Shown: positions 1-64,000 of the stretch, piece after piece
Position numbering within the stretch: position 1 is the stretch's first letter
Layout: every line of letters begins with the position of its first letter
Assembly (NCBI RefSeq): GCF_014698845.1
Contig: NZ_JACJTV010000021.1
Span: 1 to 64,000, forward strand
From: Coleofasciculus sp. FACHB-1120
GTDB lineage: Bacteria > Cyanobacteriota > Cyanobacteriia > Cyanobacteriales > FACHB-T130
DNA length: 64,000 nt
Direction: 5' to 3'
Notes under the pieces: generated by a model
Seen by the model: the letters and a program-made list of their open reading frames with translations, nothing else
What the model was told of the DNA's origin: nothing
Databases searched by the model: none
Program-made: the position numbers and the translations under genes

Positions 1-2
1 CT

Positions 3-299
3 TGGGGATGTGATTCGATTATTACTAAAGGACTTGTCATTGCTAGCCAGCTCAATATTTTATTATTACTTCATCATTTAACTAAGTTAATATTAAGGAT
101 AGGTCTATATAGTTTCATTTTATGGCACACCCTAACCGGCGGACTCAGACGCAGGTGGGCAAATAAACCTTTGAACACTTTTACTGAAGCCTTAGAGGCA
201 TTTCGTACAGCGATGTCTTGTCGTTTCATTGAGTGGTTGAACCACAACTGGGACGTATTTATCGCTTATAAAGAGAGTTTAGGCTTTGTTTGGGCTTGA
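3..299 (+). CDS. Transposase, C-terminal end (5' part outside window)
   Basis: An open frame runs without a stop from the window edge to TGA at 297-299 and encodes about 98 residues. The protein has a hydrophobic stretch (LNILLLLHH) followed by WHTLTGGLRRRWANKP, then FTEALEAFRTAMS and a tail ending YKESLGFVWA. This combination, with the EALEAFRTA block and the Y-K-x-S-L-G-x-x-W-A end, is what I remember of the C-termini of DDE transposases in cyanobacterial insertion sequences. The IS family is not resolved from this fragment. The terminal inverted repeat should lie somewhere in 300-420, but I cannot identify it without the left end. The element may be intact beyond the window. Confidence 0.68.
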   Translation, partial: WGCDSIITKGLVIASQLNILLLLHHLTKLILRIGLYSFILWHTLTGGLRRRWANKPLNTFTEALEAFRTAMSCRFIEWLNHNWDVFIAYKESLGFVWA

Positions 300-332
300 T
301 ATTTGTTTAAGTCCCACTAATAGATGCCCTGT

Positions 333-365
333 AAAAGAGAGAAGAAATCAAAATCTTTCTCTTTT
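333..365. terminator. Imperfect hairpin between transposase and tyrA ends
   Basis: AAAAGAGAGAAGA (333-345) pairs imperfectly with TCTTTCTCTTTT (354-365) across an 8-base loop. It lies between the convergent ends of the transposase and tyrA. It could terminate either transcript or be part of the insertion-sequence end. Confidence 0.35.
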
Positions 366-418
366 CTGGACAAAGGAAAAGTTAGGAAATCCGTCACTTA
401 GGGATTTTTGCCAGAAAT

Positions 419-1264
419 CTATTCTGGATTCAAAAACTTCGGTCGTGTCTGCTGGTTGATGGAAAGTTTTTCCTGCAATGAGTTCCAGTCTTCTTGCTCA
501 ATTTGAGAAATAATTTGATCGAGGCTGTGGCGATATTGTTGAAGGCTTCGCAGTAATTCCTCGCGATTGTACCGCGCCATCATCACACCTAATTCTGGAT
601 TGCCTCCGCCAACGCGACTGGTATCCCGAAAGCCAGAACTCGCTAATTGTTGCGCTAACTCTAGAACGGCTGGATCGGTTTCGTTGATGCAGGCATTAAT
701 TAAACCAGCACTGACCATTACCGGCAAGTGAGAAATCCAAGCTACCGCGCGATCGTGGTCTTCTGGACGGCACTGATAGATTTTAGCTTTGAGCGATCGC
801 GCGATTTCCTCGACAATATTCACGGCTGCGGGGGGCGTTGTTTTCACCGGCGTCAGCACATAAGCTTTCCCGGCAAATAGCTGAGTTTGAGCGGCTTCTA
901 AACCACTTTCTGCCGTCCCAGCCATCGGGTGCCCCCCCACAAAGTTCGTCCAAATCGGTTCTAGCGCTTCCACCACCGGCTTCTTGACCGAACCCACATC
1001 TGTGATGATGGCGTTGGCAGACAAATGGGGAATGAGCTGCTGTACAGTTGGTGCGATCGCACGAATGGGCGTACACACGAATACCACATCGGCAGATGCT
1101 AAGAGTGCCAGATCCACACTTGCATCATCCACAACCCCACGCGCGATCGCATCAACACACGTTTGTTCTCGACGCGCGATTCCTAAAACCTGATAGCCAG
1201 CCGCTCGTAAGTCCAAACCCAGCGAGCCGCCAATTAGCCCCAACCCTACAATCCCAATATTCAT
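419..1264 (-). CDS. tyrA: Prephenate/arogenate dehydrogenase
   Basis: Catalyses the NAD(P)-dependent oxidative decarboxylation in tyrosine synthesis, on prephenate or, as is usual in cyanobacteria, on arogenate. The 281-residue protein opens with the Rossmann motif GLGLIGGSLGLDL (residues 7-19). It carries the family blocks VGSVK, GGHPMAGTAESG and SHLPVMVSAGL, the last holding the catalytic-region histidine. The length matches monofunctional cyanobacterial TyrA, with no fused chorismate mutase or ACT domain. The ATG at 1264 begins directly with the Rossmann strand, so the start is secure. It stands alone; its upstream neighbour diverges more than 600 bp away. Substrate preference cannot be decided from sequence by eye. 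Confidence 0.93.
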   Translation of the reverse strand: MNIGIVGLGLIGGSLGLDLRAAGYQVLGIARREQTCVDAIARGVVDDASVDLALLASADVVFVCTPIRAIAPTVQQLIPHLSANAIITDVGSVKKPVVEALEPIWTNFVGGHPMAGTAESGLEAAQTQLFAGKAYVLTPVKTTPPAAVNIVEEIARSLKAKIYQCRPEDHDRAVAWISHLPVMVSAGLINACINETDPAVLELAQQLASSGFRDTSRVGGGNPELGVMMARYNREELLRSLQQYRHSLDQIISQIEQEDWNSLQEKLSINQQTRPKFLNPE

Positions 1265-1400
1265 TGTTCTGTCTAAATACTATTTCACAGTAAGGTTGCC
1301 ACAAATAACTTGCTGGAAATGGCTACTGGCGCAGACGCGAACTGACAAGTCAGCGCTTCGCTATCGCCGTAAATCTTCTACAATCCAAAATGGTATAAAC

Positions 1401-1434
1401 CTCTTGTTTCTCCCAAAAATGGGGGAAACAAGAG
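1401..1434. repeat. 14-bp-arm inverted repeat
   Basis: CTCTTGTTTCTCCC (1401-1414) pairs with GGGGGAAACAAGAG (1421-1434) across a 6-base loop, all Watson-Crick except one G-T pair. There is no T-run at either side, so it is not a standard terminator. It could be a processed RNA hairpin or a small palindromic repeat. Confidence 0.6.
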
Positions 1435-1498
1435 CAATTTGGTTTTCTTCCCGAAACCAGGAGGGCTGGAGACGGTTTCTCTCTGGGACTACTGTACC

Positions 1499-1523
1499 GA
1501 TGTTCTAGCATGATGTTCTAGCA
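1499..1523. repeat. Direct repeat of a 12-mer
   Basis: GATGTTCTAGCA occurs at 1499-1510 and again at 1512-1523, one base apart. Such short tandem copies in cyanobacterial spacers usually arise by slippage; no function is evident. Confidence 0.6.
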
Positions 1524-1883
1524 TACAGTGCCGACTTACCCCACAATCCAATCAGCCACTACTGAGGTTTCAGTCAAAATGCGCTGTACAACATTTTCCT
1601 CAGGAAAGCCCTTCCATAACAGCTGAGGTAGGCAGCATAATAGATTTCTTCATTCATCCTTCATCATTTTGAGGATGCCTCACAGAACTTACTTCTAAGA
1701 TTTACATGAGGGGCACGCTAGATTAGTGCTTGTACAACTTTGTACAACTTTAGATAGATGCCGGGGAAAATCCCGGCTCAACGCAAGCAAAGCCAGGGTT
1801 CATCTGCTGCAAACTCACCCAGCCACTCAAAACGACAAATGAACCTCAAGGCTTGCTGGTAGCGCCCTCCTCCTAACCATAAA

Positions 1884-3491
1884 ATGAGAATGCTGGCAAG
1901 GTGGCTCGAAATGAATGTCGATGAACTGATAGTAAGATATGCAGCCGGTGCGCGAAACTTCGCGGCAATTGACCTGAGTGAGGCAAACTTGAGTGGCATC
2001 AACCTCAGCGGCGCTAATTTGACAGGTGCTAATTTAAGCGTGGCAAATCTCAGCGGTGCCAATCTCGAAGCCGCTAACTTGACTCAAGCCAAACTGAATG
2101 TCGCTAGGCTCAGTGGAGCCAATCTTAGCAATGCCATCTTAAACCAGGCAAACTTCAACGTTGCTAACCTGATTCGAGCGGATATGGGGGGAGCGCAGCT
2201 CATCCAAGCCGTCTTAATTCGAGCCGAGCTAATTCGCGCGGATCTAAGTGGGTGCAATCTCAAATCAGCGAACCTCAGCGGTGCCGATTTGCGTGAAGCA
2301 ACCCTCAGAGAAGCCAATCTCAGTCGCGCCAGTTTGAATGAAGCCAACCTCCGGGGTGCCTTTTTGACGGGAGCCAACTTGGAGCAGGCAAACTTAAATG
2401 GCACTGACTTAAGCCGCACCGATTTGAGCGGTGCTAATTTCCGAGAGACAGAACTCAGGCAAGCCAATCTCAGCCGTGCCAATCTCAGTGGGGCAGACCT
2501 AAGCGGTGCAAATCTGCGTTGGGCAGACTTAAGCGGCGCAAATCTGCGTTGGGCAGATTTAAGCGGCGCAAAATTAAGCGGAGCTAACTTAATCGGCGCA
2601 GACCTTAGCAATGCCAATTTACTCAATGCCAGCTTAGTTCACGCCGATCTCACCCAGGCTCGATTGATTAAAGCCGATTGGATTGGAGCTGACTTGACTG
2701 GGGCGATTTTAACCGGGGCAAAACTGTATGCAGTCTCCCGTTTCGGTCTGAAAACTGAAGGAGTAACCTGCGAGTGGGTTGACTTGAGTCCAGATGGCGA
2801 TCGCAGTGAAATTTTTCGTCTCACCACTGAAGAATCAAAAAAGTTCTTCAACGAAACGCTGCCAACTGTCCGAATTATCGTGGACGCACCGTTAGATTTA
2901 GAGGCAAATTTAGCGCTAGCCACTACTTATCATCACCTCTCCAAGCATTATCCGGGGATCGTCCATCCTCCCAGTTTGGAAGTCAGCGCTCGAAAAACCA
3001 TTCTCACTTTCAGAATTGATAGCAACGATCAATTATTTCCCCTTGCTTACGTCGCTATTTTTCCCTTCAACGATGCAGTAGCAACTCAGAGAAATATCAG
3101 CGCCCTAGTTAACTTACTTCAATCTCAAAATCAATCATCACTAGGGCATAAAGATGCTCAGCGAATTAGGCAACTAACTGCCGCCCTTACTAAAACTATC
3201 AATCAAGTCGGCAGTCTTGATATTTTCAAAATGGTTCCTGAATTGAAAAGAAATTTAAACTTTTTCCAGGCTCCAACCCAGACAGTGTTAAATAATTCTA
3301 CAGATCAAACCTTGAATGTTTATCATCACCCAGTTTTTGGTAAGCGATTTATGAATCAAAGTCAATCTAATTCCAGCGGTTTGCCGAAAAACAACTCGGT
3401 GGAAGCGCAAGGCTCGATTCTCCCTCCCGTAGGTACATTGATCGAATTTGTCAAGGAATTTGATTATTTAGAAAAATTACAGCAAAGTTGA
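1884..3491 (+). CDS. Pentapeptide-repeat protein with C-terminal conserved domain
   Basis: A 535-residue protein. Residues about 25-275 are an almost unbroken A(N/D)LxX pentapeptide array (for example ANLSG, ADLSG), which folds as a right-handed quadrilateral beta-helix. Residues about 290-535 form a separate region with no repeats and mixed alpha/beta character that I do not recognise. The start ATG at 1884 precedes a short amphipathic segment (MRMLARWLEMNVDELIVRY); a second ATG at 1890 is possible. Two identical-looking 30-bp units at 2508-2567 show recent in-frame duplication within the array. No signal peptide is seen, so it is probably cytoplasmic. The array has been linked in other proteins to protein binding, but no specific role can be assigned here. 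Confidence 0.85.
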   Translation: MRMLARWLEMNVDELIVRYAAGARNFAAIDLSEANLSGINLSGANLTGANLSVANLSGANLEAANLTQAKLNVARLSGANLSNAILNQANFNVANLIRADMGGAQLIQAVLIRAELIRADLSGCNLKSANLSGADLREATLREANLSRASLNEANLRGAFLTGANLEQANLNGTDLSRTDLSGANFRETELRQANLSRANLSGADLSGANLRWADLSGANLRWADLSGAKLSGANLIGADLSNANLLNASLVHADLTQARLIKADWIGADLTGAILTGAKLYAVSRFGLKTEGVTCEWVDLSPDGDRSEIFRLTTEESKKFFNETLPTVRIIVDAPLDLEANLALATTYHHLSKHYPGIVHPPSLEVSARKTILTFRIDSNDQLFPLAYVAIFPFNDAVATQRNISALVNLLQSQNQSSLGHKDAQRIRQLTAALTKTINQVGSLDIFKMVPELKRNLNFFQAPTQTVLNNSTDQTLNVYHHPVFGKRFMNQSQSNSSGLPKNNSVEAQGSILPPVGTLIEFVKEFDYLEKLQQS

Positions 3492-3589
3492 AAAAAAGGT
3501 TAGCAGGCAAAAGACAAAAAAAAAGAGAAAATATGTAAAGCAAGTTTTTTTACTTTTTGCTTTCCTAACTCCAAAGTCTCAAATTTAAA

Positions 3590-5218
3590 GTGATAGAGGT
3601 AGAAGTTCATTCCTCACTACGTGCATTCCTTCGGGAGCAGGAGAATCGTTCTTGGCCTCATCATCTGACAATGGCGAGGCTAGTGGCGCGGGCTTTACGA
3701 TTGGGGCGTTCTGCCCTGATTCAAACGGGGATTTCTTCGCACGGTACGGGGAAGTATCGCCTGAGTTACTTAGCGCCAGCACTGCTATGGAGGAAACCCG
3801 TCATCCTGGTGGCTCCGGAATCAGTGCAGCAAAGCTTGTTAGAGGTGGAAATTCCCCAGATGCGACAGTGGATGGGAACGGAAAAAGCTATCCTGACAGG
3901 CGATGCATGGCCTGACGCTGACTTTCAGGGACTGCTGTTAATCTCTCCAGAGGTTTGGTTGGCTGACCGCCTCAAAGGGCTGGGTGGGATACCTTTTGGC
4001 ATTCCAACGATTTTTGATGGTGCCGATGACTTGGAAGAGTGGGCACGCGACCAACTGACTGCTGGCTTGCAACCTAGTGATTGGGACGATTTGATGCTGG
4101 CTTTTCCCCGCAAGATAAAGGCAATCCGGGATGCGCGGGTACAGCTAACAAAAGCCGTCTTTCAGCATCCAGCCAATCCTTACGAGTGCTGTCTGATTTC
4201 ACCTGCTGAGCAAGACATCTTGAGACAGCTCTACGCGATCTTAGGGAATGTAATAGGAGTCGAAGGCAGGGAGAACCTTGTCGAGACAAGAATGGTTCCC
4301 TCTGGAGAGGGAGGGAGTGGGAGAGGGGGAGAATTTACTTTCTCACCGAATTTACCTCCGGCTTGGAGAATTTTTTGGCATCGATTGCAAGCAGAAGACC
4401 AACTCATGTGGGCAGAAATTGCTCGGAGTCAGGGTCAATTTTCTTTGTATTGCGGTCCTGTTGAGGTGGCAACGGCTTTAGCAAAAATCTGGCACCACGA
4501 GCCGGTGGTATTGATTGGTGCGGCACTGGATTTAGAGACAGAAGCGATCGCCTATCGTCAGCGGGTAGGATTGGGCAACTTAACGTGTCTGAAGTTTTCT
4601 CCAGATAGGCAGAACGAACTGATTCAGCTATATCTCCCCGATCGGTTGCCCATGCCAAATACACCCCAATTTCAGGGAGTTCTGATTCAAGAAGTCCAGA
4701 AGCTAGTTGAGACGATGGATTGGTCGCTGGCAGAGAATCCCAACATTCAAAGACTAGCGGTGATCTTGGTCGAGGATACGCCATTAAAAGCCCAGGTGGC
4801 ATCTGTGATGGCCGCGGAGTTCGGCTCCCGCGTACAAGTGGAAAAAACCAGTTTGTCAAACAATGGCATTCTGGTTACGGGATGGGAATTCTGGCGGCAT
4901 CATCAGGAGGTGTTGCCTGCGCCCCAGTTGCTAGTGATGGCAACATTGCCGATCCCTTCTCTAGAAAATCCCCTGGTAGCGGGTCGGGTAGCCCATTACA
5001 AGGAACAGCGGAAAGATTGGTTTCGCTTGTATCTGTTGCCGGTAGCTTTGAGTGAATTGCAGCGAGCGATCGCCCCCGTGCGAGAATGCCGAGGCGTCGT
5101 TGCTCTCCTCGATGGTCGCGTTAATAACCGCAGCTACGGCTCACAGGTGCTAGAAGCGCTGAGTCCTTTGGCTCGGATCAACTATTTGGACAGCAACTGG
5201 TTTACTAGCGATCGCTAG
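3590..5218 (+). CDS. DinG/XPD-like helicase family protein, degenerate motifs
   Basis: A 542-residue cyanobacterial protein of the type usually annotated as ATP-dependent DNA helicase. Helicase features include a strand-loop at residues 43-55 (QTGISSHGTGKYR), a second strand PVILVAPE, the segment FQGLLLISPE, and a C-terminal block ALLDGRVNNRSYGSQVL that resembles motif VI of the DinG/XPD group. The Walker A-like loop reads HGTGKY, lacking the usual Ser/Thr after Lys. The DEAH position reads DGADD. ATPase activity is therefore doubtful. The start is GTG at 3590, from which homologous-looking sequence (VEVHSSLRAFLREQ) begins at once. It stands between a pentapeptide gene and a DUF2839 gene on the same strand. 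Confidence 0.72.
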   Translation: MIEVEVHSSLRAFLREQENRSWPHHLTMARLVARALRLGRSALIQTGISSHGTGKYRLSYLAPALLWRKPVILVAPESVQQSLLEVEIPQMRQWMGTEKAILTGDAWPDADFQGLLLISPEVWLADRLKGLGGIPFGIPTIFDGADDLEEWARDQLTAGLQPSDWDDLMLAFPRKIKAIRDARVQLTKAVFQHPANPYECCLISPAEQDILRQLYAILGNVIGVEGRENLVETRMVPSGEGGSGRGGEFTFSPNLPPAWRIFWHRLQAEDQLMWAEIARSQGQFSLYCGPVEVATALAKIWHHEPVVLIGAALDLETEAIAYRQRVGLGNLTCLKFSPDRQNELIQLYLPDRLPMPNTPQFQGVLIQEVQKLVETMDWSLAENPNIQRLAVILVEDTPLKAQVASVMAAEFGSRVQVEKTSLSNNGILVTGWEFWRHHQEVLPAPQLLVMATLPIPSLENPLVAGRVAHYKEQRKDWFRLYLLPVALSELQRAIAPVRECRGVVALLDGRVNNRSYGSQVLEALSPLARINYLDSNWFTSDR

Positions 5219-5342
5219 CTTCTCCCAAACCCCTCACCGATCGTCCCTTTGCCTCAATCTTGTAATTTAATGAATAAAATTCAGCGGCGACTTCCACGCC
5301 AGCGTTATGATAAACAAATGTCTAAAGGCATGACCAAAAGCG

Positions 5343-5555
5343 ATGGGTGAATCCAAGCGTCGGAAAGAAGCACTCAAAGAGAAGTATGGTCAAGATACCT
5401 ACATCCTTCCTTGGGTGCCGATTACCAAAACTCAGGCACAACAGTTTGTGAAAGTCTCCGGTCAGGGAGCTTGGTACGGTATCGGCTTCCTGATCCTGTT
5501 TTGGGTAACTATCCGCTTCATCGGACCTTCCTTTGGTTGGTGGCAGGTCAACTAG
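5343..5555 (+). CDS. DUF2839 small membrane protein
   Basis: A 70-residue protein starting MGESKRRKEALKEKYG, with a single hydrophobic segment at about residues 46-62 (GIGFLILFWVTIRFIG). The basic start, the PWVPITKTQAQQFV block and the aromatic tail match the DUF2839 family, which is confined to cyanobacteria and plastid relatives. The function is unknown. The ATG at 5343 is the only good start. Confidence 0.88.
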   Translation: MGESKRRKEALKEKYGQDTYILPWVPITKTQAQQFVKVSGQGAWYGIGFLILFWVTIRFIGPSFGWWQVN

Positions 5556-6013
5556 ACCTTCCTAAACATCTGGTTGGGTGAAGTGCTTAGAGACGAAGTA
5601 TTTGATAGATTTGTCTTGCCGATAGGCATTCCCAAAGCCATCAAATGCTTTGTCTCAAACTCTATAAGTAGGCTTCGCCCATAGGACTAGATTGAATTGA
5701 TTATTCTTATCCTTAGCGATCGCTCCCCTTATACGCAGCAATAATTTTACCCCTCGCAACACTTTGCTGCTAAGTCCGTCTTTAGCTAGAAGCAACCTTT
5801 AACATTGCTCTCTAGGATGCAGGAGTATCACACAAACTGTTATGGTTGATACTTGGCTTTTCTAATATAGTCAAGTTAACCTGGTGCAAATCAGGGAGTC
5901 GTCTAGCTCTAAATTTTCCAAGCTCCTCAATTAATTTACCGTCATCCTTGGGGAGCAAAATCTTAAGAAAGTATAAAAGGTTTAAACTTAGGTGTGGTGG
6001 TTGGAGGACAACC
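5556..6013. other. Spacer upstream of the DUF1815 gene
   Basis: No gene is supported here. An in-frame open region continues upstream of the DUF1815 start to 5846, but its composition is not protein-like and it has no ribosome binding site. Confidence 0.5.
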
Positions 6014-6358
6014 GTGTTTCTACGACTTGCAGAGCAACACCGTCAATTTGTACAGGATCTAGTGATGAACCTTCAAGCTCTGGCGATCGTGCTAGAGCAG
6101 CGAGGCTATTTGGCTTCTTGCTATACCTGCGGAGGCCAAATGAATAGCGCATCATTTATGGTTAGTCTCGCTGACAACCATCTAATTCGCTTTTTAGTCT
6201 CGGATTATGGGATCACCTGGACAGAAATGCGGGATGACCGTGAATTAATGAAGCTAGAGGGGGCTGAAGCGATTTGTCAGCTACAAGACCTAGCGAATCT
6301 AGTCAAATATCAAATCAAACCTTCTGAGTATCGTCCTGCCGTGCCCCAGCGAGGCTAA
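6014..6358 (+). CDS. DUF1815 family protein
   Basis: A 114-residue conserved cyanobacterial protein (residues FLRLAEQHRQFVQDL, then YTCGGQMNSASFMVSL and YGITWTEM). The start is GTG at 6014, because GGAGG at 6003-6007 sits six bases upstream and family members begin at this FLRLAEQ block. A longer frame to 5846 is open but unlikely to be translated. The function is unknown; the protein is small, soluble and mostly alpha/beta. Confidence 0.88.
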   Translation: MFLRLAEQHRQFVQDLVMNLQALAIVLEQRGYLASCYTCGGQMNSASFMVSLADNHLIRFLVSDYGITWTEMRDDRELMKLEGAEAICQLQDLANLVKYQIKPSEYRPAVPQRG

Positions 6359-6479
6359 TGGAGTTAGCGTAGCAAGGTTTCGCCACTCTCTTTAGACAGA
6401 TTAGCTCCTAGGACTGCTAATCTGAAAAGTGAGAAACCTACGTGCTAACCCCTGGCGACGGATGCCGGAAGAGATGTCT

Positions 6480-7385
6480 ATGACTGCCCTTGATTGTGCA
6501 TGGCAACACCATTTTATTGAGACCAACAACATTCGCTTACATTGTGTCACCCAAGGAGAGGGAGAGCTAGTTATCCTGTTGCACGGGTTTCCAGAGTTTT
6601 GGTATTCCTGGCGGCATCAGATCCCAGCACTGGCTCGCCATTTTAAGGTGGTGGTTCCCGATTTACGGGGCTACAACGATTCGGATAAGCCCCTCAGTGG
6701 TTATGACCTAGATACTCTTAGCGCCGATATTCGGGGTCTGATTGAGAATTTAGGGTATGTTCGGGCACATATTGTTGGTCACGATTGGGGCGGATTGATC
6801 GCATGGCATCTAGCCCAGAAGTTTCCAGACGTTCTGAATCGTCTGGCTATTTTGAATGCGCCACACCCGTACAGGTTTTGGCAGGAATTGACGGGAAACC
6901 TGGATCACCTGCGTCGCAGCTGGTACGTTCTTGCGTTTCAAATTCCTGGTTTGCCAGAGTGGCTGATTCAGCAAAATTTAAAAGATTTTGTTAATAACGT
7001 GTTTCGCGGACAGGCAGTTCGCAAAGGCGCGTTTTCTGCCGAGGATGCCCAAGTGTATCAGGCAGCATTGGCAAAGCCTGGGGTTCTGGCGGCGGCGATT
7101 AACTACTATCGTTCCTCTTTGTCGCCTCAAAATTGGCTGCATCACTGGGGGCGATCGCCCGATCCCGTCACCGTGCCCACTTTGATTTTATGGAGCGAAG
7201 AAGATGCCTTTTTGAATCGAAAACTTACCGAAGGCATGGAACGCTTGATCTCGGCTCCTTTTAACCTAAAATTTATCAGTCACTGCGGTCACTGGATGCA
7301 GCAAGAAGTTCCCCATACCGTCAATCGAGAACTCTTAAACTTTTTCCGATCCCCAGTGTTAACTGGCAGGAAAAAAAGCTTCTAA
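6480..7385 (+). CDS. Alpha/beta hydrolase, epoxide hydrolase-like
   Basis: A protein of about 301 residues. It has the oxyanion motif HGFPEFWYSWRHQ, the nucleophile elbow GHDWGG (Asp nucleophile), a helical cap region in the middle, an acid-loop segment WSEEDAF and the catalytic His in HCGHWMQQE. An Asp nucleophile inside GHDWGG together with HGFPE is typical of soluble epoxide hydrolases and haloalkane dehalogenase relatives. Starts at 6429 (GTG), 6462, 6474 and 6480 are open; 6480 is preferred because GGAAGAG at 6468-6474 is at a workable distance. A strong terminator follows at 7473-7518. The substrate is unknown. Confidence 0.88.
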   Translation: MTALDCAWQHHFIETNNIRLHCVTQGEGELVILLHGFPEFWYSWRHQIPALARHFKVVVPDLRGYNDSDKPLSGYDLDTLSADIRGLIENLGYVRAHIVGHDWGGLIAWHLAQKFPDVLNRLAILNAPHPYRFWQELTGNLDHLRRSWYVLAFQIPGLPEWLIQQNLKDFVNNVFRGQAVRKGAFSAEDAQVYQAALAKPGVLAAAINYYRSSLSPQNWLHHWGRSPDPVTVPTLILWSEEDAFLNRKLTEGMERLISAPFNLKFISHCGHWMQQEVPHTVNRELLNFFRSPVLTGRKKSF

Positions 7386-7976
7386 ATCTCCTGGTGAATC
7401 TCTACTGAGAAACTGCTGCCAGTGCGGGGAGGTTGAAATCTGACAACATCTCTCGTGTCAACAATCTTTAACAAAACGCTGGATAGTGCCAAATTAATTG
7501 GCGCTATCCAGCGTTTTTGAATGTTAGCTTAGCAAAAGCGAAAGGAAACGAATTGACCCAGAATAGCTCAAAAGCCTTGTAGCCTCGGATTCTTGGGCTA
7601 CAGAGTTGTCGGCGATCGCGTTGAGACTCACTTTCCTCAAGACACTCGGTGCTGGCGTTAATTTTTCAACAAACTCAGGTCATCAGGCAATATCAAACCC
7701 TCGTTTGGCGGTCAAAGAGGGGATTGTGATGAAAAACACAGAGCAACCATGACAGTTGACAACCCCAGTCGCCAAATTTTGTTGCATCCTGGAAGAGTAG
7801 GGGTTGTATCTATTTCGTTCGACAGAGGACAAGGTTGTATCCTCGGATTAACGCGATTTATGGCGTAGCGCCACCAGCAAAATGATTGGGTACCGTGAGA
7901 GCGATCGCCTCATGCTCAATCATTTCCCAATTCAGCAACGCCCCCTCACTGCACTCAGTACCAGCGAGAACTAAGG
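7386..7976. other. Spacer with one terminator
   Basis: Apart from the terminator at 7473-7518 nothing is recognised. The region has several HIP1-like GCGATCG octamers and no open frame with a plausible start. Confidence 0.5.
7473..7518 (+). terminator. Rho-independent terminator of the hydrolase gene
   Basis: AAAACGCTGGATAGTGCC (7473-7490) pairs with GGCGCTATCCAGCGTTTT (7500-7517), giving an 18-bp stem with one G-T pair and a 9-base loop, followed by T residues. The A-rich left flank also lets it work on the other strand. Confidence 0.9.
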
Positions 7977-8858
7977 ATGTTTAACGCTACAGAAATTCTA
8001 ATTGACTCTTTTGTTCAAAAGATTCGTGAAGGCTACCGACGCACTTACGGCGGCTACAAGCCCGACTACGAAGATATTATTGCCTGGGCGGGGGGTATGG
8101 CTCTGGAAAACATTGCCAATAGCGATGCCCTCTATCACAATGTCGAACACTCGATTTTAGTCGCTCTGGTCGGGCAAGAAATCTTGCGGGGTAGACACAT
8201 CCGCGAGGGTGGGGTGTCCTGCGAAGACTGGTTGCACTTTATTCTCTCCTTGGTTTGCCATGATATTGGCTACGTGAAGGGCGTGTGTCGCCTAGATAGA
8301 GACTACGAAAGACTGTATGCGACGGGGCAAGATGCAGAAATGGTTTCCGTGCCTCGCGGATCTTCAGATGCCAGCTTGACACCGTATCACGTAGATCGAG
8401 CCAAACTCTTTATTGAAGAGCGCTTTGGTGGTCATAAACTGATTGATGCGGAATTGATCAAGCGCAATATTGAACTAACTCGTTTCCCAGTCCCAAAAGC
8501 AGAGGATCATCAAGATACGGTTAATTATCCGGGCTTGGTTCGGGCCTCTGATTTGATTGGTCAGTTAAGCGATCCCCGCTACCTGAAGAAAATTGGGGCG
8601 CTGTACTACGAGTTTGAGGAAACTGGCGTCAATCAAGCCTTAGGTTATCGGCATCCTGGAGACTTGCGGCGGAACTATCCCAAATTTTATTGGCATGGGG
8701 TATTTCCGTATATTCAAGATGCGCTGCGCTACCTGTCGCTAACTCAGCAAGGTAAACAAATCATTGCCAACCTCTACTCGAATGTGTTTGTTGTGGAACA
8801 CGAAAGTGCCGAGGATGAGCGGAGGCAACTGGAAGAACAGTTAGTAGTTGGAACTTAG
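7977..8858 (+). CDS. HD-domain metal-dependent phosphohydrolase
   Basis: A 293-residue soluble protein. The HD superfamily residues are visible as YHNVEHSILV (first His), LVCHDIGYVKG (the His-Asp pair) and a downstream Asp in RASDLIGQLSDPRYL. The family hydrolyses phosphate esters of nucleotides or cyclic dinucleotides with divalent metals; the substrate is not evident. It begins at ATG 7977 and is followed by the inverted repeat at 8875-8951 before the permease gene. No other domain is fused to it, so it is not a classical regulator. Confidence 0.82.
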   Translation: MFNATEILIDSFVQKIREGYRRTYGGYKPDYEDIIAWAGGMALENIANSDALYHNVEHSILVALVGQEILRGRHIREGGVSCEDWLHFILSLVCHDIGYVKGVCRLDRDYERLYATGQDAEMVSVPRGSSDASLTPYHVDRAKLFIEERFGGHKLIDAELIKRNIELTRFPVPKAEDHQDTVNYPGLVRASDLIGQLSDPRYLKKIGALYYEFEETGVNQALGYRHPGDLRRNYPKFYWHGVFPYIQDALRYLSLTQQGKQIIANLYSNVFVVEHESAEDERRQLEEQLVVGT

Positions 8859-8874
8859 ACAGGTGAAAACTCGA

Positions 8875-8951
8875 GAGTTAGGAGTTAAGAATCAAAATCA
8901 GCTTGGAAATACTGAATTCTAGCTTATGATTTAACTTAAAACTCCTAACTC
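8875..8951. repeat. 12-bp inverted repeat with long loop
   Basis: GAGTTAGGAGTT (8875-8886) is the exact reverse complement of AACTCCTAACTC (8940-8951). Further TCCTAACT-like copies follow to 8970. This resembles the short tandem heptanucleotide repeats found in other spacers of this window. Confidence 0.6.
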
Positions 8952-8973
8952 ATAATTCCTAACTACTAACTTT

Positions 8974-10119
8974 ATGAACTGGTGGCAAAAACTTAAAAAC
9001 AATCCCTTAGCTCGTTTTGGCGCTTTAATCCTGTTAATTTTTTACCTTAGCGTCATTGCAGCCGATTTTGTTGCCCCTTATCGTCCGTGTGACTCTTATG
9101 ACCTGTCGCGTGGTCTGTGTGATGTGCAGCCAAATACATCTCTTCTGCCACCAACTCAGATTTACTGGCGCAACCGAGAGGGACAATTTATTGGACCACA
9201 CGTTTATCCGACGACTCAGGGACCGACAGATTTAGAGACGGGGGATCGCAAAGTCATTGTAGATTTCCAAAAACCTTCACCCGTTCGCCTGTTTGTCCAG
9301 GGACCCAAATACCAACTGTTTCAGCTTCGCCTGCCGCTGCCACCCAAATTTGATGAAGTGGAAATTATTCGCGGTATTCCCTTTAATTGGCACCTCTTCG
9401 GCACTCTTGGGGAAGGCAAACTGAATGTGTTAGGCACCGACGAACAGGGGCGCGACCAGTTCAGCCGTCTGCTGCATGGGGGCAGAATCAGCCTCAGCAT
9501 TGGTCTAGTGGGAATTGCCATATCTTTCCCTTTAGGTTTGTTGGTTGGGGGGATTTCTGGCTTTTTTGGAGGCACAACCGACAGCATCTTAATGCGCTTT
9601 GTGGAAGTGCTGATGACGATTCCCAGCCTTTATCTTTTGGTTGCCCTTGCCGCAGTGCTACCACCAGGACTGACAAGTGCCCAGCGATTCTTATTAATTG
9701 TACTGATTACCTCATTCGTCGGCTGGGCTGGGTTAGCACGGGTGATTCGGGGACAGGTGCTGTCCATTAAAGAGCGGGAATTTGTGCAAGCAGCACGCGC
9801 AATGGGTGCGAAACCGCTTTACATTATCATTCGTCATGTATTGCCTCAGACCGCTACCTACGTGATTATCTCGGCAACTTTGGCAATCCCTGGTTTTATC
9901 GTTGCGGAATCAGTGCTGAGTTTGATTGGGCTAGGAATTCAGCAGCCAGATCCTTCTTGGGGGAATATGCTATCGCTAGCAACAAATGCATCAATTTTGG
10001 TATTACAACCTTGGTTAATCTGGCCGCCAGCGCTGTTGATTATCCTTACCGTGTTAGCTTTTAACTTACTAGGTGATGGGCTGCGGGATGCTCTCGATCC
10101 CCGGAGTTTGCGGCGGTAA
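8974..10119 (+). CDS. ABC transporter permease, OppC/DppC family
   Basis: A 381-residue inner-membrane permease of the peptide/nickel group. A first membrane helix (residues 14-32) is followed by a large periplasmic insert (about 40-165), then the conserved segment GTDEQGRDQFSRLLHGGRISL and five more helices. The EAA loop reads EFVQAARAMGAKPLYIIIRHVLP, which is the ATPase-contact site. A partner permease (OppB-like), ATPases and a binding protein are absent from the flanks, so this is an orphan subunit whose partners must be encoded elsewhere. The insert is longer than in Escherichia coli DppC, a form I associate with cyanobacteria. Confidence 0.92.
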   Translation: MNWWQKLKNNPLARFGALILLIFYLSVIAADFVAPYRPCDSYDLSRGLCDVQPNTSLLPPTQIYWRNREGQFIGPHVYPTTQGPTDLETGDRKVIVDFQKPSPVRLFVQGPKYQLFQLRLPLPPKFDEVEIIRGIPFNWHLFGTLGEGKLNVLGTDEQGRDQFSRLLHGGRISLSIGLVGIAISFPLGLLVGGISGFFGGTTDSILMRFVEVLMTIPSLYLLVALAAVLPPGLTSAQRFLLIVLITSFVGWAGLARVIRGQVLSIKEREFVQAARAMGAKPLYIIIRHVLPQTATYVIISATLAIPGFIVAESVLSLIGLGIQQPDPSWGNMLSLATNASILVLQPWLIWPPALLIILTVLAFNLLGDGLRDALDPRSLRR

Positions 10120-10435
10120 TTTTAAAAGTTTTTTGCGAATTTGTGTGACATACTTAGCAGAGTTGGTTCTATTTGTGAACGACTCTGCTAAATTTTTTGT
10201 TGATCTGGTTAAGCAAATATAGTGAGTGGCAATTACAAGAATCTCTAATTGTTATTTTTTGCTCTTTAATCAACCTCAATAGAAATTGTAAGTTTTGCTG
10301 TATTTGTGTACCCTTGAAAACATTTACGGCAGAAAAACTTATGGGGTGGTTTAAAAATCTGTAATTACTGACAGATACAGATTATTTTTCCTTATGCAAA
10401 AAATACTTTATTTGTTTGAAGTAAGTTGAGTCAAA
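10120..10435. other. AT-rich spacer after the permease
   Basis: Contains the terminator at 10154-10199 and otherwise AT-rich sequence leading to the small exported-protein remnant. No other gene is seen. Confidence 0.45.
10154..10199 (+). terminator. Rho-independent terminator of the permease gene
   Basis: TTAGCAGAGTTGGTTC pairs with GAACGACTCTGCTAA (one bulged base, one G-T pair), followed by ATTTTTT at 10192-10198. Confidence 0.85.
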
Positions 10436-10773
10436 GTGACTAAATTTATTTTTTCTTTGCTAGTTTTATTTTAACTGAAAGCTCTGTTTTGATTGCGGCT
10501 AATTCTCAAGCTCAAACTGTTATTCCTTTAGAAACTAACATTGTTGATACTATTGGCTCAAGCTCCTCTGAACAGACCCCAGCGTGGAATACAAGTGTTA
10601 AATCTGACGTTGGTAATGCTGTCGCTAATTCTACTAATGCTGAGCAAGTTGTTGTCTCTGAATCTGGACTTAAAGCTACTGATTCTAGCTCGCCTGTAGC
10701 AGACAGTACAGCCACTAATCAACGAATTCCCATGTCAAGCAGAATTTTTGATGTATCTTCCATGCGGCAGTAG
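10436..10773 (+). pseudogene. Small exported protein, apparently frameshifted in its signal peptide
   Basis: From TTG 10489 a frame encodes about 94 residues rich in Ser, Thr, Asn and Ala; it begins IAANSQAQTVIP, which looks like the end of a signal peptide with an AxA cleavage site. The same frame is open back to 10444 and encodes a hydrophobic run (IYFFFASFILTESSVL), but it has no start codon. A GTG at 10436 in another frame gives the likely beginning, TKFIFSLLVLF, and then hits TAA. The two pieces fit together if one base changed in the T-rich tract near 10450-10470. The sequence is therefore a recent frameshift, a sequencing error, or an unusual start. No family is recognised. Confidence 0.42.
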
Positions 10774-10868
10774 CGCCAAGTGGTAATACATGGAAATTTT
10801 TGAGATAGCGTCGAAATTATTGTAGACGTTGCCTGCTTGATATCTTTTAGCGATCGCATCCGCTTATT

Positions 10869-11567
10869 CTACCCAGATGTTTTCTCCTCAACGGGGTGTT
10901 GACCATAAAAGGGTAGCACTTCTGACCAATGGGGACGCCTTCCCTGTTGCCAATCTAGATAGGCTAGTTCTAGTACGCTCGAAACGGTTCCTCCTAGCCC
11001 AGCTCCAGCGGCGATATCAATTAGCTGATAGGGATGCCAACTGTCCAGCTTTTGTTGCCATACTGCCGGTGTCATTACGCTATCTAGTAACATCTGAGTG
11101 AGTCTCGAATCGGATGGCGATACTTGATAAATGGCGGTAAATAATTGACCCCGTTGAGCTGGTAATTGGACAGCGATCGCATTGTTGAGTGAAGATTCTT
11201 CACTGTTTCCGTTGCCTTGTTGTTTACTTTTATCGGCTTCTGACCAAGCCACAGATGCCAGTGTAGAGACGGAAAACAGGGGAATATTCAGCTGTTGCGC
11301 CAGTGTCCGTGCTGTAACAACGCCGATGCGAGTCCCTGTAAAGCTGCCTGGACCGATTGCTACACAGATAAATTCCAAATCAGCCCACGTCTGCGGCTGA
11401 ATAAACTCAGCCAGATGATGGTGTAAATGGGTGGATAAATCGCGTCCTAAATCCCAAATTTGGAAGCGCGAATCTCCAGCAAAGTTGTTTAGTGCGAGAC
11501 CTAGTTCAGGACTGCTGGTATGCAGTGCTAGTCCATATTTTGTTGGATCGAGCTTCACGGAATTCAT
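10869..11567 (-). CDS. tsaB: tRNA threonylcarbamoyladenosine biosynthesis protein TsaB
   Basis: TsaB is the ASKHA-fold partner of TsaD in making t6A at position 37 of ANN-decoding tRNAs. The protein starts YGLALHTSSPELGLAL, contains the family hallmark FICVAIGPGSFTGTRIG and continues LAQQLNIPLFSVSTL. The C-terminal half is variable, as usual for the family. I place the start at ATG 11567 (232 residues), because an upstream ATG at 11609 adds only 14 unconserved residues. The frame between about residues 120 and 140 (DKSKQQGNGNSEES) is a low-complexity insert. It lies on the same strand as, and downstream of, two conserved hypothetical genes. Confidence 0.92.
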   Translation of the reverse strand: MNSVKLDPTKYGLALHTSSPELGLALNNFAGDSRFQIWDLGRDLSTHLHHHLAEFIQPQTWADLEFICVAIGPGSFTGTRIGVVTARTLAQQLNIPLFSVSTLASVAWSEADKSKQQGNGNSEESSLNNAIAVQLPAQRGQLFTAIYQVSPSDSRLTQMLLDSVMTPAVWQQKLDSWHPYQLIDIAAGAGLGGTVSSVLELAYLDWQQGRRPHWSEVLPFYGQHPVEEKTSG

Positions 11568-11644
11568 GCTCAGTTCAAGGGATCGATAGCCGAGACAGGG
11601 AGACACCATAAATCGGCGACCTATACGTGCGTAGCCGCGATTTC

Positions 11645-12343
11645 TTAATTATTAATGGCGTTGATTTGGATGTCAGAAATTGCTTGACCCGTCAAGCAGT
11701 GCCAGTGGCAGGTGAATAAATCTGGCTCTTGGACGCTGATGCTAGCGATCGCGGGTTCCCCCGGAAAAGGCAAAAGTCGGTCAAAAACAATTTCTTGCTC
11801 TTGAAAGCCGAACTGCAATAAATAAACAGCCGGTGGCGCTGATAAAAATTGGAGTAATTGATGACTTAGTTGGTACAGTGGCTGACGCCAGATATCCGAT
11901 AGATGCACCGGCTGACGATAACATTTAAAAGCCGGTTCTGAACGCCTACTTTCATCGTCCTCAACCATACCAATTACCTCGCCGTAGAGTGGCCCCTTTG
12001 CCGTGAGAACGATTGGCAACCAGAAATCACCCACACCCGTCAGATGTCCTAATTGCTCTACCGACTGGCGTAAACCTGTCACGTCGCGGCAAGCCTGATA
12101 GAGGGATTGGGCTGGAAATTCCAAGTTTTCCGGCAAATTTAGCGTTAAAGGACACCAAAGGATTTCCGCTTGGTTTTGCCAGTCCGCGCAGACAGAGGCG
12201 ATAAATCGCGTCTCTACAACTTGTATCGCTGTCGATACTGGAGAATTGAGCGCGGTTTGCTTGAGGGCAGACACCATTTTGGCTGTTGTGGGCGATGCCG
12301 CAAGCTCATCAGCAGCATCAACCACAATCAGAACTTTACGCAT
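11645..12343 (-). CDS. Conserved cyanobacterial hypothetical protein
   Basis: A 232-residue soluble protein that I do not recognise as a named family. The N-terminus (RKVLIVVDAADELAASP) is a beta-strand and loop. The middle includes WCPLTLNLPENLEF and LTGVGDFWLPIVLTAKGPLYGEVIG. There is no signal peptide or membrane helix. The start ATG at 12343 overlaps the last 8 bases of the upstream coiled-coil gene (ATGCGTAA), implying translational coupling. A longer frame to 12382 is open but would lie wholly inside the upstream gene. The pairing with the coiled-coil gene suggests a shared role. Confidence 0.72.
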   Translation of the reverse strand: MRKVLIVVDAADELAASPTTAKMVSALKQTALNSPVSTAIQVVETRFIASVCADWQNQAEILWCPLTLNLPENLEFPAQSLYQACRDVTGLRQSVEQLGHLTGVGDFWLPIVLTAKGPLYGEVIGMVEDDESRRSEPAFKCYRQPVHLSDIWRQPLYQLSHQLLQFLSAPPAVYLLQFGFQEQEIVFDRLLPFPGEPAIASISVQEPDLFTCHWHCLTGQAISDIQINAINN

Positions 12344-12893
12344 GACCAAAGGTTGGAATCGGGCTATTACGAACACCTGCACGGGGGAAACTGGGCAGAT
12401 CGAGTCCGGTCGTCGTGCGACGGGTTCTGACAGCTAGACGGTAACTCACACTTTGCAACTCAGCATGGAGTTGACGATTTTCCCGTTGCAGCATCGCTAC
12501 TTTCTCCCGCACGGGTGCCATGCGTTCGGCAAATTTCTGGCGATAAATCTGTGGCAACTCCTGCACCACTTGCTCTAGCATCCGGCTGCGGTCGGTCAAT
12601 TCCTGTACAGACTGCCGCAATTGATAAATTTCGGTGTCGCGGGTCGTAATCTGTTCCTGATAGAACGTTACCTGCTGCTCGACCTCTTGCAGTTGTTCTC
12701 GCAGCGCTCTCATCTGAGCCATGTGCCGCTCAGACACTTCCGGTCTGGGCATAAAGTTGGCATTGCCCTTAACCAGCCGGAATAGTTCTTGAGACAACTG
12801 TTGAACCAGTTGGTCTCGCATCTGCAACTCTTCGCGCAGGCGAGTTGCGTCAGATTGAAGCGTTTGTAGGTTTGGCGTGTCGGTCTGGCTCAC
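12336..12893 (-). CDS. Coiled-coil protein
   Basis: A 185-residue protein. Residues about 12-150 are almost entirely heptad-type helix rich in Gln, Glu, Arg and Leu (REELQMRDQLVQQLSQELF, MRALREQLQEVEQQVTFYQ). A basic, proline-containing tail follows (RTRRTTTGLDLPSFPRAG). There is no catalytic motif, signal peptide or membrane segment. It probably dimerises as a long coiled coil. The stop codon overlaps the next gene's start, so the two are co-translated. I cannot assign a function. Confidence 0.75.
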   Translation of the reverse strand: MSQTDTPNLQTLQSDATRLREELQMRDQLVQQLSQELFRLVKGNANFMPRPEVSERHMAQMRALREQLQEVEQQVTFYQEQITTRDTEIYQLRQSVQELTDRSRMLEQVVQELPQIYRQKFAERMAPVREKVAMLQRENRQLHAELQSVSYRLAVRTRRTTTGLDLPSFPRAGVRNSPIPTFGHA

Positions 12894-13185
12894 AATGGCT
12901 TATGGCTCCTCTTGAAATGATTTTCCTGATGGCAGGCGCGAGGCAAGAGCGGATTGCTCATATTGCTTTTGCAGCTAATTTACCATTTGCAACAGGAATT
13001 AACACCTGATTGGTACTCTTGTTTGCAATTAAGGATTGGGTCTATCGTATCCTCAGATTCAGCTAGATTTTCTGCCGGTGCGAACAAGTCGTTCGGTTTT
13101 TACAAGCCATTTGTTCGTCAGCAGCGAGATTGAAAGGGATAGGCGTCTTGTAGTATTTAGGTGGAATCAAGAGGAAGTGGTTAAG

Positions 13186-14625
13186 ATGAGTGCAGCCAGC
13201 AGTTCAAACAAGATTAAATTTGGCACCGATGGATGGCGGGGGATTATCGCCGATGACTTTACCTTCGCTAATGTGTGTAAAGTAACGCGGGCGATCGCAA
13301 GTTATCTCGAAAATGCCTATTCCAAAGACCGTCCCGTCTTAGTAGCTTACGATACCCGTTTTTTAGCCGACCAATTCGCCCGGACTGCCGCTGAAGTTTT
13401 GGTAGATGCCGGGTGGACGGTGAAAATTGTCGATCGAGATTGCCCGACACCAGTCATTGCTTACAACGCTAAGCTTCTCAACTCTGCTGGGGCACTGATG
13501 TTCACCGCCAGTCATAACCCGGCTCCCTATTGCGGCATCAAATACATCCCCGATTACGCAGGACCGGCTACGCCGGAAATTACGGATACAATCGTAGCAA
13601 ATATTGAAAGTGCTACGGATGAACCGCCGAGTGGCAACAATGCCAATAAGATTTCCACCTTTGATCCCAAGCCAGATTATCTCCAGTTTATTTACACCCT
13701 GCTGGATGTAGAGCGAATCAAGAGCGCAGGGCTAAAAGTGAAGTATGACGCTCTCTACTCGACTTCTCGCGGCTACCTGGATACTGTCTTAGAGCGCTGT
13801 GGTTGCGATACAGAGTCATTCCACACCTACCGCGATGTTCTCTTTGGTGGTGGAATGCCAGAACCGAAGGGAGAGGAATTGATTGGACTCGTCGAAGCAG
13901 TGAAAAAAGACGGGGCAGATTTAGGTTTGGCGACGGATGGAGATAGCGATCGCTTCGGCATTGTTGACGAACAAGGAAACGTGCTGACGCCGAACACGGT
14001 GCTGCTGTTGCTGGCGCGTCACCTAGTCAAGAACAAAGGTAAAACTGGTGCAATTGTCCGCACCGTTGCCACCACCCATCTGCTGGATAACCTCGCCGCT
14101 AAGTACGGCTTGGAAATCTACGAAACAGCAGTAGGTTTCAAATACATCGGCGAGAAAATGCGCGAGACGCAGGTATTGATCGGCGGTGAAGAATCAGGCG
14201 GATTGAGCATTATCGGGCATATTCCTGAAAAAGACGGGATTTTAGCCGATATGCTAGTTGCAGAAGCGATCGCTTACGAAGGCAAGCCTTTAAGTCAGCT
14301 AGTAGAAGAAGTAATCGCAGAAGCCGATGGTCCTCTGTACAACAAACGTCTCGATTTGCACTTAAATGACGCCCACAAAGCCGCTGTCATCGATGATTTC
14401 ACCAAAAATCCCCCAGCAGAAGTGGCAGGAATTAAAGTGAAAGAAGTAGGGCGCAAAGACGGGATTAAACTCTACTTAGAAGAAGGCAGTTGGATACTCC
14501 TGCGTCCTTCGGGAACAGAACCGCTAATGCGGGTTTATCTGGAAACGAACACTCCAGAAAAAATGACCCAAATTGCCCAGCAAATGGAACAAACTATTAA
14601 CCAACTGGAACCCGTCACAGTCTAA
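13186..14625 (+). CDS. Phosphoglucomutase/phosphomannomutase family protein
   Basis: An alpha-D-phosphohexomutase of 479 residues. All four family landmarks are present: the phosphoserine loop TASHNP, the metal loop DGDSDRFG, the sugar-recognition loop GEESGG and the phosphate-binding loop RPSGTEP. The N-terminus KFGTDGWRGIIADDF is typical of this branch. I start at ATG 13186, with GAGGAAG at 13171-13177, because the upstream extension to 13036 (50 residues) is not family-like. Sequence alone does not tell glucose from mannose phosphate preference. A strong hairpin at 14633-14662 follows the stop. Confidence 0.9.
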   Translation: MSAASSSNKIKFGTDGWRGIIADDFTFANVCKVTRAIASYLENAYSKDRPVLVAYDTRFLADQFARTAAEVLVDAGWTVKIVDRDCPTPVIAYNAKLLNSAGALMFTASHNPAPYCGIKYIPDYAGPATPEITDTIVANIESATDEPPSGNNANKISTFDPKPDYLQFIYTLLDVERIKSAGLKVKYDALYSTSRGYLDTVLERCGCDTESFHTYRDVLFGGGMPEPKGEELIGLVEAVKKDGADLGLATDGDSDRFGIVDEQGNVLTPNTVLLLLARHLVKNKGKTGAIVRTVATTHLLDNLAAKYGLEIYETAVGFKYIGEKMRETQVLIGGEESGGLSIIGHIPEKDGILADMLVAEAIAYEGKPLSQLVEEVIAEADGPLYNKRLDLHLNDAHKAAVIDDFTKNPPAEVAGIKVKEVGRKDGIKLYLEEGSWILLRPSGTEPLMRVYLETNTPEKMTQIAQQMEQTINQLEPVTV

Positions 14626-14632
14626 ATGATCG

Positions 14633-14662
14633 GTAGGAGCAAGGGCATTGCCTTGCTCCTAC
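14633..14662. terminator. Hairpin after the phosphohexomutase gene
   Basis: GTAGGAGCAAGG (14633-14644) is the exact reverse complement of CCTTGCTCCTAC (14651-14662), with a 6-base loop. No T-run follows. Its position argues that the next gene starts after it, at 14699. Confidence 0.6.
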
Positions 14663-14698
14663 TTGGTAGCAGGAACTTACTTAGTCGCCATTATCAAC

Positions 14699-14965
14699 AT
14701 GAAAGCCCTTACCAACCTGCTCACCTCGCTGATTTTAGCCAGTTCCATCGCAGCGATCGCACTCTTGTCCATTCAAAACATCACGCCGGTATCGGTGAAA
14801 TTTCTGACTTCCCAGTCGATCCGGATGCCGGTTGGCGTCGTACTGGCGTTTAGTGCTGGCGCAGGAGCGATTGGGAGTGCGATCGTGCCCATTGTTTGGG
14901 GATCGCCTTCTAGTAATCAGTCTCAATCAGAAGATGCCAGTGAGTATGCTGACGAAGACTTTTAA
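14699..14965 (+). CDS. LapA-domain-like two-helix membrane protein
   Basis: An 88-residue protein with two predicted membrane helices (residues about 4-24 and 42-66) flanking the segment IQNITPVSVKFLTSQSIRMPVG. This helix-QN-x-x-P-V-x-V-x-F-L-helix layout is that of the lipopolysaccharide assembly protein A (DUF1049) group. An acidic Ser/Glu/Asp tail follows. An open frame begins at 14648, but its first bases lie in a hairpin, so ATG 14699 is preferred. No clear Shine-Dalgarno precedes it. It converges with the nuclease gene 36 bp downstream. Confidence 0.68.
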   Translation: MKALTNLLTSLILASSIAAIALLSIQNITPVSVKFLTSQSIRMPVGVVLAFSAGAGAIGSAIVPIVWGSPSSNQSQSEDASEYADEDF

Positions 14966-15001
14966 TGGTTATTGTTCATTGCAATTAACCATGAGCCTTT
15001 G

Positions 15002-15574
15002 CTACTTACTCTCACTGCGATACTCCCACGGCGGCAGAAATTTGGAGTCACGCCAAATGCCGCGCCGACTCTTTTTCGCCTCAGCTTCTGCTTGCTCAAC
15101 GATAGCAGCGCTAGGGCAATCTTTTAGATATTGACGATACACCAGAACCAGTCCCTCTTTTGCCAACACTTCCTGAATAAAAGTGCCATCGGGCAGGCGC
15201 ACTTCGCTAACTTTGCGCCCATATCTGTCAGTATCGGTTACAGTTAAGCGAACGCGATCGCCTCCTTGCTGTACCAATTCTTGTAATCGCTGCTGGGTTT
15301 TTATTCCCCACTTGAATTGGTTTTGATCTGCTGCTTTTTTGCTTGCCTTTTCCTTACTGGAATGGGGAACTTCCGGAGCATCCACACAAGCAAAGCGCAC
15401 GTTGATGTTTTTCCCACTGCGATCCGTCACGGCAAGAGTATCTCCATCGCTGACTCGCTTAACCGGGTAAGTAGGAGAACCAAAAATAGCTTCACATCCC
15501 ACCAATCCAAGGATGAGAACAACTGCACCAGTCCAGACGAGAGAGTTTTGGATAAGTTTGCGAGTGCCGGTCAT
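15002..15574 (-). CDS. Thermonuclease-family (SNase-like) lipoprotein
   Basis: A 190-residue staphylococcal-nuclease-fold protein. An N-terminal hydrophobic helix ends in the lipobox LVGC (Cys27), so it is probably a lipid-anchored extracytoplasmic protein. The nuclease core shows VSDGDTLAV, the catalytic Arg region VRFACVDAPEVPH, and TDTDRYGRKVSEVRL, with the further residues EGLVLVYRQYL. The active-site Arg/Asp/Asp set appears intact. The family cleaves DNA or RNA with calcium. It stands alone, convergent with the LapA-like gene. Confidence 0.9.
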   Translation of the reverse strand: MTGTRKLIQNSLVWTGAVVLILGLVGCEAIFGSPTYPVKRVSDGDTLAVTDRSGKNINVRFACVDAPEVPHSSKEKASKKAADQNQFKWGIKTQQRLQELVQQGGDRVRLTVTDTDRYGRKVSEVRLPDGTFIQEVLAKEGLVLVYRQYLKDCPSAAIVEQAEAEAKKSRRGIWRDSKFLPPWEYRSESK

Positions 15575-15863
15575 TATAAATATTTACTACAAAAGAAAAG
15601 TCCATTAGGACAGACGTTTCCATTGTCCAATAGTTTCGGAGTCTGTTACTAGCTTTTAGCAGTGGGGATGGTGAAGGAAGATGCGATCGCGCTTTTAACC
15701 AACGCTTTGCTTGTTTCAACTACCAGCTTTTCTTTCACCATACTGAGTTACCCGTCGAAACATTTTTAACCCATACTCCAGCAACTCCCGCAGCATTTCT
15801 ATCTAATCATCTCTCCAAATTGGCTCGTAATGCTTCCCTAGAGGTGTCAATACTGGCAGCTTA

Positions 15864-16793
15864 TTATCCTTGAGATAACTCCGATGACGCTTGATGTAAC
15901 CAAGCTTCTAAATCCGCCGAAGATGAAAAATCTAAAAGCGCCTCTGCTAAATCCTCTAACTGAGTCAGCGGTAATTGCTGAATGCGATGTTGTAACTCAG
16001 GAGGAACTGCACCAATTCGCCGTGGTAGCTGCCGCATAACCAGCGACAGTGTTGCTTCCTGCTTTCCTTGTTCAATGCCTTCTTCCATCCAGCTAGTGAC
16101 AATTCGCATAATGACCTCCTGCTCAGTTGGCTCTATCCTAGCAATGTCAGCTCGTAGAAGCCTTTCTTCTTCTGAACTTAAGCGTAGATAAGTGTCAATA
16201 AAACCGGAAATTAATTGCATTTTGGCGGGGTCTAGCCTCAAAGTAGCCAAAAGACGCAGACACTCAAATTTTACCCGGCGGCGATCGCTTGGCTCTATAT
16301 TCATTTTTGCCATTAGCGCACTAGCAACTGGATTGGGTTGCTGCACAAAATCCCGCCAATTCAGCTGATTTAACTGAATGACATCATAGTTGAACTGCAA
16401 AACAACTTTATTGGGAAAAGCCACCTGATAAACGTTAGGTTCTGGAGTTTTGGGACTGTTATAAGAAAACACCACCACAGGATACACAGGCAGATCGAAT
16501 TTTTCAGACAAACGGGAGAAATAGCGGAACATCCGCTTGCCAAAGTCAGTTTGATATTGTGCTTGGTTCTCTACATGAATTAGGAAGAAAGATTCCTGAC
16601 CTCGAAATTCAGCCTTGACGATTAAATCAGCTTCATAACGTTCGCCAGCAGTAACATCTGTAAAGACTTCTTTATCTAAAAATTCTATGGAGTCGCGTTC
16701 CAGATAAGTTGCTACTTCTGGCAAAAATAACTCTATGAACTCCCCAAAAAAGGTAGTGAGGAGTTCCTTAAATAAGCGGTCATGGTCGCTCAT
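15864..16793 (-). CDS. Rpn/PD-(D/E)XK nuclease-family protein with DUF4351
   Basis: A 309-residue protein of the recombination-promoting nuclease (Rpn, YhgA-like) type abundant in cyanobacteria. It begins MSDHDRLFKELLTTFFGEF, carries the nuclease core ADLIVKAEF and LIHVENQAQYQ (Asp and Glu-x-Gln), and ends with a DUF4351-like helical region (LPRRIGAVPPELQHRIQQL). A helical linker (SWMEEGIEQGKQEATLSLV) lies between. It starts 24 bp after the polA stop on the same strand, so it may be co-transcribed with polA. Such genes are multicopy and mobile in related genomes. Confidence 0.85.
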   Translation of the reverse strand: MSDHDRLFKELLTTFFGEFIELFLPEVATYLERDSIEFLDKEVFTDVTAGERYEADLIVKAEFRGQESFFLIHVENQAQYQTDFGKRMFRYFSRLSEKFDLPVYPVVVFSYNSPKTPEPNVYQVAFPNKVVLQFNYDVIQLNQLNWRDFVQQPNPVASALMAKMNIEPSDRRRVKFECLRLLATLRLDPAKMQLISGFIDTYLRLSSEEERLLRADIARIEPTEQEVIMRIVTSWMEEGIEQGKQEATLSLVMRQLPRRIGAVPPELQHRIQQLPLTQLEDLAEALLDFSSSADLEAWLHQASSELSQG

Positions 16794-16817
16794 CCGCGTT
16801 TTTGAAGTTACGATTCT

Positions 16818-19781
16818 TTACTTCGTTTCCATCCAATTCTGCCCTGCACGCACATCAACGACTAAAGGCACACTTAAAGAAACCGCATTTTCCATTGTGG
16901 AACGAATTTTAAGCTGTAATTCTTCCCATTCAGAGGGAGGAACTTCAAGCACTAATTCATCGTGAACTTGCAATAGCAAACGCGCCTGATAATTCTGCAA
17001 AACTGCGTGCAGTTTATCCATTGCAATCTTGATGATATCGGCGCTAGAACCTTGGATTGGAGCATTAGCGGCGGCGCGTAGCGAACCGGCGTCAGCTTGT
17101 CCCAAATTACGGAGTTTGTCAAGGTTAATTTCATCAGGATTGCTACCTTGGAGCTTGCGGAGACTGCCGCCCTCAAAGTTAAAGTAACGGCGGCGTCCTA
17201 GAATAGTCTCGACATAACCGTGAGCGATCGCTTCCCGCTTCACCCGCTCCAAATATTCAAATACCTTACGGTAGCGCTCGTTAAACCGATCGATAAACAA
17301 TCTGCCTTCGGTTGCCTTCACCCCAGCTTCCCGCGCAAATCGCTGCGCCCCCATCCCATAAATGACGCCGAAGTTGATAATCTTCCCCAATCGGCGCTCT
17401 TCAGATGTCACCGTATCCTTCTCCAACAACAGCCGAGCGGTGACACTGTGAATATCTTCATTTTGCTGGTATGCCTCAATCAGCACCGGCTCTTGGCTCA
17501 AGTGAGCCAAAATCCGCAACTCAATTTGCGAATAGTCAGCAGCAACCAGTAGCCAGCCAGTTTCTGGCACAAATCCTTTGCGAATCCGCCGACTAAAAGC
17601 TGTGCGGATGGGAATATTTTGTAAATTGGGATTAGAAGAAGACAATCGCCCTGTTGTCGTACCTGTCTGATTAAAATTCGTATGCACCCGCTGGGTATCT
17701 GGACGTATCAACAACGGTAAAGCGTCCACGTAAGTAGACTTCAGCTTAGAGAGGGTACGATACTCTAAAATGGCATCGACCAGTGGATGATCGCCTTGCA
17801 GTTTTTCCAACGTTGCCGCATCTGTAGAATAACCCGATTGAATTTTACGAGACTTTTTAGTATCTAACTTGAGTTTGTCGAATAAGATTTGGCTCAGTTG
17901 TTTCGGTGAACCCAAGCTAAATTTTTCCCCGGCTTCCTGATAAGCTTTCTGCTCAATCGCAGCTAAATCCTTTTCCAGTTCTTGCGATAGTGTCTGGAGA
18001 TAAGCTGGATCGATGCGAATGCCCACATATTCCATCTGAGCTAAAACTGGCTCTAAGGGTTGTTCTACTTCCCGTAACAGCCGGTGAAGAGCTGGGACTT
18101 CCTCTAATTTTTCTCGTAGCTTTAGTACCAACTGGAATGTGGCATAGACTTGCATCCCGCAGTAATAGGCTACCGTCTGAATATCCATATCGGCAATCGT
18201 TTTGCCTTTAGGCACCACCTCCGTATAATTGCTGATACTTAGCTCCAGATGCCGCAGGACTAAGTCGCTGAGGTTGTGGCTGTTTTCTGGATTTAGCACG
18301 TAACTGGCAAGCATCGTGTCAAACACCACCCCAGCCAAGTTAATTCCCTGACAGCGCAACACCAGCCGGTCAAACTTGGCGTTCTGCAACGATTTGGGAT
18401 AGTCAGCACTTTCCAGAATCGGACGCAACGCTTCTAAGACAGCCGTTTTATCCAGATTTTCACCAGTTTTGTGACCCGTGGGAATATAAGCAACTTCAGA
18501 CGGATCGATTCCCCAGCAGCAGCCAATCCCCACAAGTTGAGCGTCTCGTGGCTCTAGGGAATCCGTTTCCGTATCCCAAGCTACTGGGTTGTCAGGGTTG
18601 GTGCAACTTTGCAGCTGCTTTATCAGTTCTGTCAGTTTTTCTGGAGTATCAATAATTTGGGCGCTAATCTTACTCGCAGCATTTGTGTCTGCCTTGCTAG
18701 CCGCTTCGGTGTCAGCGGCACTGAAAAACCAGGAATCGCCATCATCAAAAGTGATTTGTTCAAGTTCTTCTTTAGATTCAACGGGTTTAGCTTCCTCTGC
18801 CACACCGCCAAATGCCTGCTGCAACTGCTTGATTCGGCTCAAATAAGTCCTAAACTCTAACTTTTCTAGCAGCGGTTCTAGCTCGGCGTTATCAAATCCC
18901 TTCAACGGGCAGTCTTCTAAACTAACGTCTAGAGGGACATCAAGAACGATCCTTGCCAAGTGCTGGGAACGGTATGCCTCTTCTTTCCCGGCTTCCAGCT
19001 TCTGTTTGACCGCTCCTTTAATCTCATCCAATGAGGCATAAATCCCATCCAGGGAGCCGTACTCTGTCAGCAACTTCACGGCTGTTTTGTCGCCAATGCC
19101 CTTAACACCAGGGATATTGTCGGAGGCGTCGCCACACAGAGCTTTGTAATCGACAACCTGCTCTGGTGTAATGCCCTTTAGTTTCTCTTTAACTTCCTCT
19201 GGCCCAAATTCTACTGGCCCTGTATTACTGCCACGTTGCCAGAAGGTTTGACCAAGATAAAGAACGCTAATTCCCTGTGCAGTGTTAACCAGTTGAAATA
19301 AATCTCTGTCACCCGTAACAATCTTTACCCGATACCCGGCGGCACTCGCCTTTTGTGATAGCGTTCCCAAGACATCATCTGCCTCATACCCCGGTGCCGT
19401 CACAATTGGCAGATTGAAGGCATCTAAAAGGTCGTGGAGATTTTTCAGGTCAATGATAAAGTCTTCTGGCGTCTCAGCACGGTCAGCTTTATAGGTATCG
19501 TCAGCTTCGTGGCGGAAAGTGGGTAAGCCGAGGTCGAATGCGATCGCCATCGCCTGAGGTTGCTGGGATGCTATCACTTCTAGTAACGACTTGAGGAAGC
19601 CAAAACAAACACTGGTAGGAATCCCAGTCTTGGTTTTTAAGCCTCCATCCCGCCCTTTAGCAAAGGCAAAATAGGCGCGGAAGGCTAACGAATGACCATC
19701 AACCAGGATGAAGACAGGTCGCATATCGGATGAGCTAGCAGCGGAGTTAGAGGGGTTGGAGGCAGAGGTAGATTGAGACAT
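16818..19781 (-). CDS. polA: DNA polymerase I
   Basis: A 987-residue family A polymerase with three domains: 5' nuclease (residues about 22-330, DGHSLAFRAYFAF, GDASDNIPGVKGIG), 3'-5' exonuclease (about 380-590) and polymerase (about 610-987, DYSQIELRILAH, RLGKIINFGVIYGMG, VHDELVLE). It fills gaps during excision repair and Okazaki fragment maturation. In the exonuclease domain, Exo I (DTETD) and Exo II (NAKFD) are intact. The Exo III position reads Y540-C-G-M-Q544 where YxxxD is expected, so proofreading may be weakened. An acidic, Ala-rich insert at about 340-380 is variable in the family. Confidence 0.97.
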   Translation of the reverse strand: MSQSTSASNPSNSAASSSDMRPVFILVDGHSLAFRAYFAFAKGRDGGLKTKTGIPTSVCFGFLKSLLEVIASQQPQAMAIAFDLGLPTFRHEADDTYKADRAETPEDFIIDLKNLHDLLDAFNLPIVTAPGYEADDVLGTLSQKASAAGYRVKIVTGDRDLFQLVNTAQGISVLYLGQTFWQRGSNTGPVEFGPEEVKEKLKGITPEQVVDYKALCGDASDNIPGVKGIGDKTAVKLLTEYGSLDGIYASLDEIKGAVKQKLEAGKEEAYRSQHLARIVLDVPLDVSLEDCPLKGFDNAELEPLLEKLEFRTYLSRIKQLQQAFGGVAEEAKPVESKEELEQITFDDGDSWFFSAADTEAASKADTNAASKISAQIIDTPEKLTELIKQLQSCTNPDNPVAWDTETDSLEPRDAQLVGIGCCWGIDPSEVAYIPTGHKTGENLDKTAVLEALRPILESADYPKSLQNAKFDRLVLRCQGINLAGVVFDTMLASYVLNPENSHNLSDLVLRHLELSISNYTEVVPKGKTIADMDIQTVAYYCGMQVYATFQLVLKLREKLEEVPALHRLLREVEQPLEPVLAQMEYVGIRIDPAYLQTLSQELEKDLAAIEQKAYQEAGEKFSLGSPKQLSQILFDKLKLDTKKSRKIQSGYSTDAATLEKLQGDHPLVDAILEYRTLSKLKSTYVDALPLLIRPDTQRVHTNFNQTGTTTGRLSSSNPNLQNIPIRTAFSRRIRKGFVPETGWLLVAADYSQIELRILAHLSQEPVLIEAYQQNEDIHSVTARLLLEKDTVTSEERRLGKIINFGVIYGMGAQRFAREAGVKATEGRLFIDRFNERYRKVFEYLERVKREAIAHGYVETILGRRRYFNFEGGSLRKLQGSNPDEINLDKLRNLGQADAGSLRAAANAPIQGSSADIIKIAMDKLHAVLQNYQARLLLQVHDELVLEVPPSEWEELQLKIRSTMENAVSLSVPLVVDVRAGQNWMETK

Positions 19782-19980
19782 AGCCTTATTTTAGCTAGCG
19801 CCATAGAGCAGATATTCTTTACGATGGCTCAGATTGCTCACTTCACGCGAACAAGCCGTTAGATATCTCATCCCACGGCTCAGCCTGACTGATTTTAACT
19901 ACCCCTGGGGAAAATATCCTATCTATGCGCTTAGCAACTAGCTATGCCAACAGCGAAGCTGCTGCTAGATAAACTTCCCA

Positions 19981-20005
19981 AAAAAAAAGCCCGCAGGCGC
20001 AGGCT
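19981..20005 (-). terminator. Rho-independent terminator of the PEP-CTERM gene
   Basis: Read on the minus strand, AGCCTGC pairs with GCGGGCT (one G-T pair) around a 4-base loop and is followed by a run of eight T. It lies about 60 bp beyond the stop of the PEP-CTERM gene. Confidence 0.8.
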
Positions 20006-20064
20006 AGAAATAAGGGTTATCGACTAATTGAACTTGCAAAGATTCTCAGCAATAAGCCAGGGGA

Positions 20065-20910
20065 TTAGCCATTGATTTGGCTGTTGCGGCGGCGACGCAG
20101 ACCAAACATACCTAACGTACTCGCAGCTACCAGTGCCAACGTTGCAGATGGTTCAGGTACGCTTTGCAGACTTTGATTGCCGATATCGACGATGAAAACT
20201 GTGTCGTTGAAATCCCGGTCAGATGCTGGAGTCACGCCAGTCTCGCTTCCATCTCCGTACAAATCTTCAAAACCGATCACTAGGTAACGGGAGTTAAAGA
20301 GATAGCCTTTGGCGTGCTGTAGCCCATCAGGGTTAGAAGCATTAAAAGCAGAATTGTAAATGCCGTAGGAGTTGTCGGTGCCGTACAAGCTATTAGCGTT
20401 CAACTGGAAGTTCAGGGTTGTACCTTTGCTGAAGTTGCCTAAGTTAACCCAATCTCCTTGCTTCAAATTAGTAAAGCTGCTTTGGTTTTCTCTAATGCTT
20501 TCTGTGCTATTGAGTTCCCAGAAAGCCAGCCCATCTTTGACAATGTTGCCGTTGCTGTCAAGTGCTTGATAACCCAACTGATTGTTATAATCCGCCCCTT
20601 CATTAACGAAGTAAGCACGAACATCCGTGTTATTTTGCAACGTTAGTTTGCTTAAATCAAATGATTGACCGCCTAAAAGGCTCAAGTTAGGAAATGCGTG
20701 TTTTTCTTGAGACTTATTTATCTGCGTGTTTAAGCTATCGATAAGCGTGCTGATGTTTGAAAAATCATCAGATTGGCTCAATGTATTCTTTGTGGGTGCA
20801 GTATTTCCAGAACCCCAGTTGATCTCAGCCGATGCCGGTGCAGTTGCAGAGATGACGCCGGTCAGGGCAGCAGCAGCGGCGAACAGACTAGAAATTAGTT
20901 TGATTTTCAT
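20065..20910 (-). CDS. PEP-CTERM protein with DUF4114 domain
   Basis: A 281-residue exported protein. It has an N-terminal signal peptide (KLISSLFAAAAALTGVISA, cleavage near ASAEI) and a DUF4114-type domain at about residues 150-250 (GFEDLYGDGSETGVTPASDRDFNDTVFIVD, shown here in part: SDRDFNDTVF). It ends with the sorting tail VPEPSATLALVAASTLGMFG followed by RRRR. Such tails are processed by an exosortase and direct the protein to the surface or extracellular matrix. The DxDFND acidic loop suggests calcium binding. It stands alone, with its own terminator at 19981-20005. Confidence 0.9.
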   Translation of the reverse strand: MKIKLISSLFAAAAALTGVISATAPASAEINWGSGNTAPTKNTLSQSDDFSNISTLIDSLNTQINKSQEKHAFPNLSLLGGQSFDLSKLTLQNNTDVRAYFVNEGADYNNQLGYQALDSNGNIVKDGLAFWELNSTESIRENQSSFTNLKQGDWVNLGNFSKGTTLNFQLNANSLYGTDNSYGIYNSAFNASNPDGLQHAKGYLFNSRYLVIGFEDLYGDGSETGVTPASDRDFNDTVFIVDIGNQSLQSVPEPSATLALVAASTLGMFGLRRRRNSQING

Positions 20911-22287
20911 TTGAGTACCTCTACCAGGCGATGAACGACTTCACCTTATCCAACCGGCAAATACATCTAAAATAATTGAGTTTATTTTTACTTTAGAAGC
21001 CCGGTGCAGATATGTGTTTTCTTTTCCTTGTCTATTAATAACTGAAGTTTTAATTCTTTGTCTATGATTTTTGAAATTCTTTTTGACCTCTTTACACTAT
21101 TCGCTATTTACGCAAAACCCTTAAATATACTTACAAAGCCACTAATTATTTATAAATTAATCAGTAGTATTATCCTCAGTTCTTAGAAATTATTTTTAAA
21201 TTATGTCGGTAAATATTCTGAAACCTATTAAGGGATTTTGCGGATAGCGCTTTTTGTTTGGCAGTGATAACTGTAAAAGTTCATTATTATCAAGAATGGA
21301 GAATTTCTAGAGTTAGGTAAAAATACCAGCAGGAGCTGGTAATACGCACGAAGCTGACAGCCTACGCAGATTACGTAACCGTGAGTTCGGGGTAGGGCAC
21401 AGGCAAAACAGGTAAGCTGAAAGTGCTGAATTCTCCACCCATCTGCTTGTCCTATGCTCAGTGAAGAAGAAAAGTTCTACGGCGTCGATGACTGGTGCCA
21501 AAAGTTTGAACCCGGTTGGCAGCCACAATGGCTTTGTGGATGGGCTGCAACACGGTCAACGAGAACGTTTAGCCTATTATTGCGGAAGCAGTCGATGATT
21601 GGGACAGTGATTGATATCAATACAAGTGACAACTTAGCAGCGATTTCCGCCTTACGGAAGCGGTCGATGATGGAGACAGTGATTGACCCGTGGAAGAACA
21701 TTTCTTAGCGCGAGCATTCTCATGCCCTCTGGGGAGTATCCTGATGTGTGTAAATATCCCTAGAGAAAAGCAAATCGTGGTCTATGCCAACCCCCTTTTT
21801 CTCAAGGAGGTAGAAGTGGCGAGAGCTTTTACCAAACCCAATCCGGATGGTGCGCGGGCTTTAGAACCCTTGCCTTGTGGGTTTAGTTTGTTAAGAAGCG
21901 AATTCCATTTGCCCTTTTCACAAAAATCTGATGCTCTGTCACCGCAGCTGGGTCAACTTTCTGGTTAAACTGGTGTGCGGATTGACTGCAAGAGCCACCA
22001 ACCCCAGAAGCCCTTTATCTCCATCGACGACAATTTACTACCTGCTGTTTAACCCAAATTCACGTTAATTAGGAAGCTTATTCTTGATCCCCAGCCTGAA
22101 AAAGTTAAGTTTGCTTTCACGTTAAAAGTTATTTAATTATAAAGGGTAAGAAAGTGCTGGAAAGAATAGGCATTTTCTATCTCTATAGTTAGAGACTAGA
22201 AGTTTTTAGTTTATAGCCGTAGGTTGATTCTGCTTTGAAGAGAAATATATAAGTTTGTGAGTGAAGAACTGACAAGGAGCCTTTTTG
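20911..22287. other. 1.4 kb gene-poor region with decayed-looking sequence
   Basis: No convincing gene. The first 350 bp are AT-rich and probably hold the PEP-CTERM promoter. From 21300 to 22000 the sequence is more GC-balanced and carries short open frames on both strands (for example 21690-21968 plus, 21477-21701 minus) without a recognisable product. A 33-bp imperfect direct repeat lies at 21582-21686. It reads like the remains of a decayed gene or element. Confidence 0.5.
21582..21686. repeat. Imperfect 33-bp direct repeat, 72-bp period
   Basis: A unit at 21582-21614 (GCGGAAGCAGTCGATGATTG and following) recurs at 21654-21686 with about five mismatches; both end GACAGTGATTGA. The period of 72 bp is a multiple of three, which would fit an in-frame repeat in a former coding region. 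Confidence 0.65.
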
Positions 22288-22581
22288 ATGAAACGAGCTG
22301 ATTTGTCTAAATTTATTGGGGCTGGCGTTCTCTCCTTAAGTATGGCGGTTCTGCCTTTGACAGTGCCTGCTTCTGCTCAGACCAACACTGACACAAATAC
22401 AACTACAGATACCGTTCCTAGCCAAGACGTTAGAACCGTTGAGAGCGATCGCAATTTTGATTGGGGTTGGCTGGGCTTACTGGGACTTCTTGGTTTAGCA
22501 GGTTTGGCGGGTCGTAAGAATGAAGAAACAACCCGTTACCGTGACCCCGATCCAGTAAGTCGTACCGGTCACAGAGAGTAA
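22288..22581 (+). CDS. WGxxGxxG-type small exported protein
   Basis: A 97-residue protein. A signal peptide (residues 1-30, ending PASAQ) is followed by a Thr/Asn/Asp-rich linker and the hydrophobic block WGWLGLLGLLGLAGLAG, then a charged tail RKNEETTRYRDPDP. The Trp-Gly-x-x-Gly-x-x-Gly block before a basic end matches the WGxxGxxG-CTERM type of cyanobacterial protein, which is presumed to be a membrane-sorting signal. The start is ATG 22288, with AAGGAG at 22274-22279. A terminator follows at 22617-22672. The function is unknown. Confidence 0.82.
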   Translation: MKRADLSKFIGAGVLSLSMAVLPLTVPASAQTNTDTNTTTDTVPSQDVRTVESDRNFDWGWLGLLGLLGLAGLAGRKNEETTRYRDPDPVSRTGHRE

Positions 22582-22616
22582 AAGAACGGATGGCTTATAC
22601 GAAAATTAAAGCCACT

Positions 22617-22672
22617 AAAAAAGGCAAAAGAAAGAAGGGGGAAATCTTTTCTTTGCCTTTTTGCTTTTGAAA
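22617..22672 (+). terminator. Terminator after the WGxxGxxG gene
   Basis: AAAAAGGCAAAAGAAAGA pairs almost completely with TCTTTTCTTTGCCTTTTT across a loop of about 9 bases; the right arm itself is T-rich. Confidence 0.75.
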
Positions 22673-22866
22673 TTTTTTAAACCTGTTTGGATTCAATATA
22701 AATCAAAGTCAGGGTCATTAGTCTTTAGTCATTGGTACAACTCCATCCACTCTAGGAATGTCGTTTGGACAAGAGTTTGCGAGTCCTTTTTTTTCGTTCG
22801 TATTTGGACGGAGTAGGTGCCGAAAAAAGTCTAAAAACTAATGAATAATCAAACAGGGAAATCGGA

Positions 22867-24285
22867 TTAACTGTGTTCCGTTATCGTCTGCGGAGTGCGA
22901 TCGCTACCCGGTGAGAAGGTGTAATAACTAGCAATCAACGCCACCATCATCCACCAAAGCGTATTTACTTCCGGTCTATACCAGACTGTATCTACCAAAC
23001 CATGTCCTAATAGACCAAATATCGTAGCGATTGCCGCTATCAGCCAAAAACCCTCACGCCTGCCCAGTTGTCGCAAACGATTTAGCTGTAGCCACCCTTG
23101 GTTAAAGGTGACAACCAGTAACCACATAAAGCAGCAAAAACCAATCAAACCAGTTTCTACAGCCAATTCCAGAAAAACTGAATAAGCACTTAAGGCAGTA
23201 TAACGGGGGCGCTGATAAAGGGGATAAATTTTGTTAAAAGCCTCGTTGCCAGGGCCAATTCCCAAAATTGGGCGATCGCGGATCATCTCAACCACCGCCT
23301 CCCAAACGTTGACCCGGAAATTGTTACTGCTATCCTGGCTGCGATTGGCAAAAATACTAAAAGCGCGATCGCGCACTGGTTCGACAAATAGGATCGCTAC
23401 CGCTAGCACTAGCGCTAAACTTCCTAGCAGAATCGGCAGCGACCAAGTCCGCCAAAAAGGAGGTAGATGCTCGCTGATCCAGTAAAGCAGCATCAGCGAG
23501 AATACGAAAAGCAAAAGTATAAAGCCAATCCAGCCGCCACGACTGAACGTGAGAATCAAACAGGCAGAATTGACTGCGAACATCGTCAGCGCCAAGGCTT
23601 TACGACTCCAGCCCCGCCAAGCAAAAATAGCAGCCAGTGACAAAGCGATCGCAGGCAAAAGATAAGCCGCAAGTAAATTGGGATTACCCAGATAGCTATA
23701 AACTCGCGTTGTTTTAGACATGGGAGACGTTGGATCCGTCCAAGTTGCCAGTGCCTCCGCCCCGAAAAACCATTGTCGCAGCCCATAGACACTAACAATC
23801 AGCGCGATGTGGAGATACACCGCGATCAGGATAGAACGCAGTCGAGGCGATCGCAGTACCCGCGCCATTAGCGCAAAAAATAGTAAATACAGCGTTAGCT
23901 TGCCCCAGCCTTTCAAAGCAGCCATCTTCACGGGCGACAAAGCCGTTGCTACAGTGGAAATGCCCCAGTACAGCAACACCAGCCAGTGAATTGGAGTAAC
24001 CTTAGACGCTTCGCCCGGTACATAACCCGCCTCATCCGAGAGCGTCAGCAGTATCCAAAAGCCAGCGCAGGCAGCTAACAACACGCCAACCAGCGCTGTT
24101 GACACAAAAGGAGCCAACGCAAAGACTAAAGCCACCAACAAGGCTCCCAATGGCTCCGCCCACTGCACGCAAAAGCTACTCTGCCGCCAGCTTCGCAAGC
24201 TACCGACCAACCGATGCAAATAGCTTGCACTTTGCCACTGATACAGGGGCAAACTGGACAAGGTAAATTGTTGCCAAACAGTCAT
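22867..24285 (-). CDS. ictB: IctB family membrane protein (O-antigen ligase-like)
   Basis: A 472-residue polytopic protein of about 11-12 helices, matching cyanobacterial IctB (once proposed as a bicarbonate transporter) and carrying the Wzy_C/O-antigen ligase signature. Visible landmarks are the N-terminal segment QWQSASYLHRLVGSLRSWRQ, the loop VYSYLGNPNLLAAYLLPA, LTFSRGGWIGF, and the periplasmic stretch RPILGIGPGNEAFNKIYP. The direct biochemical role is unsettled: mutants affect inorganic carbon use, but the fold is that of a glycan ligase or polymerase. It is monocistronic and faces away from the WGxxGxxG gene. Confidence 0.9.
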   Translation of the reverse strand: MTVWQQFTLSSLPLYQWQSASYLHRLVGSLRSWRQSSFCVQWAEPLGALLVALVFALAPFVSTALVGVLLAACAGFWILLTLSDEAGYVPGEASKVTPIHWLVLLYWGISTVATALSPVKMAALKGWGKLTLYLLFFALMARVLRSPRLRSILIAVYLHIALIVSVYGLRQWFFGAEALATWTDPTSPMSKTTRVYSYLGNPNLLAAYLLPAIALSLAAIFAWRGWSRKALALTMFAVNSACLILTFSRGGWIGFILLLFVFSLMLLYWISEHLPPFWRTWSLPILLGSLALVLAVAILFVEPVRDRAFSIFANRSQDSSNNFRVNVWEAVVEMIRDRPILGIGPGNEAFNKIYPLYQRPRYTALSAYSVFLELAVETGLIGFCCFMWLLVVTFNQGWLQLNRLRQLGRREGFWLIAAIATIFGLLGHGLVDTVWYRPEVNTLWWMMVALIASYYTFSPGSDRTPQTITEHS

Positions 24286-24434
24286 GTGATAGGTCAGGGG
24301 TAATTGATTATGGGTGATTGGTATTGGTCACATTCGTGATTTGTCATTGTCCATTGAAGTTGCTAAGAACAATTAGCCATTTCCCAGGACCCATTACCAA
24401 TTACCCAAGTACATAGTTTATAGTCTCTAGTCCG

Positions 24435-26036
24435 TCAATCATCACCAATTGTTTCCAACGCATCCACCTGTGGCAAGCTGACTACATAGCGATATCCCGC
24501 CTCTGGAGAGCCTTGAACAGAAATGTGCCCGCCATGAATTTCTGCCAATAAACAGCTCAGTAACAGCCCCAAACTTTCACGAGAGCCATTGCCAACCGAT
24601 AAATGGGACAGCCCTTCCGGGACAGCAGAATTACCGGCACGAGAACCCTTCAGCAGCAATTGATTCGTTGACATGAGGGACGGCACGGAGGATGGCTCTT
24701 GAATATAAGCAACACTCGCTTCTGAGAAAGCGGGTTCTGAGTGATGATTCGGCGACATATCAGACTGGGCATAAAACTCAATCTGAGGTAGACCATCTCC
24801 TAGCCAGGGGTGAGAAACCCAGACCGCAATATTCAGCTTTTCGATTTTGCGAGAGACATGAATGCGAACCACGCCCCCAGCATTGCCTGAGTTAATTAGA
24901 TTAAAAATCAGGTAGTAAAGAATTTGCCGTACTTTATCCTTGTCAAGCAACCAGATGCGCTTTCCAGGCTCTACAGATAGACGAATCTGTTGCTGTCGCC
25001 CAGAGGCAATCTGTTGCAGGTTATTAATCGCCTGTTGACACAGCATTTCGATGTCCACAGACGTGAAATCGAGTTTTTGGCTAAACTCATCCAACCCTCC
25101 CAGAGACAGAATTTCATCAACCAGCGAAACTAAGTGCTGACCGCTGTTGTGGATAATTTCCAGATATTCCTTCTGCTTAGTCGTTAATGGCCCATAAACT
25201 TCGCGACCCAAAACACTTGCCATCCCCATAATTGAAGTTAGTGGAGTCCGCAGTTCCTGTGATAGCTGGGATAGGAGTTTGACTTTAACGGAGCTAGTTG
25301 CAGAGGGGCTAGGGGTTGAACGGGTCAGAGACAACACTTCATCCGCATTGGCATTAGTCGAGGCGGCATTGTAATCCAATTCCACTTCTTTACCAAGCCC
25401 TGACTGCCCGTTAGGCGACGGTTTGGCAAACCAGTGGCTGGAGTTGGTACGATGCTCTACAGGACCTAATTGTCGCGTTTCTAAAAACAGACGGTTTCTC
25501 TCAAATTCACTCAGACTCCAGCGAGCCATGAGTTCCAAAAAGTCAATATCTTTGCTGGTAAAGTTACGAGGCACTAAATCCATGACTGCCAGGGTGCCCA
25601 GACAGATTCCCGTAGAGGATAGCAGTGGTGCCCCTAGATAGGCGCGAATGCCATAGTGCTGCACAAGAGCAGTTTCCGCAAAAGCTCGATTTGTTAGCGT
25701 ATCGCCAGCAATCAAAACTTGATGACTATCAACCACATAAGCGCACAAAGATTGATGGCGTGGGAGTTGCCGGGACGTGGCGAGATCGTTCATCAACCCT
25801 AATCGTGATAAACCCACAGCTGCTTTGATCCGCTGCTTGTCTTGAGCCATTAAGCTTAAAATGCAAATCGGCGCTTCCAAAAATCGGGCTGCTGTTTGAG
25901 TAGCTTCCTCGAACACTGGAACCATCTCTGCTTCAAGTAGACCGAATTCTCCCAAAGCAGTGAACCTTTGTTTTTCTCGTGCTGCCGGTGTCAAACCATC
26001 CAAACGACAAAAAAGTCTGCTTTCTGGGGCTGCCAT
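24435..26036 (-). CDS. GAF-domain histidine-kinase-like protein lacking the phospho-histidine
   Basis: A 533-residue protein. A GAF domain lies at about residues 30-185 (APICILSLMAQDKQRIKAAVG, CAYVVDSHQVLIAGD, YLGAPLLSSTGICLGTLAV), followed by a linker and a HisKA-type helix reading LSQELRTPLTSIMG. The histidine of the usual SHELRTP is Gln (codon 25257-25259). The ATP-binding region is also degenerate: no DxGxG box is seen and the G2 region reads RESLGLLLSCLLAEIHGG. It is therefore probably catalytically dead and may act as a sensor scaffold. I start at ATG 26036; the frame is open to 26123 without family-like sequence. Confidence 0.85.
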   Translation of the reverse strand: MAAPESRLFCRLDGLTPAAREKQRFTALGEFGLLEAEMVPVFEEATQTAARFLEAPICILSLMAQDKQRIKAAVGLSRLGLMNDLATSRQLPRHQSLCAYVVDSHQVLIAGDTLTNRAFAETALVQHYGIRAYLGAPLLSSTGICLGTLAVMDLVPRNFTSKDIDFLELMARWSLSEFERNRLFLETRQLGPVEHRTNSSHWFAKPSPNGQSGLGKEVELDYNAASTNANADEVLSLTRSTPSPSATSSVKVKLLSQLSQELRTPLTSIMGMASVLGREVYGPLTTKQKEYLEIIHNSGQHLVSLVDEILSLGGLDEFSQKLDFTSVDIEMLCQQAINNLQQIASGRQQQIRLSVEPGKRIWLLDKDKVRQILYYLIFNLINSGNAGGVVRIHVSRKIEKLNIAVWVSHPWLGDGLPQIEFYAQSDMSPNHHSEPAFSEASVAYIQEPSSVPSLMSTNQLLLKGSRAGNSAVPEGLSHLSVGNGSRESLGLLLSCLLAEIHGGHISVQGSPEAGYRYVVSLPQVDALETIGDD

Positions 26037-26499
26037 TACCATCCCTACTCCCATACGCTTTGCTTGTATGACTATATTTAATATCCCGCTACACTTAGCG
26101 TTCCCGAAGAATGCCTCTAACAAACACGTTAAGCAGAGAGTTTTGCTTTTCGGCTAAAAAAGGACTGAGGCTGAATGACACGGCTGAAGCGAAATTGACT
26201 TTTATCGTCGGTTAGACCATAAGAATATCGGGGGTTCTCCCGCCCTGGCGACGTAGTGTTTGAGGTCACGCAGGCGCGTTCATGCCGTAAGGCTTTAGCC
26301 TTCAAGGGAGAGGAAACCAATAAAAATCAGGGGGAGCGTTGAGTTTTGCTCTTATCTCAAGCCAACGGTGATTCGACTGGGAAGTGAGGAGGGGAAAAAA
26401 GAGTGAAAAGTAGAGTCATTTCTGCTGGCAAGAGGCTTTCTTGCTTCATTCACTCATCACTCTTGTTCGCTGAGTCTTGAGTCCTGAGCCTTGAAGTTT
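26037..26499. other. Spacer with hairpin-rich segment and heptamer repeats
   Basis: A segment at about 26225-26320 contains AAGGCTTTAGCCTT, a perfect short palindrome within CGTAAGGCTTTAGCCTTCA. Such a hairpin is reminiscent of IS200/IS605-type ends, but no transposase gene accompanies it. Near 26472-26492, GAGTCTT, GAGTCCT and GAGCCTT form a heptanucleotide run. No gene is supported. Confidence 0.4.
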
Positions 26500-27222
26500 T
26501 CAACTTGACCAGGCGGGATGAGATAACAAGGCGGCAATCACCCGGACACCCCGCAGCTGATTTGAGAGAGGCAGATGACCCCTAGGGGCGCTGAGATCCC
26601 AGGTGAACTCGTTGGGGTATCGAGTCCAGTTATTGCCGCTCTTCCAGCCAATTTTGGGCCAGAACTTTAAGAAGTCTTTGCCGACACTTAGCCAAATTTC
26701 CCGCTGCACGGAAAAACCGAATTTGCCTTCTGAGTGTAGGAACCACAGGCTATTGATGGTTTGTAAATCGGGAATCGGGAAGTTTTCTACCTCTGTAAAG
26801 TACAACCATTTTCTCTGTACAGCCTGAGTCCCTGCCAATTCACACAACTTTTGCAAGGTTAGGCGGTCAGCAGCAAGAAAGTCCTGTTGCAACAGCAGGT
26901 GTTGCAGGGAGCTATAGTCAATGCCACGTTCTGAATGTAAGGGGATAATGCCGGTGGGGAAATGAGTTTGGAGAAATTCAGTTGCAGCAGGAACGTTGGC
27001 GTTGTAGAGCGTCTGGTAGGCTTTGGCTGTAACTAAATTGGTAGGAGCTGACTGGCTGTTACGTAAAAATTCCATCAGTACCTCTAAACCGGCATTACCC
27101 GCTTTTAGAAGTTCTGGGAGGAGTTGTAGTTGCGTTTTTTCAGAACCCGACTCAAACTTGCAGCGTAGGTCGGTAAGGTCTTGGCTGGTGTATGGTAGGT
27201 CGGCAGTCGTTTGGTCTGTCAT
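26500..27222 (-). CDS. GUN4 domain protein
   Basis: About 240 residues. The C-terminal two-thirds is a GUN4 tetrapyrrole-binding domain: LLLQQDFLAADRLTLQKL, IPDLQTINSLWFLHSEGKFGFSVQ, and NEFTWDLSAPRGHLPLSNQLRG are family landmarks. The N-terminal third (FESGSEKTQLQLLPELLKAG) is the helical bundle found in the cyanobacterial Gun4 proper. This N-terminal domain suggests the genuine Mg-chelatase activator rather than one of the many fusion proteins, although cyanobacteria encode several paralogues. Starts at 27222 or 27234 are both possible. Monocistronic. Confidence 0.9.
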   Translation of the reverse strand: MTDQTTADLPYTSQDLTDLRCKFESGSEKTQLQLLPELLKAGNAGLEVLMEFLRNSQSAPTNLVTAKAYQTLYNANVPAATEFLQTHFPTGIIPLHSERGIDYSSLQHLLLQQDFLAADRLTLQKLCELAGTQAVQRKWLYFTEVENFPIPDLQTINSLWFLHSEGKFGFSVQREIWLSVGKDFLKFWPKIGWKSGNNWTRYPNEFTWDLSAPRGHLPLSNQLRGVRVIAALLSHPAWSS

Positions 27223-27252
27223 GAAGCAAGTCATTTCAGGTTGCTGTTAGTT

Positions 27253-27294
27253 ATTCGTCATTAGTCATTCGTCTCTAGTCTTTAGTCTTTAGTC
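27253..27294. repeat. Heptanucleotide tandem repeat (six copies)
   Basis: ATTCGTC, ATTAGTC, ATTCGTC, TCTAGTC, TTTAGTC, TTTAGTC in sequence, consensus (A/T)TTAGTC. This is a short tandemly repeated repetitive (STRR) array of the type known in filamentous cyanobacteria. It lies between the GUN4 and nucleotidyltransferase genes. Confidence 0.8.
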
Positions 27295-27342
27295 AATAAC
27301 TCATGACCAATGACTGTTGACTTTTGACTTTTGACCAATGCG

Positions 27343-27837
27343 CTAATCATTTGAGTGCAGGATGCGGTTAATCATCGCTGTGGTCGAGGTGGGAATTTCC
27401 ACTTTGACCAATTCAATCTGACCTCCGTATGCCTGAACGGCAGGTGTTTCAGGCAGGGTTTCCAAGCTGTAGTCGCCTCCTTTGACATAAATATCAGGCT
27501 TGAGTGCTTCAATTAAGCCGGTGGCGGTCAATGAGTGGAAAATCACTACTCCATCCACGGGTTTAAGGGCGGCGAGAACTTCAGCCCGCTGCTGCTCTGG
27601 CACGATAGGTCGGGGAGGCAATCCCTGCTGATGGGGCTTGATGGCACGAACGGACTGATCACTATTTAACCCCACGACGAGCGATCGCCCCAAGGATTTT
27701 GCTACCTGTAAATATCGAACATGACCTGTATGAAGTAAATCAAAGCAGCCATTGGTAAAGACGAGCGGTCGCCATCGACTGGGATCTGCCGCGATCGCTT
27801 GACTTAATTCTTTTAATGTATATACACCTAAAATCAT
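27343..27837 (-). CDS. HldE/RfaE-type nucleotidyltransferase (adenylyltransferase domain)
   Basis: A 164-residue cytidylyltransferase-fold enzyme. The nucleotide-binding motif FTNGCFDLLHTGHVRYL (with HxGH) is followed by SLGRSLVVGLNSDQSVRAIK. The C-terminal block KPDIYVKGGDYSLETLPE is typical of the RfaE domain II family that adenylates D-glycero-beta-D-manno-heptose 1-phosphate. Only the adenylyltransferase half is present; the kinase half is a separate gene elsewhere, if it exists. In a cyanobacterium the substrate may be another sugar phosphate, so the specific reaction is inferred. Confidence 0.88.
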   Translation of the reverse strand: MILGVYTLKELSQAIAADPSRWRPLVFTNGCFDLLHTGHVRYLQVAKSLGRSLVVGLNSDQSVRAIKPHQQGLPPRPIVPEQQRAEVLAALKPVDGVVIFHSLTATGLIEALKPDIYVKGGDYSLETLPETPAVQAYGGQIELVKVEIPTSTTAMINRILHSND

Positions 27838-27952
27838 GGCTAATGAGAGTTTTGAGTTATCAAAAAATTTTTTAATTCAAAATTCAGAGGTGAGCGATCG
27901 CTTCTGTACAACTTACAACTTATGACCCATTATCAATTACTGGCTTCATCCC

Positions 27953-28636
27953 TCACTGCTCTTCATGGGTGGGAGGTCGGTATCCGTGTTCAAAAGCAAA
28001 GCGAACCAGTTGAGAGCGATTCTCTAGTTCCAGCTTACTGAGGATGTTGCTGAGGTGAGTCTGAACGGTACGCGGACTGATAAACAAGCGATCGCTAATT
28101 TGTTTATTGGTAAATCCCTGAATTACCTCCCAAAAAACTCTTTGCTCTGCGGGTGTTAACGGAAGCGGCTCGCAGGTGGCAGAACCCAATGTTCCGAGGG
28201 TTGCTGTTGCTGCGGTGGAACTGGTTGCCATCTGCTGCATCAACCGTACCATTTCCGCATGGATGCGGCGCGATCGCTCTAGCTGAGCTTCAATTTTTGC
28301 AACTAATTCCCTAGGATCGAAGGGTTTGGTTAGATAATCATCTGCCCCAATCGTATGACCTTGAATTCGGTCTTCTAGCTCTCCTTTACCTGACAAAAAG
28401 ATAAACGGTACCAATTGCCCGATCGGAGTTGTTCGCAGGCGTCGGCAGAATTCCAACCCGTCCATCTCCGGCATCATCACATCGCTCACCACCAGATCCG
28501 GTGGAGCTTTTTCAAAAGCGCTTAATGCCTCCATACCAGAACTTACATCCTGAACCAGATACCCCTGGTTTTGCAGGTAGCGTGTCAAGACAGTTCGCAG
28601 GGTTCTATCATCATCAACGAGCAAAATTTTTTTCAT
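27953..28636 (-). CDS. NarL/LuxR-type response regulator
   Basis: A 227-residue two-domain regulator. The receiver domain (residues 1-125) has the acidic pair DDD, the phospho-acceptor Asp in VVSDVMMPEMDG and the Lys in YLTKPFD. A short linker rich in Ser, Thr and Ala is followed by a LuxR helix-turn-helix (residues about 158-222: LTPAEQRVFWEVIQGFTNKQISDRLFISPRTVQTHLSNILSKL, shown in part: ISPRTVQTHLSNIL). The architecture resembles Ycf29-like regulators. No kinase is adjacent; the nearest histidine-kinase-like gene (24.4 kb) lacks its histidine. Confidence 0.92.
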   Translation of the reverse strand: MKKILLVDDDRTLRTVLTRYLQNQGYLVQDVSSGMEALSAFEKAPPDLVVSDVMMPEMDGLEFCRRLRTTPIGQLVPFIFLSGKGELEDRIQGHTIGADDYLTKPFDPRELVAKIEAQLERSRRIHAEMVRLMQQMATSSTAATATLGTLGSATCEPLPLTPAEQRVFWEVIQGFTNKQISDRLFISPRTVQTHLSNILSKLELENRSQLVRFAFEHGYRPPTHEEQ

Positions 28637-29273
28637 CGTTACTCTAGATCGCCTTTATGGGGCCATATCAGCCTAGGTCTGCAAACTGAATTCATCCCGC
28701 TTTGATGTGAGTTGAGGTTTTTGCGAAAAGGGCAGAAGCGGCTTGTGCAGCATATCTCTTTTTTATCTCAGCTTGACATTCTCTGGCAGGGTCAAGAATT
28801 TCTTAGCCAGGAGTCGTGAGATTGAAGGACTAAAAACCAGCGATCGCCCTCAGTCTACTTTATTATCAGCATAAAGTATCAGCATAAAGACTGATGACAG
28901 AATGCGCTTAAGGTTATCCAAAAATCAGCTATTCGACCCATTCTAGTAAAGCGGTTTGGCTTTCTCTTTGCTAGATGGATGACAAAATTTTGATTTGAAG
29001 TGCTACTTCCTTCATCCTAGTAGCAGTTCTAGAGACTACCGTTAGGTCTAATCCTTTTTAGCTCTCCTGCTTGCCCGGTTGAAATTTTTGCCGCTACCCC
29101 TTAGTAGAGCCTCCCAGCGCCCCTGCTTCAGCTTGGATGATTTGTGGTCATCATGGCAATCAAACCGCCTAAACTGCAAAAAAGCTTAATTGAAACTTTT
29201 GCAAATCAGCCGATTTGGTAGTCTTCCTGTCAAAATATTGTCTGGCTCAGACTAGATCCAACAAGAGTGCAAT
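28637..29273. other. Spacer upstream of icd
   Basis: No gene. A tandem 13-mer TATCAGCATAAAG lies at 28864-28876 and 28877-28889. I looked for a GTA-N8-TAC NtcA-type site, expected for an icd promoter in many cyanobacteria, and found none that fits. Confidence 0.5.
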
Positions 29274-30704
29274 ATGTACGAAAAAATCACTCCCCCTGAC
29301 ATGGGCGAACGTATCATCTTCAAAGATGGCGAACCCGTTGTTCCAGACAACCCGATTGTTCCTTTCATTCGCGGAGACGGCACGGGTATCGACCTCTGGC
29401 CCGCCGCCCAGAAGGTCTTTGATGCTGCTGTCCAAGCTGCTTATGGTGGCAAGCGACAAATCAGCTGGTTCAAAATTTATGCCGGGGATGAAGCCTGCGA
29501 GAAGTACGGCACCTACCAATATTTGCCCCAAGATACCCTAGACGCCATTAAAGAATACGGGATTGCTATCAAAGGGCCGCTAACAACCCCCATTGGGGGC
29601 GGTATCCGGTCGCTGAATGTGGCATTGCGTCAGATTTTTGACCTTTACTCCTGTGTCCGCCCCTGCAAGTATTACCCAGGCACCCCCTCTCCCCATAAAA
29701 GCCCAGAGAAACTCGATGTCATCATCTATCGAGAAAATACAGAAGACATCTACCTGGGAATTGAGTGGCGTCAAGGCAGCGAAATTGCTAACAAGTTGAT
29801 TGACATCCTCAATAATGAGCTAATTCCAGCAACGCCAGAACATGGTAAAAAGCAAATCCCCCTAGACTCTGGAATCGGCATCAAGCCAATTAGTAAGACG
29901 GGTTCCCAGCGCCTAGTGCGCCGTGCAATTAAGAATGCCCTACGGCTACCCAAGCGTAAACAGATGGTGACGCTGGTGCATAAGGGCAACATCATGAAGT
30001 ACACCGAAGGCGCTTTCCGCGATTGGGGTTACGAAGTAGCGATCGCTGAATTTCGCGCCGAGTGCGTTACAGAACGAGAATCGTGGATTCTGGACAACAA
30101 AGCCCGTAATCCAGAGATTACCTTGGAAGAAAACGCCCGTCAGATTGAGCCTGGGTACGACGCCCTTACGGCAGAGAAAAAAGCCCAAATTACCCGTGAA
30201 GTTGAAGATGTTCTCAATGCTATCGGGGAAACCCACGGCAACGGTCAGTGGAAAGACAAGGTGATGGTGAACGATCGAATTGCCGATAGCATTTTCCAAC
30301 AGATTCAGACTCGACCGGATGAATATTCCATCCTGGCGACGATGAACCTGAATGGTGATTATTTGTCAGATGCAGCGGCAGCAATTGTCGGTGGGCTGGG
30401 GATGGGACCAGGAGCCAATATTGGCGATCGATGCGCCATCTTTGAAGCGACTCATGGCACCGCACCAAAGCACGCTGGACTCGATCGGGTAAACCCCGGT
30501 TCGGTCATTTTGTCAGGCGTGATGATGTTGGAATTTATGGGCTGGCAGGAGGCAGCTGACTTGATTAAGCATGGCATCGGTCAGGCGATCTCTAACGGCG
30601 AAGTTACCTATGATTTGGCTCGACTCATGGAACCGCCGGTGGAGCCTCTAAAATGCTCAGAATTTGCCTCCGCCATCATCAAATACTTCCAAACTAATGA
30701 GTAA
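29274..30704 (+). CDS. icd: NADP-dependent isocitrate dehydrogenase
   Basis: Oxidative decarboxylation of isocitrate to 2-oxoglutarate, the carbon skeleton for ammonium assimilation and the main nitrogen-status signal in cyanobacteria. The 476-residue protein has the substrate loop [20 protein letters not shown], with the phosphorylatable Ser equivalent in [23 protein letters not shown], and the metal/cofactor block [20 protein letters not shown], then [13 protein letters not shown]. It carries a cyanobacterial insert (residues about 265-320, [20 protein letters not shown]) absent in Escherichia coli Icd. ATG 29274 is a secure start. Confidence 0.97.
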
Positions 30705-30711
30705 ATAGGGA

Positions 30712-30747
30712 TTAGCAATTAGCGAATAACCAATCGCTAATTGCTAA
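30712..30747. terminator. 14-bp-stem hairpin between convergent genes
   Basis: TTAGCAATTAGCGA (30712-30725) is the exact reverse complement of TCGCTAATTGCTAA (30734-30747), with an 8-base loop. It sits between icd and the convergent gene at 30751. It lacks a T-run but is placed where a bidirectional terminator is expected; the arms are also built of the heptamer units seen in other spacers. Confidence 0.6.
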
Positions 30748-30750
30748 CAG

Positions 30751-31902
30751 CTATGGATTTGAGAAAGTATTAATCTGACCCCCACCAATGTAGCGCCCTG
30801 GAACACGACGAGGAGTCGTAAAGTTAGGCTGGCTCGATTGGTTGGATTGCGATCCCGAATTACCCATGTTGGAGCCAAAGCCAGAGTTGCTGTTAAACCC
30901 GCTTGTCTGAGTGGTCGCTCCCGATGGGTACTGGCCATAGTTACTGGTAGTTATTGGTGCTACTGGTGGTGCTATCTGTGGTGTTACGGGGACCGCAGGT
31001 GCGGCAACGGGAGGCAGTGCCTGGGGCTGGCTTAAATAGGTGTAAGAATTCGGAGTAGAAGAACCCTGAGTAGTGCTGCTAGTTGTGACTGAGGGAGAGT
31101 TATAGCCTGTAGTATTTGCTAGGGCGCTTGCTGGTGGTGGTGCCATTTGCCCACCGGATGTGGAATTGGGAAGCGCCTGTTGAGAAGGATTTCCCGATGG
31201 CGATGCATTTGCTGCTTGGGTTGCCGAATTTTGATTCAACGCTTGTTGCAGGAGGTTGACTGGCAACGTGTTTTGGTTCGGGTTAGTGAGGTTGGGGACA
31301 CCAAAGCCCAGATTCGGAGTGGAGGTTGTTGTAGGAATTGCCACCTGTTGATTGGGGGGTGTCAATCCCAAAAATTCTCCAGTATTGGGCTGGGGGCTAG
31401 CATTTGCTCCCCTATTGAAGAAATCTTGTGCTGATGTCAGAAAAGGATTGTTCAAGCTTTGCGGAGCTTTGGGGATTCCGGCGATCGCTTGAGGCTGATC
31501 CGTCGATTCTGGATTAGAGGCAGTAGACGGGTTGCGAGTTAGTTGCTCAAATAAACCCTGTGGCTCGTTTGGATCTGGAGTTTTTCCTTTTCCCGCCTTA
31601 GCAGCGCCACGATTAAATTCTTGCATTAGGGCGGGCAAGTTATCTATATCAGCACCAATCGCACTGCTTTCTTGAGAAAGGTTTGGGTCATCCGAGGGAT
31701 TAGCTGCGGAATCGACTTGCTCATTCTCCGTTTCTTCATCGACAGCGCTGTTCAGCCACTCTGGATTTACCCAGTACTCCCATACCCCTAGTACTAGCAT
31801 CACCATTGCGATCGCCGATCCCCAAAACGCAGGGCGCGTGAATGTCCGTAACCGTGCTTTGAAATAGCGGATGGAGGCAGGGACTTTTTTGGAAGATGAC
31901 AT
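30751..31902 (-). CDS. Single-pass membrane protein with low-complexity Asn/Gln/Pro/Ser-rich domain
   Basis: About 383 residues. A basic N-terminus (SSSKKVPASIRYFKARLRTF) precedes one membrane helix (residues about 27-44, GSAIAMVMLVLGVWEYWV). The remainder is disordered, rich in Asn, Gln, Pro, Ser, Thr and Gly, and ends GQINTFSNP. The N-in orientation puts the disordered part outside the cytoplasm. Starting at ATG 31902 removes nine residues of the open frame. I do not recognise a family; the composition resembles cyanobacterial cell-envelope or pilus-associated proteins. Convergent with icd, 47 bp apart. Confidence 0.7.
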   Translation of the reverse strand: MSSSKKVPASIRYFKARLRTFTRPAFWGSAIAMVMLVLGVWEYWVNPEWLNSAVDEETENEQVDSAANPSDDPNLSQESSAIGADIDNLPALMQEFNRGAAKAGKGKTPDPNEPQGLFEQLTRNPSTASNPESTDQPQAIAGIPKAPQSLNNPFLTSAQDFFNRGANASPQPNTGEFLGLTPPNQQVAIPTTTSTPNLGFGVPNLTNPNQNTLPVNLLQQALNQNSATQAANASPSGNPSQQALPNSTSGGQMAPPPASALANTTGYNSPSVTTSSTTQGSSTPNSYTYLSQPQALPPVAAPAVPVTPQIAPPVAPITTSNYGQYPSGATTQTSGFNSNSGFGSNMGNSGSQSNQSSQPNFTTPRRVPGRYIGGGQINTFSNP

Positions 31903-32254
31903 AGCTATAGTGCAGATCGACTTGCACAAGGGGTTGTAAGTCGATTTTATACGCTATTGCCTTGAACTGGAACTGTCTTAATATACAATTTGTTAAAAAA
32001 TTCCCTTCATTCGTGTAAATTTTCACCTAAGCTTTTAGTTTACTAAACTTTAAAATTAGGAAAGGAGAACAGATATGCCTCTACCAAGAACCGGCGGATT
32101 TATAGATATGCTTACGCCATGTGCAACTTTTTCTCTCCCCAATTAATTAGGAAGAGAAAAACAGTAACTTGCACCGTGCGTTCTGCTTCACTATTGATCA
32201 ATATCTTGATAAAGAGCTGCTCCTAAATGATTGACGATTGATCACCCTGAACGT
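31903..32254. other. Spacer with a candidate micro-ORF
   Basis: AT-rich spacer between two minus-strand genes. The one notable thing in it is the 23-codon plus-strand frame at 32075-32146. Confidence 0.5.
32075..32146 (+). CDS. Candidate 23-residue peptide
   Basis: ATG at 32075 is preceded by AAAGGAG at 32061-32067, an almost perfect Shine-Dalgarno with a 7-base spacer. The product begins MPLPRTGGFIDMLTPC and continues ATFSLPN, then TAA. It is antisense to nothing, lies in an otherwise gene-free spacer, and its neighbours on both sides are on the minus strand. It could be a small protein, a leader peptide, or the 5' remnant of a lost gene. No family is recognised. Confidence 0.35.
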   Translation: MPLPRTGGFIDMLTPCATFSLPN

Positions 32255-33418
32255 TTAACGGGCAGCTCGAAGCAGGAACCACGCCCCCGCTCCCAATCCA
32301 AACAGATTTGGCAACCAAGCAGCAATCACCGGAGAGAGGAAGTTACTCAATCCCAGAGCATCACCGACGGACATTAACAAATAGTAAGCAAAAATTACTA
32401 TCACGCTAATCCCAAAACCTGTCGCTTTACTGGTGCGAGTCGGTCTATTGGCTAGAGCGGCACCCACGATACCAAACACCACACAAGCAAACGGTAAAGC
32501 TATTTTTTGGTGAATGCGGATTAGAAGCTTGCGAATTTTTTGCTGATTGCCACTGAGACGTTCTAATTTTAGACGTTCTCTGGCTTGTGCAAGATTCATC
32601 TCGCCGTAGTCGCGCCCAGAATTTGCCAAATCTAGGGCGGTACGAGGCAGCTGCAATTGTTGGTGTTCAAACTTTAAAATATTGCGGTAGGAAGCATCGG
32701 GAGAGATTAAATAAATCGTGCCTTTGAAAAAATCCCAGGTATTTTGTCCTGGGTTCCAAGCAGCAGATTGTGACGTGACAATTTGATTAAGCCCCTCCTG
32801 AGACCAATCTAAAATTGTCAATCCCTCCATCTTTTGCCCGTCAAATTTTTCTGCATAGAACAGGCGTTTTAGCACTTGCTCTCTTTGACCATTGGGTAGC
32901 TTGACTTTCGTATATTCTGGATAAAAAATATTGCGTTCTTGGAAAGATGGCTTTTCTTTATTTAGAGCTTTATCTAAACTAACTTTGGCTTGATAGTTCG
33001 CAGCGGGTACTACATACTCATTAAACGTAAATGCGATGCCGGTCACAACAAAACTCAGGACGATCGCTGGTAGCACCAGGCGATAAATACTCACTCCGCA
33101 GCTACGCAGGGCAACCAACTCGCTGTCAGCGGAGAGACGACTATAGGTTAATAAGGCAGCCAGTAGCACTGAGGCGGGAAAGGCATACGCCATAAACTGT
33201 GGCAGACTTAACAGCAGGACTTTCAAAACGAGCGATGCGGGTAGACCTACATCCACAGTCCTTCGCATCAGGTCAAATAAACTGCCAATCGTTACCCCGA
33301 TGGAAGAAAAGAATCCCATGCCAAATAGGAAAGGCGCGACTAGCTCGGTGCCAATATAGCGATCCATTACCGAGACTGTCGAAATCAGAGGGTAGAGCGG
33401 ATTGAAAGATTTGGTCAT
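32255..33418 (-). CDS. LptF/LptG family permease
   Basis: A 387-residue inner-membrane protein of the YjgP/YjgQ family that couples the LptB ATPase to extraction of lipopolysaccharide. Three helices near the N-terminus (LVAPFLFGMGFFSSIGVTIG; LVLKVLLLSLPQFMAYAFPASVLLAALL) and three near the C-terminus (KIALPFACVVFGIVGAALA and following) enclose a periplasmic beta-jellyroll domain (residues about 135-280). The LptB coupling helix region LRSCGVSIYR is present. Cyanobacteria usually have one such permease, which would act as a homodimer. LptB and LptA lie immediately upstream on the same strand. Confidence 0.9.
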   Translation of the reverse strand: MTKSFNPLYPLISTVSVMDRYIGTELVAPFLFGMGFFSSIGVTIGSLFDLMRRTVDVGLPASLVLKVLLLSLPQFMAYAFPASVLLAALLTYSRLSADSELVALRSCGVSIYRLVLPAIVLSFVVTGIAFTFNEYVVPAANYQAKVSLDKALNKEKPSFQERNIFYPEYTKVKLPNGQREQVLKRLFYAEKFDGQKMEGLTILDWSQEGLNQIVTSQSAAWNPGQNTWDFFKGTIYLISPDASYRNILKFEHQQLQLPRTALDLANSGRDYGEMNLAQARERLKLERLSGNQQKIRKLLIRIHQKIALPFACVVFGIVGAALANRPTRTSKATGFGISVIVIFAYYLLMSVGDALGLSNFLSPVIAAWLPNLFGLGAGAWFLLRAAR

Positions 33419-33430
33419 TGGTCAAGGAGC

Positions 33431-33472
33431 GATGGGTAATGGCTAATGGGTAATTTGTAATGGGTAATTGGG
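33431..33472. repeat. Heptanucleotide tandem repeat (six copies)
   Basis: GATGGGT, AATGGCT, AATGGGT, AATTTGT, AATGGGT, AATTGGG; consensus AATGGGT. A second short run at 33579-33600 repeats CAATTCC. Both lie between the LptF/G-like and lptB genes. Confidence 0.75.
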
Positions 33473-33605
33473 GAAGAGTTTTAAGTTTTAGAAATGCAGA
33501 GATCGCGTCTGAATTTTGAATTTAAGATTTTCTTGTGATTCAAAATTCCATGTTTCTCACTCATTACTCTGGGATTACCAATTCCCAATTCCCAATTACC
33601 TAAGA

Positions 33606-34337
33606 CTATCTCTGGAAGTCATCTCCTAAGTAGTACTGTCGCACTAAGGGGTTATTGTAGAGTTCTTCAGCGTTGCCAGATGCGAGGATTTGTCCGTCGC
33701 GCATGATGTAGGCTCGATCGGTGATGGCGAGGGTTTCGCGGACGTTGTGATCGGTGATCAAGATACCCATGTAGCGATCGCGCAGTCCGGCAATAATTTT
33801 TTGAATCTCCGATACGGCAATCGGATCGACACCGGCAAACGGCTCATCCAATAGCAAAAATTTTGGTCCTTCTCGCCCAGATGCTAAGGATCTCGCCAAC
33901 TCGGTGCGCCGACGTTCTCCCCCAGACACGCGAATCCCTAGTGTATTTGCTACTTTTTCTAGCCGAAACTCTTGCAGCAAGCCATCTAGACGGTTTTGCC
34001 ACTCGCGACGAGGCACGCCTGTTTGTTCCAGCACTAGGAGAAGATTGTCTTGGACGGTGAGGTTGCGAAAAATACTGGCTTCCTGAGCAAGATAGCCAAT
34101 GCCTAAATGCGCTCGTTTGTGGATGGGTAAGGTGGTGATGTCCTGGTCATTCAGCCAAACCGTGCCCTGATCGGGTTTTTCCAAGCCAGTTGCAATGTAA
34201 AAGGTCGTCGTTTTACCGGCACCGTTGGGACCGAGTAGCCCCACGACTTCTCCTTGCGCTACTGAAAGGTTGACGCGATTGACGATCGCACGTTTGCCGT
34301 AAGACTTGTGAATATTCTCCAGTACGATTTTCATCAT
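33606..34337 (-). CDS. lptB: LPS export ABC transporter ATP-binding protein LptB
   Basis: A 243-residue ATPase. Walker A is GPNGAGKTTT, the signature is VSGGERRRTELARSLA, Walker B is FLLLDEPFAGVDP and the H-loop is TDHNVRETL. The variant signature and the FAGVDPIAV segment are LptB hallmarks. It powers the transfer of lipopolysaccharide from the inner membrane to the periplasmic bridge. The gene lies between LptA-like and LptF/G-like genes, on the same strand, so an Lpt operon with spacers of about 100-190 bp is likely. Starts at 34337 or 34334 (two adjacent ATGs). Confidence 0.95.
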   Translation of the reverse strand: MMKIVLENIHKSYGKRAIVNRVNLSVAQGEVVGLLGPNGAGKTTTFYIATGLEKPDQGTVWLNDQDITTLPIHKRAHLGIGYLAQEASIFRNLTVQDNLLLVLEQTGVPRREWQNRLDGLLQEFRLEKVANTLGIRVSGGERRRTELARSLASGREGPKFLLLDEPFAGVDPIAVSEIQKIIAGLRDRYMGILITDHNVRETLAITDRAYIMRDGQILASGNAEELYNNPLVRQYYLGDDFQR

Positions 34338-34386
34338 CGAAATAGCTAATTGTTCGTTGCTAATGGCTAACTGCTAATTATTAAAA

Positions 34387-34428
34387 GCCATTAGCGATTA
34401 GCCATTCGCGATTCGCGATTAGCCATGT
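34387..34428. repeat. Heptanucleotide tandem repeat (six copies)
   Basis: GCCATTA, GCGATTA, GCCATTC, GCGATTC, GCGATTA, GCCATGT. Lies between lptB and the LptA-like gene. Related single units occur at 34323-34380. Confidence 0.8.
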
Positions 34429-34437
34429 GACAAATGG

Positions 34438-34950
34438 CTAGCGACTATTCGGCGTTTTGAAGGCTGGCTTAGGATTGACGGCGGGAGCCGGTGGCGCTAC
34501 GGATGTAGTTGGAGAATTTGGATCGGCGACCAGATAAACTGATTCTACCTGCCGATTGGACTGAGGCAGGGCAACAAAGCGTCCTTCATCGATCAGATAG
34601 GTGATTGTCTCGCCTCGGAGACTATTGCCTTGTTGCAGGACGTAGACGTTACCACTCAGAACGATCCGACGCTCTTTGCTGAAATACTGCGCTTGGGCAG
34701 CAGTTGCCTGAATCTGCCGCGAGGGGTAATACATTTGCACGTTGCCACGAGCCGTTACCACGCCTGTTTTCGAGTTAGCTTCTTGCACATCAGAACGGAC
34801 GGTGAGGGCGCGTCCATCATCGGCGGTTTGGGCTTGGGCGGTTTGGATTTGGGTGGGGATAGCGATCGCTCCTGCTAAAACAGCTGGAAGCATCAGCACT
34901 AATCCCAGACGACGCATTAGACTTTGATTAAATTGAAATGAGGACATCAT
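34438..34950 (-). CDS. LptA/OstA-like periplasmic protein
   Basis: A 170-residue exported protein. A signal peptide (residues 12-40, ending TAQAQ) is followed by the OstA/LptA domain, with the strands LTVRSDVQEANSKTGVVTARGNVQMYYPSRQ and RRIVLSGNVYVLQQGNSLRGETITYLIDEGRFVA (shown in part: VVTARGNVQMYYP, IVLSGNVYVLQQG). It should form the beta-jellyroll bridge that carries lipopolysaccharide across the periplasm. A short Pro-rich tail is variable. It is the first gene of the Lpt set, upstream of lptB. Starts at 34950 or the adjacent ATG 34947. Confidence 0.9.
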   Translation of the reverse strand: MMSSFQFNQSLMRRLGLVLMLPAVLAGAIAIPTQIQTAQAQTADDGRALTVRSDVQEANSKTGVVTARGNVQMYYPSRQIQATAAQAQYFSKERRIVLSGNVYVLQQGNSLRGETITYLIDEGRFVALPQSNRQVESVYLVADPNSPTTSVAPPAPAVNPKPAFKTPNSR

Positions 34951-35082
34951 GGGTCTTGCGGAGACATCAAAGACGGTGATCGGCTCTTGTGCCTAGTTTA
35001 CTCTTTCTAAAGGATCGATCCAGAACAAATCCAGCGAGAACTAGGCACAACAATCCCGACGTTTCTGAGTCTTGAGAAGTTT

Positions 35083-35484
35083 CTAACCCTCTATTCGCAG
35101 TATTTTTGGCAACTGTGAGGCATTCTCGTCTTGTTGCATCTGCTCTACAAAATCAACCACGTTTTCTGCTCCAGCTTGTTGCAGTGCCGTCAACAGTTCG
35201 GCACTCTGTTCCCGCAGTTCGGTGACATCAATTCCACTGTAAGCCGGTTCGTATGCCTCTAAGCGGCGCATTCCCTCTCCCAGTAAAATAACTGCACCGC
35301 GCCAGTTAAGGTTGCCTAGGTGATAACATCCAACGGCAATTTGCAGCACTCCCTGATAAAATCTTTTTTCCGGCTCGCTGGCTTCCATCCACAGAGCCTC
35401 TAAGGTGTCGTGGCAGGCGTAAAATTCGCGCTGATTAAACTCTTCGATCCCTTGCCAAAATTCAGATGGGATTTCTTCAGTCAT
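35083..35484 (-). CDS. DUF309 family protein
   Basis: A 133-residue helical protein. The family block FNQREFYACHDTLEALWMEA, with conserved HDxLE, and RFYQGVLQIAVGCYHLGNLN, identifies DUF309, a widespread family of small helical proteins of unknown function. The length is close to the usual size. Monocistronic. Confidence 0.9.
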   Translation of the reverse strand: MTEEIPSEFWQGIEEFNQREFYACHDTLEALWMEASEPEKRFYQGVLQIAVGCYHLGNLNWRGAVILLGEGMRRLEAYEPAYSGIDVTELREQSAELLTALQQAGAENVVDFVEQMQQDENASQLPKILRIEG

Positions 35485-35961
35485 TAGTCGAGAACTCTAT
35501 CAATCATTTCATCACTCTGTCGTTTTCGGTTCCCACCGTCAAGCATTTTTCCTGGTGGTTAGGTTTGTCTCCAGGCGTCATAATCTCTAACCGCTCCAGA
35601 AACCGCTCCAGACCAAGATGCTTATGAACAGCCGCTTCGCGAGTGGTTGGTGGAAAACATCCAGAATCAGCGATCGCTTTAAGTTTTTAACAAGTAGTAA
35701 AAACTGCTGAAAAACGAGTTTATTAAAGTTTAAATAAAGCTAAAGTAAGCGGAAATTTAAGAGAATCTTTTTTGCAAGTGGGAGACTTTATCTCAAAAAC
35801 ATCCAGGAACGGGTGACTAGCACAGACATTACCTAGACATTGCATAGACATTATAGGTTTGAGGCTCCAGCTAATCGGTAATCCATGATTGGTAATCGGG
35901 CTAAAGAACATTCCTACCTAATTAGCAACTTTTGAATTAGCGACTAGCTGAACAAATCTCG
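35485..35961. other. Spacer between ftrC and DUF309 genes
   Basis: No gene is supported. The AT-rich part (35690-35770) has no recognisable promoter that I can state with confidence. Confidence 0.45.
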
Positions 35962-36324
35962 TTACATACTATCGCGTACAGCTTTAATTTCTTCCAGGGA
36001 GATTTCCTGCATCTCACCCCGAAACTCGTTATCTTCTGTCAGAAATAACATGCAGTGGCACTCTTTTCGCTCTCGCATCGGTACGCAAGGACAATTCCAG
36101 AAAGTTGCATGTACCTCTGCTTCTTTATCTTCGTAGTGGCGACAGGGGCACAAAGGGGCACCTAGATCATCTTTATGCTTGGCGAGTCCTTCAATCACTA
36201 CGGCTGTTACTGAAGGATCGACGCAGAAGTAGGTGCCAGTACGCTTGGCGTAAGTTTCGGAGAAATGGCGCATCGCCTCTAGACTTTTTTCGCTAGATTT
36301 TGTTTCAGTTTCTGATGGGTTCAT
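35962..36324 (-). CDS. ftrC: Ferredoxin-thioredoxin reductase catalytic chain
   Basis: A 120-residue iron-sulfur protein. The cysteines occur as CPC (in GAPLCPCRHYED), CPC (in FWNCPCVPMRE) and CHC (in KECHCMLF), with a single Cys near residue 34. These hold the 4Fe-4S cluster and the redox-active disulfide that passes electrons from photosynthetic ferredoxin to thioredoxin. It works with the variable chain FtrV, which is not in this window. The N-terminal 15 residues are an acidic, Ser-rich extension. Monocistronic in appearance; the DUF58 gene is upstream on the same strand at 96 bp. Confidence 0.95.
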   Translation of the reverse strand: MNPSETETKSSEKSLEAMRHFSETYAKRTGTYFCVDPSVTAVVIEGLAKHKDDLGAPLCPCRHYEDKEAEVHATFWNCPCVPMRERKECHCMLFLTEDNEFRGEMQEISLEEIKAVRDSM

Positions 36325-36419
36325 AAAATGAGATGACGCGAGATCGACAGGTGTTTATGCATTGTATCTTAAGCCTTTTCCCCAAGGAGGTTGGCTGGGA
36401 TCGATGCAATCGGGCAAGC

Positions 36420-37577
36420 TTACTTCAGAGGGGATTGTAGCTGAAGGTGTAGCGGCTGCTCGGTATTGATGACAATGCCAGAGGAATTGCGATTGACGGG
36501 CATTGCAGGCTCAGTTGAAGGCTCCGGCATCCAGATCATCCAGCGGCTACCGGGGGGTAAAGCGCTTAGGGTAAGATGATTCGGAGTCAGCCAGATTAAG
36601 GGAAGCGTGGGTGGATCTCCAGCACGGGCATCTTCTCCAGCGTAGGTTGCGGCTAAAGTTTCTAAAACCACGCGATGACCTTGCACCAAACCTGTGGACG
36701 CTGTCCAAAGTTTTACACTTAACTGACGCCCACTGGCATAGAAGTACAGGGATGCCGCAGCAATGACTGCTTGTTCAAAATGCTCTGGGTTCCAACTGGT
36801 GGAGCTATCGAGGCAGATAATGACTTCTTGTCCACCCGTAAAGACTTCTAGTTCGCGCACCTGGAATTCACCGTAACGGGCGCTGGTTCGCCAGTGGATT
36901 AACCGAGTGGGATCTCCAACTCGATAGGGGCGAAGCGATCGCGTGACTCCTTCTGTGGCAGCTTGGGAACGGCGATCTAAACTCAGAAATAGGGGACTTT
37001 TCTCTTGCCCAATTTCATCCACCATTGGGCAGTTGGTCAGGGGTAAAACGGTGGGATAAACAAATGCCGTAGCCGCAACTTCACGCTGGCGACGACACCA
37101 GAATAATCCTACAGGGGCAGCAGTTCTCAGTTGTACTGTGTTCCACCGATAAACCCCGCGTTTTTGTGTGGGTAGGTAGTAAATCCAGTGGTGAACGCTA
37201 TGAGGAGAAATCGTTTCAATTGCCGTCTGTACAGGCTGTCCCAGTACGAAGGGGAGAACGTCCCGGACTAAGAGTAAGGTTTTGGGATGGTTAACCGGAT
37301 TTTCAATTTCTAATTCAATGGTTAGATCGTCGCCGACGCTGACGGGCTGGATAGGGCGTCGGGTGACTTGAAGATGACGAAGCGATCGCACGGAGAGAAA
37401 GGCGGCGATTCCCAGTAGTGCCAAGCTGAGACCACTAATCACATACAGCCACCCCGCCATTGTGTTCGTGGCGGCTCCAAAAAAACAGATGGAGATGATT
37501 CCTAGTATCCACCCGGCGTAGGCTGGTGTCACCCAGCGAGTTTCCAGCCAGTCTGCTATTCGATAACCGATATTCAT
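36420..37577 (-). CDS. DUF58 domain membrane protein
   Basis: A 385-residue protein. Two N-terminal membrane helices (residues about 20-60, GWILGIISICFFGAATNTM and following) precede a beta-rich segment and the DUF58 core, whose hallmark is SLRPYRVGDPTRLIHWRTSARYG, continuing EFQVRELEVF. DUF58 proteins usually occur next to MoxR AAA ATPases and von Willebrand factor A proteins; none is adjacent here. The function is unknown. The ATG at 37577 begins the conserved IADWLETRWVTPAYAG segment. Confidence 0.9.
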   Translation of the reverse strand: MNIGYRIADWLETRWVTPAYAGWILGIISICFFGAATNTMAGWLYVISGLSLALLGIAAFLSVRSLRHLQVTRRPIQPVSVGDDLTIELEIENPVNHPKTLLLVRDVLPFVLGQPVQTAIETISPHSVHHWIYYLPTQKRGVYRWNTVQLRTAAPVGLFWCRRQREVAATAFVYPTVLPLTNCPMVDEIGQEKSPLFLSLDRRSQAATEGVTRSLRPYRVGDPTRLIHWRTSARYGEFQVRELEVFTGGQEVIICLDSSTSWNPEHFEQAVIAAASLYFYASGRQLSVKLWTASTGLVQGHRVVLETLAATYAGEDARAGDPPTLPLIWLTPNHLTLSALPPGSRWMIWMPEPSTEPAMPVNRNSSGIVINTEQPLHLQLQSPLK

Positions 37578-37789
37578 AAACAGCGCTGCCCAGTCTAGAC
37601 TCTAGCTATCCCAGCACCTTAACAAAATTGTGATTACAAATAAATAAGAGATTTTACACCTGTCTGGGAATTTTTTAGAATTAAGGACATTCACGGTTGA
37701 CTTAAAGAAAATTTTTAAAGGCAAGATCAATTAAACTGTGGTTTTACCGATGCTGCCAGACCCAGTGAGTACCCAGGGGAAACAAAAAA

Positions 37790-39010
37790 ATGACCAAAGC
37801 CAATGATGCTGAAGCGACTCGCGCACACGCTCCTTCACGCATGCCACCACCACTACCGCCACCACCGATTCCTCCGCAGATGCAGCCTGGGAGACCCCCA
37901 GAGGTTAGCAGCGCAACTTCCATTAAACAGATGGTAAAAGATGCCTATGCTCAAAAGGCCTCTGACATCCATATTCGAGTCGGGCAAGTTCCTAGATATC
38001 GGATTCGAGGCCAGATGGTAGAGGCTGAGGGTCAGCTCAAAGTGACACCAGAAATGTTTGAGCAAAACCTTGCCGAGATCCTGACTCCTGCTCAGCGAAA
38101 ACAGTTTGCAGAAACCAAGGAACTGGATACGGCAATTTTCTATCCAGGTTTCGTGCGTTGTCGGGTGAATTGTTTTGAATCCCTGATGGGCGGAGCGATG
38201 GTTCTACGGTTGATCAGCCTGGAGATCCCTTCTATTGATAGTTTAGGCTTACCGCAAATCCTCAAGGATATTGTGAGCAAACCGCAAGGATTGATTCTGG
38301 TGACAGGTCCCACGGGATCTGGTAAATCGACTTCCTTAGCGGCGATGATTCGTCATCTGAATGAGACGACGAATAAGCATATTGTCACAATTGAAGACCC
38401 GATTGAATTTGTCCACCCTTCCCAAAAGTGCTTGGTTAGTCAACGGGAAGTGGGTTTACATACCAATGAGTTTCACGGGGCACTGCGGTCAGTTCTGCGG
38501 GAAGATCCAGACGTGATTCTGATTGGGGAAATGCGCGATCGCATTACCGTTAATACCGCTCTGCAAGCTGCCCAAACAGGTCACTTAGTCTTAGGTACTC
38601 TGCACACTCGCAATGCTATCAACGCGGTTAACCGTTTGTTGAACTTGTACAACGCCGATGAACAGCCAGCGATGCGAATTCAGATTACCGATTCTTTGGT
38701 GGCTGTGATTGCACAACTGCTGCTGCCAACCACGGATAGTCGTCGCACAGCAGTCCACGACATCTTGATCAATACCCCGGCGATGCAGGATTACTTGCTC
38801 AAGGGTGAAGATGAGGAAGCTTATCGGTTGATGCAAGATGACTCGTTTGACGGAATGCAGGTGATGAATCAGGCGCTTTACGACCAAATGCTAGAGGGTC
38901 GGATTACCCTAGAAGCGGCATTAAGTGCTTCCCCAGATCCCAACGATCTAGATCGCCGTATCCGCACTGGCGGAATTGACGCTTCTAACGCAGCTCGTAC
39001 TTGGATGTAA
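37790..39010 (+). CDS. pilT: PilT-family type IV pilus retraction ATPase
   Basis: A 406-residue secretion ATPase. A Pro-rich N-terminus (residues 15-45) is followed by the PAS-like domain (residues 50-150, KASDIHIRVGQVPRYRIRG) and the RecA-like domain: Walker A VTGPTGSGKSTS, ASP box TIEDPIEFVHPSQ, Walker B DPDVILIGEMRD and His box HLVLGTLHTRNA. The DPDVILIGEMRD block is specific to PilT-type retraction ATPases. The C-terminus is longer and more divergent than standard PilT, so it could be a PilT paralogue (PilT2-like). Start ATG 37790, with AGGGGAAA upstream. A bidirectional terminator follows. Confidence 0.9.
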   Translation: MTKANDAEATRAHAPSRMPPPLPPPPIPPQMQPGRPPEVSSATSIKQMVKDAYAQKASDIHIRVGQVPRYRIRGQMVEAEGQLKVTPEMFEQNLAEILTPAQRKQFAETKELDTAIFYPGFVRCRVNCFESLMGGAMVLRLISLEIPSIDSLGLPQILKDIVSKPQGLILVTGPTGSGKSTSLAAMIRHLNETTNKHIVTIEDPIEFVHPSQKCLVSQREVGLHTNEFHGALRSVLREDPDVILIGEMRDRITVNTALQAAQTGHLVLGTLHTRNAINAVNRLLNLYNADEQPAMRIQITDSLVAVIAQLLLPTTDSRRTAVHDILINTPAMQDYLLKGEDEEAYRLMQDDSFDGMQVMNQALYDQMLEGRITLEAALSASPDPNDLDRRIRTGGIDASNAARTWM

Positions 39011-39047
39011 GCTGAGTTTTACACAAAAGCTAGGGCGATCGCTCTAA

Positions 39048-39078
39048 GAAAAAAGCCCGCCGTTGCGGGCTTTTTTCT
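39048..39078. terminator. Bidirectional terminator between pilT-like gene and typA
   Basis: AAAAAAGCCCGC pairs exactly with GCGGGCTTTTTT around CGTT. It serves both convergent genes. A second hairpin (TAGCCCCA with TGGGGCTA, about 39080-39105) follows. Confidence 0.92.
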
Positions 39079-39121
39079 TGTAGCCCCAGGCTGAAGCTTG
39101 GGGCTACTGTTGTCGAATAAT

Positions 39122-40912
39122 TTACCGCTTCGCCAACTTCTTTGTCATCTTCCGCAGACGAATTGATTTAGGAGTGACTTCCACCAATTCATCTGAACCA
39201 ATGTATTCCAAAGCACGCTCCAAACTCATATCGATTGGCGCTTGCAACTGCACTAATTCATCACCGCCAGAAGCACGGTGGTTCGTCAGCTGCTTCGCCT
39301 TGCAGACATTAAGTTCCAAATCTTGAGAACGGTTGTGTTCCCCGACAATCATGCCTTTGTAAACTTTGGTGCCCGGAGTGATAAAGAATGCACCCCGATC
39401 CTCGGCATTCTTCATCGCGTAGAAGGTAGCAACCCCTTCCTCAAACGAAATTAAAACACCGTTGCGGCGAGTTTCCATATCGCTGCTGATGGGGCGATAG
39501 TCTAGGAAGCTGTGGTTCATAATCCCTTCGCCACGGGTGAGGCGCATGAATTCACCCCGGAAGCCGATTAAACCACGGGCGGGAATTACAAATTCTAGCT
39601 GAGTGCGACCAGTGGCACTCATCTGCATATCTTGCATTTCGCCCTTGCGCTGCCCCAAACGCTCGATACAGCCACCGCTGGCTTCTTGCGGGACATCCAG
39701 CACCAAGCATTCGTAAGGTTCGCACGGTTGACCGCTGACTTCGCGGAAAATCACTTGCGGCTGGGAAACTTGAAATTCATAGCCTTCCCGGCGCATGGTT
39801 TCAATCAAGATGCCGAGGTGAAGTTCGCCTCGACCGGAAACCAGTAATTTATCGGGAGAGTCGGTATCTTCGACACGCAGGGCGACGTTCGTTTCAAGTT
39901 CGCGCAACAGGCGATCGCGTACTTGCCGTGATGTCACCATCGTCCCTTCCTGTCCAGCAAAGGGCGAATCGTTCACCGAGAAGGTCATTTGCAAGGTAGG
40001 TTCATCCACCTTAATCAGCGGCAAAGCTTGCGGTTCGTTCGGACAAGTAATTGTTTCGCCAATATTCGCATCGGCAAAACCAGCCACCGCCACAATATTT
40101 CCCGCAGAGGCTTCTGCCAAATCAATCCGCTTTAAGCCTTCAAAACCCATCAACTTGGAGATTTTGCCTTTCACAATGGCGCTGGTTTCCGTCACCAAAG
40201 CCACTTGTTGCCCCATCCGGATTGTGCCGTTATGGATTTTGCCAATCACAATCCGACCCAGATATTCAGAATAATCCAGGGTTGTCACTTGCAGTTGTAA
40301 AGGCTTATTCGGATCGCCTACAGGTGGCGCGACATGGTGCAGAATTGCCTCAAACATGGGCTGCATATCCATGTTGTCGGATTCCAGGTCATTTTTGGCA
40401 TAACCGTTGATACCAGAGGCAAACAGATAAGGGAAATCGCACTGATCGTCATCTGCGCCTAGTTCCAAAAACAGATCCAAGACTTTATCAATTGCGCCGT
40501 GGGGATCAGCTTGAGGACGGTCGATTTTATTCACAACAACGATTGGGCGCAATCCCTTCTCCAGGGCTTTTTTCAGCACAAATCGCGTTTGGGGCATGGG
40601 GCCTTCATTGGCATCTACAATCAAGATACAGCCATCCACCATGCCTAACACCCGCTCGACTTCACCACCAAAATCGGCGTGTCCGGGGGTATCAATAATA
40701 TTGATCAGGGTTTCTTTATATCTGACGGCGGTATTTTTCGCCAAAATTGTGATGCCTCGTTCCCGCTCTAGGGCATTGGAATCCATGACGCAATCAGGAA
40801 CGTCTTCGCCTTCGCGGAAGATGCCAGATTGCCGGAGGAGGGCATCAACGAGGGTTGTTTTGCCGTGATCGACGTGGGCAATGATTGCGACGTTACGAAT
40901 AGGGAGCGTCAT
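39122..40912 (-). CDS. typA: Translational GTPase TypA/BipA
   Basis: A 596-residue GTPase of the elongation-factor group. The G-domain has G1 AHVDHGKTTL, G2 RERGITILAKN, G3 DTPGHADFGG and G4 VVNKIDRPQAD. Then come domains II and III, an EF-G V-like domain and the TypA C-terminal domain (ARGLIGFRGEF, GEHNRSQDLELNV). It acts on the ribosome under stress and cold. Length and domain order are normal. Monocistronic; convergent with the pilT-like gene. Confidence 0.96.
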   Translation of the reverse strand: MTLPIRNVAIIAHVDHGKTTLVDALLRQSGIFREGEDVPDCVMDSNALERERGITILAKNTAVRYKETLINIIDTPGHADFGGEVERVLGMVDGCILIVDANEGPMPQTRFVLKKALEKGLRPIVVVNKIDRPQADPHGAIDKVLDLFLELGADDDQCDFPYLFASGINGYAKNDLESDNMDMQPMFEAILHHVAPPVGDPNKPLQLQVTTLDYSEYLGRIVIGKIHNGTIRMGQQVALVTETSAIVKGKISKLMGFEGLKRIDLAEASAGNIVAVAGFADANIGETITCPNEPQALPLIKVDEPTLQMTFSVNDSPFAGQEGTMVTSRQVRDRLLRELETNVALRVEDTDSPDKLLVSGRGELHLGILIETMRREGYEFQVSQPQVIFREVSGQPCEPYECLVLDVPQEASGGCIERLGQRKGEMQDMQMSATGRTQLEFVIPARGLIGFRGEFMRLTRGEGIMNHSFLDYRPISSDMETRRNGVLISFEEGVATFYAMKNAEDRGAFFITPGTKVYKGMIVGEHNRSQDLELNVCKAKQLTNHRASGGDELVQLQAPIDMSLERALEYIGSDELVEVTPKSIRLRKMTKKLAKR

Positions 40913-41280
40913 AGAAGCGTGCCAGAGAGGGTGTTGAGATTGAAATAGATGTCTCTTGGCTTCATTAACAGAATTTGGGATTTAACATGAATGCTGTAAA
41001 GAAGCCTTAACAATTCTAGCCTAATCGCCCGAAACATGGCGCTAGTTTCATGCATCCAACCCTACCCTTCGGACGATGGGAGGGGCAAAGCCTTACATTC
41101 TTTTCAGCTTTCTTTTTAGCCTTTCGTAAGGCACAGACATAACAGACGCTAAGCGGCGCAATGATTGCGGTAGCCGTGTGAAACGAATCACTGTCCAGAA
41201 ACGCGATCGCCCTTAGCCTAACTAAAGATAAGAATTGGCGAGGCAAAGATTATCACCAACAACAACATGAGGGAGACTTC
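40913..41280. other. Spacer between typA and the ethylene-type kinase
   Basis: Divergent promoters for typA and the kinase operon must lie here. No gene and no clear operator were seen. GAGGGAG at 41268-41274 is the kinase ribosome binding site. Confidence 0.5.
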
Positions 41281-43713
41281 ATGCCAAATTTTTTAAGAAC
41301 CCTTTTAACTTCAGGAGGGTTTATTCCCCACGGACACTGCTATCTTTGGAAGCCAGATTTAGTTTGGCTTCATGTTGCTTCAGATGCTTTGATTGCGCTG
41401 GCATATTATTCAATTCCATTCATGCTGGTCTATTTCGTCTACAAAAGACGAGATGTGCCTTTTAACTGGATTTTTCTGATGTTTGGCAGCTTTATCATCG
41501 CCTGTGGCACCACTCATCTAATGGAAATCTGGACGCTGTGGCATCCTACTTACTGGCTAGCCGGATGGATCAAAGCTTTTACTGCAATTGTCTCCCTCGG
41601 TACGGCGGTGCTGCTGTCAGAATTGATCCCTAAAGCGCTGGTTCTCCCTAGTCCAGAAGAATTAGAAGCGGTAAACCTGGCGCTGAGAAACGAAATACTA
41701 GAGCGTCAGCAAGTGGAGGAAGCGCTACGCGAAAGTGAAAGACGGTTCCGCGCCATTTTTAACCAAACATTTCAATTCATTGGATTACTGAAACCGGATG
41801 GCACTGTCTTAGAGATTAATCAGACAGCGCTAGAGTTCGTTGGAATTCAGGCGGCGGATATAGTTGGTCGTCCATTTTGGGATGAAGTTTGGAACCTACC
41901 GACCGAATTCCTGAATCAGTGGAAAGCAGCGATTACCGAAGCAGCAAACGGTAACTTTGTTCGTTTTGAAGGGAATCTGCCCACTCCTCAAGGCACAATG
42001 TTTGTTGATGCCTCGCTCAAACCTGTGAAAGACGAGACAGGACAAGTCGTGCTATTGATTCCCGAAGGTCGGGAAATTACCGAGCGCAAAACTGCTGAAG
42101 AAGCATTGCAGCGAGCTTATGATGAACTAGAAATTCGGGTTCGGGAAAGAACGGCAGAATTAACTACTATCAACGCATCGTTAGAAGCTGAAATTGCTGA
42201 GCGAAAACAAGCGCAAGCAGCGCTACACCAGCGAGAACAAGAACTCAAAGCGCTAGTTGAAAATACTCCAGATATCATTGCCCGATTTGATCGAGATTTA
42301 CGTCATACCTATGTCAATTCAGCAATAGAAGTGGCAACAGGAGCACCGCCTGAGGTATTTATCGGCAAAACGAATCGAGAATTAGGGATGTCTGAGGATC
42401 TCGTTTGCCATTGGGAAAGCGTTATTCGCCAAGTTATTGAAACGGGTCAACAGAGTGTTGTTGAATTTCAGTTTTCGACACCGAATGGGCTGAAATATTA
42501 TCAATCTCGCCTCGTAGCGGAACTTACGAAAGACGGTTTAATCAATTCTGTTCTCAGTATCTCGCGAGACATCACTGGACTGAAGCAGGTGGAGGAAGCG
42601 TTGCGAAATAGCGAACAACGATTCCGTGCCACTTTCAATCAAGCTGCTGTCGGTATTGCACAGGTAGAGATGAATGGACGATGGCGACTGGTGAACCAAA
42701 AGCTTTGCGACATTACTGGTTACACCCGCGAGGAACTTTTAGAGCGAACTTTTCAAGAGATTACTCACCCTGATGACCTCAATACTGACCTTGAATACGT
42801 CGGTCGAATGTTGGCTGGCGAGATTTCAACCTACTCAATGGAAAAGCGCTACATCTGCAAAGACACCTCCCAAATCTGGATTAATCTGACCGGATCGGTT
42901 GTTCGTGATGATGCAGGTGAACCTAGGTACTTTATTGCCATTGTGGAAGACATTAGCGATCGCAAACGATTCCGGCAGGAAATTCTACAACTCAATCAAG
43001 ACTTGGAACGCCGGGTGGTCGAACGGACTGCACAACTCGAAGTCGCCAATCGGGAACTAGAAGCTTTTTCTTATTCTGTGTCCCACGATTTACGTGCGCC
43101 GCTGCGGAGTGTTGATGGCTTTAGTCAGGCGCTTTTGGAGCGCTATGCTGACACGCTGGATGAGAAAGGCAAACACTATCTGAATCGGATTCGTGCAGGC
43201 AGCCAGCGCATGGGAGAACTCATTGATGACCTGCTAGAGCTTTCGCGGGTGACACGTACCGAGATGCGGAGGACGGAAGTTGACTTAAGCGCGATCGCTT
43301 CTCAGATTGCCATTGAGCTAAGACAGACGCAACCGGAACGGCAGGTTGAATTTGCGATCGCTCCCGGCATCGTTGCACAGGGCGATGCGCGGCTTTTACG
43401 AATTATTCTAGAAAACCTCCTTCATAACGCCTGGAAATTTACGTCAAATCGCTTATATGCTTGTATTGAATTTGGCATCATACTACAGACAGACTCTCAA
43501 ACTGCCTATTTTGTGAGTGACAATGGTGCTGGCTTTGACATGGCTTACGCCAACAAATTATTTGGAGCCTTTCAGCGCCTACACTCAATGACTGAGTTCC
43601 CTGGAACTGGCATCGGGCTGGCAACTGTTCAGCGGATCGTTCACCGCCACGGTGGTCGAGTATGGGCTGAAGGCGCAGTAGAACAAGGCGCAACTTTCTA
43701 TTTCACGCTCTAG
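41281..43713 (+). CDS. Ethylene-receptor-type PAS histidine kinase
   Basis: An 810-residue membrane sensor. Residues 25-115 form three helices matching the ethylene-binding domain of plant ETR1. Asp35, Tyr42, Ile45, Pro46, Ile72, Cys75 and His79 line up with ETR1 residues Asp25, Tyr32, Ile35, Pro36, Ile62, Cys65 and His69 at a constant offset of 10 (DALIALAYYSIP; FIIACGTTHLMEIW). Cys and His bind the copper cofactor in ETR1. Three PAS domains follow (about 150-270, 320-435, 440-565). A HisKA helix (YSVSHDLRAPLRSVDGF) and an ATPase domain (VSDNGAGFDMAYANKLFGAFQR, in part DNGAGF, and GTGIGLATVQRIVHRHGG) complete it. It heads an apparent operon with the two genes downstream. Confidence 0.93.
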   Translation: MPNFLRTLLTSGGFIPHGHCYLWKPDLVWLHVASDALIALAYYSIPFMLVYFVYKRRDVPFNWIFLMFGSFIIACGTTHLMEIWTLWHPTYWLAGWIKAFTAIVSLGTAVLLSELIPKALVLPSPEELEAVNLALRNEILERQQVEEALRESERRFRAIFNQTFQFIGLLKPDGTVLEINQTALEFVGIQAADIVGRPFWDEVWNLPTEFLNQWKAAITEAANGNFVRFEGNLPTPQGTMFVDASLKPVKDETGQVVLLIPEGREITERKTAEEALQRAYDELEIRVRERTAELTTINASLEAEIAERKQAQAALHQREQELKALVENTPDIIARFDRDLRHTYVNSAIEVATGAPPEVFIGKTNRELGMSEDLVCHWESVIRQVIETGQQSVVEFQFSTPNGLKYYQSRLVAELTKDGLINSVLSISRDITGLKQVEEALRNSEQRFRATFNQAAVGIAQVEMNGRWRLVNQKLCDITGYTREELLERTFQEITHPDDLNTDLEYVGRMLAGEISTYSMEKRYICKDTSQIWINLTGSVVRDDAGEPRYFIAIVEDISDRKRFRQEILQLNQDLERRVVERTAQLEVANRELEAFSYSVSHDLRAPLRSVDGFSQALLERYADTLDEKGKHYLNRIRAGSQRMGELIDDLLELSRVTRTEMRRTEVDLSAIASQIAIELRQTQPERQVEFAIAPGIVAQGDARLLRIILENLLHNAWKFTSNRLYACIEFGIILQTDSQTAYFVSDNGAGFDMAYANKLFGAFQRLHSMTEFPGTGIGLATVQRIVHRHGGRVWAEGAVEQGATFYFTL

Positions 43714-43753
43714 GGTGGGCAGAATTTAAACTTACTTCTAAACGGAAAATAAA

Positions 43754-44203
43754 TTGAATAACCGACACATCCTATTGGTAGAAGATAATCCTGATGATGA
43801 AGAGCTTACTTTACTGGCTTTAGATGAAAGCGGTATTTCCTACAATATTGTGGTAGCCCGCGATGGAGTAGAGGCACTGGATTATCTGTTTGGTACGGGT
43901 AAGTACGCTGACAGGGACATCTACAACCTACCAGCAGTCGTTCTACTGGATATAAAGATGCCCAAAATCGATGGTTTAGAAGTGTTGCAACGACTGCGTG
44001 CCAACGAACTGACAAAACTCTTGCCAGTCGTCATTCTCACGACATCAACAGAGAAGCAAGACCTCCTCAAGGGTTACAGCTTTGGTTGTAACAGTTACAT
44101 CCGCAAACCTGTAGATTATGTACAATTTATGACAGCAGTAAGGCAGTTGGGAATGTATTGGCTGCTTTTAAATGAAGCCCCACCGCTGCTAGGAATAGGA
44201 TGA
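43754..44203 (+). CDS. Single-domain response regulator (Rcp1-like)
   Basis: A 149-residue receiver domain with no output domain. The acidic pair is in LVEDNPDDEELT, the phospho-acceptor Asp in VVLLDIKMPKIDG and the Lys in YIRKPVDYVQF. The loop after beta-3 matches the Rcp1 type that partners cyanobacterial phytochromes and hybrid kinases. The start is TTG at 43754, as the only start that retains the first beta-strand; AACGGAAAA precedes it weakly. Its last 4 bases overlap the next gene (ATGA), so the two are translationally coupled. It follows the ethylene-type kinase by 40 bp. Confidence 0.88.
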   Translation: MNNRHILLVEDNPDDEELTLLALDESGISYNIVVARDGVEALDYLFGTGKYADRDIYNLPAVVLLDIKMPKIDGLEVLQRLRANELTKLLPVVILTTSTEKQDLLKGYSFGCNSYIRKPVDYVQFMTAVRQLGMYWLLLNEAPPLLGIG

Positions 44204-45744
44204 ATCAACCGCTGCGAGTTCTCATCGTTGAAGATTTAGAAGATGATGCTGAATTACTGCTCAACGCCCTAGAGTGCGGTGGTTATGAGCCAGTTTACGA
44301 GCGGGTAGATACAGCCGTTGCCATGAATGCAGCGCTGGATAAACAACATTGGGATATTGTCATAGCAGACTACTCAATGCCCAATTTTAGCGCTCCCGCT
44401 GCTTTAACTTTGTTGAAGGATAAAGGGCTAGATTTGCCCTTCATTATTGTTTCCGGCAACATTGGCGAGGATGTTGCAGTCGCGATGATGAAAGCTGGAG
44501 CGTCTGACTACCTGATGAAAGGCAAGCTGGCGCGATTAATTCCCGCAGTTGAACGCGAGTTGCGCGAAGCAGTTGAGCGGCGCAAACGACGCGAGGCAGA
44601 ACAAGCTTTACGTGAGAATGAGGAAAACTTTCGCTTACTCATCGAAAATGCATTAGACATCATCGCCGTTCTAGATACTGACGGCACTGTCTATTACAAT
44701 AGCCCATCCGTTGAGAAGGTTTTAGGTTACAAGTCGGAAGAGTTAATTAGCAAAAATTTCTATAATTTTATTCATCCTGAAGATGTAGCAGAGGTTATTA
44801 ATACTCTCAATCAAGCAGTTAAGAAACCAGATATTACCCTATCTATAGAATTTAAATTTCTACATCAAAATGGCTCTTGGCAAATATTAGAAGCAATTTG
44901 CAAAAATTTTATTCCCCAGTCAGGAATCGCTAGGGTAGTTGTCAACTGCCGAGACATTACGGAACGGAAGCGGGTAGAAGAAGTTCGCATTGCTTTGGAA
45001 AAAGAAAAAGAACTAAACGAAGGGAAATTTTACTTCGTTTCAATGATGGCTCATGAGTTTCGCAATCCCCTCAACACAATTCTCATGTCTGCCGAACTCC
45101 TTGAACATTACAACTATAAGGCGACTGAAGAGCAAAAAAATTCATACTTCGATCGCATTCGCTTGGCTGCCAAACACATGACACAGTTATTAGAGGATGT
45201 TTTGACAATTAGTCGAGCAGAAATTGGGGAATTAGAGATTAATGCAGAGCCTTTTGAGTTAAGACAATTTTGCCACGATTTGATGGAGGAAATTCAGTTT
45301 ACGACTGGAAAGGAACACACGCTCATCTTTGTCAGTAAATGTAAATGTAGCCAGGTATGCATGGATCAAAAACTTCTATGGCATATTCTGACAAATTTGG
45401 TCTCGAATGCAATTAAGTATTCACCGCAAGGGGGTACTGTCCAGCTTGAACTTTCTTGTCAAAATGGGCAGGCAACGATTCAAATTAAAGATGAAGGAAT
45501 TGGCATTCCTCCAACCGACCAAGAACGACTGTTTGAAGTGTTTCATCGAGCCAAAAATGTTGGCAAGATTCCCGGTACAGGGCTGGGATTATCAATTGTC
45601 AAAAAATTCGTGGATTTGCACGGCGGTCAGATTTCCGTCAGTAGTGAAGTTGGGGTAGGCACTACTTTTACTGTGCTGCTGCCATTGAACAGTCAGATGT
45701 CAACCGAGGAGTTAGACAATTCGACTGCGTATTTTGCCAATTAA
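44200..45744 (+). CDS. Receiver-PAS-histidine kinase
   Basis: A 514-residue soluble hybrid with the receiver first. REC is at residues 1-125 (VLIVEDLEDDAELL, DIVIADYSMPNFS, YLMKGKLARLIP), PAS at about 140-260 (IENALDIIAVLDTDGTVYYN, in part), HisKA with MMAHEFRNPLNTI and HATPase with DEGIGIPPTDQERLFEVFHRA and GTGLGLSIVKKFVDLHGG (each seen complete). The N-terminal receiver suggests it takes phosphate or a signal from upstream kinases and relays it. With the single-domain regulator it forms a phosphorelay candidate downstream of the ethylene-type kinase. Start ATG 44200. Confidence 0.93.
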   Translation: MNQPLRVLIVEDLEDDAELLLNALECGGYEPVYERVDTAVAMNAALDKQHWDIVIADYSMPNFSAPAALTLLKDKGLDLPFIIVSGNIGEDVAVAMMKAGASDYLMKGKLARLIPAVERELREAVERRKRREAEQALRENEENFRLLIENALDIIAVLDTDGTVYYNSPSVEKVLGYKSEELISKNFYNFIHPEDVAEVINTLNQAVKKPDITLSIEFKFLHQNGSWQILEAICKNFIPQSGIARVVVNCRDITERKRVEEVRIALEKEKELNEGKFYFVSMMAHEFRNPLNTILMSAELLEHYNYKATEEQKNSYFDRIRLAAKHMTQLLEDVLTISRAEIGELEINAEPFELRQFCHDLMEEIQFTTGKEHTLIFVSKCKCSQVCMDQKLLWHILTNLVSNAIKYSPQGGTVQLELSCQNGQATIQIKDEGIGIPPTDQERLFEVFHRAKNVGKIPGTGLGLSIVKKFVDLHGGQISVSSEVGVGTTFTVLLPLNSQMSTEELDNSTAYFAN

Positions 45745-45937
45745 ACTGTCATTTATCGCAGTTCTCAACTACCGAGCTTCACAGTAGAGTCTCACCCTCG
45801 TGAAGATTGCTGGTTGCTTGGGCTAAAGCGCGATCGCTTGTATTTGTCCCTTTGGTATAGTACACTTGTACCAAGTTAAATTTAATACATCTTCAGACCG
45901 CGCCAAAATCGATACAAGCGCAAGGGAGTCAGAAATA

Positions 45938-46960
45938 ATGGCTTGGAATCCTGGGCAGAAGTTGCAAAACGGCAAGTACACCATTGAAAAAGTGCTAGGG
46001 CAGGGTGGTTTTGGAATCGCCTATTTGGTTAAAAACAAAAAAGGCAATTTGCTTGTCATCAAAACCCTCAACCAGTTTCTGCAACGCCAACACGACTTCG
46101 GAAAATTTCAGCAGGATTTCCTGAATGAAGCGGTGCGGTTAGCCAAATTCAATCATCCTCATATCGTGAAAATTGATGAGGTCATTCAAGAGGATGGGCT
46201 GTGGTGCATTGTGATGGAATATATTGCTGGAGAAAGTCTAGCCCATCGAGTTTGGCAGAAAGGGGCAATGCCCGAAACGGAGGCATTCCGCTATATTCAG
46301 CAGATAGGTGACGCCCTGACGCTGGTTCACAACAATGGTTTACTGCATCGGGATGTTAAGCCACTCAACATCATGCTGCGCTCTTGTAAAAATGCTGATG
46401 TTGTCACTTCTGAGATGGAGGGCGTCTTTGAAGCGGTGTTAGTTGACTTTGGCATTGCCCGCGAGTTTACCCCAGATATCACCCAAACGCAGACAGAATT
46501 TTGCTCTAGCGGCTTTGCACCGATTGAGCAGTATGACTGGCGCTCAAAACGTGGCGCTTACACGGATGTTTATTCTTTAGCCGCGACGCTTTATACCTTA
46601 TTAACTGCCCAAGTACCTACGCCTTCACCGATGAGAGCGTATGGGATGGAACTCACACCACCCAAACAGATTAATTCGCTCCTCGGCGATCGCGCAAATT
46701 ACGCGATTGTTAAAGGGATGGCTTTAAAACCCGAAGATCGCCCTCAGTCAGTGCAGGAATGGCTGGCATTGTTGGGAATCCCAGCCAGAAATGCTAATGC
46801 TAGTCCTCTTGTCCAATTGCAGGAGCGATTGCGTGAAGCCCAAGAAAATAAGTTAAAAGATAGCGATGAGTGGCGAGAGCGATTCCGGAAGGCGCAAGCA
46901 GACAGGTTAAAAGATCATCATAATTGGCGCGATCGCTTGCGGAAAGCTTGTCAAAAGTGA
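45938..46960 (+). CDS. Serine/threonine protein kinase with C-terminal helical repeats
   Basis: About 340 residues. The kinase domain (residues 14-275) has the Gly-loop VLGQGGFGIAYL, the catalytic loop HRDVKPLNIML and the DFG segment VDFGIARE. The rest is a charged helical tail with an 18-residue repeat of pattern R-L-R-x-A-Q-x-x-x-L-K-D-x-x-x-W-R-x (two and a half copies). No membrane helix is present, so it is cytoplasmic. Start ATG 45938, with AAGGGAG at 45922-45928; the frame is open to 45866 but unlikely. The exported protein at 47264 follows on the same strand after 300 bp. Confidence 0.93.
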   Translation: MAWNPGQKLQNGKYTIEKVLGQGGFGIAYLVKNKKGNLLVIKTLNQFLQRQHDFGKFQQDFLNEAVRLAKFNHPHIVKIDEVIQEDGLWCIVMEYIAGESLAHRVWQKGAMPETEAFRYIQQIGDALTLVHNNGLLHRDVKPLNIMLRSCKNADVVTSEMEGVFEAVLVDFGIAREFTPDITQTQTEFCSSGFAPIEQYDWRSKRGAYTDVYSLAATLYTLLTAQVPTPSPMRAYGMELTPPKQINSLLGDRANYAIVKGMALKPEDRPQSVQEWLALLGIPARNANASPLVQLQERLREAQENKLKDSDEWRERFRKAQADRLKDHHNWRDRLRKACQK

Positions 46961-47263
46961 TGAGCCACGGATAGCTCTGATAGCGGAATCTTGAAATTGT
47001 CAGGAGCGGGATGCGATCGCATACTGATCCTCATTGCAACCAGATAGACTCTTCCGTCGTTTTTGGACGCTGACGCCTGGAAAAACGATAATTTAGATCA
47101 GCGCATCCTCTAGACCATTGGGAACCTAGAGCGATCATTTTGGCGTCAGATCCAGGTAAGACTGAGAAGGTAAGGCTGCCAATTTTTGTTCTTTGACCCT
47201 ATTGTGGGATGAAAGAGCGGCTTTTTATGAGTAAATACCTAATGCAAAAAAAAATCTAAGGAC
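46961..47263. other. Spacer with one hairpin
   Basis: TCGTTTTT (47057-47064) and AAAAACGA (47081-47088) form a perfect 8-bp stem with a 16-base loop. No gene is seen. AAAATCTAAGGACATG at the end supplies a weak binding site for the next gene. Confidence 0.4.
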
Positions 47264-47920
47264 ATGGTGAAACGGTCTCACCGAATGATATTGATGAGTG
47301 GCTTGATTTTTGCTGGTTTAGTGTTTGCCAAACCAGCACAGGCATTAGTTTTTCCTCAGGGCTTGCCGAAACCACTGGTAGTACCAGCCAACCTTTTTCT
47401 CAGCGCTCAGCCTTATTTACCTTCACGAAGTTTAGAACAAATACCACCCGAATTGCTTCCGGAGCCGACTCTAGAGGATTTTACTGCCGATCTTTGTCAG
47501 GATCTTCCTCTCGGTGTTGGTATTCCCGGCTTTCAACCAGGGGTACATAAGAACGTTGTCCAAGGAATCCTCGGTAGTCCCACCGTAACGACGAGAGGCT
47601 ACTGGCCGAATACTCGTGCAATATCCTATCAATTAATACCCGATCAGGTGAGCCTAGGTTTTTTATTTGATAAAACGTCTGGACGCATCCGTCAAACCGA
47701 AGCATCTTTTGCCCAATGGGTGAATACCGAGATAATGCTGGTGACACTGGATAGTATGTTGGGTTGCAAGCTCAACGACACCATCAAGCAGGGTTTGCAA
47801 CAGGTGCAGCAGCGTCAGGCTCCCAAATTCTTTTTTTCGCTAGAGTCTCTTCGGGGAGTGATTGAGCGAGATAGACGCGATCGCGTTTATATTGGCATTT
47901 GGGAGGCAGGCTTACACTAA
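47264..47920 (+). CDS. Exported protein resembling the C-terminal domain of some cyanobacterial Ser/Thr kinases
   Basis: A 218-residue protein with a signal peptide (residues about 7-28, MILMSGLIFAGLVFAKPAQA). The mature part includes LPLGVGIPGFQPGVHKNVV, GYWPNTRAISYQLIPDQVSLGFLFD, IRQTEASFAQWV and ends RDRVYIGIWEAGLH. I recall this G-Y-W-x-N-T ... L-G-x-L-F-D ... R-Q-T-E ... Y-I-G-x-W block from the extracytoplasmic C-termini of cyanobacterial Ser/Thr kinases, where its role is unknown. Here it is free-standing and lies downstream of a kinase that lacks it. The functional link is inference. Confidence 0.72.
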   Translation: MVKRSHRMILMSGLIFAGLVFAKPAQALVFPQGLPKPLVVPANLFLSAQPYLPSRSLEQIPPELLPEPTLEDFTADLCQDLPLGVGIPGFQPGVHKNVVQGILGSPTVTTRGYWPNTRAISYQLIPDQVSLGFLFDKTSGRIRQTEASFAQWVNTEIMLVTLDSMLGCKLNDTIKQGLQQVQQRQAPKFFFSLESLRGVIERDRRDRVYIGIWEAGLH

Positions 47921-48001
47921 AGATGAGTCGTTGAGAATTCGTAATGGGTCATGCGTCATTCGTTCAGTAGCTAAAAACCAAGAACTAAAAACGATTGCTC
48001 G

Positions 48002-48022
48002 TTACCCATTACCCATTACCCA
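48002..48022. repeat. Heptanucleotide tandem repeat (three copies)
   Basis: TTACCCA occurs three times in tandem just upstream of the HD-domain gene start at 48031. It overlaps the open frame beginning at 47995, an argument against that upstream start. Confidence 0.7.
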
Positions 48023-48030
48023 AAATTTAC

Positions 48031-48615
48031 ATGATTCTTTCACAACGCTTTATCGATGCCCTCACCTTTGCCACCACCTTGCACGCGAACCAAATTCGCA
48101 AGGGTTCGGGTGTTCCCTATATTTCCCATTTACTCGGCGTCACCAGTATTGCTTTAGAGCATGGGGCGAATGAAGATGAAGCGATCGCTGCCCTACTCCA
48201 TGATGCCATCGAAGACCAAGGCGGTGCCGCGACACGAGAAGAAATTCGCCGTCGGTTTGGAGATACGGTGACGGAAATTGTCAACGGTTGTACCGATGCT
48301 GACACAACACCTAAACCCCCTTGGCAGCAACGCAAAGAAGCTTATCTTGCCCACATTCCGACTGCTTCAACCTCAGTGCGTCTTGTCTCCGCAGCCGATA
48401 AACTCCACAATGCTCGCTCGATTTTGACTGATTATCACATTGTGGGCGAGGCAGTTTGGGAACGCTTCCAAGCAGGCAAACAAGGAACGCTTTGGTATTA
48501 TCGCTCTTTGGTTGACGCATTTCGCCAAGCCGGTTCATCACCGCTGATTGATGAATTAGAACGGGTAGTTTCAGAACTAGAACATCAGGTAGACAAGGCG
48601 AGTGAGGCTGCTTGA
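48031..48615 (+). CDS. HD-domain phosphohydrolase (RelA/SpoT hydrolase-like)
   Basis: A 194-residue stand-alone HD domain. Landmarks are FATTLHANQIRKGSGVPYISHLLGV, AALLHDAIEDQGG (the HD pair followed by the E-D of the SpoT-type motif), and VSAADKLHNARSIL. This ordering is that of the hydrolase half of (p)ppGpp hydrolases and small alarmone hydrolases (Mesh1-like). No synthetase domain is fused. Start ATG 48031; the longer open frame begins inside a heptamer repeat. It may degrade (p)ppGpp or a related nucleotide, which is inference from the motif. Confidence 0.88.
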   Translation: MILSQRFIDALTFATTLHANQIRKGSGVPYISHLLGVTSIALEHGANEDEAIAALLHDAIEDQGGAATREEIRRRFGDTVTEIVNGCTDADTTPKPPWQQRKEAYLAHIPTASTSVRLVSAADKLHNARSILTDYHIVGEAVWERFQAGKQGTLWYYRSLVDAFRQAGSSPLIDELERVVSELEHQVDKASEAA

Positions 48616-48983
48616 CTGAGGTTGCTTGACTGACCACCCTCTTGAAACCCTTGCCAATTCGTCGGTTAGCCCCGTGCAGGAGCGGTATTATTACTTTTAC
48701 AAGAGGCTAGAATGCTTTTGCCATGCTTGTTTGGTTTGCTACCTAATTCTTAAGTAAAGACGCCCTAATTCCTGCACCCAACATCTTGACTACAGGAAGA
48801 TCCAGCGAATGCGGGTACAGAAACCGTCATATTTTCACTTCATTTTACAAGTGATAACCACAAAAATTATCTATTTTTATTGGAAAAAAGTAAGAATATT
48901 AAAATAGAATTTTTCGGTTTTAGGAACCGACGATTCTGAACACAACTTGCTAGATGCAATTCTACGTCAAATGATGTCATCGC
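48616..48983. other. Spacer upstream of the AAA_35 operon
   Basis: AT-rich, with no gene. It should contain the promoter of the HTH-AAA/WD40 operon; no operator is obvious. Confidence 0.45.
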
Positions 48984-50402
48984 ATGAATGTAGATGAAGT
49001 TCTGGAAGCCGTAGAAAAAGTTCTGCTTTCTCGGCAACTCACCCCTATTGAGCAATTAATTCTGCGTCGCTCTTGGTTGGGAGACGATTATCGTGAAATG
49101 GCACAGGATTCTGCTTACAGTATCCCCCACCTCAAAGAAGTTGGCTCCCAGTTGTGGCAGGCTCTCTCAGCAGTACTCAGGCAGAGAGTAACGAAAAAAA
49201 ATTTGCATTTACTTGTCAACCTGCACCAGCAAAACTCGACTGGTGAACAGCAAAATAGAGTGCAAGAGTTGCCAACAGACACAGAAATAGAACATAATTT
49301 TTCAGATAATATTCTAGCCTCTGAAACAGAGACCGAGCAGAAATTTCCAGGGGGGCCTGTACCGCTAGATTCTCCTCTCTATATCAATCGTCCCCCGATT
49401 GAAGAACTCGCTTACACTGAGATTACCCAGCCTGGATGCCTACTCCGCATCAAAGCACCCAAGCAGATGGGGAAAAGTTCGCTCCTGATCCGGATTCTGG
49501 CTCGCGCTACAGATGTTGGTTACAAAACTGTCTCCTTGGATTTTCAGGAAACCGACGAAGCTATTTTTACCTCCCTCGACAAATTCCTCCGTTGGTTTTG
49601 TGCCAATGTCAGCAGACAGTTGGATCTCAAACCCCGATTGGACGAGTTTTGGGATGAAGATATGGGCAGTAAGGTTAGCTGCAAAATATATTTTGAAGGT
49701 TATCTATTCAAGAAGATTAACAGCCCCTTAGTTTTAGCTTTAAATGAAGTAAATCGAGTTTTTGAGCATCCCAAAATAGCCCTAGATTTTCTGCCAATGC
49801 TGCGATTTTGGCACGAACAAGCACGGGCAGTTGACGTTTGGCAAAAGCTCAGAATTTTGGTTGTTCATACTACAGAAATTTATATTCCGCTAAAGCTGAA
49901 TCAATCTCCTTTCAATGTTGGGGTATCCATTAGGTTGCCACAGTTTTCAAGCGAACAGGTGCAAGATTTGGCACAGCGTTATGGACTTGATTGGAGCGAT
50001 AATGTAGAGACTCTTTCCCCTGCGTTAACATACCGCAAAGCTTATGCATCTCTCCTGATGGAAATGATGGGCGGACATCCCTATTTGGTAAGCGTAGCAC
50101 TTTATCACCTGCGTCGAGGAGCGATGACATTAGAGGCGTTATTGCAAGTGGCTCCTACACCGTCTGGGATTTACAGCGATCATCTACGGGGTCATTTGGC
50201 AATGCTTCAAGATGAACCACAATTAGCATCAGCTTTGCAACAGGTTGTGACTGCTGACAAGAGGGTGCAATTAGAAGCGATCGCTGCCTATAAGCTAGAA
50301 AGCATGGGATTGATTCAGATGGATGGGGATCGGGCAAGTCCTAGCTGCCAGCTATATCGTCTCTATTTTCGCTCCCAGTTAGGAGAGAAAAAGGAATGCT
50401 AA
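48984..50402 (+). CDS. HTH-AAA_35 ATPase-like protein with degenerate Walker B
   Basis: A 472-residue protein. Residues 1-75 (VDEVLEAVEKVLLSRQLTPIEQLILRRSWLG, in part) form the winged-helix-like N-terminal domain seen in vWA-MoxR-associated (VMAP) conflict systems. A variable linker follows and then an AAA_35 (AAA-like) domain from about residue 130, with the Walker A loop APKQMGKSSLL and the block PLVLALNEVNRVFEHP. The Walker B acidic pair is usually DEVD; here Asp254 is Asn and so is residue 257 (NEVN). This probably blocks hydrolysis while keeping nucleotide binding. The tail includes GGHPYLVSVALYHLRRG. It ends 23 bp before the AAA-WD40 gene. Confidence 0.86.
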   Translation: MNVDEVLEAVEKVLLSRQLTPIEQLILRRSWLGDDYREMAQDSAYSIPHLKEVGSQLWQALSAVLRQRVTKKNLHLLVNLHQQNSTGEQQNRVQELPTDTEIEHNFSDNILASETETEQKFPGGPVPLDSPLYINRPPIEELAYTEITQPGCLLRIKAPKQMGKSSLLIRILARATDVGYKTVSLDFQETDEAIFTSLDKFLRWFCANVSRQLDLKPRLDEFWDEDMGSKVSCKIYFEGYLFKKINSPLVLALNEVNRVFEHPKIALDFLPMLRFWHEQARAVDVWQKLRILVVHTTEIYIPLKLNQSPFNVGVSIRLPQFSSEQVQDLAQRYGLDWSDNVETLSPALTYRKAYASLLMEMMGGHPYLVSVALYHLRRGAMTLEALLQVAPTPSGIYSDHLRGHLAMLQDEPQLASALQQVVTADKRVQLEAIAAYKLESMGLIQMDGDRASPSCQLYRLYFRSQLGEKKEC

Positions 50403-50425
50403 TATAAGCCCAAAAATACTAATCA

Positions 50426-53400
50426 ATGAAATATCAAGTCGGCGGTAGTTTAACTAGCAAAGCACCCAGCTATGTAGAGCGAATTGCGGATACCCAACTC
50501 TACGACGCCTTAAAACAGGGTGAGTTTTGCTACGTCCTCAATTCCCGGCAAATGGGTAAATCTTCTCTGCTGGTGAGAACGCGCCATCGCTTGCAACAAG
50601 AAGGGTTTAAATGTACTGCTGTAGATATGACTAATATCGGCAGTGAAATTATTACGCCGACTCAGTGGTACAAGGGAATTGTTGCCGATCTGTGGTCGGG
50701 TTTTAACTTGTTAGAAAAACTTAATTTGAAAGCTTGGTGGCGAGAGCAAGAAGATATCTCCCTACTCCAAAGGTTGAGCCGATTTCTTGCCGATTTGTTA
50801 TTGGTTCAATTTCCGAATGAAAGACTATTTATCTTTATTGATGAAGTTGATAGCATTTTAAGTTTGGATTTTCCGGTCGATGACTTTTTTGCCTGGATTC
50901 GGTTCTGCTACAACCAACGAGCCATCAATCCAGAATACAGACGGATTACTTTTGCAATTTTTGGTGTAGCAACCCCAAGCGATCTAATTGTCGATAGAAA
51001 TCGTACCCCCTTTAATATTGGGAAAGCGATAGAACTAACTGGCATTCGACTGCACGAAGCTCAGCCATTGGTGAAAGGATTAGAGGTAAAAAAAGGAAAC
51101 TCGCAAACCGTTTTAAAAGAAATATTAGCCTGGAGTGGAGGGCAACCCTTTCTCACTCAAAAGTTGTGTAACTTGGTCGGGAATCTTGTTGACACGCGAT
51201 TGAGCGAGTCTGAGACGATGAACAGCGTTCTGACCATTCCCCCAGGAAATGAAGCGTTTTGGGTAGAAAACCTGGTGAAGACACGCATCATTCACAAATG
51301 GGAAAGCCAAGATGAACCAGAGCATTTAAAGACAATACGCGATCGCCTCTTACGAAACGAACGAAAAGCGGGACGATTGCTCGGAATTTATCAGCAAATC
51401 CTGCAAGGCAGGAAATTACCAGCCGATGACAGCCAAGAACAAATCGAATTACTGCTATCGGGTTTAGTCGTAAAACACGAAGGTTACTTGCAGGTAAAAA
51501 ACCGAATTTATCAAGAAGTATTTAATCTCAAATGGGTAGAGAAACAATTAGAGCAACTGCGCCCTTACTCTCAAGCCTTCGATGCTTGGATTGCTTCAAA
51601 ACAAAAGGATGCATCGCGGCTGTTGCGCGGGCAAGCTTTAAAAGATGCTCAAATGTGGGCGCTGGGAAAAAGCTTGAGCGACTTGGATTATCAATATATC
51701 GCTGCCAGTCAAGAACTCGATCGCAAAGAAGTCCAACTGATTCTAGAAGCAGAACGCACCAAAGAAGTGGAAGCGCGATTAAAAGAAGAACAAAGACGAT
51801 TAAATCAAGAAAAAGAAGCTGCCAAACGCCAAAAAATCTTGCTGTTTGCAGTCAGCGTGGCATTTTTTATTGCCTGCGGATTAGGAGTAATAACTTATTT
51901 TCAGTATCGCCGTGCAACAGAAAGCGAACGTCAAGCTAGGATTAGCGAAATTCGAGCGATCGCATCTTCTTCTGAGGGATTGTTTGCCTCAAACCAAGGA
52001 TTAGACGCTCTGATAGAAGCCATCAAAGCTAAACGAAAATTACAAAGATTAGGATTGGCAGATTCCAGTATCGATCGCACAGTTGAAAATGCACTCAGAC
52101 AAGCCGTTTATCAAGCAGATGAATACAACCGTTTTTCCGGGCATCAAGCGGCTGTGATGGCAGTCGATATCAGTCCTGATAGCAAGCTAATTGCCTCGGC
52201 AAGCGTAGATAAAACCGTTAAACTTTGGCGACGAGATGGAACGGAAATTGCCACTCTCACAGGTCATCAAGCGATCGTTCGCAGAGTCAAATTTAGCCCA
52301 GACGGTCAGCTAATTGCTTCTGGAAGCGACGATGGTACTGTAAAACTTTGGAAGTTGGACGGCACTTTGCTAAAAAATTTTCAGGGTAACAGTCTTGCCG
52401 TGTGGGGAGTTGCTTTTAGTCCTGACGGTCAAATAATTGCCTCTGCAAGTCAGGATAACACTGTGAAACTCTGGAAGTTAGACGGTACTTTGTTAAAAAC
52501 TTTTCCAGCTCGTACTGGTAGTGGTAGTACCTTAACTTCAGTCGCATTTAGTCCCGATGGTGAAATAATTGCATCCACAAGTGGAGATAAAACAATAAAA
52601 CTCTGGAAACTTGACGGTACTTTGCTGAGGACACTTGTAGGTCATACTGCTGTCGTATCTTCAGTGGCGTTTAGTCCCGACGGTAAAACAATTGTTTCGG
52701 TAAGTGGAGACAAAACCATAAAAGTTTGGAAGCTTGACGGTACTTTGCTGAGGACGCTTGTAGGTCATACTGCTGTCATATCTTCAGTGGCGTTTAGTCC
52801 TGACGGCCAAAAAATCGTCTCTGGAAGTCGCGATAAAACTGTCAAAATTTGGAATATTGACGGCACAGAACTGACTACCTTCAGCGGTCACAGCGCGTCG
52901 ATTTGGGATGTAGCTTGGAGTCGCGACGGCAGCTTTATTGCTTCGGCGGGTGCAGAAAATACCGTCAGATTGTGGGAAAGTAAAAATCCCTTACAGACAA
53001 CTATTACTGCCCATAAAGGTGCAATTTGGGGAATCGATATCAGTGCTGATAGTTCTACGATCGCTACTTCTAGCGAGGACGGTACAGTTAAACTTTGGAG
53101 TCGGGAAGGCAAATTGTTGGCGACTTTCACTGGAGAAAACTCGGTACTCTATGGTGTTGGTGTTGCTAGCAGTGCGGATGGCAAGTTAATTGCTGCTACC
53201 AGAAACGACGATAAGGTGAATATTTGGGAGCGAAATGGGAAAGCGATCGCAACTTTAACAGGTCATCAAGCTAACGTCTTTACAGTCGCTTTCAGTCCAG
53301 ACGCTCAAATTATTGCTACGGGAAGCCTGGATAACACAATTAAGCTTTGGCGGCGCGACGGTACATTATTGCATACCATGACCGGACATCACACTCCTGT

Positions 53401-53968
53401 TTGGCAGGTAGCATTTAGTCCCGACGGTCAGTTAGTTGTCTCCGCCGGAGGAGACAGTACTGTAAAGTTGTGGAAGCTTGACGGTAGTTTAGTGAGAACT
53501 TTCCCAGGTCACACTACGGCAGTTTGGAGACTTGCTTTTAACCGTCAAGGTAATATCATCGCTTCTAGCAGTGGAGATAAAACCGTTAAGCTTTGGACAA
53601 TTGACGGTAAATTACTCAGAACGCTTTCAGGTCACACAGCAGCAGTGTGGGGAGTGGGGTTTAGTCCCGACAGTCAAATTATTGCTTCTGGCGGTGTAGA
53701 CAACACGGTGAAGTTGTGGAAACTCGACGGTACGGAACTAACCACGCTTAGGGGCCACACTGCGGCAATTAGGGGAGTAGCGTACAGTCCTGACGGAAAG
53801 TTTGTCGCTTCCGTCGGTGAGGATAACACGCTGAATCTGTGGAATGTGGAGCGAATTCTCCATCTGGATTTGTTAAGTTATGGTTGCAATTGGGTACGGG
53901 ATTATCTGCGGACGAATGCAGATGTGGAGGAAAGCGATCGCTTTCTTTGTGATGGAATTCAATCCTGA
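50426..53968 (+). CDS. AAA_35-TM-WD40 repeat protein
   Basis: An 1180-residue protein. An N-terminal AAA_35 domain (residues about 1-330) has the intact Walker A-like loop SRQMGKSSLL and Walker B FIFIDEVDSIL, plus GGQPFLTQKLCNL. A long coiled coil (about 410-470) precedes one membrane helix (about 470-492), a helical stretch, and 14 WD40 repeats (about 568-1130), enough for two seven-bladed propellers. Repeats 5 and 6 are almost identical in DNA (period about 123 bp), showing recent amplification. It is the second gene of a likely operon. The architecture is that of NTPase sensor proteins of bacterial conflict or signalling networks; ligand and output are unknown. Confidence 0.92.
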   Translation: MKYQVGGSLTSKAPSYVERIADTQLYDALKQGEFCYVLNSRQMGKSSLLVRTRHRLQQEGFKCTAVDMTNIGSEIITPTQWYKGIVADLWSGFNLLEKLNLKAWWREQEDISLLQRLSRFLADLLLVQFPNERLFIFIDEVDSILSLDFPVDDFFAWIRFCYNQRAINPEYRRITFAIFGVATPSDLIVDRNRTPFNIGKAIELTGIRLHEAQPLVKGLEVKKGNSQTVLKEILAWSGGQPFLTQKLCNLVGNLVDTRLSESETMNSVLTIPPGNEAFWVENLVKTRIIHKWESQDEPEHLKTIRDRLLRNERKAGRLLGIYQQILQGRKLPADDSQEQIELLLSGLVVKHEGYLQVKNRIYQEVFNLKWVEKQLEQLRPYSQAFDAWIASKQKDASRLLRGQALKDAQMWALGKSLSDLDYQYIAASQELDRKEVQLILEAERTKEVEARLKEEQRRLNQEKEAAKRQKILLFAVSVAFFIACGLGVITYFQYRRATESERQARISEIRAIASSSEGLFASNQGLDALIEAIKAKRKLQRLGLADSSIDRTVENALRQAVYQADEYNRFSGHQAAVMAVDISPDSKLIASASVDKTVKLWRRDGTEIATLTGHQAIVRRVKFSPDGQLIASGSDDGTVKLWKLDGTLLKNFQGNSLAVWGVAFSPDGQIIASASQDNTVKLWKLDGTLLKTFPARTGSGSTLTSVAFSPDGEIIASTSGDKTIKLWKLDGTLLRTLVGHTAVVSSVAFSPDGKTIVSVSGDKTIKVWKLDGTLLRTLVGHTAVISSVAFSPDGQKIVSGSRDKTVKIWNIDGTELTTFSGHSASIWDVAWSRDGSFIASAGAENTVRLWESKNPLQTTITAHKGAIWGIDISADSSTIATSSEDGTVKLWSREGKLLATFTGENSVLYGVGVASSADGKLIAATRNDDKVNIWERNGKAIATLTGHQANVFTVAFSPDAQIIATGSLDNTIKLWRRDGTLLHTMTGHHTPVWQVAFSPDGQLVVSAGGDSTVKLWKLDGSLVRTFPGHTTAVWRLAFNRQGNIIASSSGDKTVKLWTIDGKLLRTLSGHTAAVWGVGFSPDSQIIASGGVDNTVKLWKLDGTELTTLRGHTAAIRGVAYSPDGKFVASVGEDNTLNLWNVERILHLDLLSYGCNWVRDYLRTNADVEESDRFLCDGIQS

Positions 53969-54006
53969 TTTACATCAGGTATTCACCATAAAATAATCCC
54001 TTGACC

Positions 54007-56199
54007 TCAGATGGCGCTGAGATTGTAGCACGACAATGCGGCGATTAAGGTTTCAGCTCCCATGCTATCGACTGGCTTAGAAAACAAATATCCTTGCCCA
54101 GATTCGCATCCCATCGTCCGGAGTTGTTGCATCTGTTGAGCCGTTTCGATGCCCTCCGCGGTGACATCCATTCCCAAATTATTCGCCAGGGTCACAATCG
54201 CCCGGACAATCGATAAACTTTCGCCACCGATACCCATCCGGCTAATAAAAGAACGGTCAATCTTCAAAGTATTGATCGGAAAATGAAATAACCGGCTTAA
54301 AGAAGAATAGCCGGTACCGAAGTCATCAATCGATAGCTCAATGCCAAGGACTCTCAAATATTCCAGCATCGCGATCGCATCTTCATTGTCTGCGATCGCG
54401 CTTTCGGTAATCTCTAACTTTAAACTGTAGGGATCGCACTCTGTATTCCGCAAAATCTGGTCAATCTTTTCAATTAAATCAGGTTGCAAAAACTGCCTGC
54501 CAGACAAATTGACGCTCATTTTCAGTCCCCGTTGGTTCGGAAATGCCGACTGCCAGTGTTGCAACTGACTGCAAGCCTCTCGCAGCACCCACTCACCTAT
54601 CGGCAGGATCAGCCCCGTTTCTTCCGCCACGGGGATAAACTGCTCTGGGGAAACTAAACCGCGTGTGGGATGCTGCCAGCGCACCAACGCCTCGAAGCCA
54701 GAAATTTGACCCGTTGCCAGCGATACAATCGGCTGATAGTGCAGCCGTAACTCTTGGCGTTCCAGAACGTGTCGCAGATCCGTCTCCATCTGCAATCGGG
54801 CAACTGCTTGGTGGTGCATGGTCTTGTTAAACACCGCATACCGCGCCCTCCCCAGCGTCTTTGCTCGATACATGGCAATGTCGGCATCGCGCAGGATGTC
54901 TTCTGCCTGGTCATAGCCCAGCATACTCAAAGCAATGCCAATACTGACGGTGCTGAATACTTCTTGCCCCTCGATCTGCAATGGTTTTCGCAGTTCCCTT
55001 TGCAATCGATTGGCAATCCGAGTGACTTGGCTTAGGTCTGGTAAATCTGCTAGCACGATGGCAAACTCGTCTCCACTTAACCGCGCTACGGTATCTTCTG
55101 GGCGCACCGCTGCCTGGAGAATTTTAGCGATCGCTACCAGCAATTGATCTCCAGCGACGTGTCCCAGGCTATCGTTAATCACCTTAAATCGATCGACATC
55201 CAAAAACAGGACGGCAAATAAATAGTCCTGGCATTGATTCGCCCGTTCCAGGGTTTGTCGCAACCGCTCCATAAAAAAAGCTCGGTTGGGCAAACCTGTC
55301 AAAGCATCGTGATAAGCTGCATGGAATAATTGCGTCTCGACTTGCTTGCGCTGGCTAATATCCCGTTGAATTGCTAGGTAATGGGTAATCTCATCTTGTT
55401 CATTTTTGATGGGTTCGATGTGCCACTCGTTGTAAAACTCCGTGCCATCTTTGCGATAGTTAATCGCTTCGCCATAAAATACTTTCCCCTCGGACAGAGT
55501 TTGCCGCAGTCGGTCGAGAAGCCTCCGATCGGTTTTTGGTCCTTGCAAAATCCTCGGTGATTTACCGATGACTTCCTCTGGGATGTAGCCAGTCATTCTC
55601 GTAAACGCGCGATTGACAAAGACGATTTCTGGACCGGGAAACATTAAGTGAGTGGAAGTAATTGCGATCGCATCTTCCGCAAATTCAACCGCTGCCGCCA
55701 GTTGTCGTAACCTTTCGTCGGTTTTTTGCCGTTCCGTAATGTCAATCGCCACACCCACTAAACCAACCACTTCACCTGTTTCATTTTTCAAGGGGGTCGT
55801 GCGGTTTTCGTACACTAGATTGCCTAGAGAGGTAATCCAGGTCGCCTCTTTTCCTGCCAAAACGTTGCGAATATTGGCTAAGATGTCAGGCTGGTCTTTG
55901 TAAAGGTCAAAGATCGACTGCCCGATTGCCTCACCGGCTTTCAATCCGAGAGCCTCTAGCCCCTTGCCTTCAGAAAGCGTAAAAATCCCATTGCGATCCA
56001 GGGCATACAAGATAATCGGTGCATTTCCAACGCTGGCGCGTAGCAGCTGTTCATTACCTAATCCCAATGAACTGAGGCAATGTTGTGGCGATACACTCAT
56101 ACTCAAACAGCCGCCCTTCTTAGCGTTATCAATCCGTTCACATCGCATCGTCCCGATCCTCTGGGATTGGGAGATAGGTTTCTGCTTGATAAGTTCCAT
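54007..56199 (-). CDS. PAS-PAS-GGDEF-EAL c-di-GMP enzyme
   Basis: A 730-residue soluble protein. PAS 1 is at about residues 50-155. PAS 2 (about 165-290) is LOV-like in layout (GKSPRILQGPKTD and INYRKDGTEFYNEW) but has Pro in place of the photoactive Cys. The GGDEF domain reads ARLSGDEFAIVLAD, an active-type SGDEF, with RPED five residues upstream as the product-inhibition I-site. The EAL domain has GFEALVRWQHP, SVNLSGRQF, LEITES, DDFGTGYSSLS and ETAQQ, a full catalytic set. It can therefore in principle make and break c-di-GMP. It lies 98 bp downstream of the LOV-type kinase, same strand. Confidence 0.93.
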   Translation of the reverse strand: MELIKQKPISQSQRIGTMRCERIDNAKKGGCLSMSVSPQHCLSSLGLGNEQLLRASVGNAPIILYALDRNGIFTLSEGKGLEALGLKAGEAIGQSIFDLYKDQPDILANIRNVLAGKEATWITSLGNLVYENRTTPLKNETGEVVGLVGVAIDITERQKTDERLRQLAAAVEFAEDAIAITSTHLMFPGPEIVFVNRAFTRMTGYIPEEVIGKSPRILQGPKTDRRLLDRLRQTLSEGKVFYGEAINYRKDGTEFYNEWHIEPIKNEQDEITHYLAIQRDISQRKQVETQLFHAAYHDALTGLPNRAFFMERLRQTLERANQCQDYLFAVLFLDVDRFKVINDSLGHVAGDQLLVAIAKILQAAVRPEDTVARLSGDEFAIVLADLPDLSQVTRIANRLQRELRKPLQIEGQEVFSTVSIGIALSMLGYDQAEDILRDADIAMYRAKTLGRARYAVFNKTMHHQAVARLQMETDLRHVLERQELRLHYQPIVSLATGQISGFEALVRWQHPTRGLVSPEQFIPVAEETGLILPIGEWVLREACSQLQHWQSAFPNQRGLKMSVNLSGRQFLQPDLIEKIDQILRNTECDPYSLKLEITESAIADNEDAIAMLEYLRVLGIELSIDDFGTGYSSLSRLFHFPINTLKIDRSFISRMGIGGESLSIVRAIVTLANNLGMDVTAEGIETAQQMQQLRTMGCESGQGYLFSKPVDSMGAETLIAALSCYNLSAI

Positions 56200-56297
56200 A
56201 TTTTTTCACTAGAATTTTTCTAATATTTATTTACTATTTCTTAATATTTCCGGCTTGGGATCATCTGCTACCGAATCAGTGCATCCCTAGCCATTCA

Positions 56298-58805
56298 TTA
56301 CGCAACTTGAGAGGGAGCCATCGGGAGGGGTGTTGCAGATTCGGAACACTGCTGTAGCGGAATTTCTAAAATAAACTCTGTCCCTTGTCCGGGCGTTGAC
56401 AGACACTTCAATTGACCTCCATGACGCTCCACGACCACTTGGTAGCTAATAGACAACCCCAACCCAGTCCCTTCTCCTACAGGTTTGGTCGTAAAAAAGG
56501 GGTCAAAGATGCGTTTTTGGACGGATTCAGGAATGCCGCCACCATTATCTGCAATCCGGATGACCACTTGATTTTTGTTGTTAAGGGTCGTGCAAATCCG
56601 AATCGTCGGTAAGGGGGAAGGGGTGATGGGGAATGAGCGATCGCAACTTTCTTCTCCATGACTCATCACCCATGAAGCCTGAACGGTTTCCCGTTCCAGA
56701 GCATCAATGGCGTTGCTCAGGAGATTCATAAAGACCTGATTGATCTGCCCAGCGTAGCACTCGACCTGGGGTAAGTCGCCGTATTGTTTGACAATCAAAA
56801 TGCCTGGTTTTCCTCCCTGCGGCTTCAATCGATGCTGCAAGATCAACAGGGTACTGTCGATGCCTTCATGCAAATCCACCGGCTTTTTCTGGCTCTCATC
56901 ATGACGGGAGAAATTCCGCAAGCTCAGGACAATTTGGCGAATGCGTTCCGCCCCCATTTGCATAGAATCCAGTAGTCTTGGGAAATCTTCAACCAGAAAC
57001 TCCCAATCCATTGCCTCGGCTTCTGTTTGAATTTCTGCTGCTGGCTGAGGATAGTGCTGCTGGTAGAGGTTTAACAAATGCAGCAAATCTTGGGCATACT
57101 GCAAAGCCGGGGTCAAATTCCCATAAATGAAGGAGACAGGGTTATTAATTTCATGAGCAACACCCGCCACTAACTGCCCCAAACTAGACATTTTTTCGCT
57201 TTGGATCAACTGGGTTTGGGTTTTCCGCAGCCGATGCAGAGCTTGTTTAAGTTTGGTCGTTTTTTTCCTTAATTGTGCTTCTGATTTTTGTAATGCTTCC
57301 TCAGCTTGCTTGCGTTCGACCAGTTCGGCTTCCAGTTGCTCAAATAGCGTCGATTGCTGAATTGCGATCGCTAGCTGCACACTAAGCTGTTTGAGCAATT
57401 CCACTTCCGATGCCTGCCATTGCCTGGTTCCGGTGCAGTTTTGGGCAACGAGCAGCCCCCATAATTGAGGGTTGGATGAGGAGTAAGGGTTGGATGAGGA
57501 GTGAGGAGTGGATGAGGGAACAGGGCTGGTTGAGGTGTGAGGGCTGAGGAAGAGTCCTTTCACTTCCGTCTTGTTTTGCACAATGGGGACGACCAGACTG
57601 GCTTTTACCTGAAACTGTGCTAGCCAATCAATCTGACACTGACTGAGATTTGCTGTGTCGATATTCTCAATTGCTTGAATCTCACCTTGTTGGTAGAGAG
57701 AAAGGTGATTTTCCCCAAAACATCGGCTGTGAATCTGGGTTCCCAAACTCTCCGCCCAACCTGTGCCCACTGATTCTACAGCCCCAACACCACACCCATC
57801 TGAATGCAAGCGGTAGATCGTTACTCGGTCGGTGTTGAGAAATTGCCGGACTTGCGATACAGCCGTTTTCAGGACTTCTTCCAGGTTCAGAGACTGGCGG
57901 ATGCGCTGATTCATCGTTCTGAGCAGGCGTTCTCCGGTCGCTTGCTGCCACAACGCTGTTTCTACCTGCTTGCGACCTGTAATATCCATCACCGTCCCAG
58001 CCACTCTTGTCGGTGTATGGGTTTGGTCGCAAAATAGGGTGCCTGTAACGGCAACCCAGCGAACGGCACCATCCGGGCAAAGCAGACGATGTTCGATGCT
58101 AAAGAGACGACCTGCCAGGTCTTCTGTCCGGGATGCTTCCACAATCTGCGCGATCGCTTCCGTCACGCGATCGCATTCCTCCGGATGAATACACTTTAAA
58201 TAAGCTTCATAAGTGCTACCAAAGGAACCGGGTGGGAAACCCAATAAAGATTCCGCATTTGCCGACCAGGTTAGCTGACCCGTCTGCTTCTCCCACTCCC
58301 AAACGCCCATACTGGCAGCATTCAGGGCAAGTCCCAGCCTGGTTTCGCTTTGTTGTAACGCTGCTTGTGGCTGTTGTTCAGCGAGCTTGCGCTTGGTAAT
58401 ATCTGTCTGAAAGACGAGAAACTGAGTCAGTTTCCCACTTGCATCCCATACCGGAGCAATAATTAGCTCGTTCCAAAAAGGCGTGCCATCTTTGCGATAA
58501 TTCTTTAAGGCTACCCGGCACTCTTGCGCTACGTGCAAGGCGTGGCGAATTTGCTCAATCGCATCCTGGTCAGTATCGACACCTTGCAAAAAGCAGCAGT
58601 CGCGCCCGATGACTTCGGCTGAAGTATAGCCCGTTATCTTCTCAAAAGCGGGATTGCAATAGACGATAGAAGGCTTGGTGGAACTAGCATCCAGAATGAC
58701 AAGACCACCAGGCATGGTTGCTAGGACGCGATCGCATAACCCTCCTGCTTCTGGGTGCTGATTGAGGGTGTGGAACTTGCCTAACGTGCCTTGCTGGCTT
58801 GCCAT
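56298..58805 (-). CDS. LOV-PAS-GAF histidine kinase
   Basis: An 835-residue soluble sensor. The first PAS domain (residues about 25-140) is LOV-type: GRDCCFLQG at 67-75 places Cys70 at the flavin-adduct position, and NYRKDGTPFWNELIIAP follows; the usual Asn after GR is Asp. PAS 2 spans about 155-280 and a GAF domain about 295-480. A Ser/Pro/Asn-rich insert lies in the GAF. A coiled coil leads to HisKA (VAGVAHEINNPVSF) and HATPase (DNGGGIPESVQKRIFDPFF; GEGTGLGLSISYQVV). It is a likely blue-light-responsive kinase. No receiver is fused. Confidence 0.92.
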   Translation of the reverse strand: MASQQGTLGKFHTLNQHPEAGGLCDRVLATMPGGLVILDASSTKPSIVYCNPAFEKITGYTSAEVIGRDCCFLQGVDTDQDAIEQIRHALHVAQECRVALKNYRKDGTPFWNELIIAPVWDASGKLTQFLVFQTDITKRKLAEQQPQAALQQSETRLGLALNAASMGVWEWEKQTGQLTWSANAESLLGFPPGSFGSTYEAYLKCIHPEECDRVTEAIAQIVEASRTEDLAGRLFSIEHRLLCPDGAVRWVAVTGTLFCDQTHTPTRVAGTVMDITGRKQVETALWQQATGERLLRTMNQRIRQSLNLEEVLKTAVSQVRQFLNTDRVTIYRLHSDGCGVGAVESVGTGWAESLGTQIHSRCFGENHLSLYQQGEIQAIENIDTANLSQCQIDWLAQFQVKASLVVPIVQNKTEVKGLFLSPHTSTSPVPSSTPHSSSNPYSSSNPQLWGLLVAQNCTGTRQWQASEVELLKQLSVQLAIAIQQSTLFEQLEAELVERKQAEEALQKSEAQLRKKTTKLKQALHRLRKTQTQLIQSEKMSSLGQLVAGVAHEINNPVSFIYGNLTPALQYAQDLLHLLNLYQQHYPQPAAEIQTEAEAMDWEFLVEDFPRLLDSMQMGAERIRQIVLSLRNFSRHDESQKKPVDLHEGIDSTLLILQHRLKPQGGKPGILIVKQYGDLPQVECYAGQINQVFMNLLSNAIDALERETVQASWVMSHGEESCDRSFPITPSPLPTIRICTTLNNKNQVVIRIADNGGGIPESVQKRIFDPFFTTKPVGEGTGLGLSISYQVVVERHGGQLKCLSTPGQGTEFILEIPLQQCSESATPLPMAPSQVA

Positions 58806-59707
58806 TGCAGCTCTTAGAAGTAAGTAGTAACGAAAGATTAAGACTCTATTTCTTACGCTACACGAATCTTAACTTCTATTTACTATACCTAAAGACCTAT
58901 GCCTTCGGTGTGATGCCTTATACCGAATCTGGCGCTATTTTAATTGGGTTTCTAGCTGAGGGAATTGGAAGAAATTAATCTCTACGCACCAATAATCCTC
59001 AGAAGCCATCGGGTCTAATTTCTAACGACGGTCATCGCGTTGCTCTAAAATCTCGTTTGTCCTGAGAAATATGCGATCATCCATTTCCAATCGGACAACT
59101 TTTTCTAGCTCTTCTGTTAGGTTCTGATTCTGTTAGGTTCTGCTCCACAGTAGCAGCAGTTCCAACCACCGCTTTATCACCCACTGCATCTGCCTCCAAG
59201 CGGCATCCACATTCCCGCCAGTCAATATTAACAGTCAATACAGAGCTAGTCGCATTATTCGATTGCCCGATTTCATCCCGAAGGCGGCGATGTACCTCCA
59301 CATTGAATCCGGGTTCTGGGCAGTCAATCTTGGTTCGCGGTCTCTTGAGCTTCTGTATCGGGTAGCTCAGTCATCGACCACGCCTTAATTCATCTCACTA
59401 TCTAGGCAATATATGTCAACTGATTCATATCTAAATCCTCAAATAGGAGGAAAAGGGGTGCGCTGATCGAAGTAAATAACGACTTGCTACTCGCAATTTA
59501 AACTTGTCCACACCCCGCAAAAATTTACGGTGATTAAAATTCAGCATAGCGATTTAGTAGTAAGTAGACCTATGACTTTGGAGCGAATTAACAGCAAAGA
59601 TATATATCACCTAGGAGCGAAGCAGACCGCTAGAGGGAATACATAGGCTTAAAGTCAAGACCTAGGCTCTATCACTGAGTTATTAGGGAAAGCAAAAGGA
59701 GGGAAAA
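58806..59707. other. 0.9 kb spacer upstream of the stress cluster
   Basis: No convincing gene. A tandem 16-mer lies at 59112-59143. A minus-strand frame at 59077-59301 overlaps it and has no recognisable product. The 3' part should contain the promoter of the stress genes; AAAAGGAGGG just before 59708 is the first ribosome binding site. Confidence 0.5.
59112..59143. repeat. Tandem 16-bp duplication
   Basis: TTCTGTTAGGTTCTGA is followed directly by TTCTGTTAGGTTCTGC, a one-base difference. Likely a recent slippage event. Confidence 0.75.
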
Positions 59708-59962
59708 ATGACCCATCACGACCATGATGATGAGCGCATCACGGGAACCGCAGACGAACACTACAACCTGATTAGCGTGCTATACCATGCTCTAGAGGGT
59801 GCTAGTACCTACGAAATTTATACTCAGGATGCTGAGGAAGCTGGTGATGATGAACTCGTAGAGTTCTTCCAGCAACTAGAAGAAGAAGAGGCTCAACGCG
59901 CCGAACGAGCGAAAGAATTGCTTGCCAAGCGGATTTCTCCGCAGGGGGCGGTTGCTAGATAG
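59708..59962 (+). CDS. Small ferritin-like helical protein
   Basis: An 84-residue acidic, two-helix protein. The first 15 residues are His/Asp-rich (MTHHDHDDERITG), a possible metal-binding tail. The helices (YNLISVLYHALEGASTYEIYTQDAEEAGDDELVEFFQQLEEEEAQRAERAKELLAKR) look like half of a ferritin-like bundle; key segments are LYHALEGASTYEIY and ELVEFFQQLEEEEAQR. The start has an excellent binding site (AAAAGGAGGG). It resembles small conserved cyanobacterial proteins linked to oxidative stress, but I cannot assign a named family. Confidence 0.72.
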   Translation: MTHHDHDDERITGTADEHYNLISVLYHALEGASTYEIYTQDAEEAGDDELVEFFQQLEEEEAQRAERAKELLAKRISPQGAVAR

Positions 59963-60227
59963 CGATCGCGAAAGCTATCTCAGACTTATCCCCTTTAAAT
60001 TTTTGAAAGGATTCTTGGTTGAAGCCGCCACGAATCCTCAGGTTTGCATGATTAAAAAGCGTGCAGATTAAAAATCTTGTGTCTGTGCAAATACGGTGCA
60101 ATTACGGCGCGAACTTCAGAAGTAGAAATCGGAAGAAATCGGATTTTTGCTAGAAATATTCAGCGCTTCGACGAGTCATTAAGGAAGCGAAGCGTGAAAA
60201 TTGGCAAGAAGATTTAAGAGGTCAAAA

Positions 60228-60644
60228 GTGAAATACGACCAGTTCATTAAACAGGTTCAAAGCGTTGCCCAACTGAGCCACCGTCAAGAAGCAGAACGTG
60301 CTACTCGTGCCACGCTGGAAATACTGAAAGAACGCATCGTTGGAGACGAGGCAAAAGACCTAGCTTCACAACTGCCAGCCGAACTAAAAGAGTGTCTGCA
60401 CGGGCGAGAGGGCGAAAACGGTCAGTTTTTCTCGTTGCAAGAGTTTTACCAGCGCGTCAGCGAAAAAGAGGGAATCGATCCTCGCGATGCTGCAACTCAT
60501 GTTCGAGCGGTGTTCGCGGTGCTGCAAAAAGCTGTAACACCCGGTGAGTTTGCAGATGTCCGCGCTAATTTTTCGGACGATGACGCAGAGCTATTTTTTG
60601 CCGGAACTTTATTGAGTGAAGTTCCTAGTTCGCCATCATCTTAA
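60228..60644 (+). CDS. DUF2267 protein
   Basis: About 138 residues. It begins KYDQFIKQVQSVAQLSHRQEAERATRATLEILKERI (in part), with the family block LASQLPAELKECLHG and, further on, FYQRVSEKEGIDPRDAATHVRAVFAVLQKAVTPGEFADVRANF. DUF2267 proteins are small helical proteins frequent in stress-gene clusters of bacteria. Start GTG 60228, with AAGAGG at 60216-60221; a TTG at 60201 also lies in frame but would add a basic extension. A terminator lies just after it at 60643-60680. Confidence 0.9.
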   Translation: MKYDQFIKQVQSVAQLSHRQEAERATRATLEILKERIVGDEAKDLASQLPAELKECLHGREGENGQFFSLQEFYQRVSEKEGIDPRDAATHVRAVFAVLQKAVTPGEFADVRANFSDDDAELFFAGTLLSEVPSSPSS

Positions 60645-60680
60645 AAGTAAAACTTAATTCAAAATGAGTTTTACTTTTTT
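60643..60680 (+). terminator. Terminator of the DUF2267 gene
   Basis: AAAAGTAAAACT (60643-60654) is the exact reverse complement of AGTTTTACTTTT (60667-60678), followed by more T. It shows that the stress genes are separate transcripts, at least in part. Confidence 0.85.
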
Positions 60681-60736
60681 CTAGCGATCGCTCAAAAATT
60701 TTCCCAGTTAAAAATTTTCATAAAACAGGAGATTCC

Positions 60737-61837
60737 ATGACACAGCAAAATAATAACGGCAGCAAAAAGCGCGTTGCCATCTTGATCGAAAATGGGGTAG
60801 AAGATTCTGAATTTCAAGTCCCGTATAAAGCCTTACAGATGGCGGGAATGGAGGTCGTTGTCCTCGGTTCTCGGATGAACGAGAACTATGTGGGTAAACA
60901 AGGCAAATTGTCCCAGAAACCCGATGGCACCACTACAGAAGCCGTGGCTCTTGATTTCGATGCGGTTATCATCCCCGGCGGCATGGCTCCCGACGTGATG
61001 CGGACAAACCCCAACACCGTCAATTTTGTAAAAGATGCCTTTGAGCATGGAAAATTGGTGGCTGCCGTTTGCCACGGGCCACAAGTTCTGATTGAAGCCG
61101 ATTTGCTTAGAGGTAAGCAAGCGACTGGCTTCTTCTCTATCCGCACAGACATCATCAATGCTGGTGCCCACTATGTGGATGAGCCGGTCGTGGTCGATGG
61201 CAACCTGATTACCTCGCGTCAACCGGGTGATTTGGCAATTTTCACCACTGCAATTCTCAGCCGTCTCGGTTACGGTGGCAAAGAAGCCGCTTTACCGAAT
61301 GAAAGCGATATCACGGCTGAATGGTGGAAACTGGCGGATGCTTGGGGCGGTTCCACCAAGGGCGACATTGCCAAAGGTTTGAATACGGCGCTGACAGGCG
61401 AACGCTATTCGCAAGAAGCGTTTGAGCAGTATGCCGAGAAAAGTACAGATGCAGAATTGACTTCGATTCTGCAAGACATGATCAAAAATAAGCAGCATCA
61501 CATTCAAATGCTGGAAGAACGGCTGAATGCTCTGGGAGAAAAACCCTCGATTCCGGCGCAAGCGGCTGATAAATACGCCAAATTTAAAGCTTCTCTGCAA
61601 GGCAGTGATGACACCGATCTGTTGCGTCGCACAATGGGCGATTTGCAAACCGGCGTTGTCGATGTTAACAACTTGCGGATGAAATTTACCGATCCGGTTA
61701 CTACTGCCGTTCTCACCGCGATTGAAGTGGATTTGTCGAAGTACGAACAGTGTTTGGCGGCATTCTATAAATCCCGGATGGCAGGTCAAGAAGTGAAGCC
61801 TGCGAAGCCGACGACTGGCGTTTCCGTCAAGATGTAA
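60737..61837 (+). CDS. DJ-1/PfpI domain fused to a ferritin-like helical domain
   Basis: A 366-residue protein. Residues 10-185 are a DJ-1/PfpI (type 1 glutamine amidotransferase-like) domain, with VIIPGGMAPDVMR and the nucleophile elbow AAVCHGPQVLIEA (Cys of VCHG). Residues about 195-360 are all helical, with two bundle-like stretches (AFEQYAEKSTDAELTSILQDMIKNKQHHIQ, in part, and FTDPVTTAVLTAIEVDLSKYEQCLAAFYK). The C-terminal part looks like a ferritin-like four-helix bundle. The N-domain family includes glyoxalase-III and protease-type members. Start ATG 60737, with CAGGAG upstream. A hairpin follows at 61851-61877. Confidence 0.88.
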   Translation: MTQQNNNGSKKRVAILIENGVEDSEFQVPYKALQMAGMEVVVLGSRMNENYVGKQGKLSQKPDGTTTEAVALDFDAVIIPGGMAPDVMRTNPNTVNFVKDAFEHGKLVAAVCHGPQVLIEADLLRGKQATGFFSIRTDIINAGAHYVDEPVVVDGNLITSRQPGDLAIFTTAILSRLGYGGKEAALPNESDITAEWWKLADAWGGSTKGDIAKGLNTALTGERYSQEAFEQYAEKSTDAELTSILQDMIKNKQHHIQMLEERLNALGEKPSIPAQAADKYAKFKASLQGSDDTDLLRRTMGDLQTGVVDVNNLRMKFTDPVTTAVLTAIEVDLSKYEQCLAAFYKSRMAGQEVKPAKPTTGVSVKM

Positions 61838-61850
61838 GTTTTGAGTGCCA

Positions 61851-61877
61851 AGTAAGGTGGGCATCGCTCACCTTACT
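61851..61877 (+). terminator. Hairpin after the DJ-1 fusion gene
   Basis: AGTAAGGTGGGC pairs with GCTCACCTTACT around ATC, then CCTTTATTT. Confidence 0.65.
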
Positions 61878-61935
61878 CCTTTATTTGCTAATCGCGAATT
61901 CAACACTCAAAACGTTTATCAAGGAGATGTCCGGA

Positions 61936-62817
61936 ATGAGCATGAGTAGAAAACTGGAAGGCAAAGTTGCCATTATCACGGGTGCGGGGACTGGAATCGG
62001 CGAAGCGATCGCGCATAAATTTGCCAAAGAAGGTGCCAAAGTCGTTGTGAATGGACTCCCTAGCGATCCGCTGGATGAAGTCGCACAAGCAATTCAGCAC
62101 TATGGTGCAGAAGCGATCGCTTACGCGGGAGATATCTCGGAAGAATCCCACGCTCAAGCTTGTGTTAAAGCCGCCATTGACTACTACGGGCGTCTGGACA
62201 TTTTGGTGAATAATGCGGGTGTGTTTTTGGTAACGGCGGAGACTCAAGACTATCCGATTGATGTTTTTGACCAGACGATCCGGATGAACATCCGTTCCGC
62301 CTTCCTGATGACCAAGTACGCTCTACCGCACCTCCAAAAAACACGCGGGAACATTGTCTCCGCTGGGTCTGAGGCTGGTTTTAACGGACTGGCGCGAAAT
62401 ACCCCTTACGGGGGTACCAAAGGCTGGATGCATTCCTTTATGAAAGGCGTGGCGGTTGAGCAAGCTCAATACGGAGTTCGCGCTAACTGTGTCTGTCCGG
62501 GTGCCATTGATACCGCTTGGACGCACAAAGAAACCGGGCCAATGGATGGTCAGATGGAGAAAATGCTAATTAATGCGACTCCAATGGCTCGACGCGGTAC
62601 GCCAGAGGAAATGGCAAACGTCTACGCCTTTATCGCTTCAGATGAAGCAAGTTACGTTACGGGTGCATTGTGGCTGGCGGATGGTGGTGTCACCGTGGCG
62701 AAAGGAGCAATCGGTGAGCAAACACCAGAATCTTTGCGTGCTGAACCCCAAGGAGAACTGCGTTTGGATCATGCCAGAGAAGGGCTAGAACACAAACAAG
62801 TCCAAACGATTAGTTAA
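61936..62817 (+). CDS. Short-chain dehydrogenase/reductase
   Basis: About 293 residues. The Rossmann motif is TGAGTGIGEAIA, NNAGVF follows, and the catalytic tetrad is S(AGSEAG)...Y-x-x-x-K, with YGGTKGWMHSF. The cofactor loop after strand beta-2 reads VVNGLPSDP, not a simple Asp, so NAD or NADP preference is unclear. The C-terminal block SYVTGALWLADGG is typical of the glucose-dehydrogenase-like branch. Start ATG 61936, with AAGGAG at 61921-61926. The tail beyond residue 260 (about 30 residues, charged) extends past the usual SDR length. Confidence 0.92.
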   Translation: MSMSRKLEGKVAIITGAGTGIGEAIAHKFAKEGAKVVVNGLPSDPLDEVAQAIQHYGAEAIAYAGDISEESHAQACVKAAIDYYGRLDILVNNAGVFLVTAETQDYPIDVFDQTIRMNIRSAFLMTKYALPHLQKTRGNIVSAGSEAGFNGLARNTPYGGTKGWMHSFMKGVAVEQAQYGVRANCVCPGAIDTAWTHKETGPMDGQMEKMLINATPMARRGTPEEMANVYAFIASDEASYVTGALWLADGGVTVAKGAIGEQTPESLRAEPQGELRLDHAREGLEHKQVQTIS

Positions 62818-62877
62818 GCGAGTTGGAAATTAATATTATTCAGCAAATCATCAATTACCGTTTGAGGAAAACAGAAA

Positions 62878-63594
62878 ATGACATCTAAAGATATCGTTCC
62901 CAGCGGTCAGAATGAACCCAGCAATGTTGCGGATACGGAGCGTTGGGGATCGTTACTGGGAGGCGGCGCACTCGTACTGATGGGTTTAAAGCAACGATCT
63001 CTTCGGGGAGCGTTAATGGCGATTGCGGGTGGCGGTCTGATTTATCACGGGGCGACCGCAGAAAAAGGTCTCCAAGACACTATACAAGACACCATACAGG
63101 AAAAAGCAGGGATGAACCAAAGCATCAAAGTTGAAAAGACTGTCACAATCAATAAACCAGCGGATGAACTTTATCGCTTTTGGCATAACTTTGAAAACTT
63201 GCCTAATTTCATGAAGCATCTGAAATCAGTGACTGTCGTGAACGAGCGGCGATCGCACTGGATTGCCAATGCGCCAATGGGTGCAAGTGTGGAATGGGAT
63301 GCAGATATTATTAACGAGAAAGAAAACGAGTTAATCGCTTGGGCTTCAACGGAAGGAGCAGACGTTGAGAATGCAGGGTTTGTACGCTTTTCACCTGCGC
63401 CTGCGAATCGGGGTACGGAAGTAAAAGTCGTTATCGAATATAATCCACCGGGAGGTGCTGTCGGGGCTGCGATCGCTAAACTTTTTGGCGAAGAACCAGA
63501 ACAGCAAGTTGGCGATGATTTACGCCGTTTCAAAATGATTATGGAAGCAGGTGAAATTGCGACAACCGAAGGTCAACCTTCTGGAAGAAGTTAA
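62878..63594 (+). CDS. SRPBCC-family protein with N-terminal membrane segment
   Basis: A 238-residue protein. Residues 25-65 are hydrophobic and Gly-rich (LLGGGALVLMGLKQRSLRGA, then LMAIAGGGLIYHGAT), like a DUF2892 membrane hairpin. Residues about 85-225 form the START/SRPBCC ligand-binding fold: VEKTVTINKPADELYRFWHNFENLPNFMKHL, in part KPADELYRFWHNFENLP, and WDADIINEKENELIAWAS. The family binds hydrophobic ligands or acts as a coenzyme Q or lipid chaperone; this combination is widespread in stress clusters. A GAGGAAAA binding site precedes it. It is followed by the exported protein at 63683. Confidence 0.88.
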   Translation: MTSKDIVPSGQNEPSNVADTERWGSLLGGGALVLMGLKQRSLRGALMAIAGGGLIYHGATAEKGLQDTIQDTIQEKAGMNQSIKVEKTVTINKPADELYRFWHNFENLPNFMKHLKSVTVVNERRSHWIANAPMGASVEWDADIINEKENELIAWASTEGADVENAGFVRFSPAPANRGTEVKVVIEYNPPGGAVGAAIAKLFGEEPEQQVGDDLRRFKMIMEAGEIATTEGQPSGRS

Positions 63595-63682
63595 GAATTT
63601 TATTTCGTGGGATTCTTAGTTAAGAAGAGAGAAAACTGAATAATAGGTTTTTCTCAAACAAAAATAAACAATGGAGATTGAA

Positions 63683-64000
63683 ATGAATCAAGGAATTAAT
63701 CGTTTGCAAAAAATTTGTTTGCGTCTGGCTAGTGTCGTTCTAGCAGCGATCGCATTTTTAGTAATTCCAACTTTTAGCTACAGCACATCGTTCCAAGCAC
63801 AAGCTCAAACCCTGGTTGCTGACAACTTAGATTTTAATAAAACCAGCAACGCTCAGATTAAAAAAGCGATTGACATGGCTGAAGACCATGTTGGGGACAG
63901 AGATGGAATCGGCAATACTGGCTTGAAGAACATCAAAAAGCTGGGAGAAAATATTCCCGAAACTGCTGATGTGATTGTCCGCCAAAGATTTGACAACGAT
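63683..64000 (+). CDS. Exported protein, 3' end outside window
   Basis: The first 106 codons. A signal peptide (residues about 10-38, RLASVVLAAIAFLVIPTFSYS) ends near AQAQT, followed by a charged, helical mature part (NLDFNKTSNAQIKKAIDMAEDHVGDRD, in part SNAQIKKAIDMAEDH). GGAG precedes the ATG. It is the last gene of the stress run and may be one of the cyanobacterial exported proteins induced by low temperature or desiccation; I cannot name it. Confidence 0.7.
   Translation, partial: MNQGINRLQKICLRLASVVLAAIAFLVIPTFSYSTSFQAQAQTLVADNLDFNKTSNAQIKKAIDMAEDHVGDRDGIGNTGLKNIKKLGENIPETADVIVRQRFDND

Follow-up and report, generated by a model that had tools for sequence, protein, structure and literature searches.

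Two adjacent genes in the window, a stretch of 64,000 nucleotides from Coleofasciculus sp. FACHB-1120 (contig NZ_JACJTV010000021.1), encode proteins of the AAA_35 family, the first (P1) with an N-terminal HTH and the second (P2) with a membrane helix and WD40 repeats. The earlier note on this locus saw in them a regulated switch built from one dead and one live ATPase, and the best candidate for an undescribed system. The question is what the two proteins form together, and whether the Walker B region of P1 defines it.

Domain organization of P1 and P2

The two genes lie on the same strand with a gap of 23 bp. ORF calling and a Pfam search bore out the presence of two AAA_35 genes at this spacing: P1 matches the family (Pfam PF14516) in residues 122-463 with an E-value of 9.5e-148 (491.8 bits) and P2 in residues 7-247 with an E-value of 1.2e-29 (103.6 bits; first 572 residues searched), both exceeding the curated cut-off of 27 bits. 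The following features were assigned, all on the forward strand:

48984..50402 (+): P1, HTH and AAA_35 STAND NTPase, ORF of 472 aa (class I, output arm)
48984..49241 (+): P1 N-terminal HTH, five helices without strands (AlphaFold2 model)
49347..50372 (+): P1 AAA_35/STAND module with GGHPY (GxP-like) motif and C-terminal winged helix (Pfam, alignment, AlphaFold2)
49455..49481 (+): P1 Walker A, APKQMGKSS, containing Lys-164
49743..49754 (+): P1 Walker B, NEVN; Asn-254 replaces Asp, Glu-255 is kept, Asn-257 is at +3 (alignment)
50426..53968 (+): P2, AAA_35 STAND NTPase, coiled coil, membrane helix, 14 WD40 blades and conserved tail, ORF of 1180 aa (class II, sensor arm)
50426..51565 (+): P2 STAND NTPase and winged helix (Pfam, predicted model, match to 2qen)
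50828..50851 (+): P2 Walker B, FIFIDEVD, intact with Asp-139/Glu-140 (sequence, alignment)
51623..53845 (+): exchanged sensor cassette of P2 (about residues 400-1140), with helical linker, coiled coil, membrane helix and WD40; its ends vary by comparison
51836..51892 (+): P2 hydrophobic (membrane) helix, residues 471-489 (hydropathy 2.75)
52106..53842 (+): P2 WD40 region, 14 blades (motif, Pfam, match to 2YMU)

The AlphaFold2 model of P1 (mean pLDDT 87.1) was found to be closest to the folds of 2qen (Z 20.8, rmsd 4.3, 311 aligned) and 2fna (Z 20.3), with a Z of about 18 for the NB-ARC proteins RPP1 and CED-4. The model of P2 residues 1-480 matches 2qen with a Z of 19.2 (rmsd 4.6, 312 aligned), and Avs3, Avs4, Avs5 and plant NLR folds are among the structural matches of the two models. 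A conserved GxP-type motif, which is a hallmark of STAND NTPases, precedes the winged helix in both proteins (GGHPY in P1 and GGQPF in P2). In the predicted models both NTPase modules have the fold of STAND proteins, the class of the NLRs and CED-4: a P-loop NTPase core with a helical domain and a winged helix behind it, as in archaeal ATPase_2 and NB-ARC. Class I (P1-like) and class II (P2-like) proteins are homologous to each other (hhalign probability 99.3, E 5.2e-20). Profile matches to RecA and response regulators in the PDB were short and were set aside.

The N-terminal domain of P1 had been described as winged-helix-like. Since the AlphaFold2 model shows helices without strands, the HTH is not winged. 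P1's own HTH has no significant relative in Pfam (AAA_35 alone at E up to 10) or the PDB; a profile of P1-type HTHs matches the start of an NB-ARC protein encoded at another locus of this genome. Sigma70_r4_2 was touched by 3 of 36 HTHs with a best E-value of 0.039, which was not counted as evidence for this identity. In a set of 12 whole genomes it was matched in 3 of 34 class I proteins (best E 3.1e-5), and the two of these viewed individually have a different N-terminus.

For P2, the intact Walker B, the coiled coil, the single membrane helix and the 14 WD40 repeats reported earlier were all recovered from sequence and model features. The predicted model has a long helix at 419-479, and the hydrophobic helix is preceded by six positive and two negative charges and followed by three positive and two negative ones. 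Blade ends counted by motif number 14 and Pfam WD40 stretches 13. The best solved structure by sequence is 2YMU, the WRAP propeller (E 3.5e-243). The P2 blades are diverged, with 85% nucleotide identity for the best pair and 65-73% for the other listed pairs.

A Pfam scan of the eight proteins of 44200-58805 identified histidine kinases, a Ser/Thr kinase and GGDEF-EAL around the pair. Promoter and terminator counts at the locus fall inside the shuffle range. PADLOC models gave no match to P1 at E up to 1; for P2 they gave a weak match to PDC-S06 (E 0.32) and a match to HEAT-ARM_XIII (E 2.4e-44) over the WD40 repeats, which is read as a repeat cross-match.

Gene pairing and the Walker B residue

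Pairing was tallied by hand from gene coordinates for the 34 intact P1-like genes of the 12 whole genomes. In 25 of 34 cases a P2-like gene lies at most 400 bp downstream on the same strand, compared to a chance expectation of about 0.006. A partner within 2 kb in any orientation was found for 29 of 34, a divergent P2-like gene at 2.9 kb for one, and no P2-like gene in the flanking stretch examined for four. The neighbourhood, the loss of which had been named as a reason to doubt the switch, is kept far above chance. Judged from gene order, the pair is a recurrent module in which the output gene is followed by the sensor gene. No P2-like gene lies within about 5 kb of P1's closest relatives outside the genus that had sufficient flanks (L040, L042, L043, L045 and L047). 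P1-like proteins may therefore work by themselves or together with a partner encoded at another site. The trees of the partners correlate (Mantel rho 0.63, reached by 0 of 2000 permutations) for 49 of 51 paired loci, two having been dropped by the gap and partner-length limits. Species history alone could yield this correlation, and co-inheritance was dropped as a sign of contact between P1 and P2.

The 34 class I proteins carry TIR_2 (11), Guanylate_cyc (4), GerE (3), Sigma70_r4_2 (3), CHAT (2) and Pkinase (1), and in 31 of them at most 18 residues follow the NTPase. WD40 was found in 15 of 40 class II proteins; the 23 C-terminal halves with few WD40 signatures include GAF in 10 and CHASE2 in 3. 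By these domain matches, class I bears the output domains and class II the sensors. The genome itself encodes, beside P1/P2 (HTH-AAA_35 and AAA_35-WD40), the pairs HTH-TIR-AAA_35 with AAA_35-GAFx3 and HTH-AAA_35 with AAA_35-CHASE2.

Residues 254 and 257 of P1, both reported as Asn at Walker B Asp sites, are both Asn. Only the first is the Asp site; 257 lies three residues past it and is not Asp in 128 of 132 P1-like proteins, a set biased toward P1's relatives, with near-duplicates from overlapping collections retained (145 class I ORFs minus two of less than 300 aa and 11 exact duplicates). Among the class I proteins of the 12-genome set, 27 of 34 have Asp at position 257. The catalytic Glu-255 is kept in 128 and the P-loop Lys-164 in all 132 of the larger set, and P1 itself retains both.

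Asp at both positions in orthologous pairs had been named as a finding that would weaken the switch. The same-genus orthologue keeps Asn-254 together with the pair, as do the near relatives L039-L045 and L047 for the residue. The tree of the 132 rows, built by a quick method and with many long rows and 46 of 129 inner branches open, contains five D/N changes. Because the residue is shared across clades with five such changes, Asn-254 is, by sequence, a kept state and not decay.

Asn-254 would suit a dedicated dead/live hetero-oligomer, in which an inactive HTH-NTPase defines the regulated partner of an active WD40-NTPase. This is supported by its persistence across clades and in the orthologous pair, and by the more frequent loss of Asp-Glu in class I, where it is intact in 20 of 34 proteins compared to 38 of 40 in class II (Fisher test, p 1.8e-4, related sequences counted as independent). 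However, the N/D state is independent of pairing: position 254 was N in 28, D in 22 and K in one of the paired P1-like loci, and N in 20 and D in 21 of the unpaired loci with full flanks. On the tree, this comparison reduces to three independent pairs and has no power. Asn-254 appears to mark certain clades, whether paired or unpaired. Within the 12-genome set, the window gene and its orthologue are the sole two of 34 class I proteins to have it, while 20 of the 34 keep Asp-Glu. In each of the two other pairs of this genome, Asp-Glu is present in both partners. The conservation of Glu-255 and Lys-164 also speaks against an inactive site; with both kept, the prediction from Asn-254 is an enzyme that hydrolyses slowly, not one proven to be dead. 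A dedicated dead/live hetero-oligomer is therefore considered unlikely, and as the defining feature of the layout the dead/live switch was ruled out by the residue and pairing counts. What stands of the proposed switch are the two genes, the sensor on the second protein and an adjacency above chance.

Exchange of the P2 sensor half

The two halves of P2 differ in their relationships. Compared to the same-genus orthologue, the NTPase half has a dS of 0.23 whereas the sensor half is near saturation; compared to genes of another family, the NTPase half is saturated and the sensor half has a dS of 0.20-0.21. The window, G151 and G058 genes share one half as a single block of about 2.3 kb with 91.5-92% identity. 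The edges of the cassette were located at about residues 335-500 (start) and 1140 (end). From these comparisons P2 is a mosaic, and its WD40 sensor half has passed as a block between bacteria that are only distantly related. The window and G001 genes combine a closely matched chassis with different sensors.

Out-of-register repeats, chimeric assembly or uneven selection could imitate such a mosaic, as WD40 repeats align promiscuously, several of the genomes are drafts and the shifted-register test had just 11 orthologue units to compare with 14 from P2. Nevertheless, no between-gene unit match exceeded 71.3% in this test, the dS contrast runs in both directions while both halves agree in two control pairs, one exchange case is a tandem pair in the single-contig genome G037, and the 2.3 kb block is shared as one piece. 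An artefact is thus very improbable. No report of sensor exchange in such STAND pairs was recognized in the open-licence literature searched, which proves no absence.

If a constant NTPase pair receives its sensors as cassettes, a domain-swap experiment has already been performed in nature. The block edges would mark the border between recognition and signalling, and matched chassis with different sensors, as in the window and G001, would permit ligand discovery by difference. More tentatively, filamentous cyanobacteria might trade whole membrane-WD40 cassettes across genera and families on a fixed two-STAND chassis, which here would drive an NTP-locked HTH-STAND protein and transcription. The cassettes would then form a common pool of recognition modules that moves horizontally and serves split NLRs, and recognition outside the cytoplasm would lead directly to transcription, not to NAD loss or proteolysis.

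A putative split receptor and its relation to known systems

Sequence and models together suggest, with moderate confidence, that the two STAND NTPases, P1 and P2, together make up a split NLR-like receptor, with P2 as the membrane-anchored sensor and P1 as the HTH output. P2 would be anchored in the cytoplasmic membrane, a topology predicted from hydropathy and charge. Its WD40 rings would lie across the membrane from the NTPase, since in class II relatives a domain that senses extracellular signals, CHASE2, starts at the same helix. Among 19 helix-bearing class II proteins, Lys and Arg before the helix outnumber those after it in 15 and equal them in four. A ligand on the propellers would switch the P2 NTPase from ADP to ATP, and ATP-bound P2 would oligomerize and then recruit P1. 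P1 would bind NTP via its intact P-loop and, hydrolyzing it slowly due to Asn-254, stay on. The HTH would be the output, most likely transcriptional through predicted DNA binding, though it may serve to dock other HTH-STAND proteins. By exchanging sensors, the fixed chassis could gain new specificities, which is what one would expect if non-self or phages are recognized.

Defence is not the sole reading, because many such outputs and sensors also serve ordinary signalling. The pair could transduce environmental signals such as light, redox state or small molecules with no defence role, which fits the CHASE2/GAF sensors, the cyclase, kinase and HTH outputs, and the surrounding kinase and GGDEF-EAL genes. 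The TIR and CHAT outputs on class I argue against this, and with a conserved physiological signal one would not usually expect whole sensors to be exchanged between families; this reading is regarded as possible but doubtful. Quite improbable is an abortive-infection effector, in which triggered class II oligomers damage the membrane via their helix, with class I acting as regulator or decoy. Short Nostoc-type class II proteins (515-533 aa) with NTPase, coiled coil and membrane helix but without WD40 signatures, encoded beside NE-type class I genes, are consistent with it. On the other hand, 22 of 41 class II proteins, including the WD40-rich L186 8461-11814 and L205, have no predicted helix after residue 380, and TIR and CHAT sit on class I.

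The split receptor would be a bacterial parallel to the plant sensor/helper NLR pairs. In the bacterial proteins, Walker B residues tend to be lost from the output arm and not from the sensor arm. Avs and bacterial NLRs as well as plant paired NLRs likewise have a STAND switch whose output and sensor modules are distinct. In Avs, a single chain carries both modules; plant pairs are separate in origin.

An HTH joined to AAA_35 in cyanobacteria is also found in sigma-70 region 4 proteins, described in PMC11119718 as carrying AAA_35 as accessory domain; the HTH of P1 differs in having no significant sigma region 4 match. The iSTAND vWA-MoxR ternary systems of multicellular bacteria (Kaur et al., 2020; PMC7159879) share an inactive STAND module, but have MoxR and vWA partners, none of which was found by Pfam among the eight proteins around P1/P2.

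Kaur et al. (2021; PMC8195603) described a two-gene STAND operon whose outputs are GT4 or HEPN, which is placed near CR-ATPases and Dap3 and is recognized by a conserved arginine finger in both proteins. It resembles P1/P2 in having two STAND proteins, with eroded NTP-binding motifs on the output-bearing partner. In contrast, P1 keeps the P-loop Lys and is altered in Walker B alone, and GT4 and HEPN are absent from P1 (Pfam) and from the 25 of 28 families displayed for the 34 class I proteins.

The nearest described relatives deprive the pair of the status of an undescribed system. Cyanobacterial operons of TIR-STAND and STAND-WD40 proteins are in print (Dunin-Horkawicz, 2014, as cited in PMC9218822), and three WRAP-like loci (L236, L237 and L239) are AAA_35 pairs, in which a CHAT-TIR-AAA_35 protein is followed by an AAA_35 protein with WD40 repeats. 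WRAP itself (Npun_R6612, PDB 2YMU) is described as a 14-blade WD40 double propeller (PMC6805158). As far as these sources describe them, the systems share two coupled cyanobacterial STAND genes, one of which encodes the output and the other a 14-blade WD40 at the C-terminus. P1 differs in its HTH, its lack of TIR and CHAT, and its Asn at Walker B. The WRAP blades are near-identical and recently amplified whereas those of P2 are diverged, and the novelty of the P2 sensor would arise by exchange and not by blade amplification. The first protein of the WRAP/TIR operon carries TIR, either with a caspase-like domain or without it. Because P1 is without TIR (not found by Pfam at E up to 10, AAA_35 being the single family), P1/P2 is, on its sequence, filed as a sister variant of the WRAP/TIR operon family and not as a WRAP/TIR operon proper.

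Anatomy and fold class of P1 and P2

Two genes, with the coordinates and domain layout proposed from sequence in an earlier note, were borne out by open reading frames and a domain search:

48984-50402, strand +: P1, 472 aa, N-terminal helical domain (helix-turn-helix, HTH) and AAA_35
50426-53968, strand +: P2, 1180 aa, AAA_35, long helix, one hydrophobic segment (471-489) and 14 WD40 blades

P1-like proteins are named class I and P2-like proteins class II. Named relatives of P1 identify the window as cyanobacterial. Upstream of P1, the stretch 47264-48612 encodes two proteins, one of 218 aa that matches no Pfam family and one of the HD_4 (SpoT-like) kind; both are retained alongside P1 in a genome of the same genus.

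For the AlphaFold2 models of P1 (pLDDT 87.1) and of residues 1-480 of P2 (pLDDT 83.7), the best structural matches were the archaeal ATPases 2qen and 2fna, with Z scores of 20.8 and 20.3 (P1) and 19.2 and 18.6 (P2), respectively. Next in rank were NB-ARC folds, among them RPP1 and CED-4 (Z about 18 for P1 and 15-16 for P2), and archaeal ORC2 scored close to these. A GxP-like motif is present in both proteins (GGHPY in P1, GGQPF in P2), and the class I and class II families were found to be homologous by family-to-family comparison. Based on the model matches, the motifs and this homology, both proteins were taken as STAND NTPases.

Pairing, division of labour and Walker B state

For the analysis of pairing, AAA_35 matches in 12 genomes were listed, their loci fetched and the genes typed, and 34 intact class I genes were counted by hand. 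For 25 of the 34, a class II gene on the same strand starts no more than 400 bp downstream; the number expected by chance, reckoned with 500 bp, is 0.006. Three further class I genes have a same-strand class II gene within 2 kb, and one each is arranged divergently at 274 bp (own genome, contig C26) and at 2.9 kb. For four (G003 C108, G012, G016 C1:994889 and G020) no class II gene was found in the fetched stretch. Broken copies (class I in L083, L184, L206 and L207, left out of the count, and the class II gene of L197, one of the 25) suggest that pairs are gained and lost.

The three class I genes of the own genome all adjoin its three class II genes, one pair being divergent. The pairs are HTH-AAA_35 with AAA_35-WD40 (P1/P2, in the window), HTH-TIR-AAA_35 with AAA_35-GAFx3, and HTH-AAA_35 with AAA_35-CHASE2.

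In a second set of 132 distinct class I proteins, biased towards P1, a class II gene was found within 600 bp in 51 (45 of these downstream on the same strand) and at a greater distance in 13. No class II gene was present for 41 despite at least 3 kb on each side, and 27 were cut by contig or stretch ends. Pairing is labile, since the closest relatives of P1 outside the genus are unpaired wherever the flanks permit a verdict and the pairing state changes 21 times on the class I tree.

Other arrangements were also observed. At L195 (G014 C1:4598000-4616000), a single class I gene precedes a row of four class II genes, three with WD40 signatures (one of these cut at the stretch end) and one short, and a further weak match of 734 aa; the layout looks as though one output arm were served by several sensor arms. 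In L090, L153, L162, L165 and L166, class I and class II are separated by a gene of about 590 aa; that of L166 encodes an RPE65-type protein (carotenoid oxygenase family). In Nostoc and its kin (L102-L109, L112, L113, L115, L116), 12 class I genes of the NE type each precede a class II gene of 515-533 aa, which ends just past the membrane helix and is without WD40 signatures.

The class I chain usually stops soon after the NTPase (31 of 34 have no more than 18 residues beyond it) and is variable on its N-terminal side; in class II, 7-86 residues precede the NTPase motif and the C-terminal side is variable. The domains among the 34 class I proteins were TIR_2 (11), Guanylate_cyc (4), GerE (3), Sigma70_r4_2 (3), CHAT (2) and a kinase (1), and the profile of the P1 HTH matched 14. 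Guanylate_cyc follows the NTPase in L188, L200 and, judged by length, L204, and precedes it in L180. WD40 was detected in 15 of 40 class II proteins, the 41st (L195 1-2564) being left out of that scan. Among 23 C-terminal halves poor in WD40 signatures, GAF was found in 10 and CHASE2 in 3.

Elsewhere in the own genome (G000 C5:138882-139130, L215), a P1-type HTH also forms the start of an NB-ARC protein, whose later part has pentapeptide repeats and, by eye, repeats resembling WD40. This protein is a possible partner or competitor.

The Walker B motif of P1 is LALNEVNR. The Asn-254 reported in the earlier note lies at the Walker B position, and residue 257, also assigned there, lies outside the motif. 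Across the set of 132, position 254 is occupied by N in 75 class I proteins, by D in 56 and by K in 1; Glu-255 is present in 128 and Lys-164 in all 132. Since N or D at this position is unrelated to pairing and changes only 5 times on the tree, Asn-254 is a state long retained by certain clades. Among the 34 class I genes the motif was DE in 20, DG in 6, DN, DD and NE in 2 each, and EE and KN in 1 each, the two NE cases being the window gene and its orthologue. Class II retained DE in 38 of 40; the 41st, L209, failed to align there and was left out (its frame reads FIDEVDAVL). The difference in DE loss gave a Fisher p of 1.8e-4, with related sequences treated as independent. The earlier note read the pair as one dead and one live ATPase; the asymmetry is thus something towards which the output arm tends, and no rule of the pair. 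Judged from sequence, the P-loop and Glu of P1 argue for NTP binding with slow turnover over a dead fold.

Exchange of the sensor half of P2

Compared with the syntenic orthologous locus of the same genus (G001, L038), P1 and three flanking genes showed an overall dS of 0.17-0.34. The NTPase half of P2 was similar (dS 0.23), the sensor half (linker, coiled coil, helix and WD40) reached only 57.8% nucleotide identity (dS 2.85), and the 40-residue tail returned to a dS of 0.37. The script could cut 14 repeat units from P2 and 11 from the orthologue, and no match between units of the two genes exceeded 71.3%.

The sensor half of G001 matches, at 88.5-91% nucleotide identity over its length, a class II gene that belongs to another genus and another pair (G004 C47); the NTPase halves of the two are saturated. 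Likewise, the window sensor half matches class II genes of G151 and G058 (another family) at 91-93% (dS 0.20 and 0.21), the NTPase halves again being saturated; no class I gene adjoins either in the stretches fetched. The search yielding these matches had hits at E 1e-30 or better in 56 of 388 genomes (own included); G001-G005 were not among the 56.

Further cases were sought among 58 long class II genes. The sensor is shared and the NTPase is not in L068/L232, L068/L093 and L051/L062; the NTPase is shared and the sensor is not in L051/L232, L051/L093 and L200/L204 (second copy), L051 running past the end of its stretch. The single-contig genome G037 carries two tandem class II genes with shared NTPases (dS 0.21) and different sensors. 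In the control pairs L036/L176 and L093/L232 both halves agree. The contrast runs in both directions at once, so differences in rate cannot explain it; recombination of a sensor block, as read from these alignments, can.

Proposed mechanism and relation to the WRAP/TIR operon

P1/P2 is most likely a split receptor, in which P2 would be a membrane WD40 sensor for a putative ligand, a STAND switch would be common to P2 and P1 through a presumed contact, and the HTH of P1 would provide the output. The predicted topology is based on the helix, before which K+R exceed those after it in 15 of 19 helix-bearing class II proteins (equal in 4), and on CHASE2 starting at the same helix in L037, L120 and L164. 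Against it, no helix is predicted there in 22 of 41 class II proteins, including the GAF-bearing L036 and the WD40-rich L205; such proteins may sense inside the cell. A role in defence is plausible.

The best sequence match of the P2 WD40 region among solved structures is WRAP (2YMU). According to passages of PMC9218822, which cite Dunin-Horkawicz 2014 as source, the WD40 domain of WRAP forms the C-terminal portion of a STAND protein. In the same account, the gene for this protein is coupled to one for a TIR-STAND protein, in some cases with a caspase domain, and the arrangement is conserved in cyanobacteria; rapid propeller turnover is described and an immune role proposed. Of five loci fetched in a search for WRAP-like ones, three (L236, L237 and L239, matching at 75-80% identity) encode CHAT-TIR-AAA_35 and, after it, an AAA_35 protein bearing WD40 repeats. 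L238 and L240 differ in type: in these, a protein with a TIR-like start (by eye) precedes an NTPase-WD40 protein with only a weak class II match. The two-STAND operon, put forward in the earlier note as a candidate for an undescribed system, is therefore already known. P1/P2 is a variant of it: also a two-STAND operon, it differs in that P1 carries an HTH arm without TIR and the blades of P2 have diverged.
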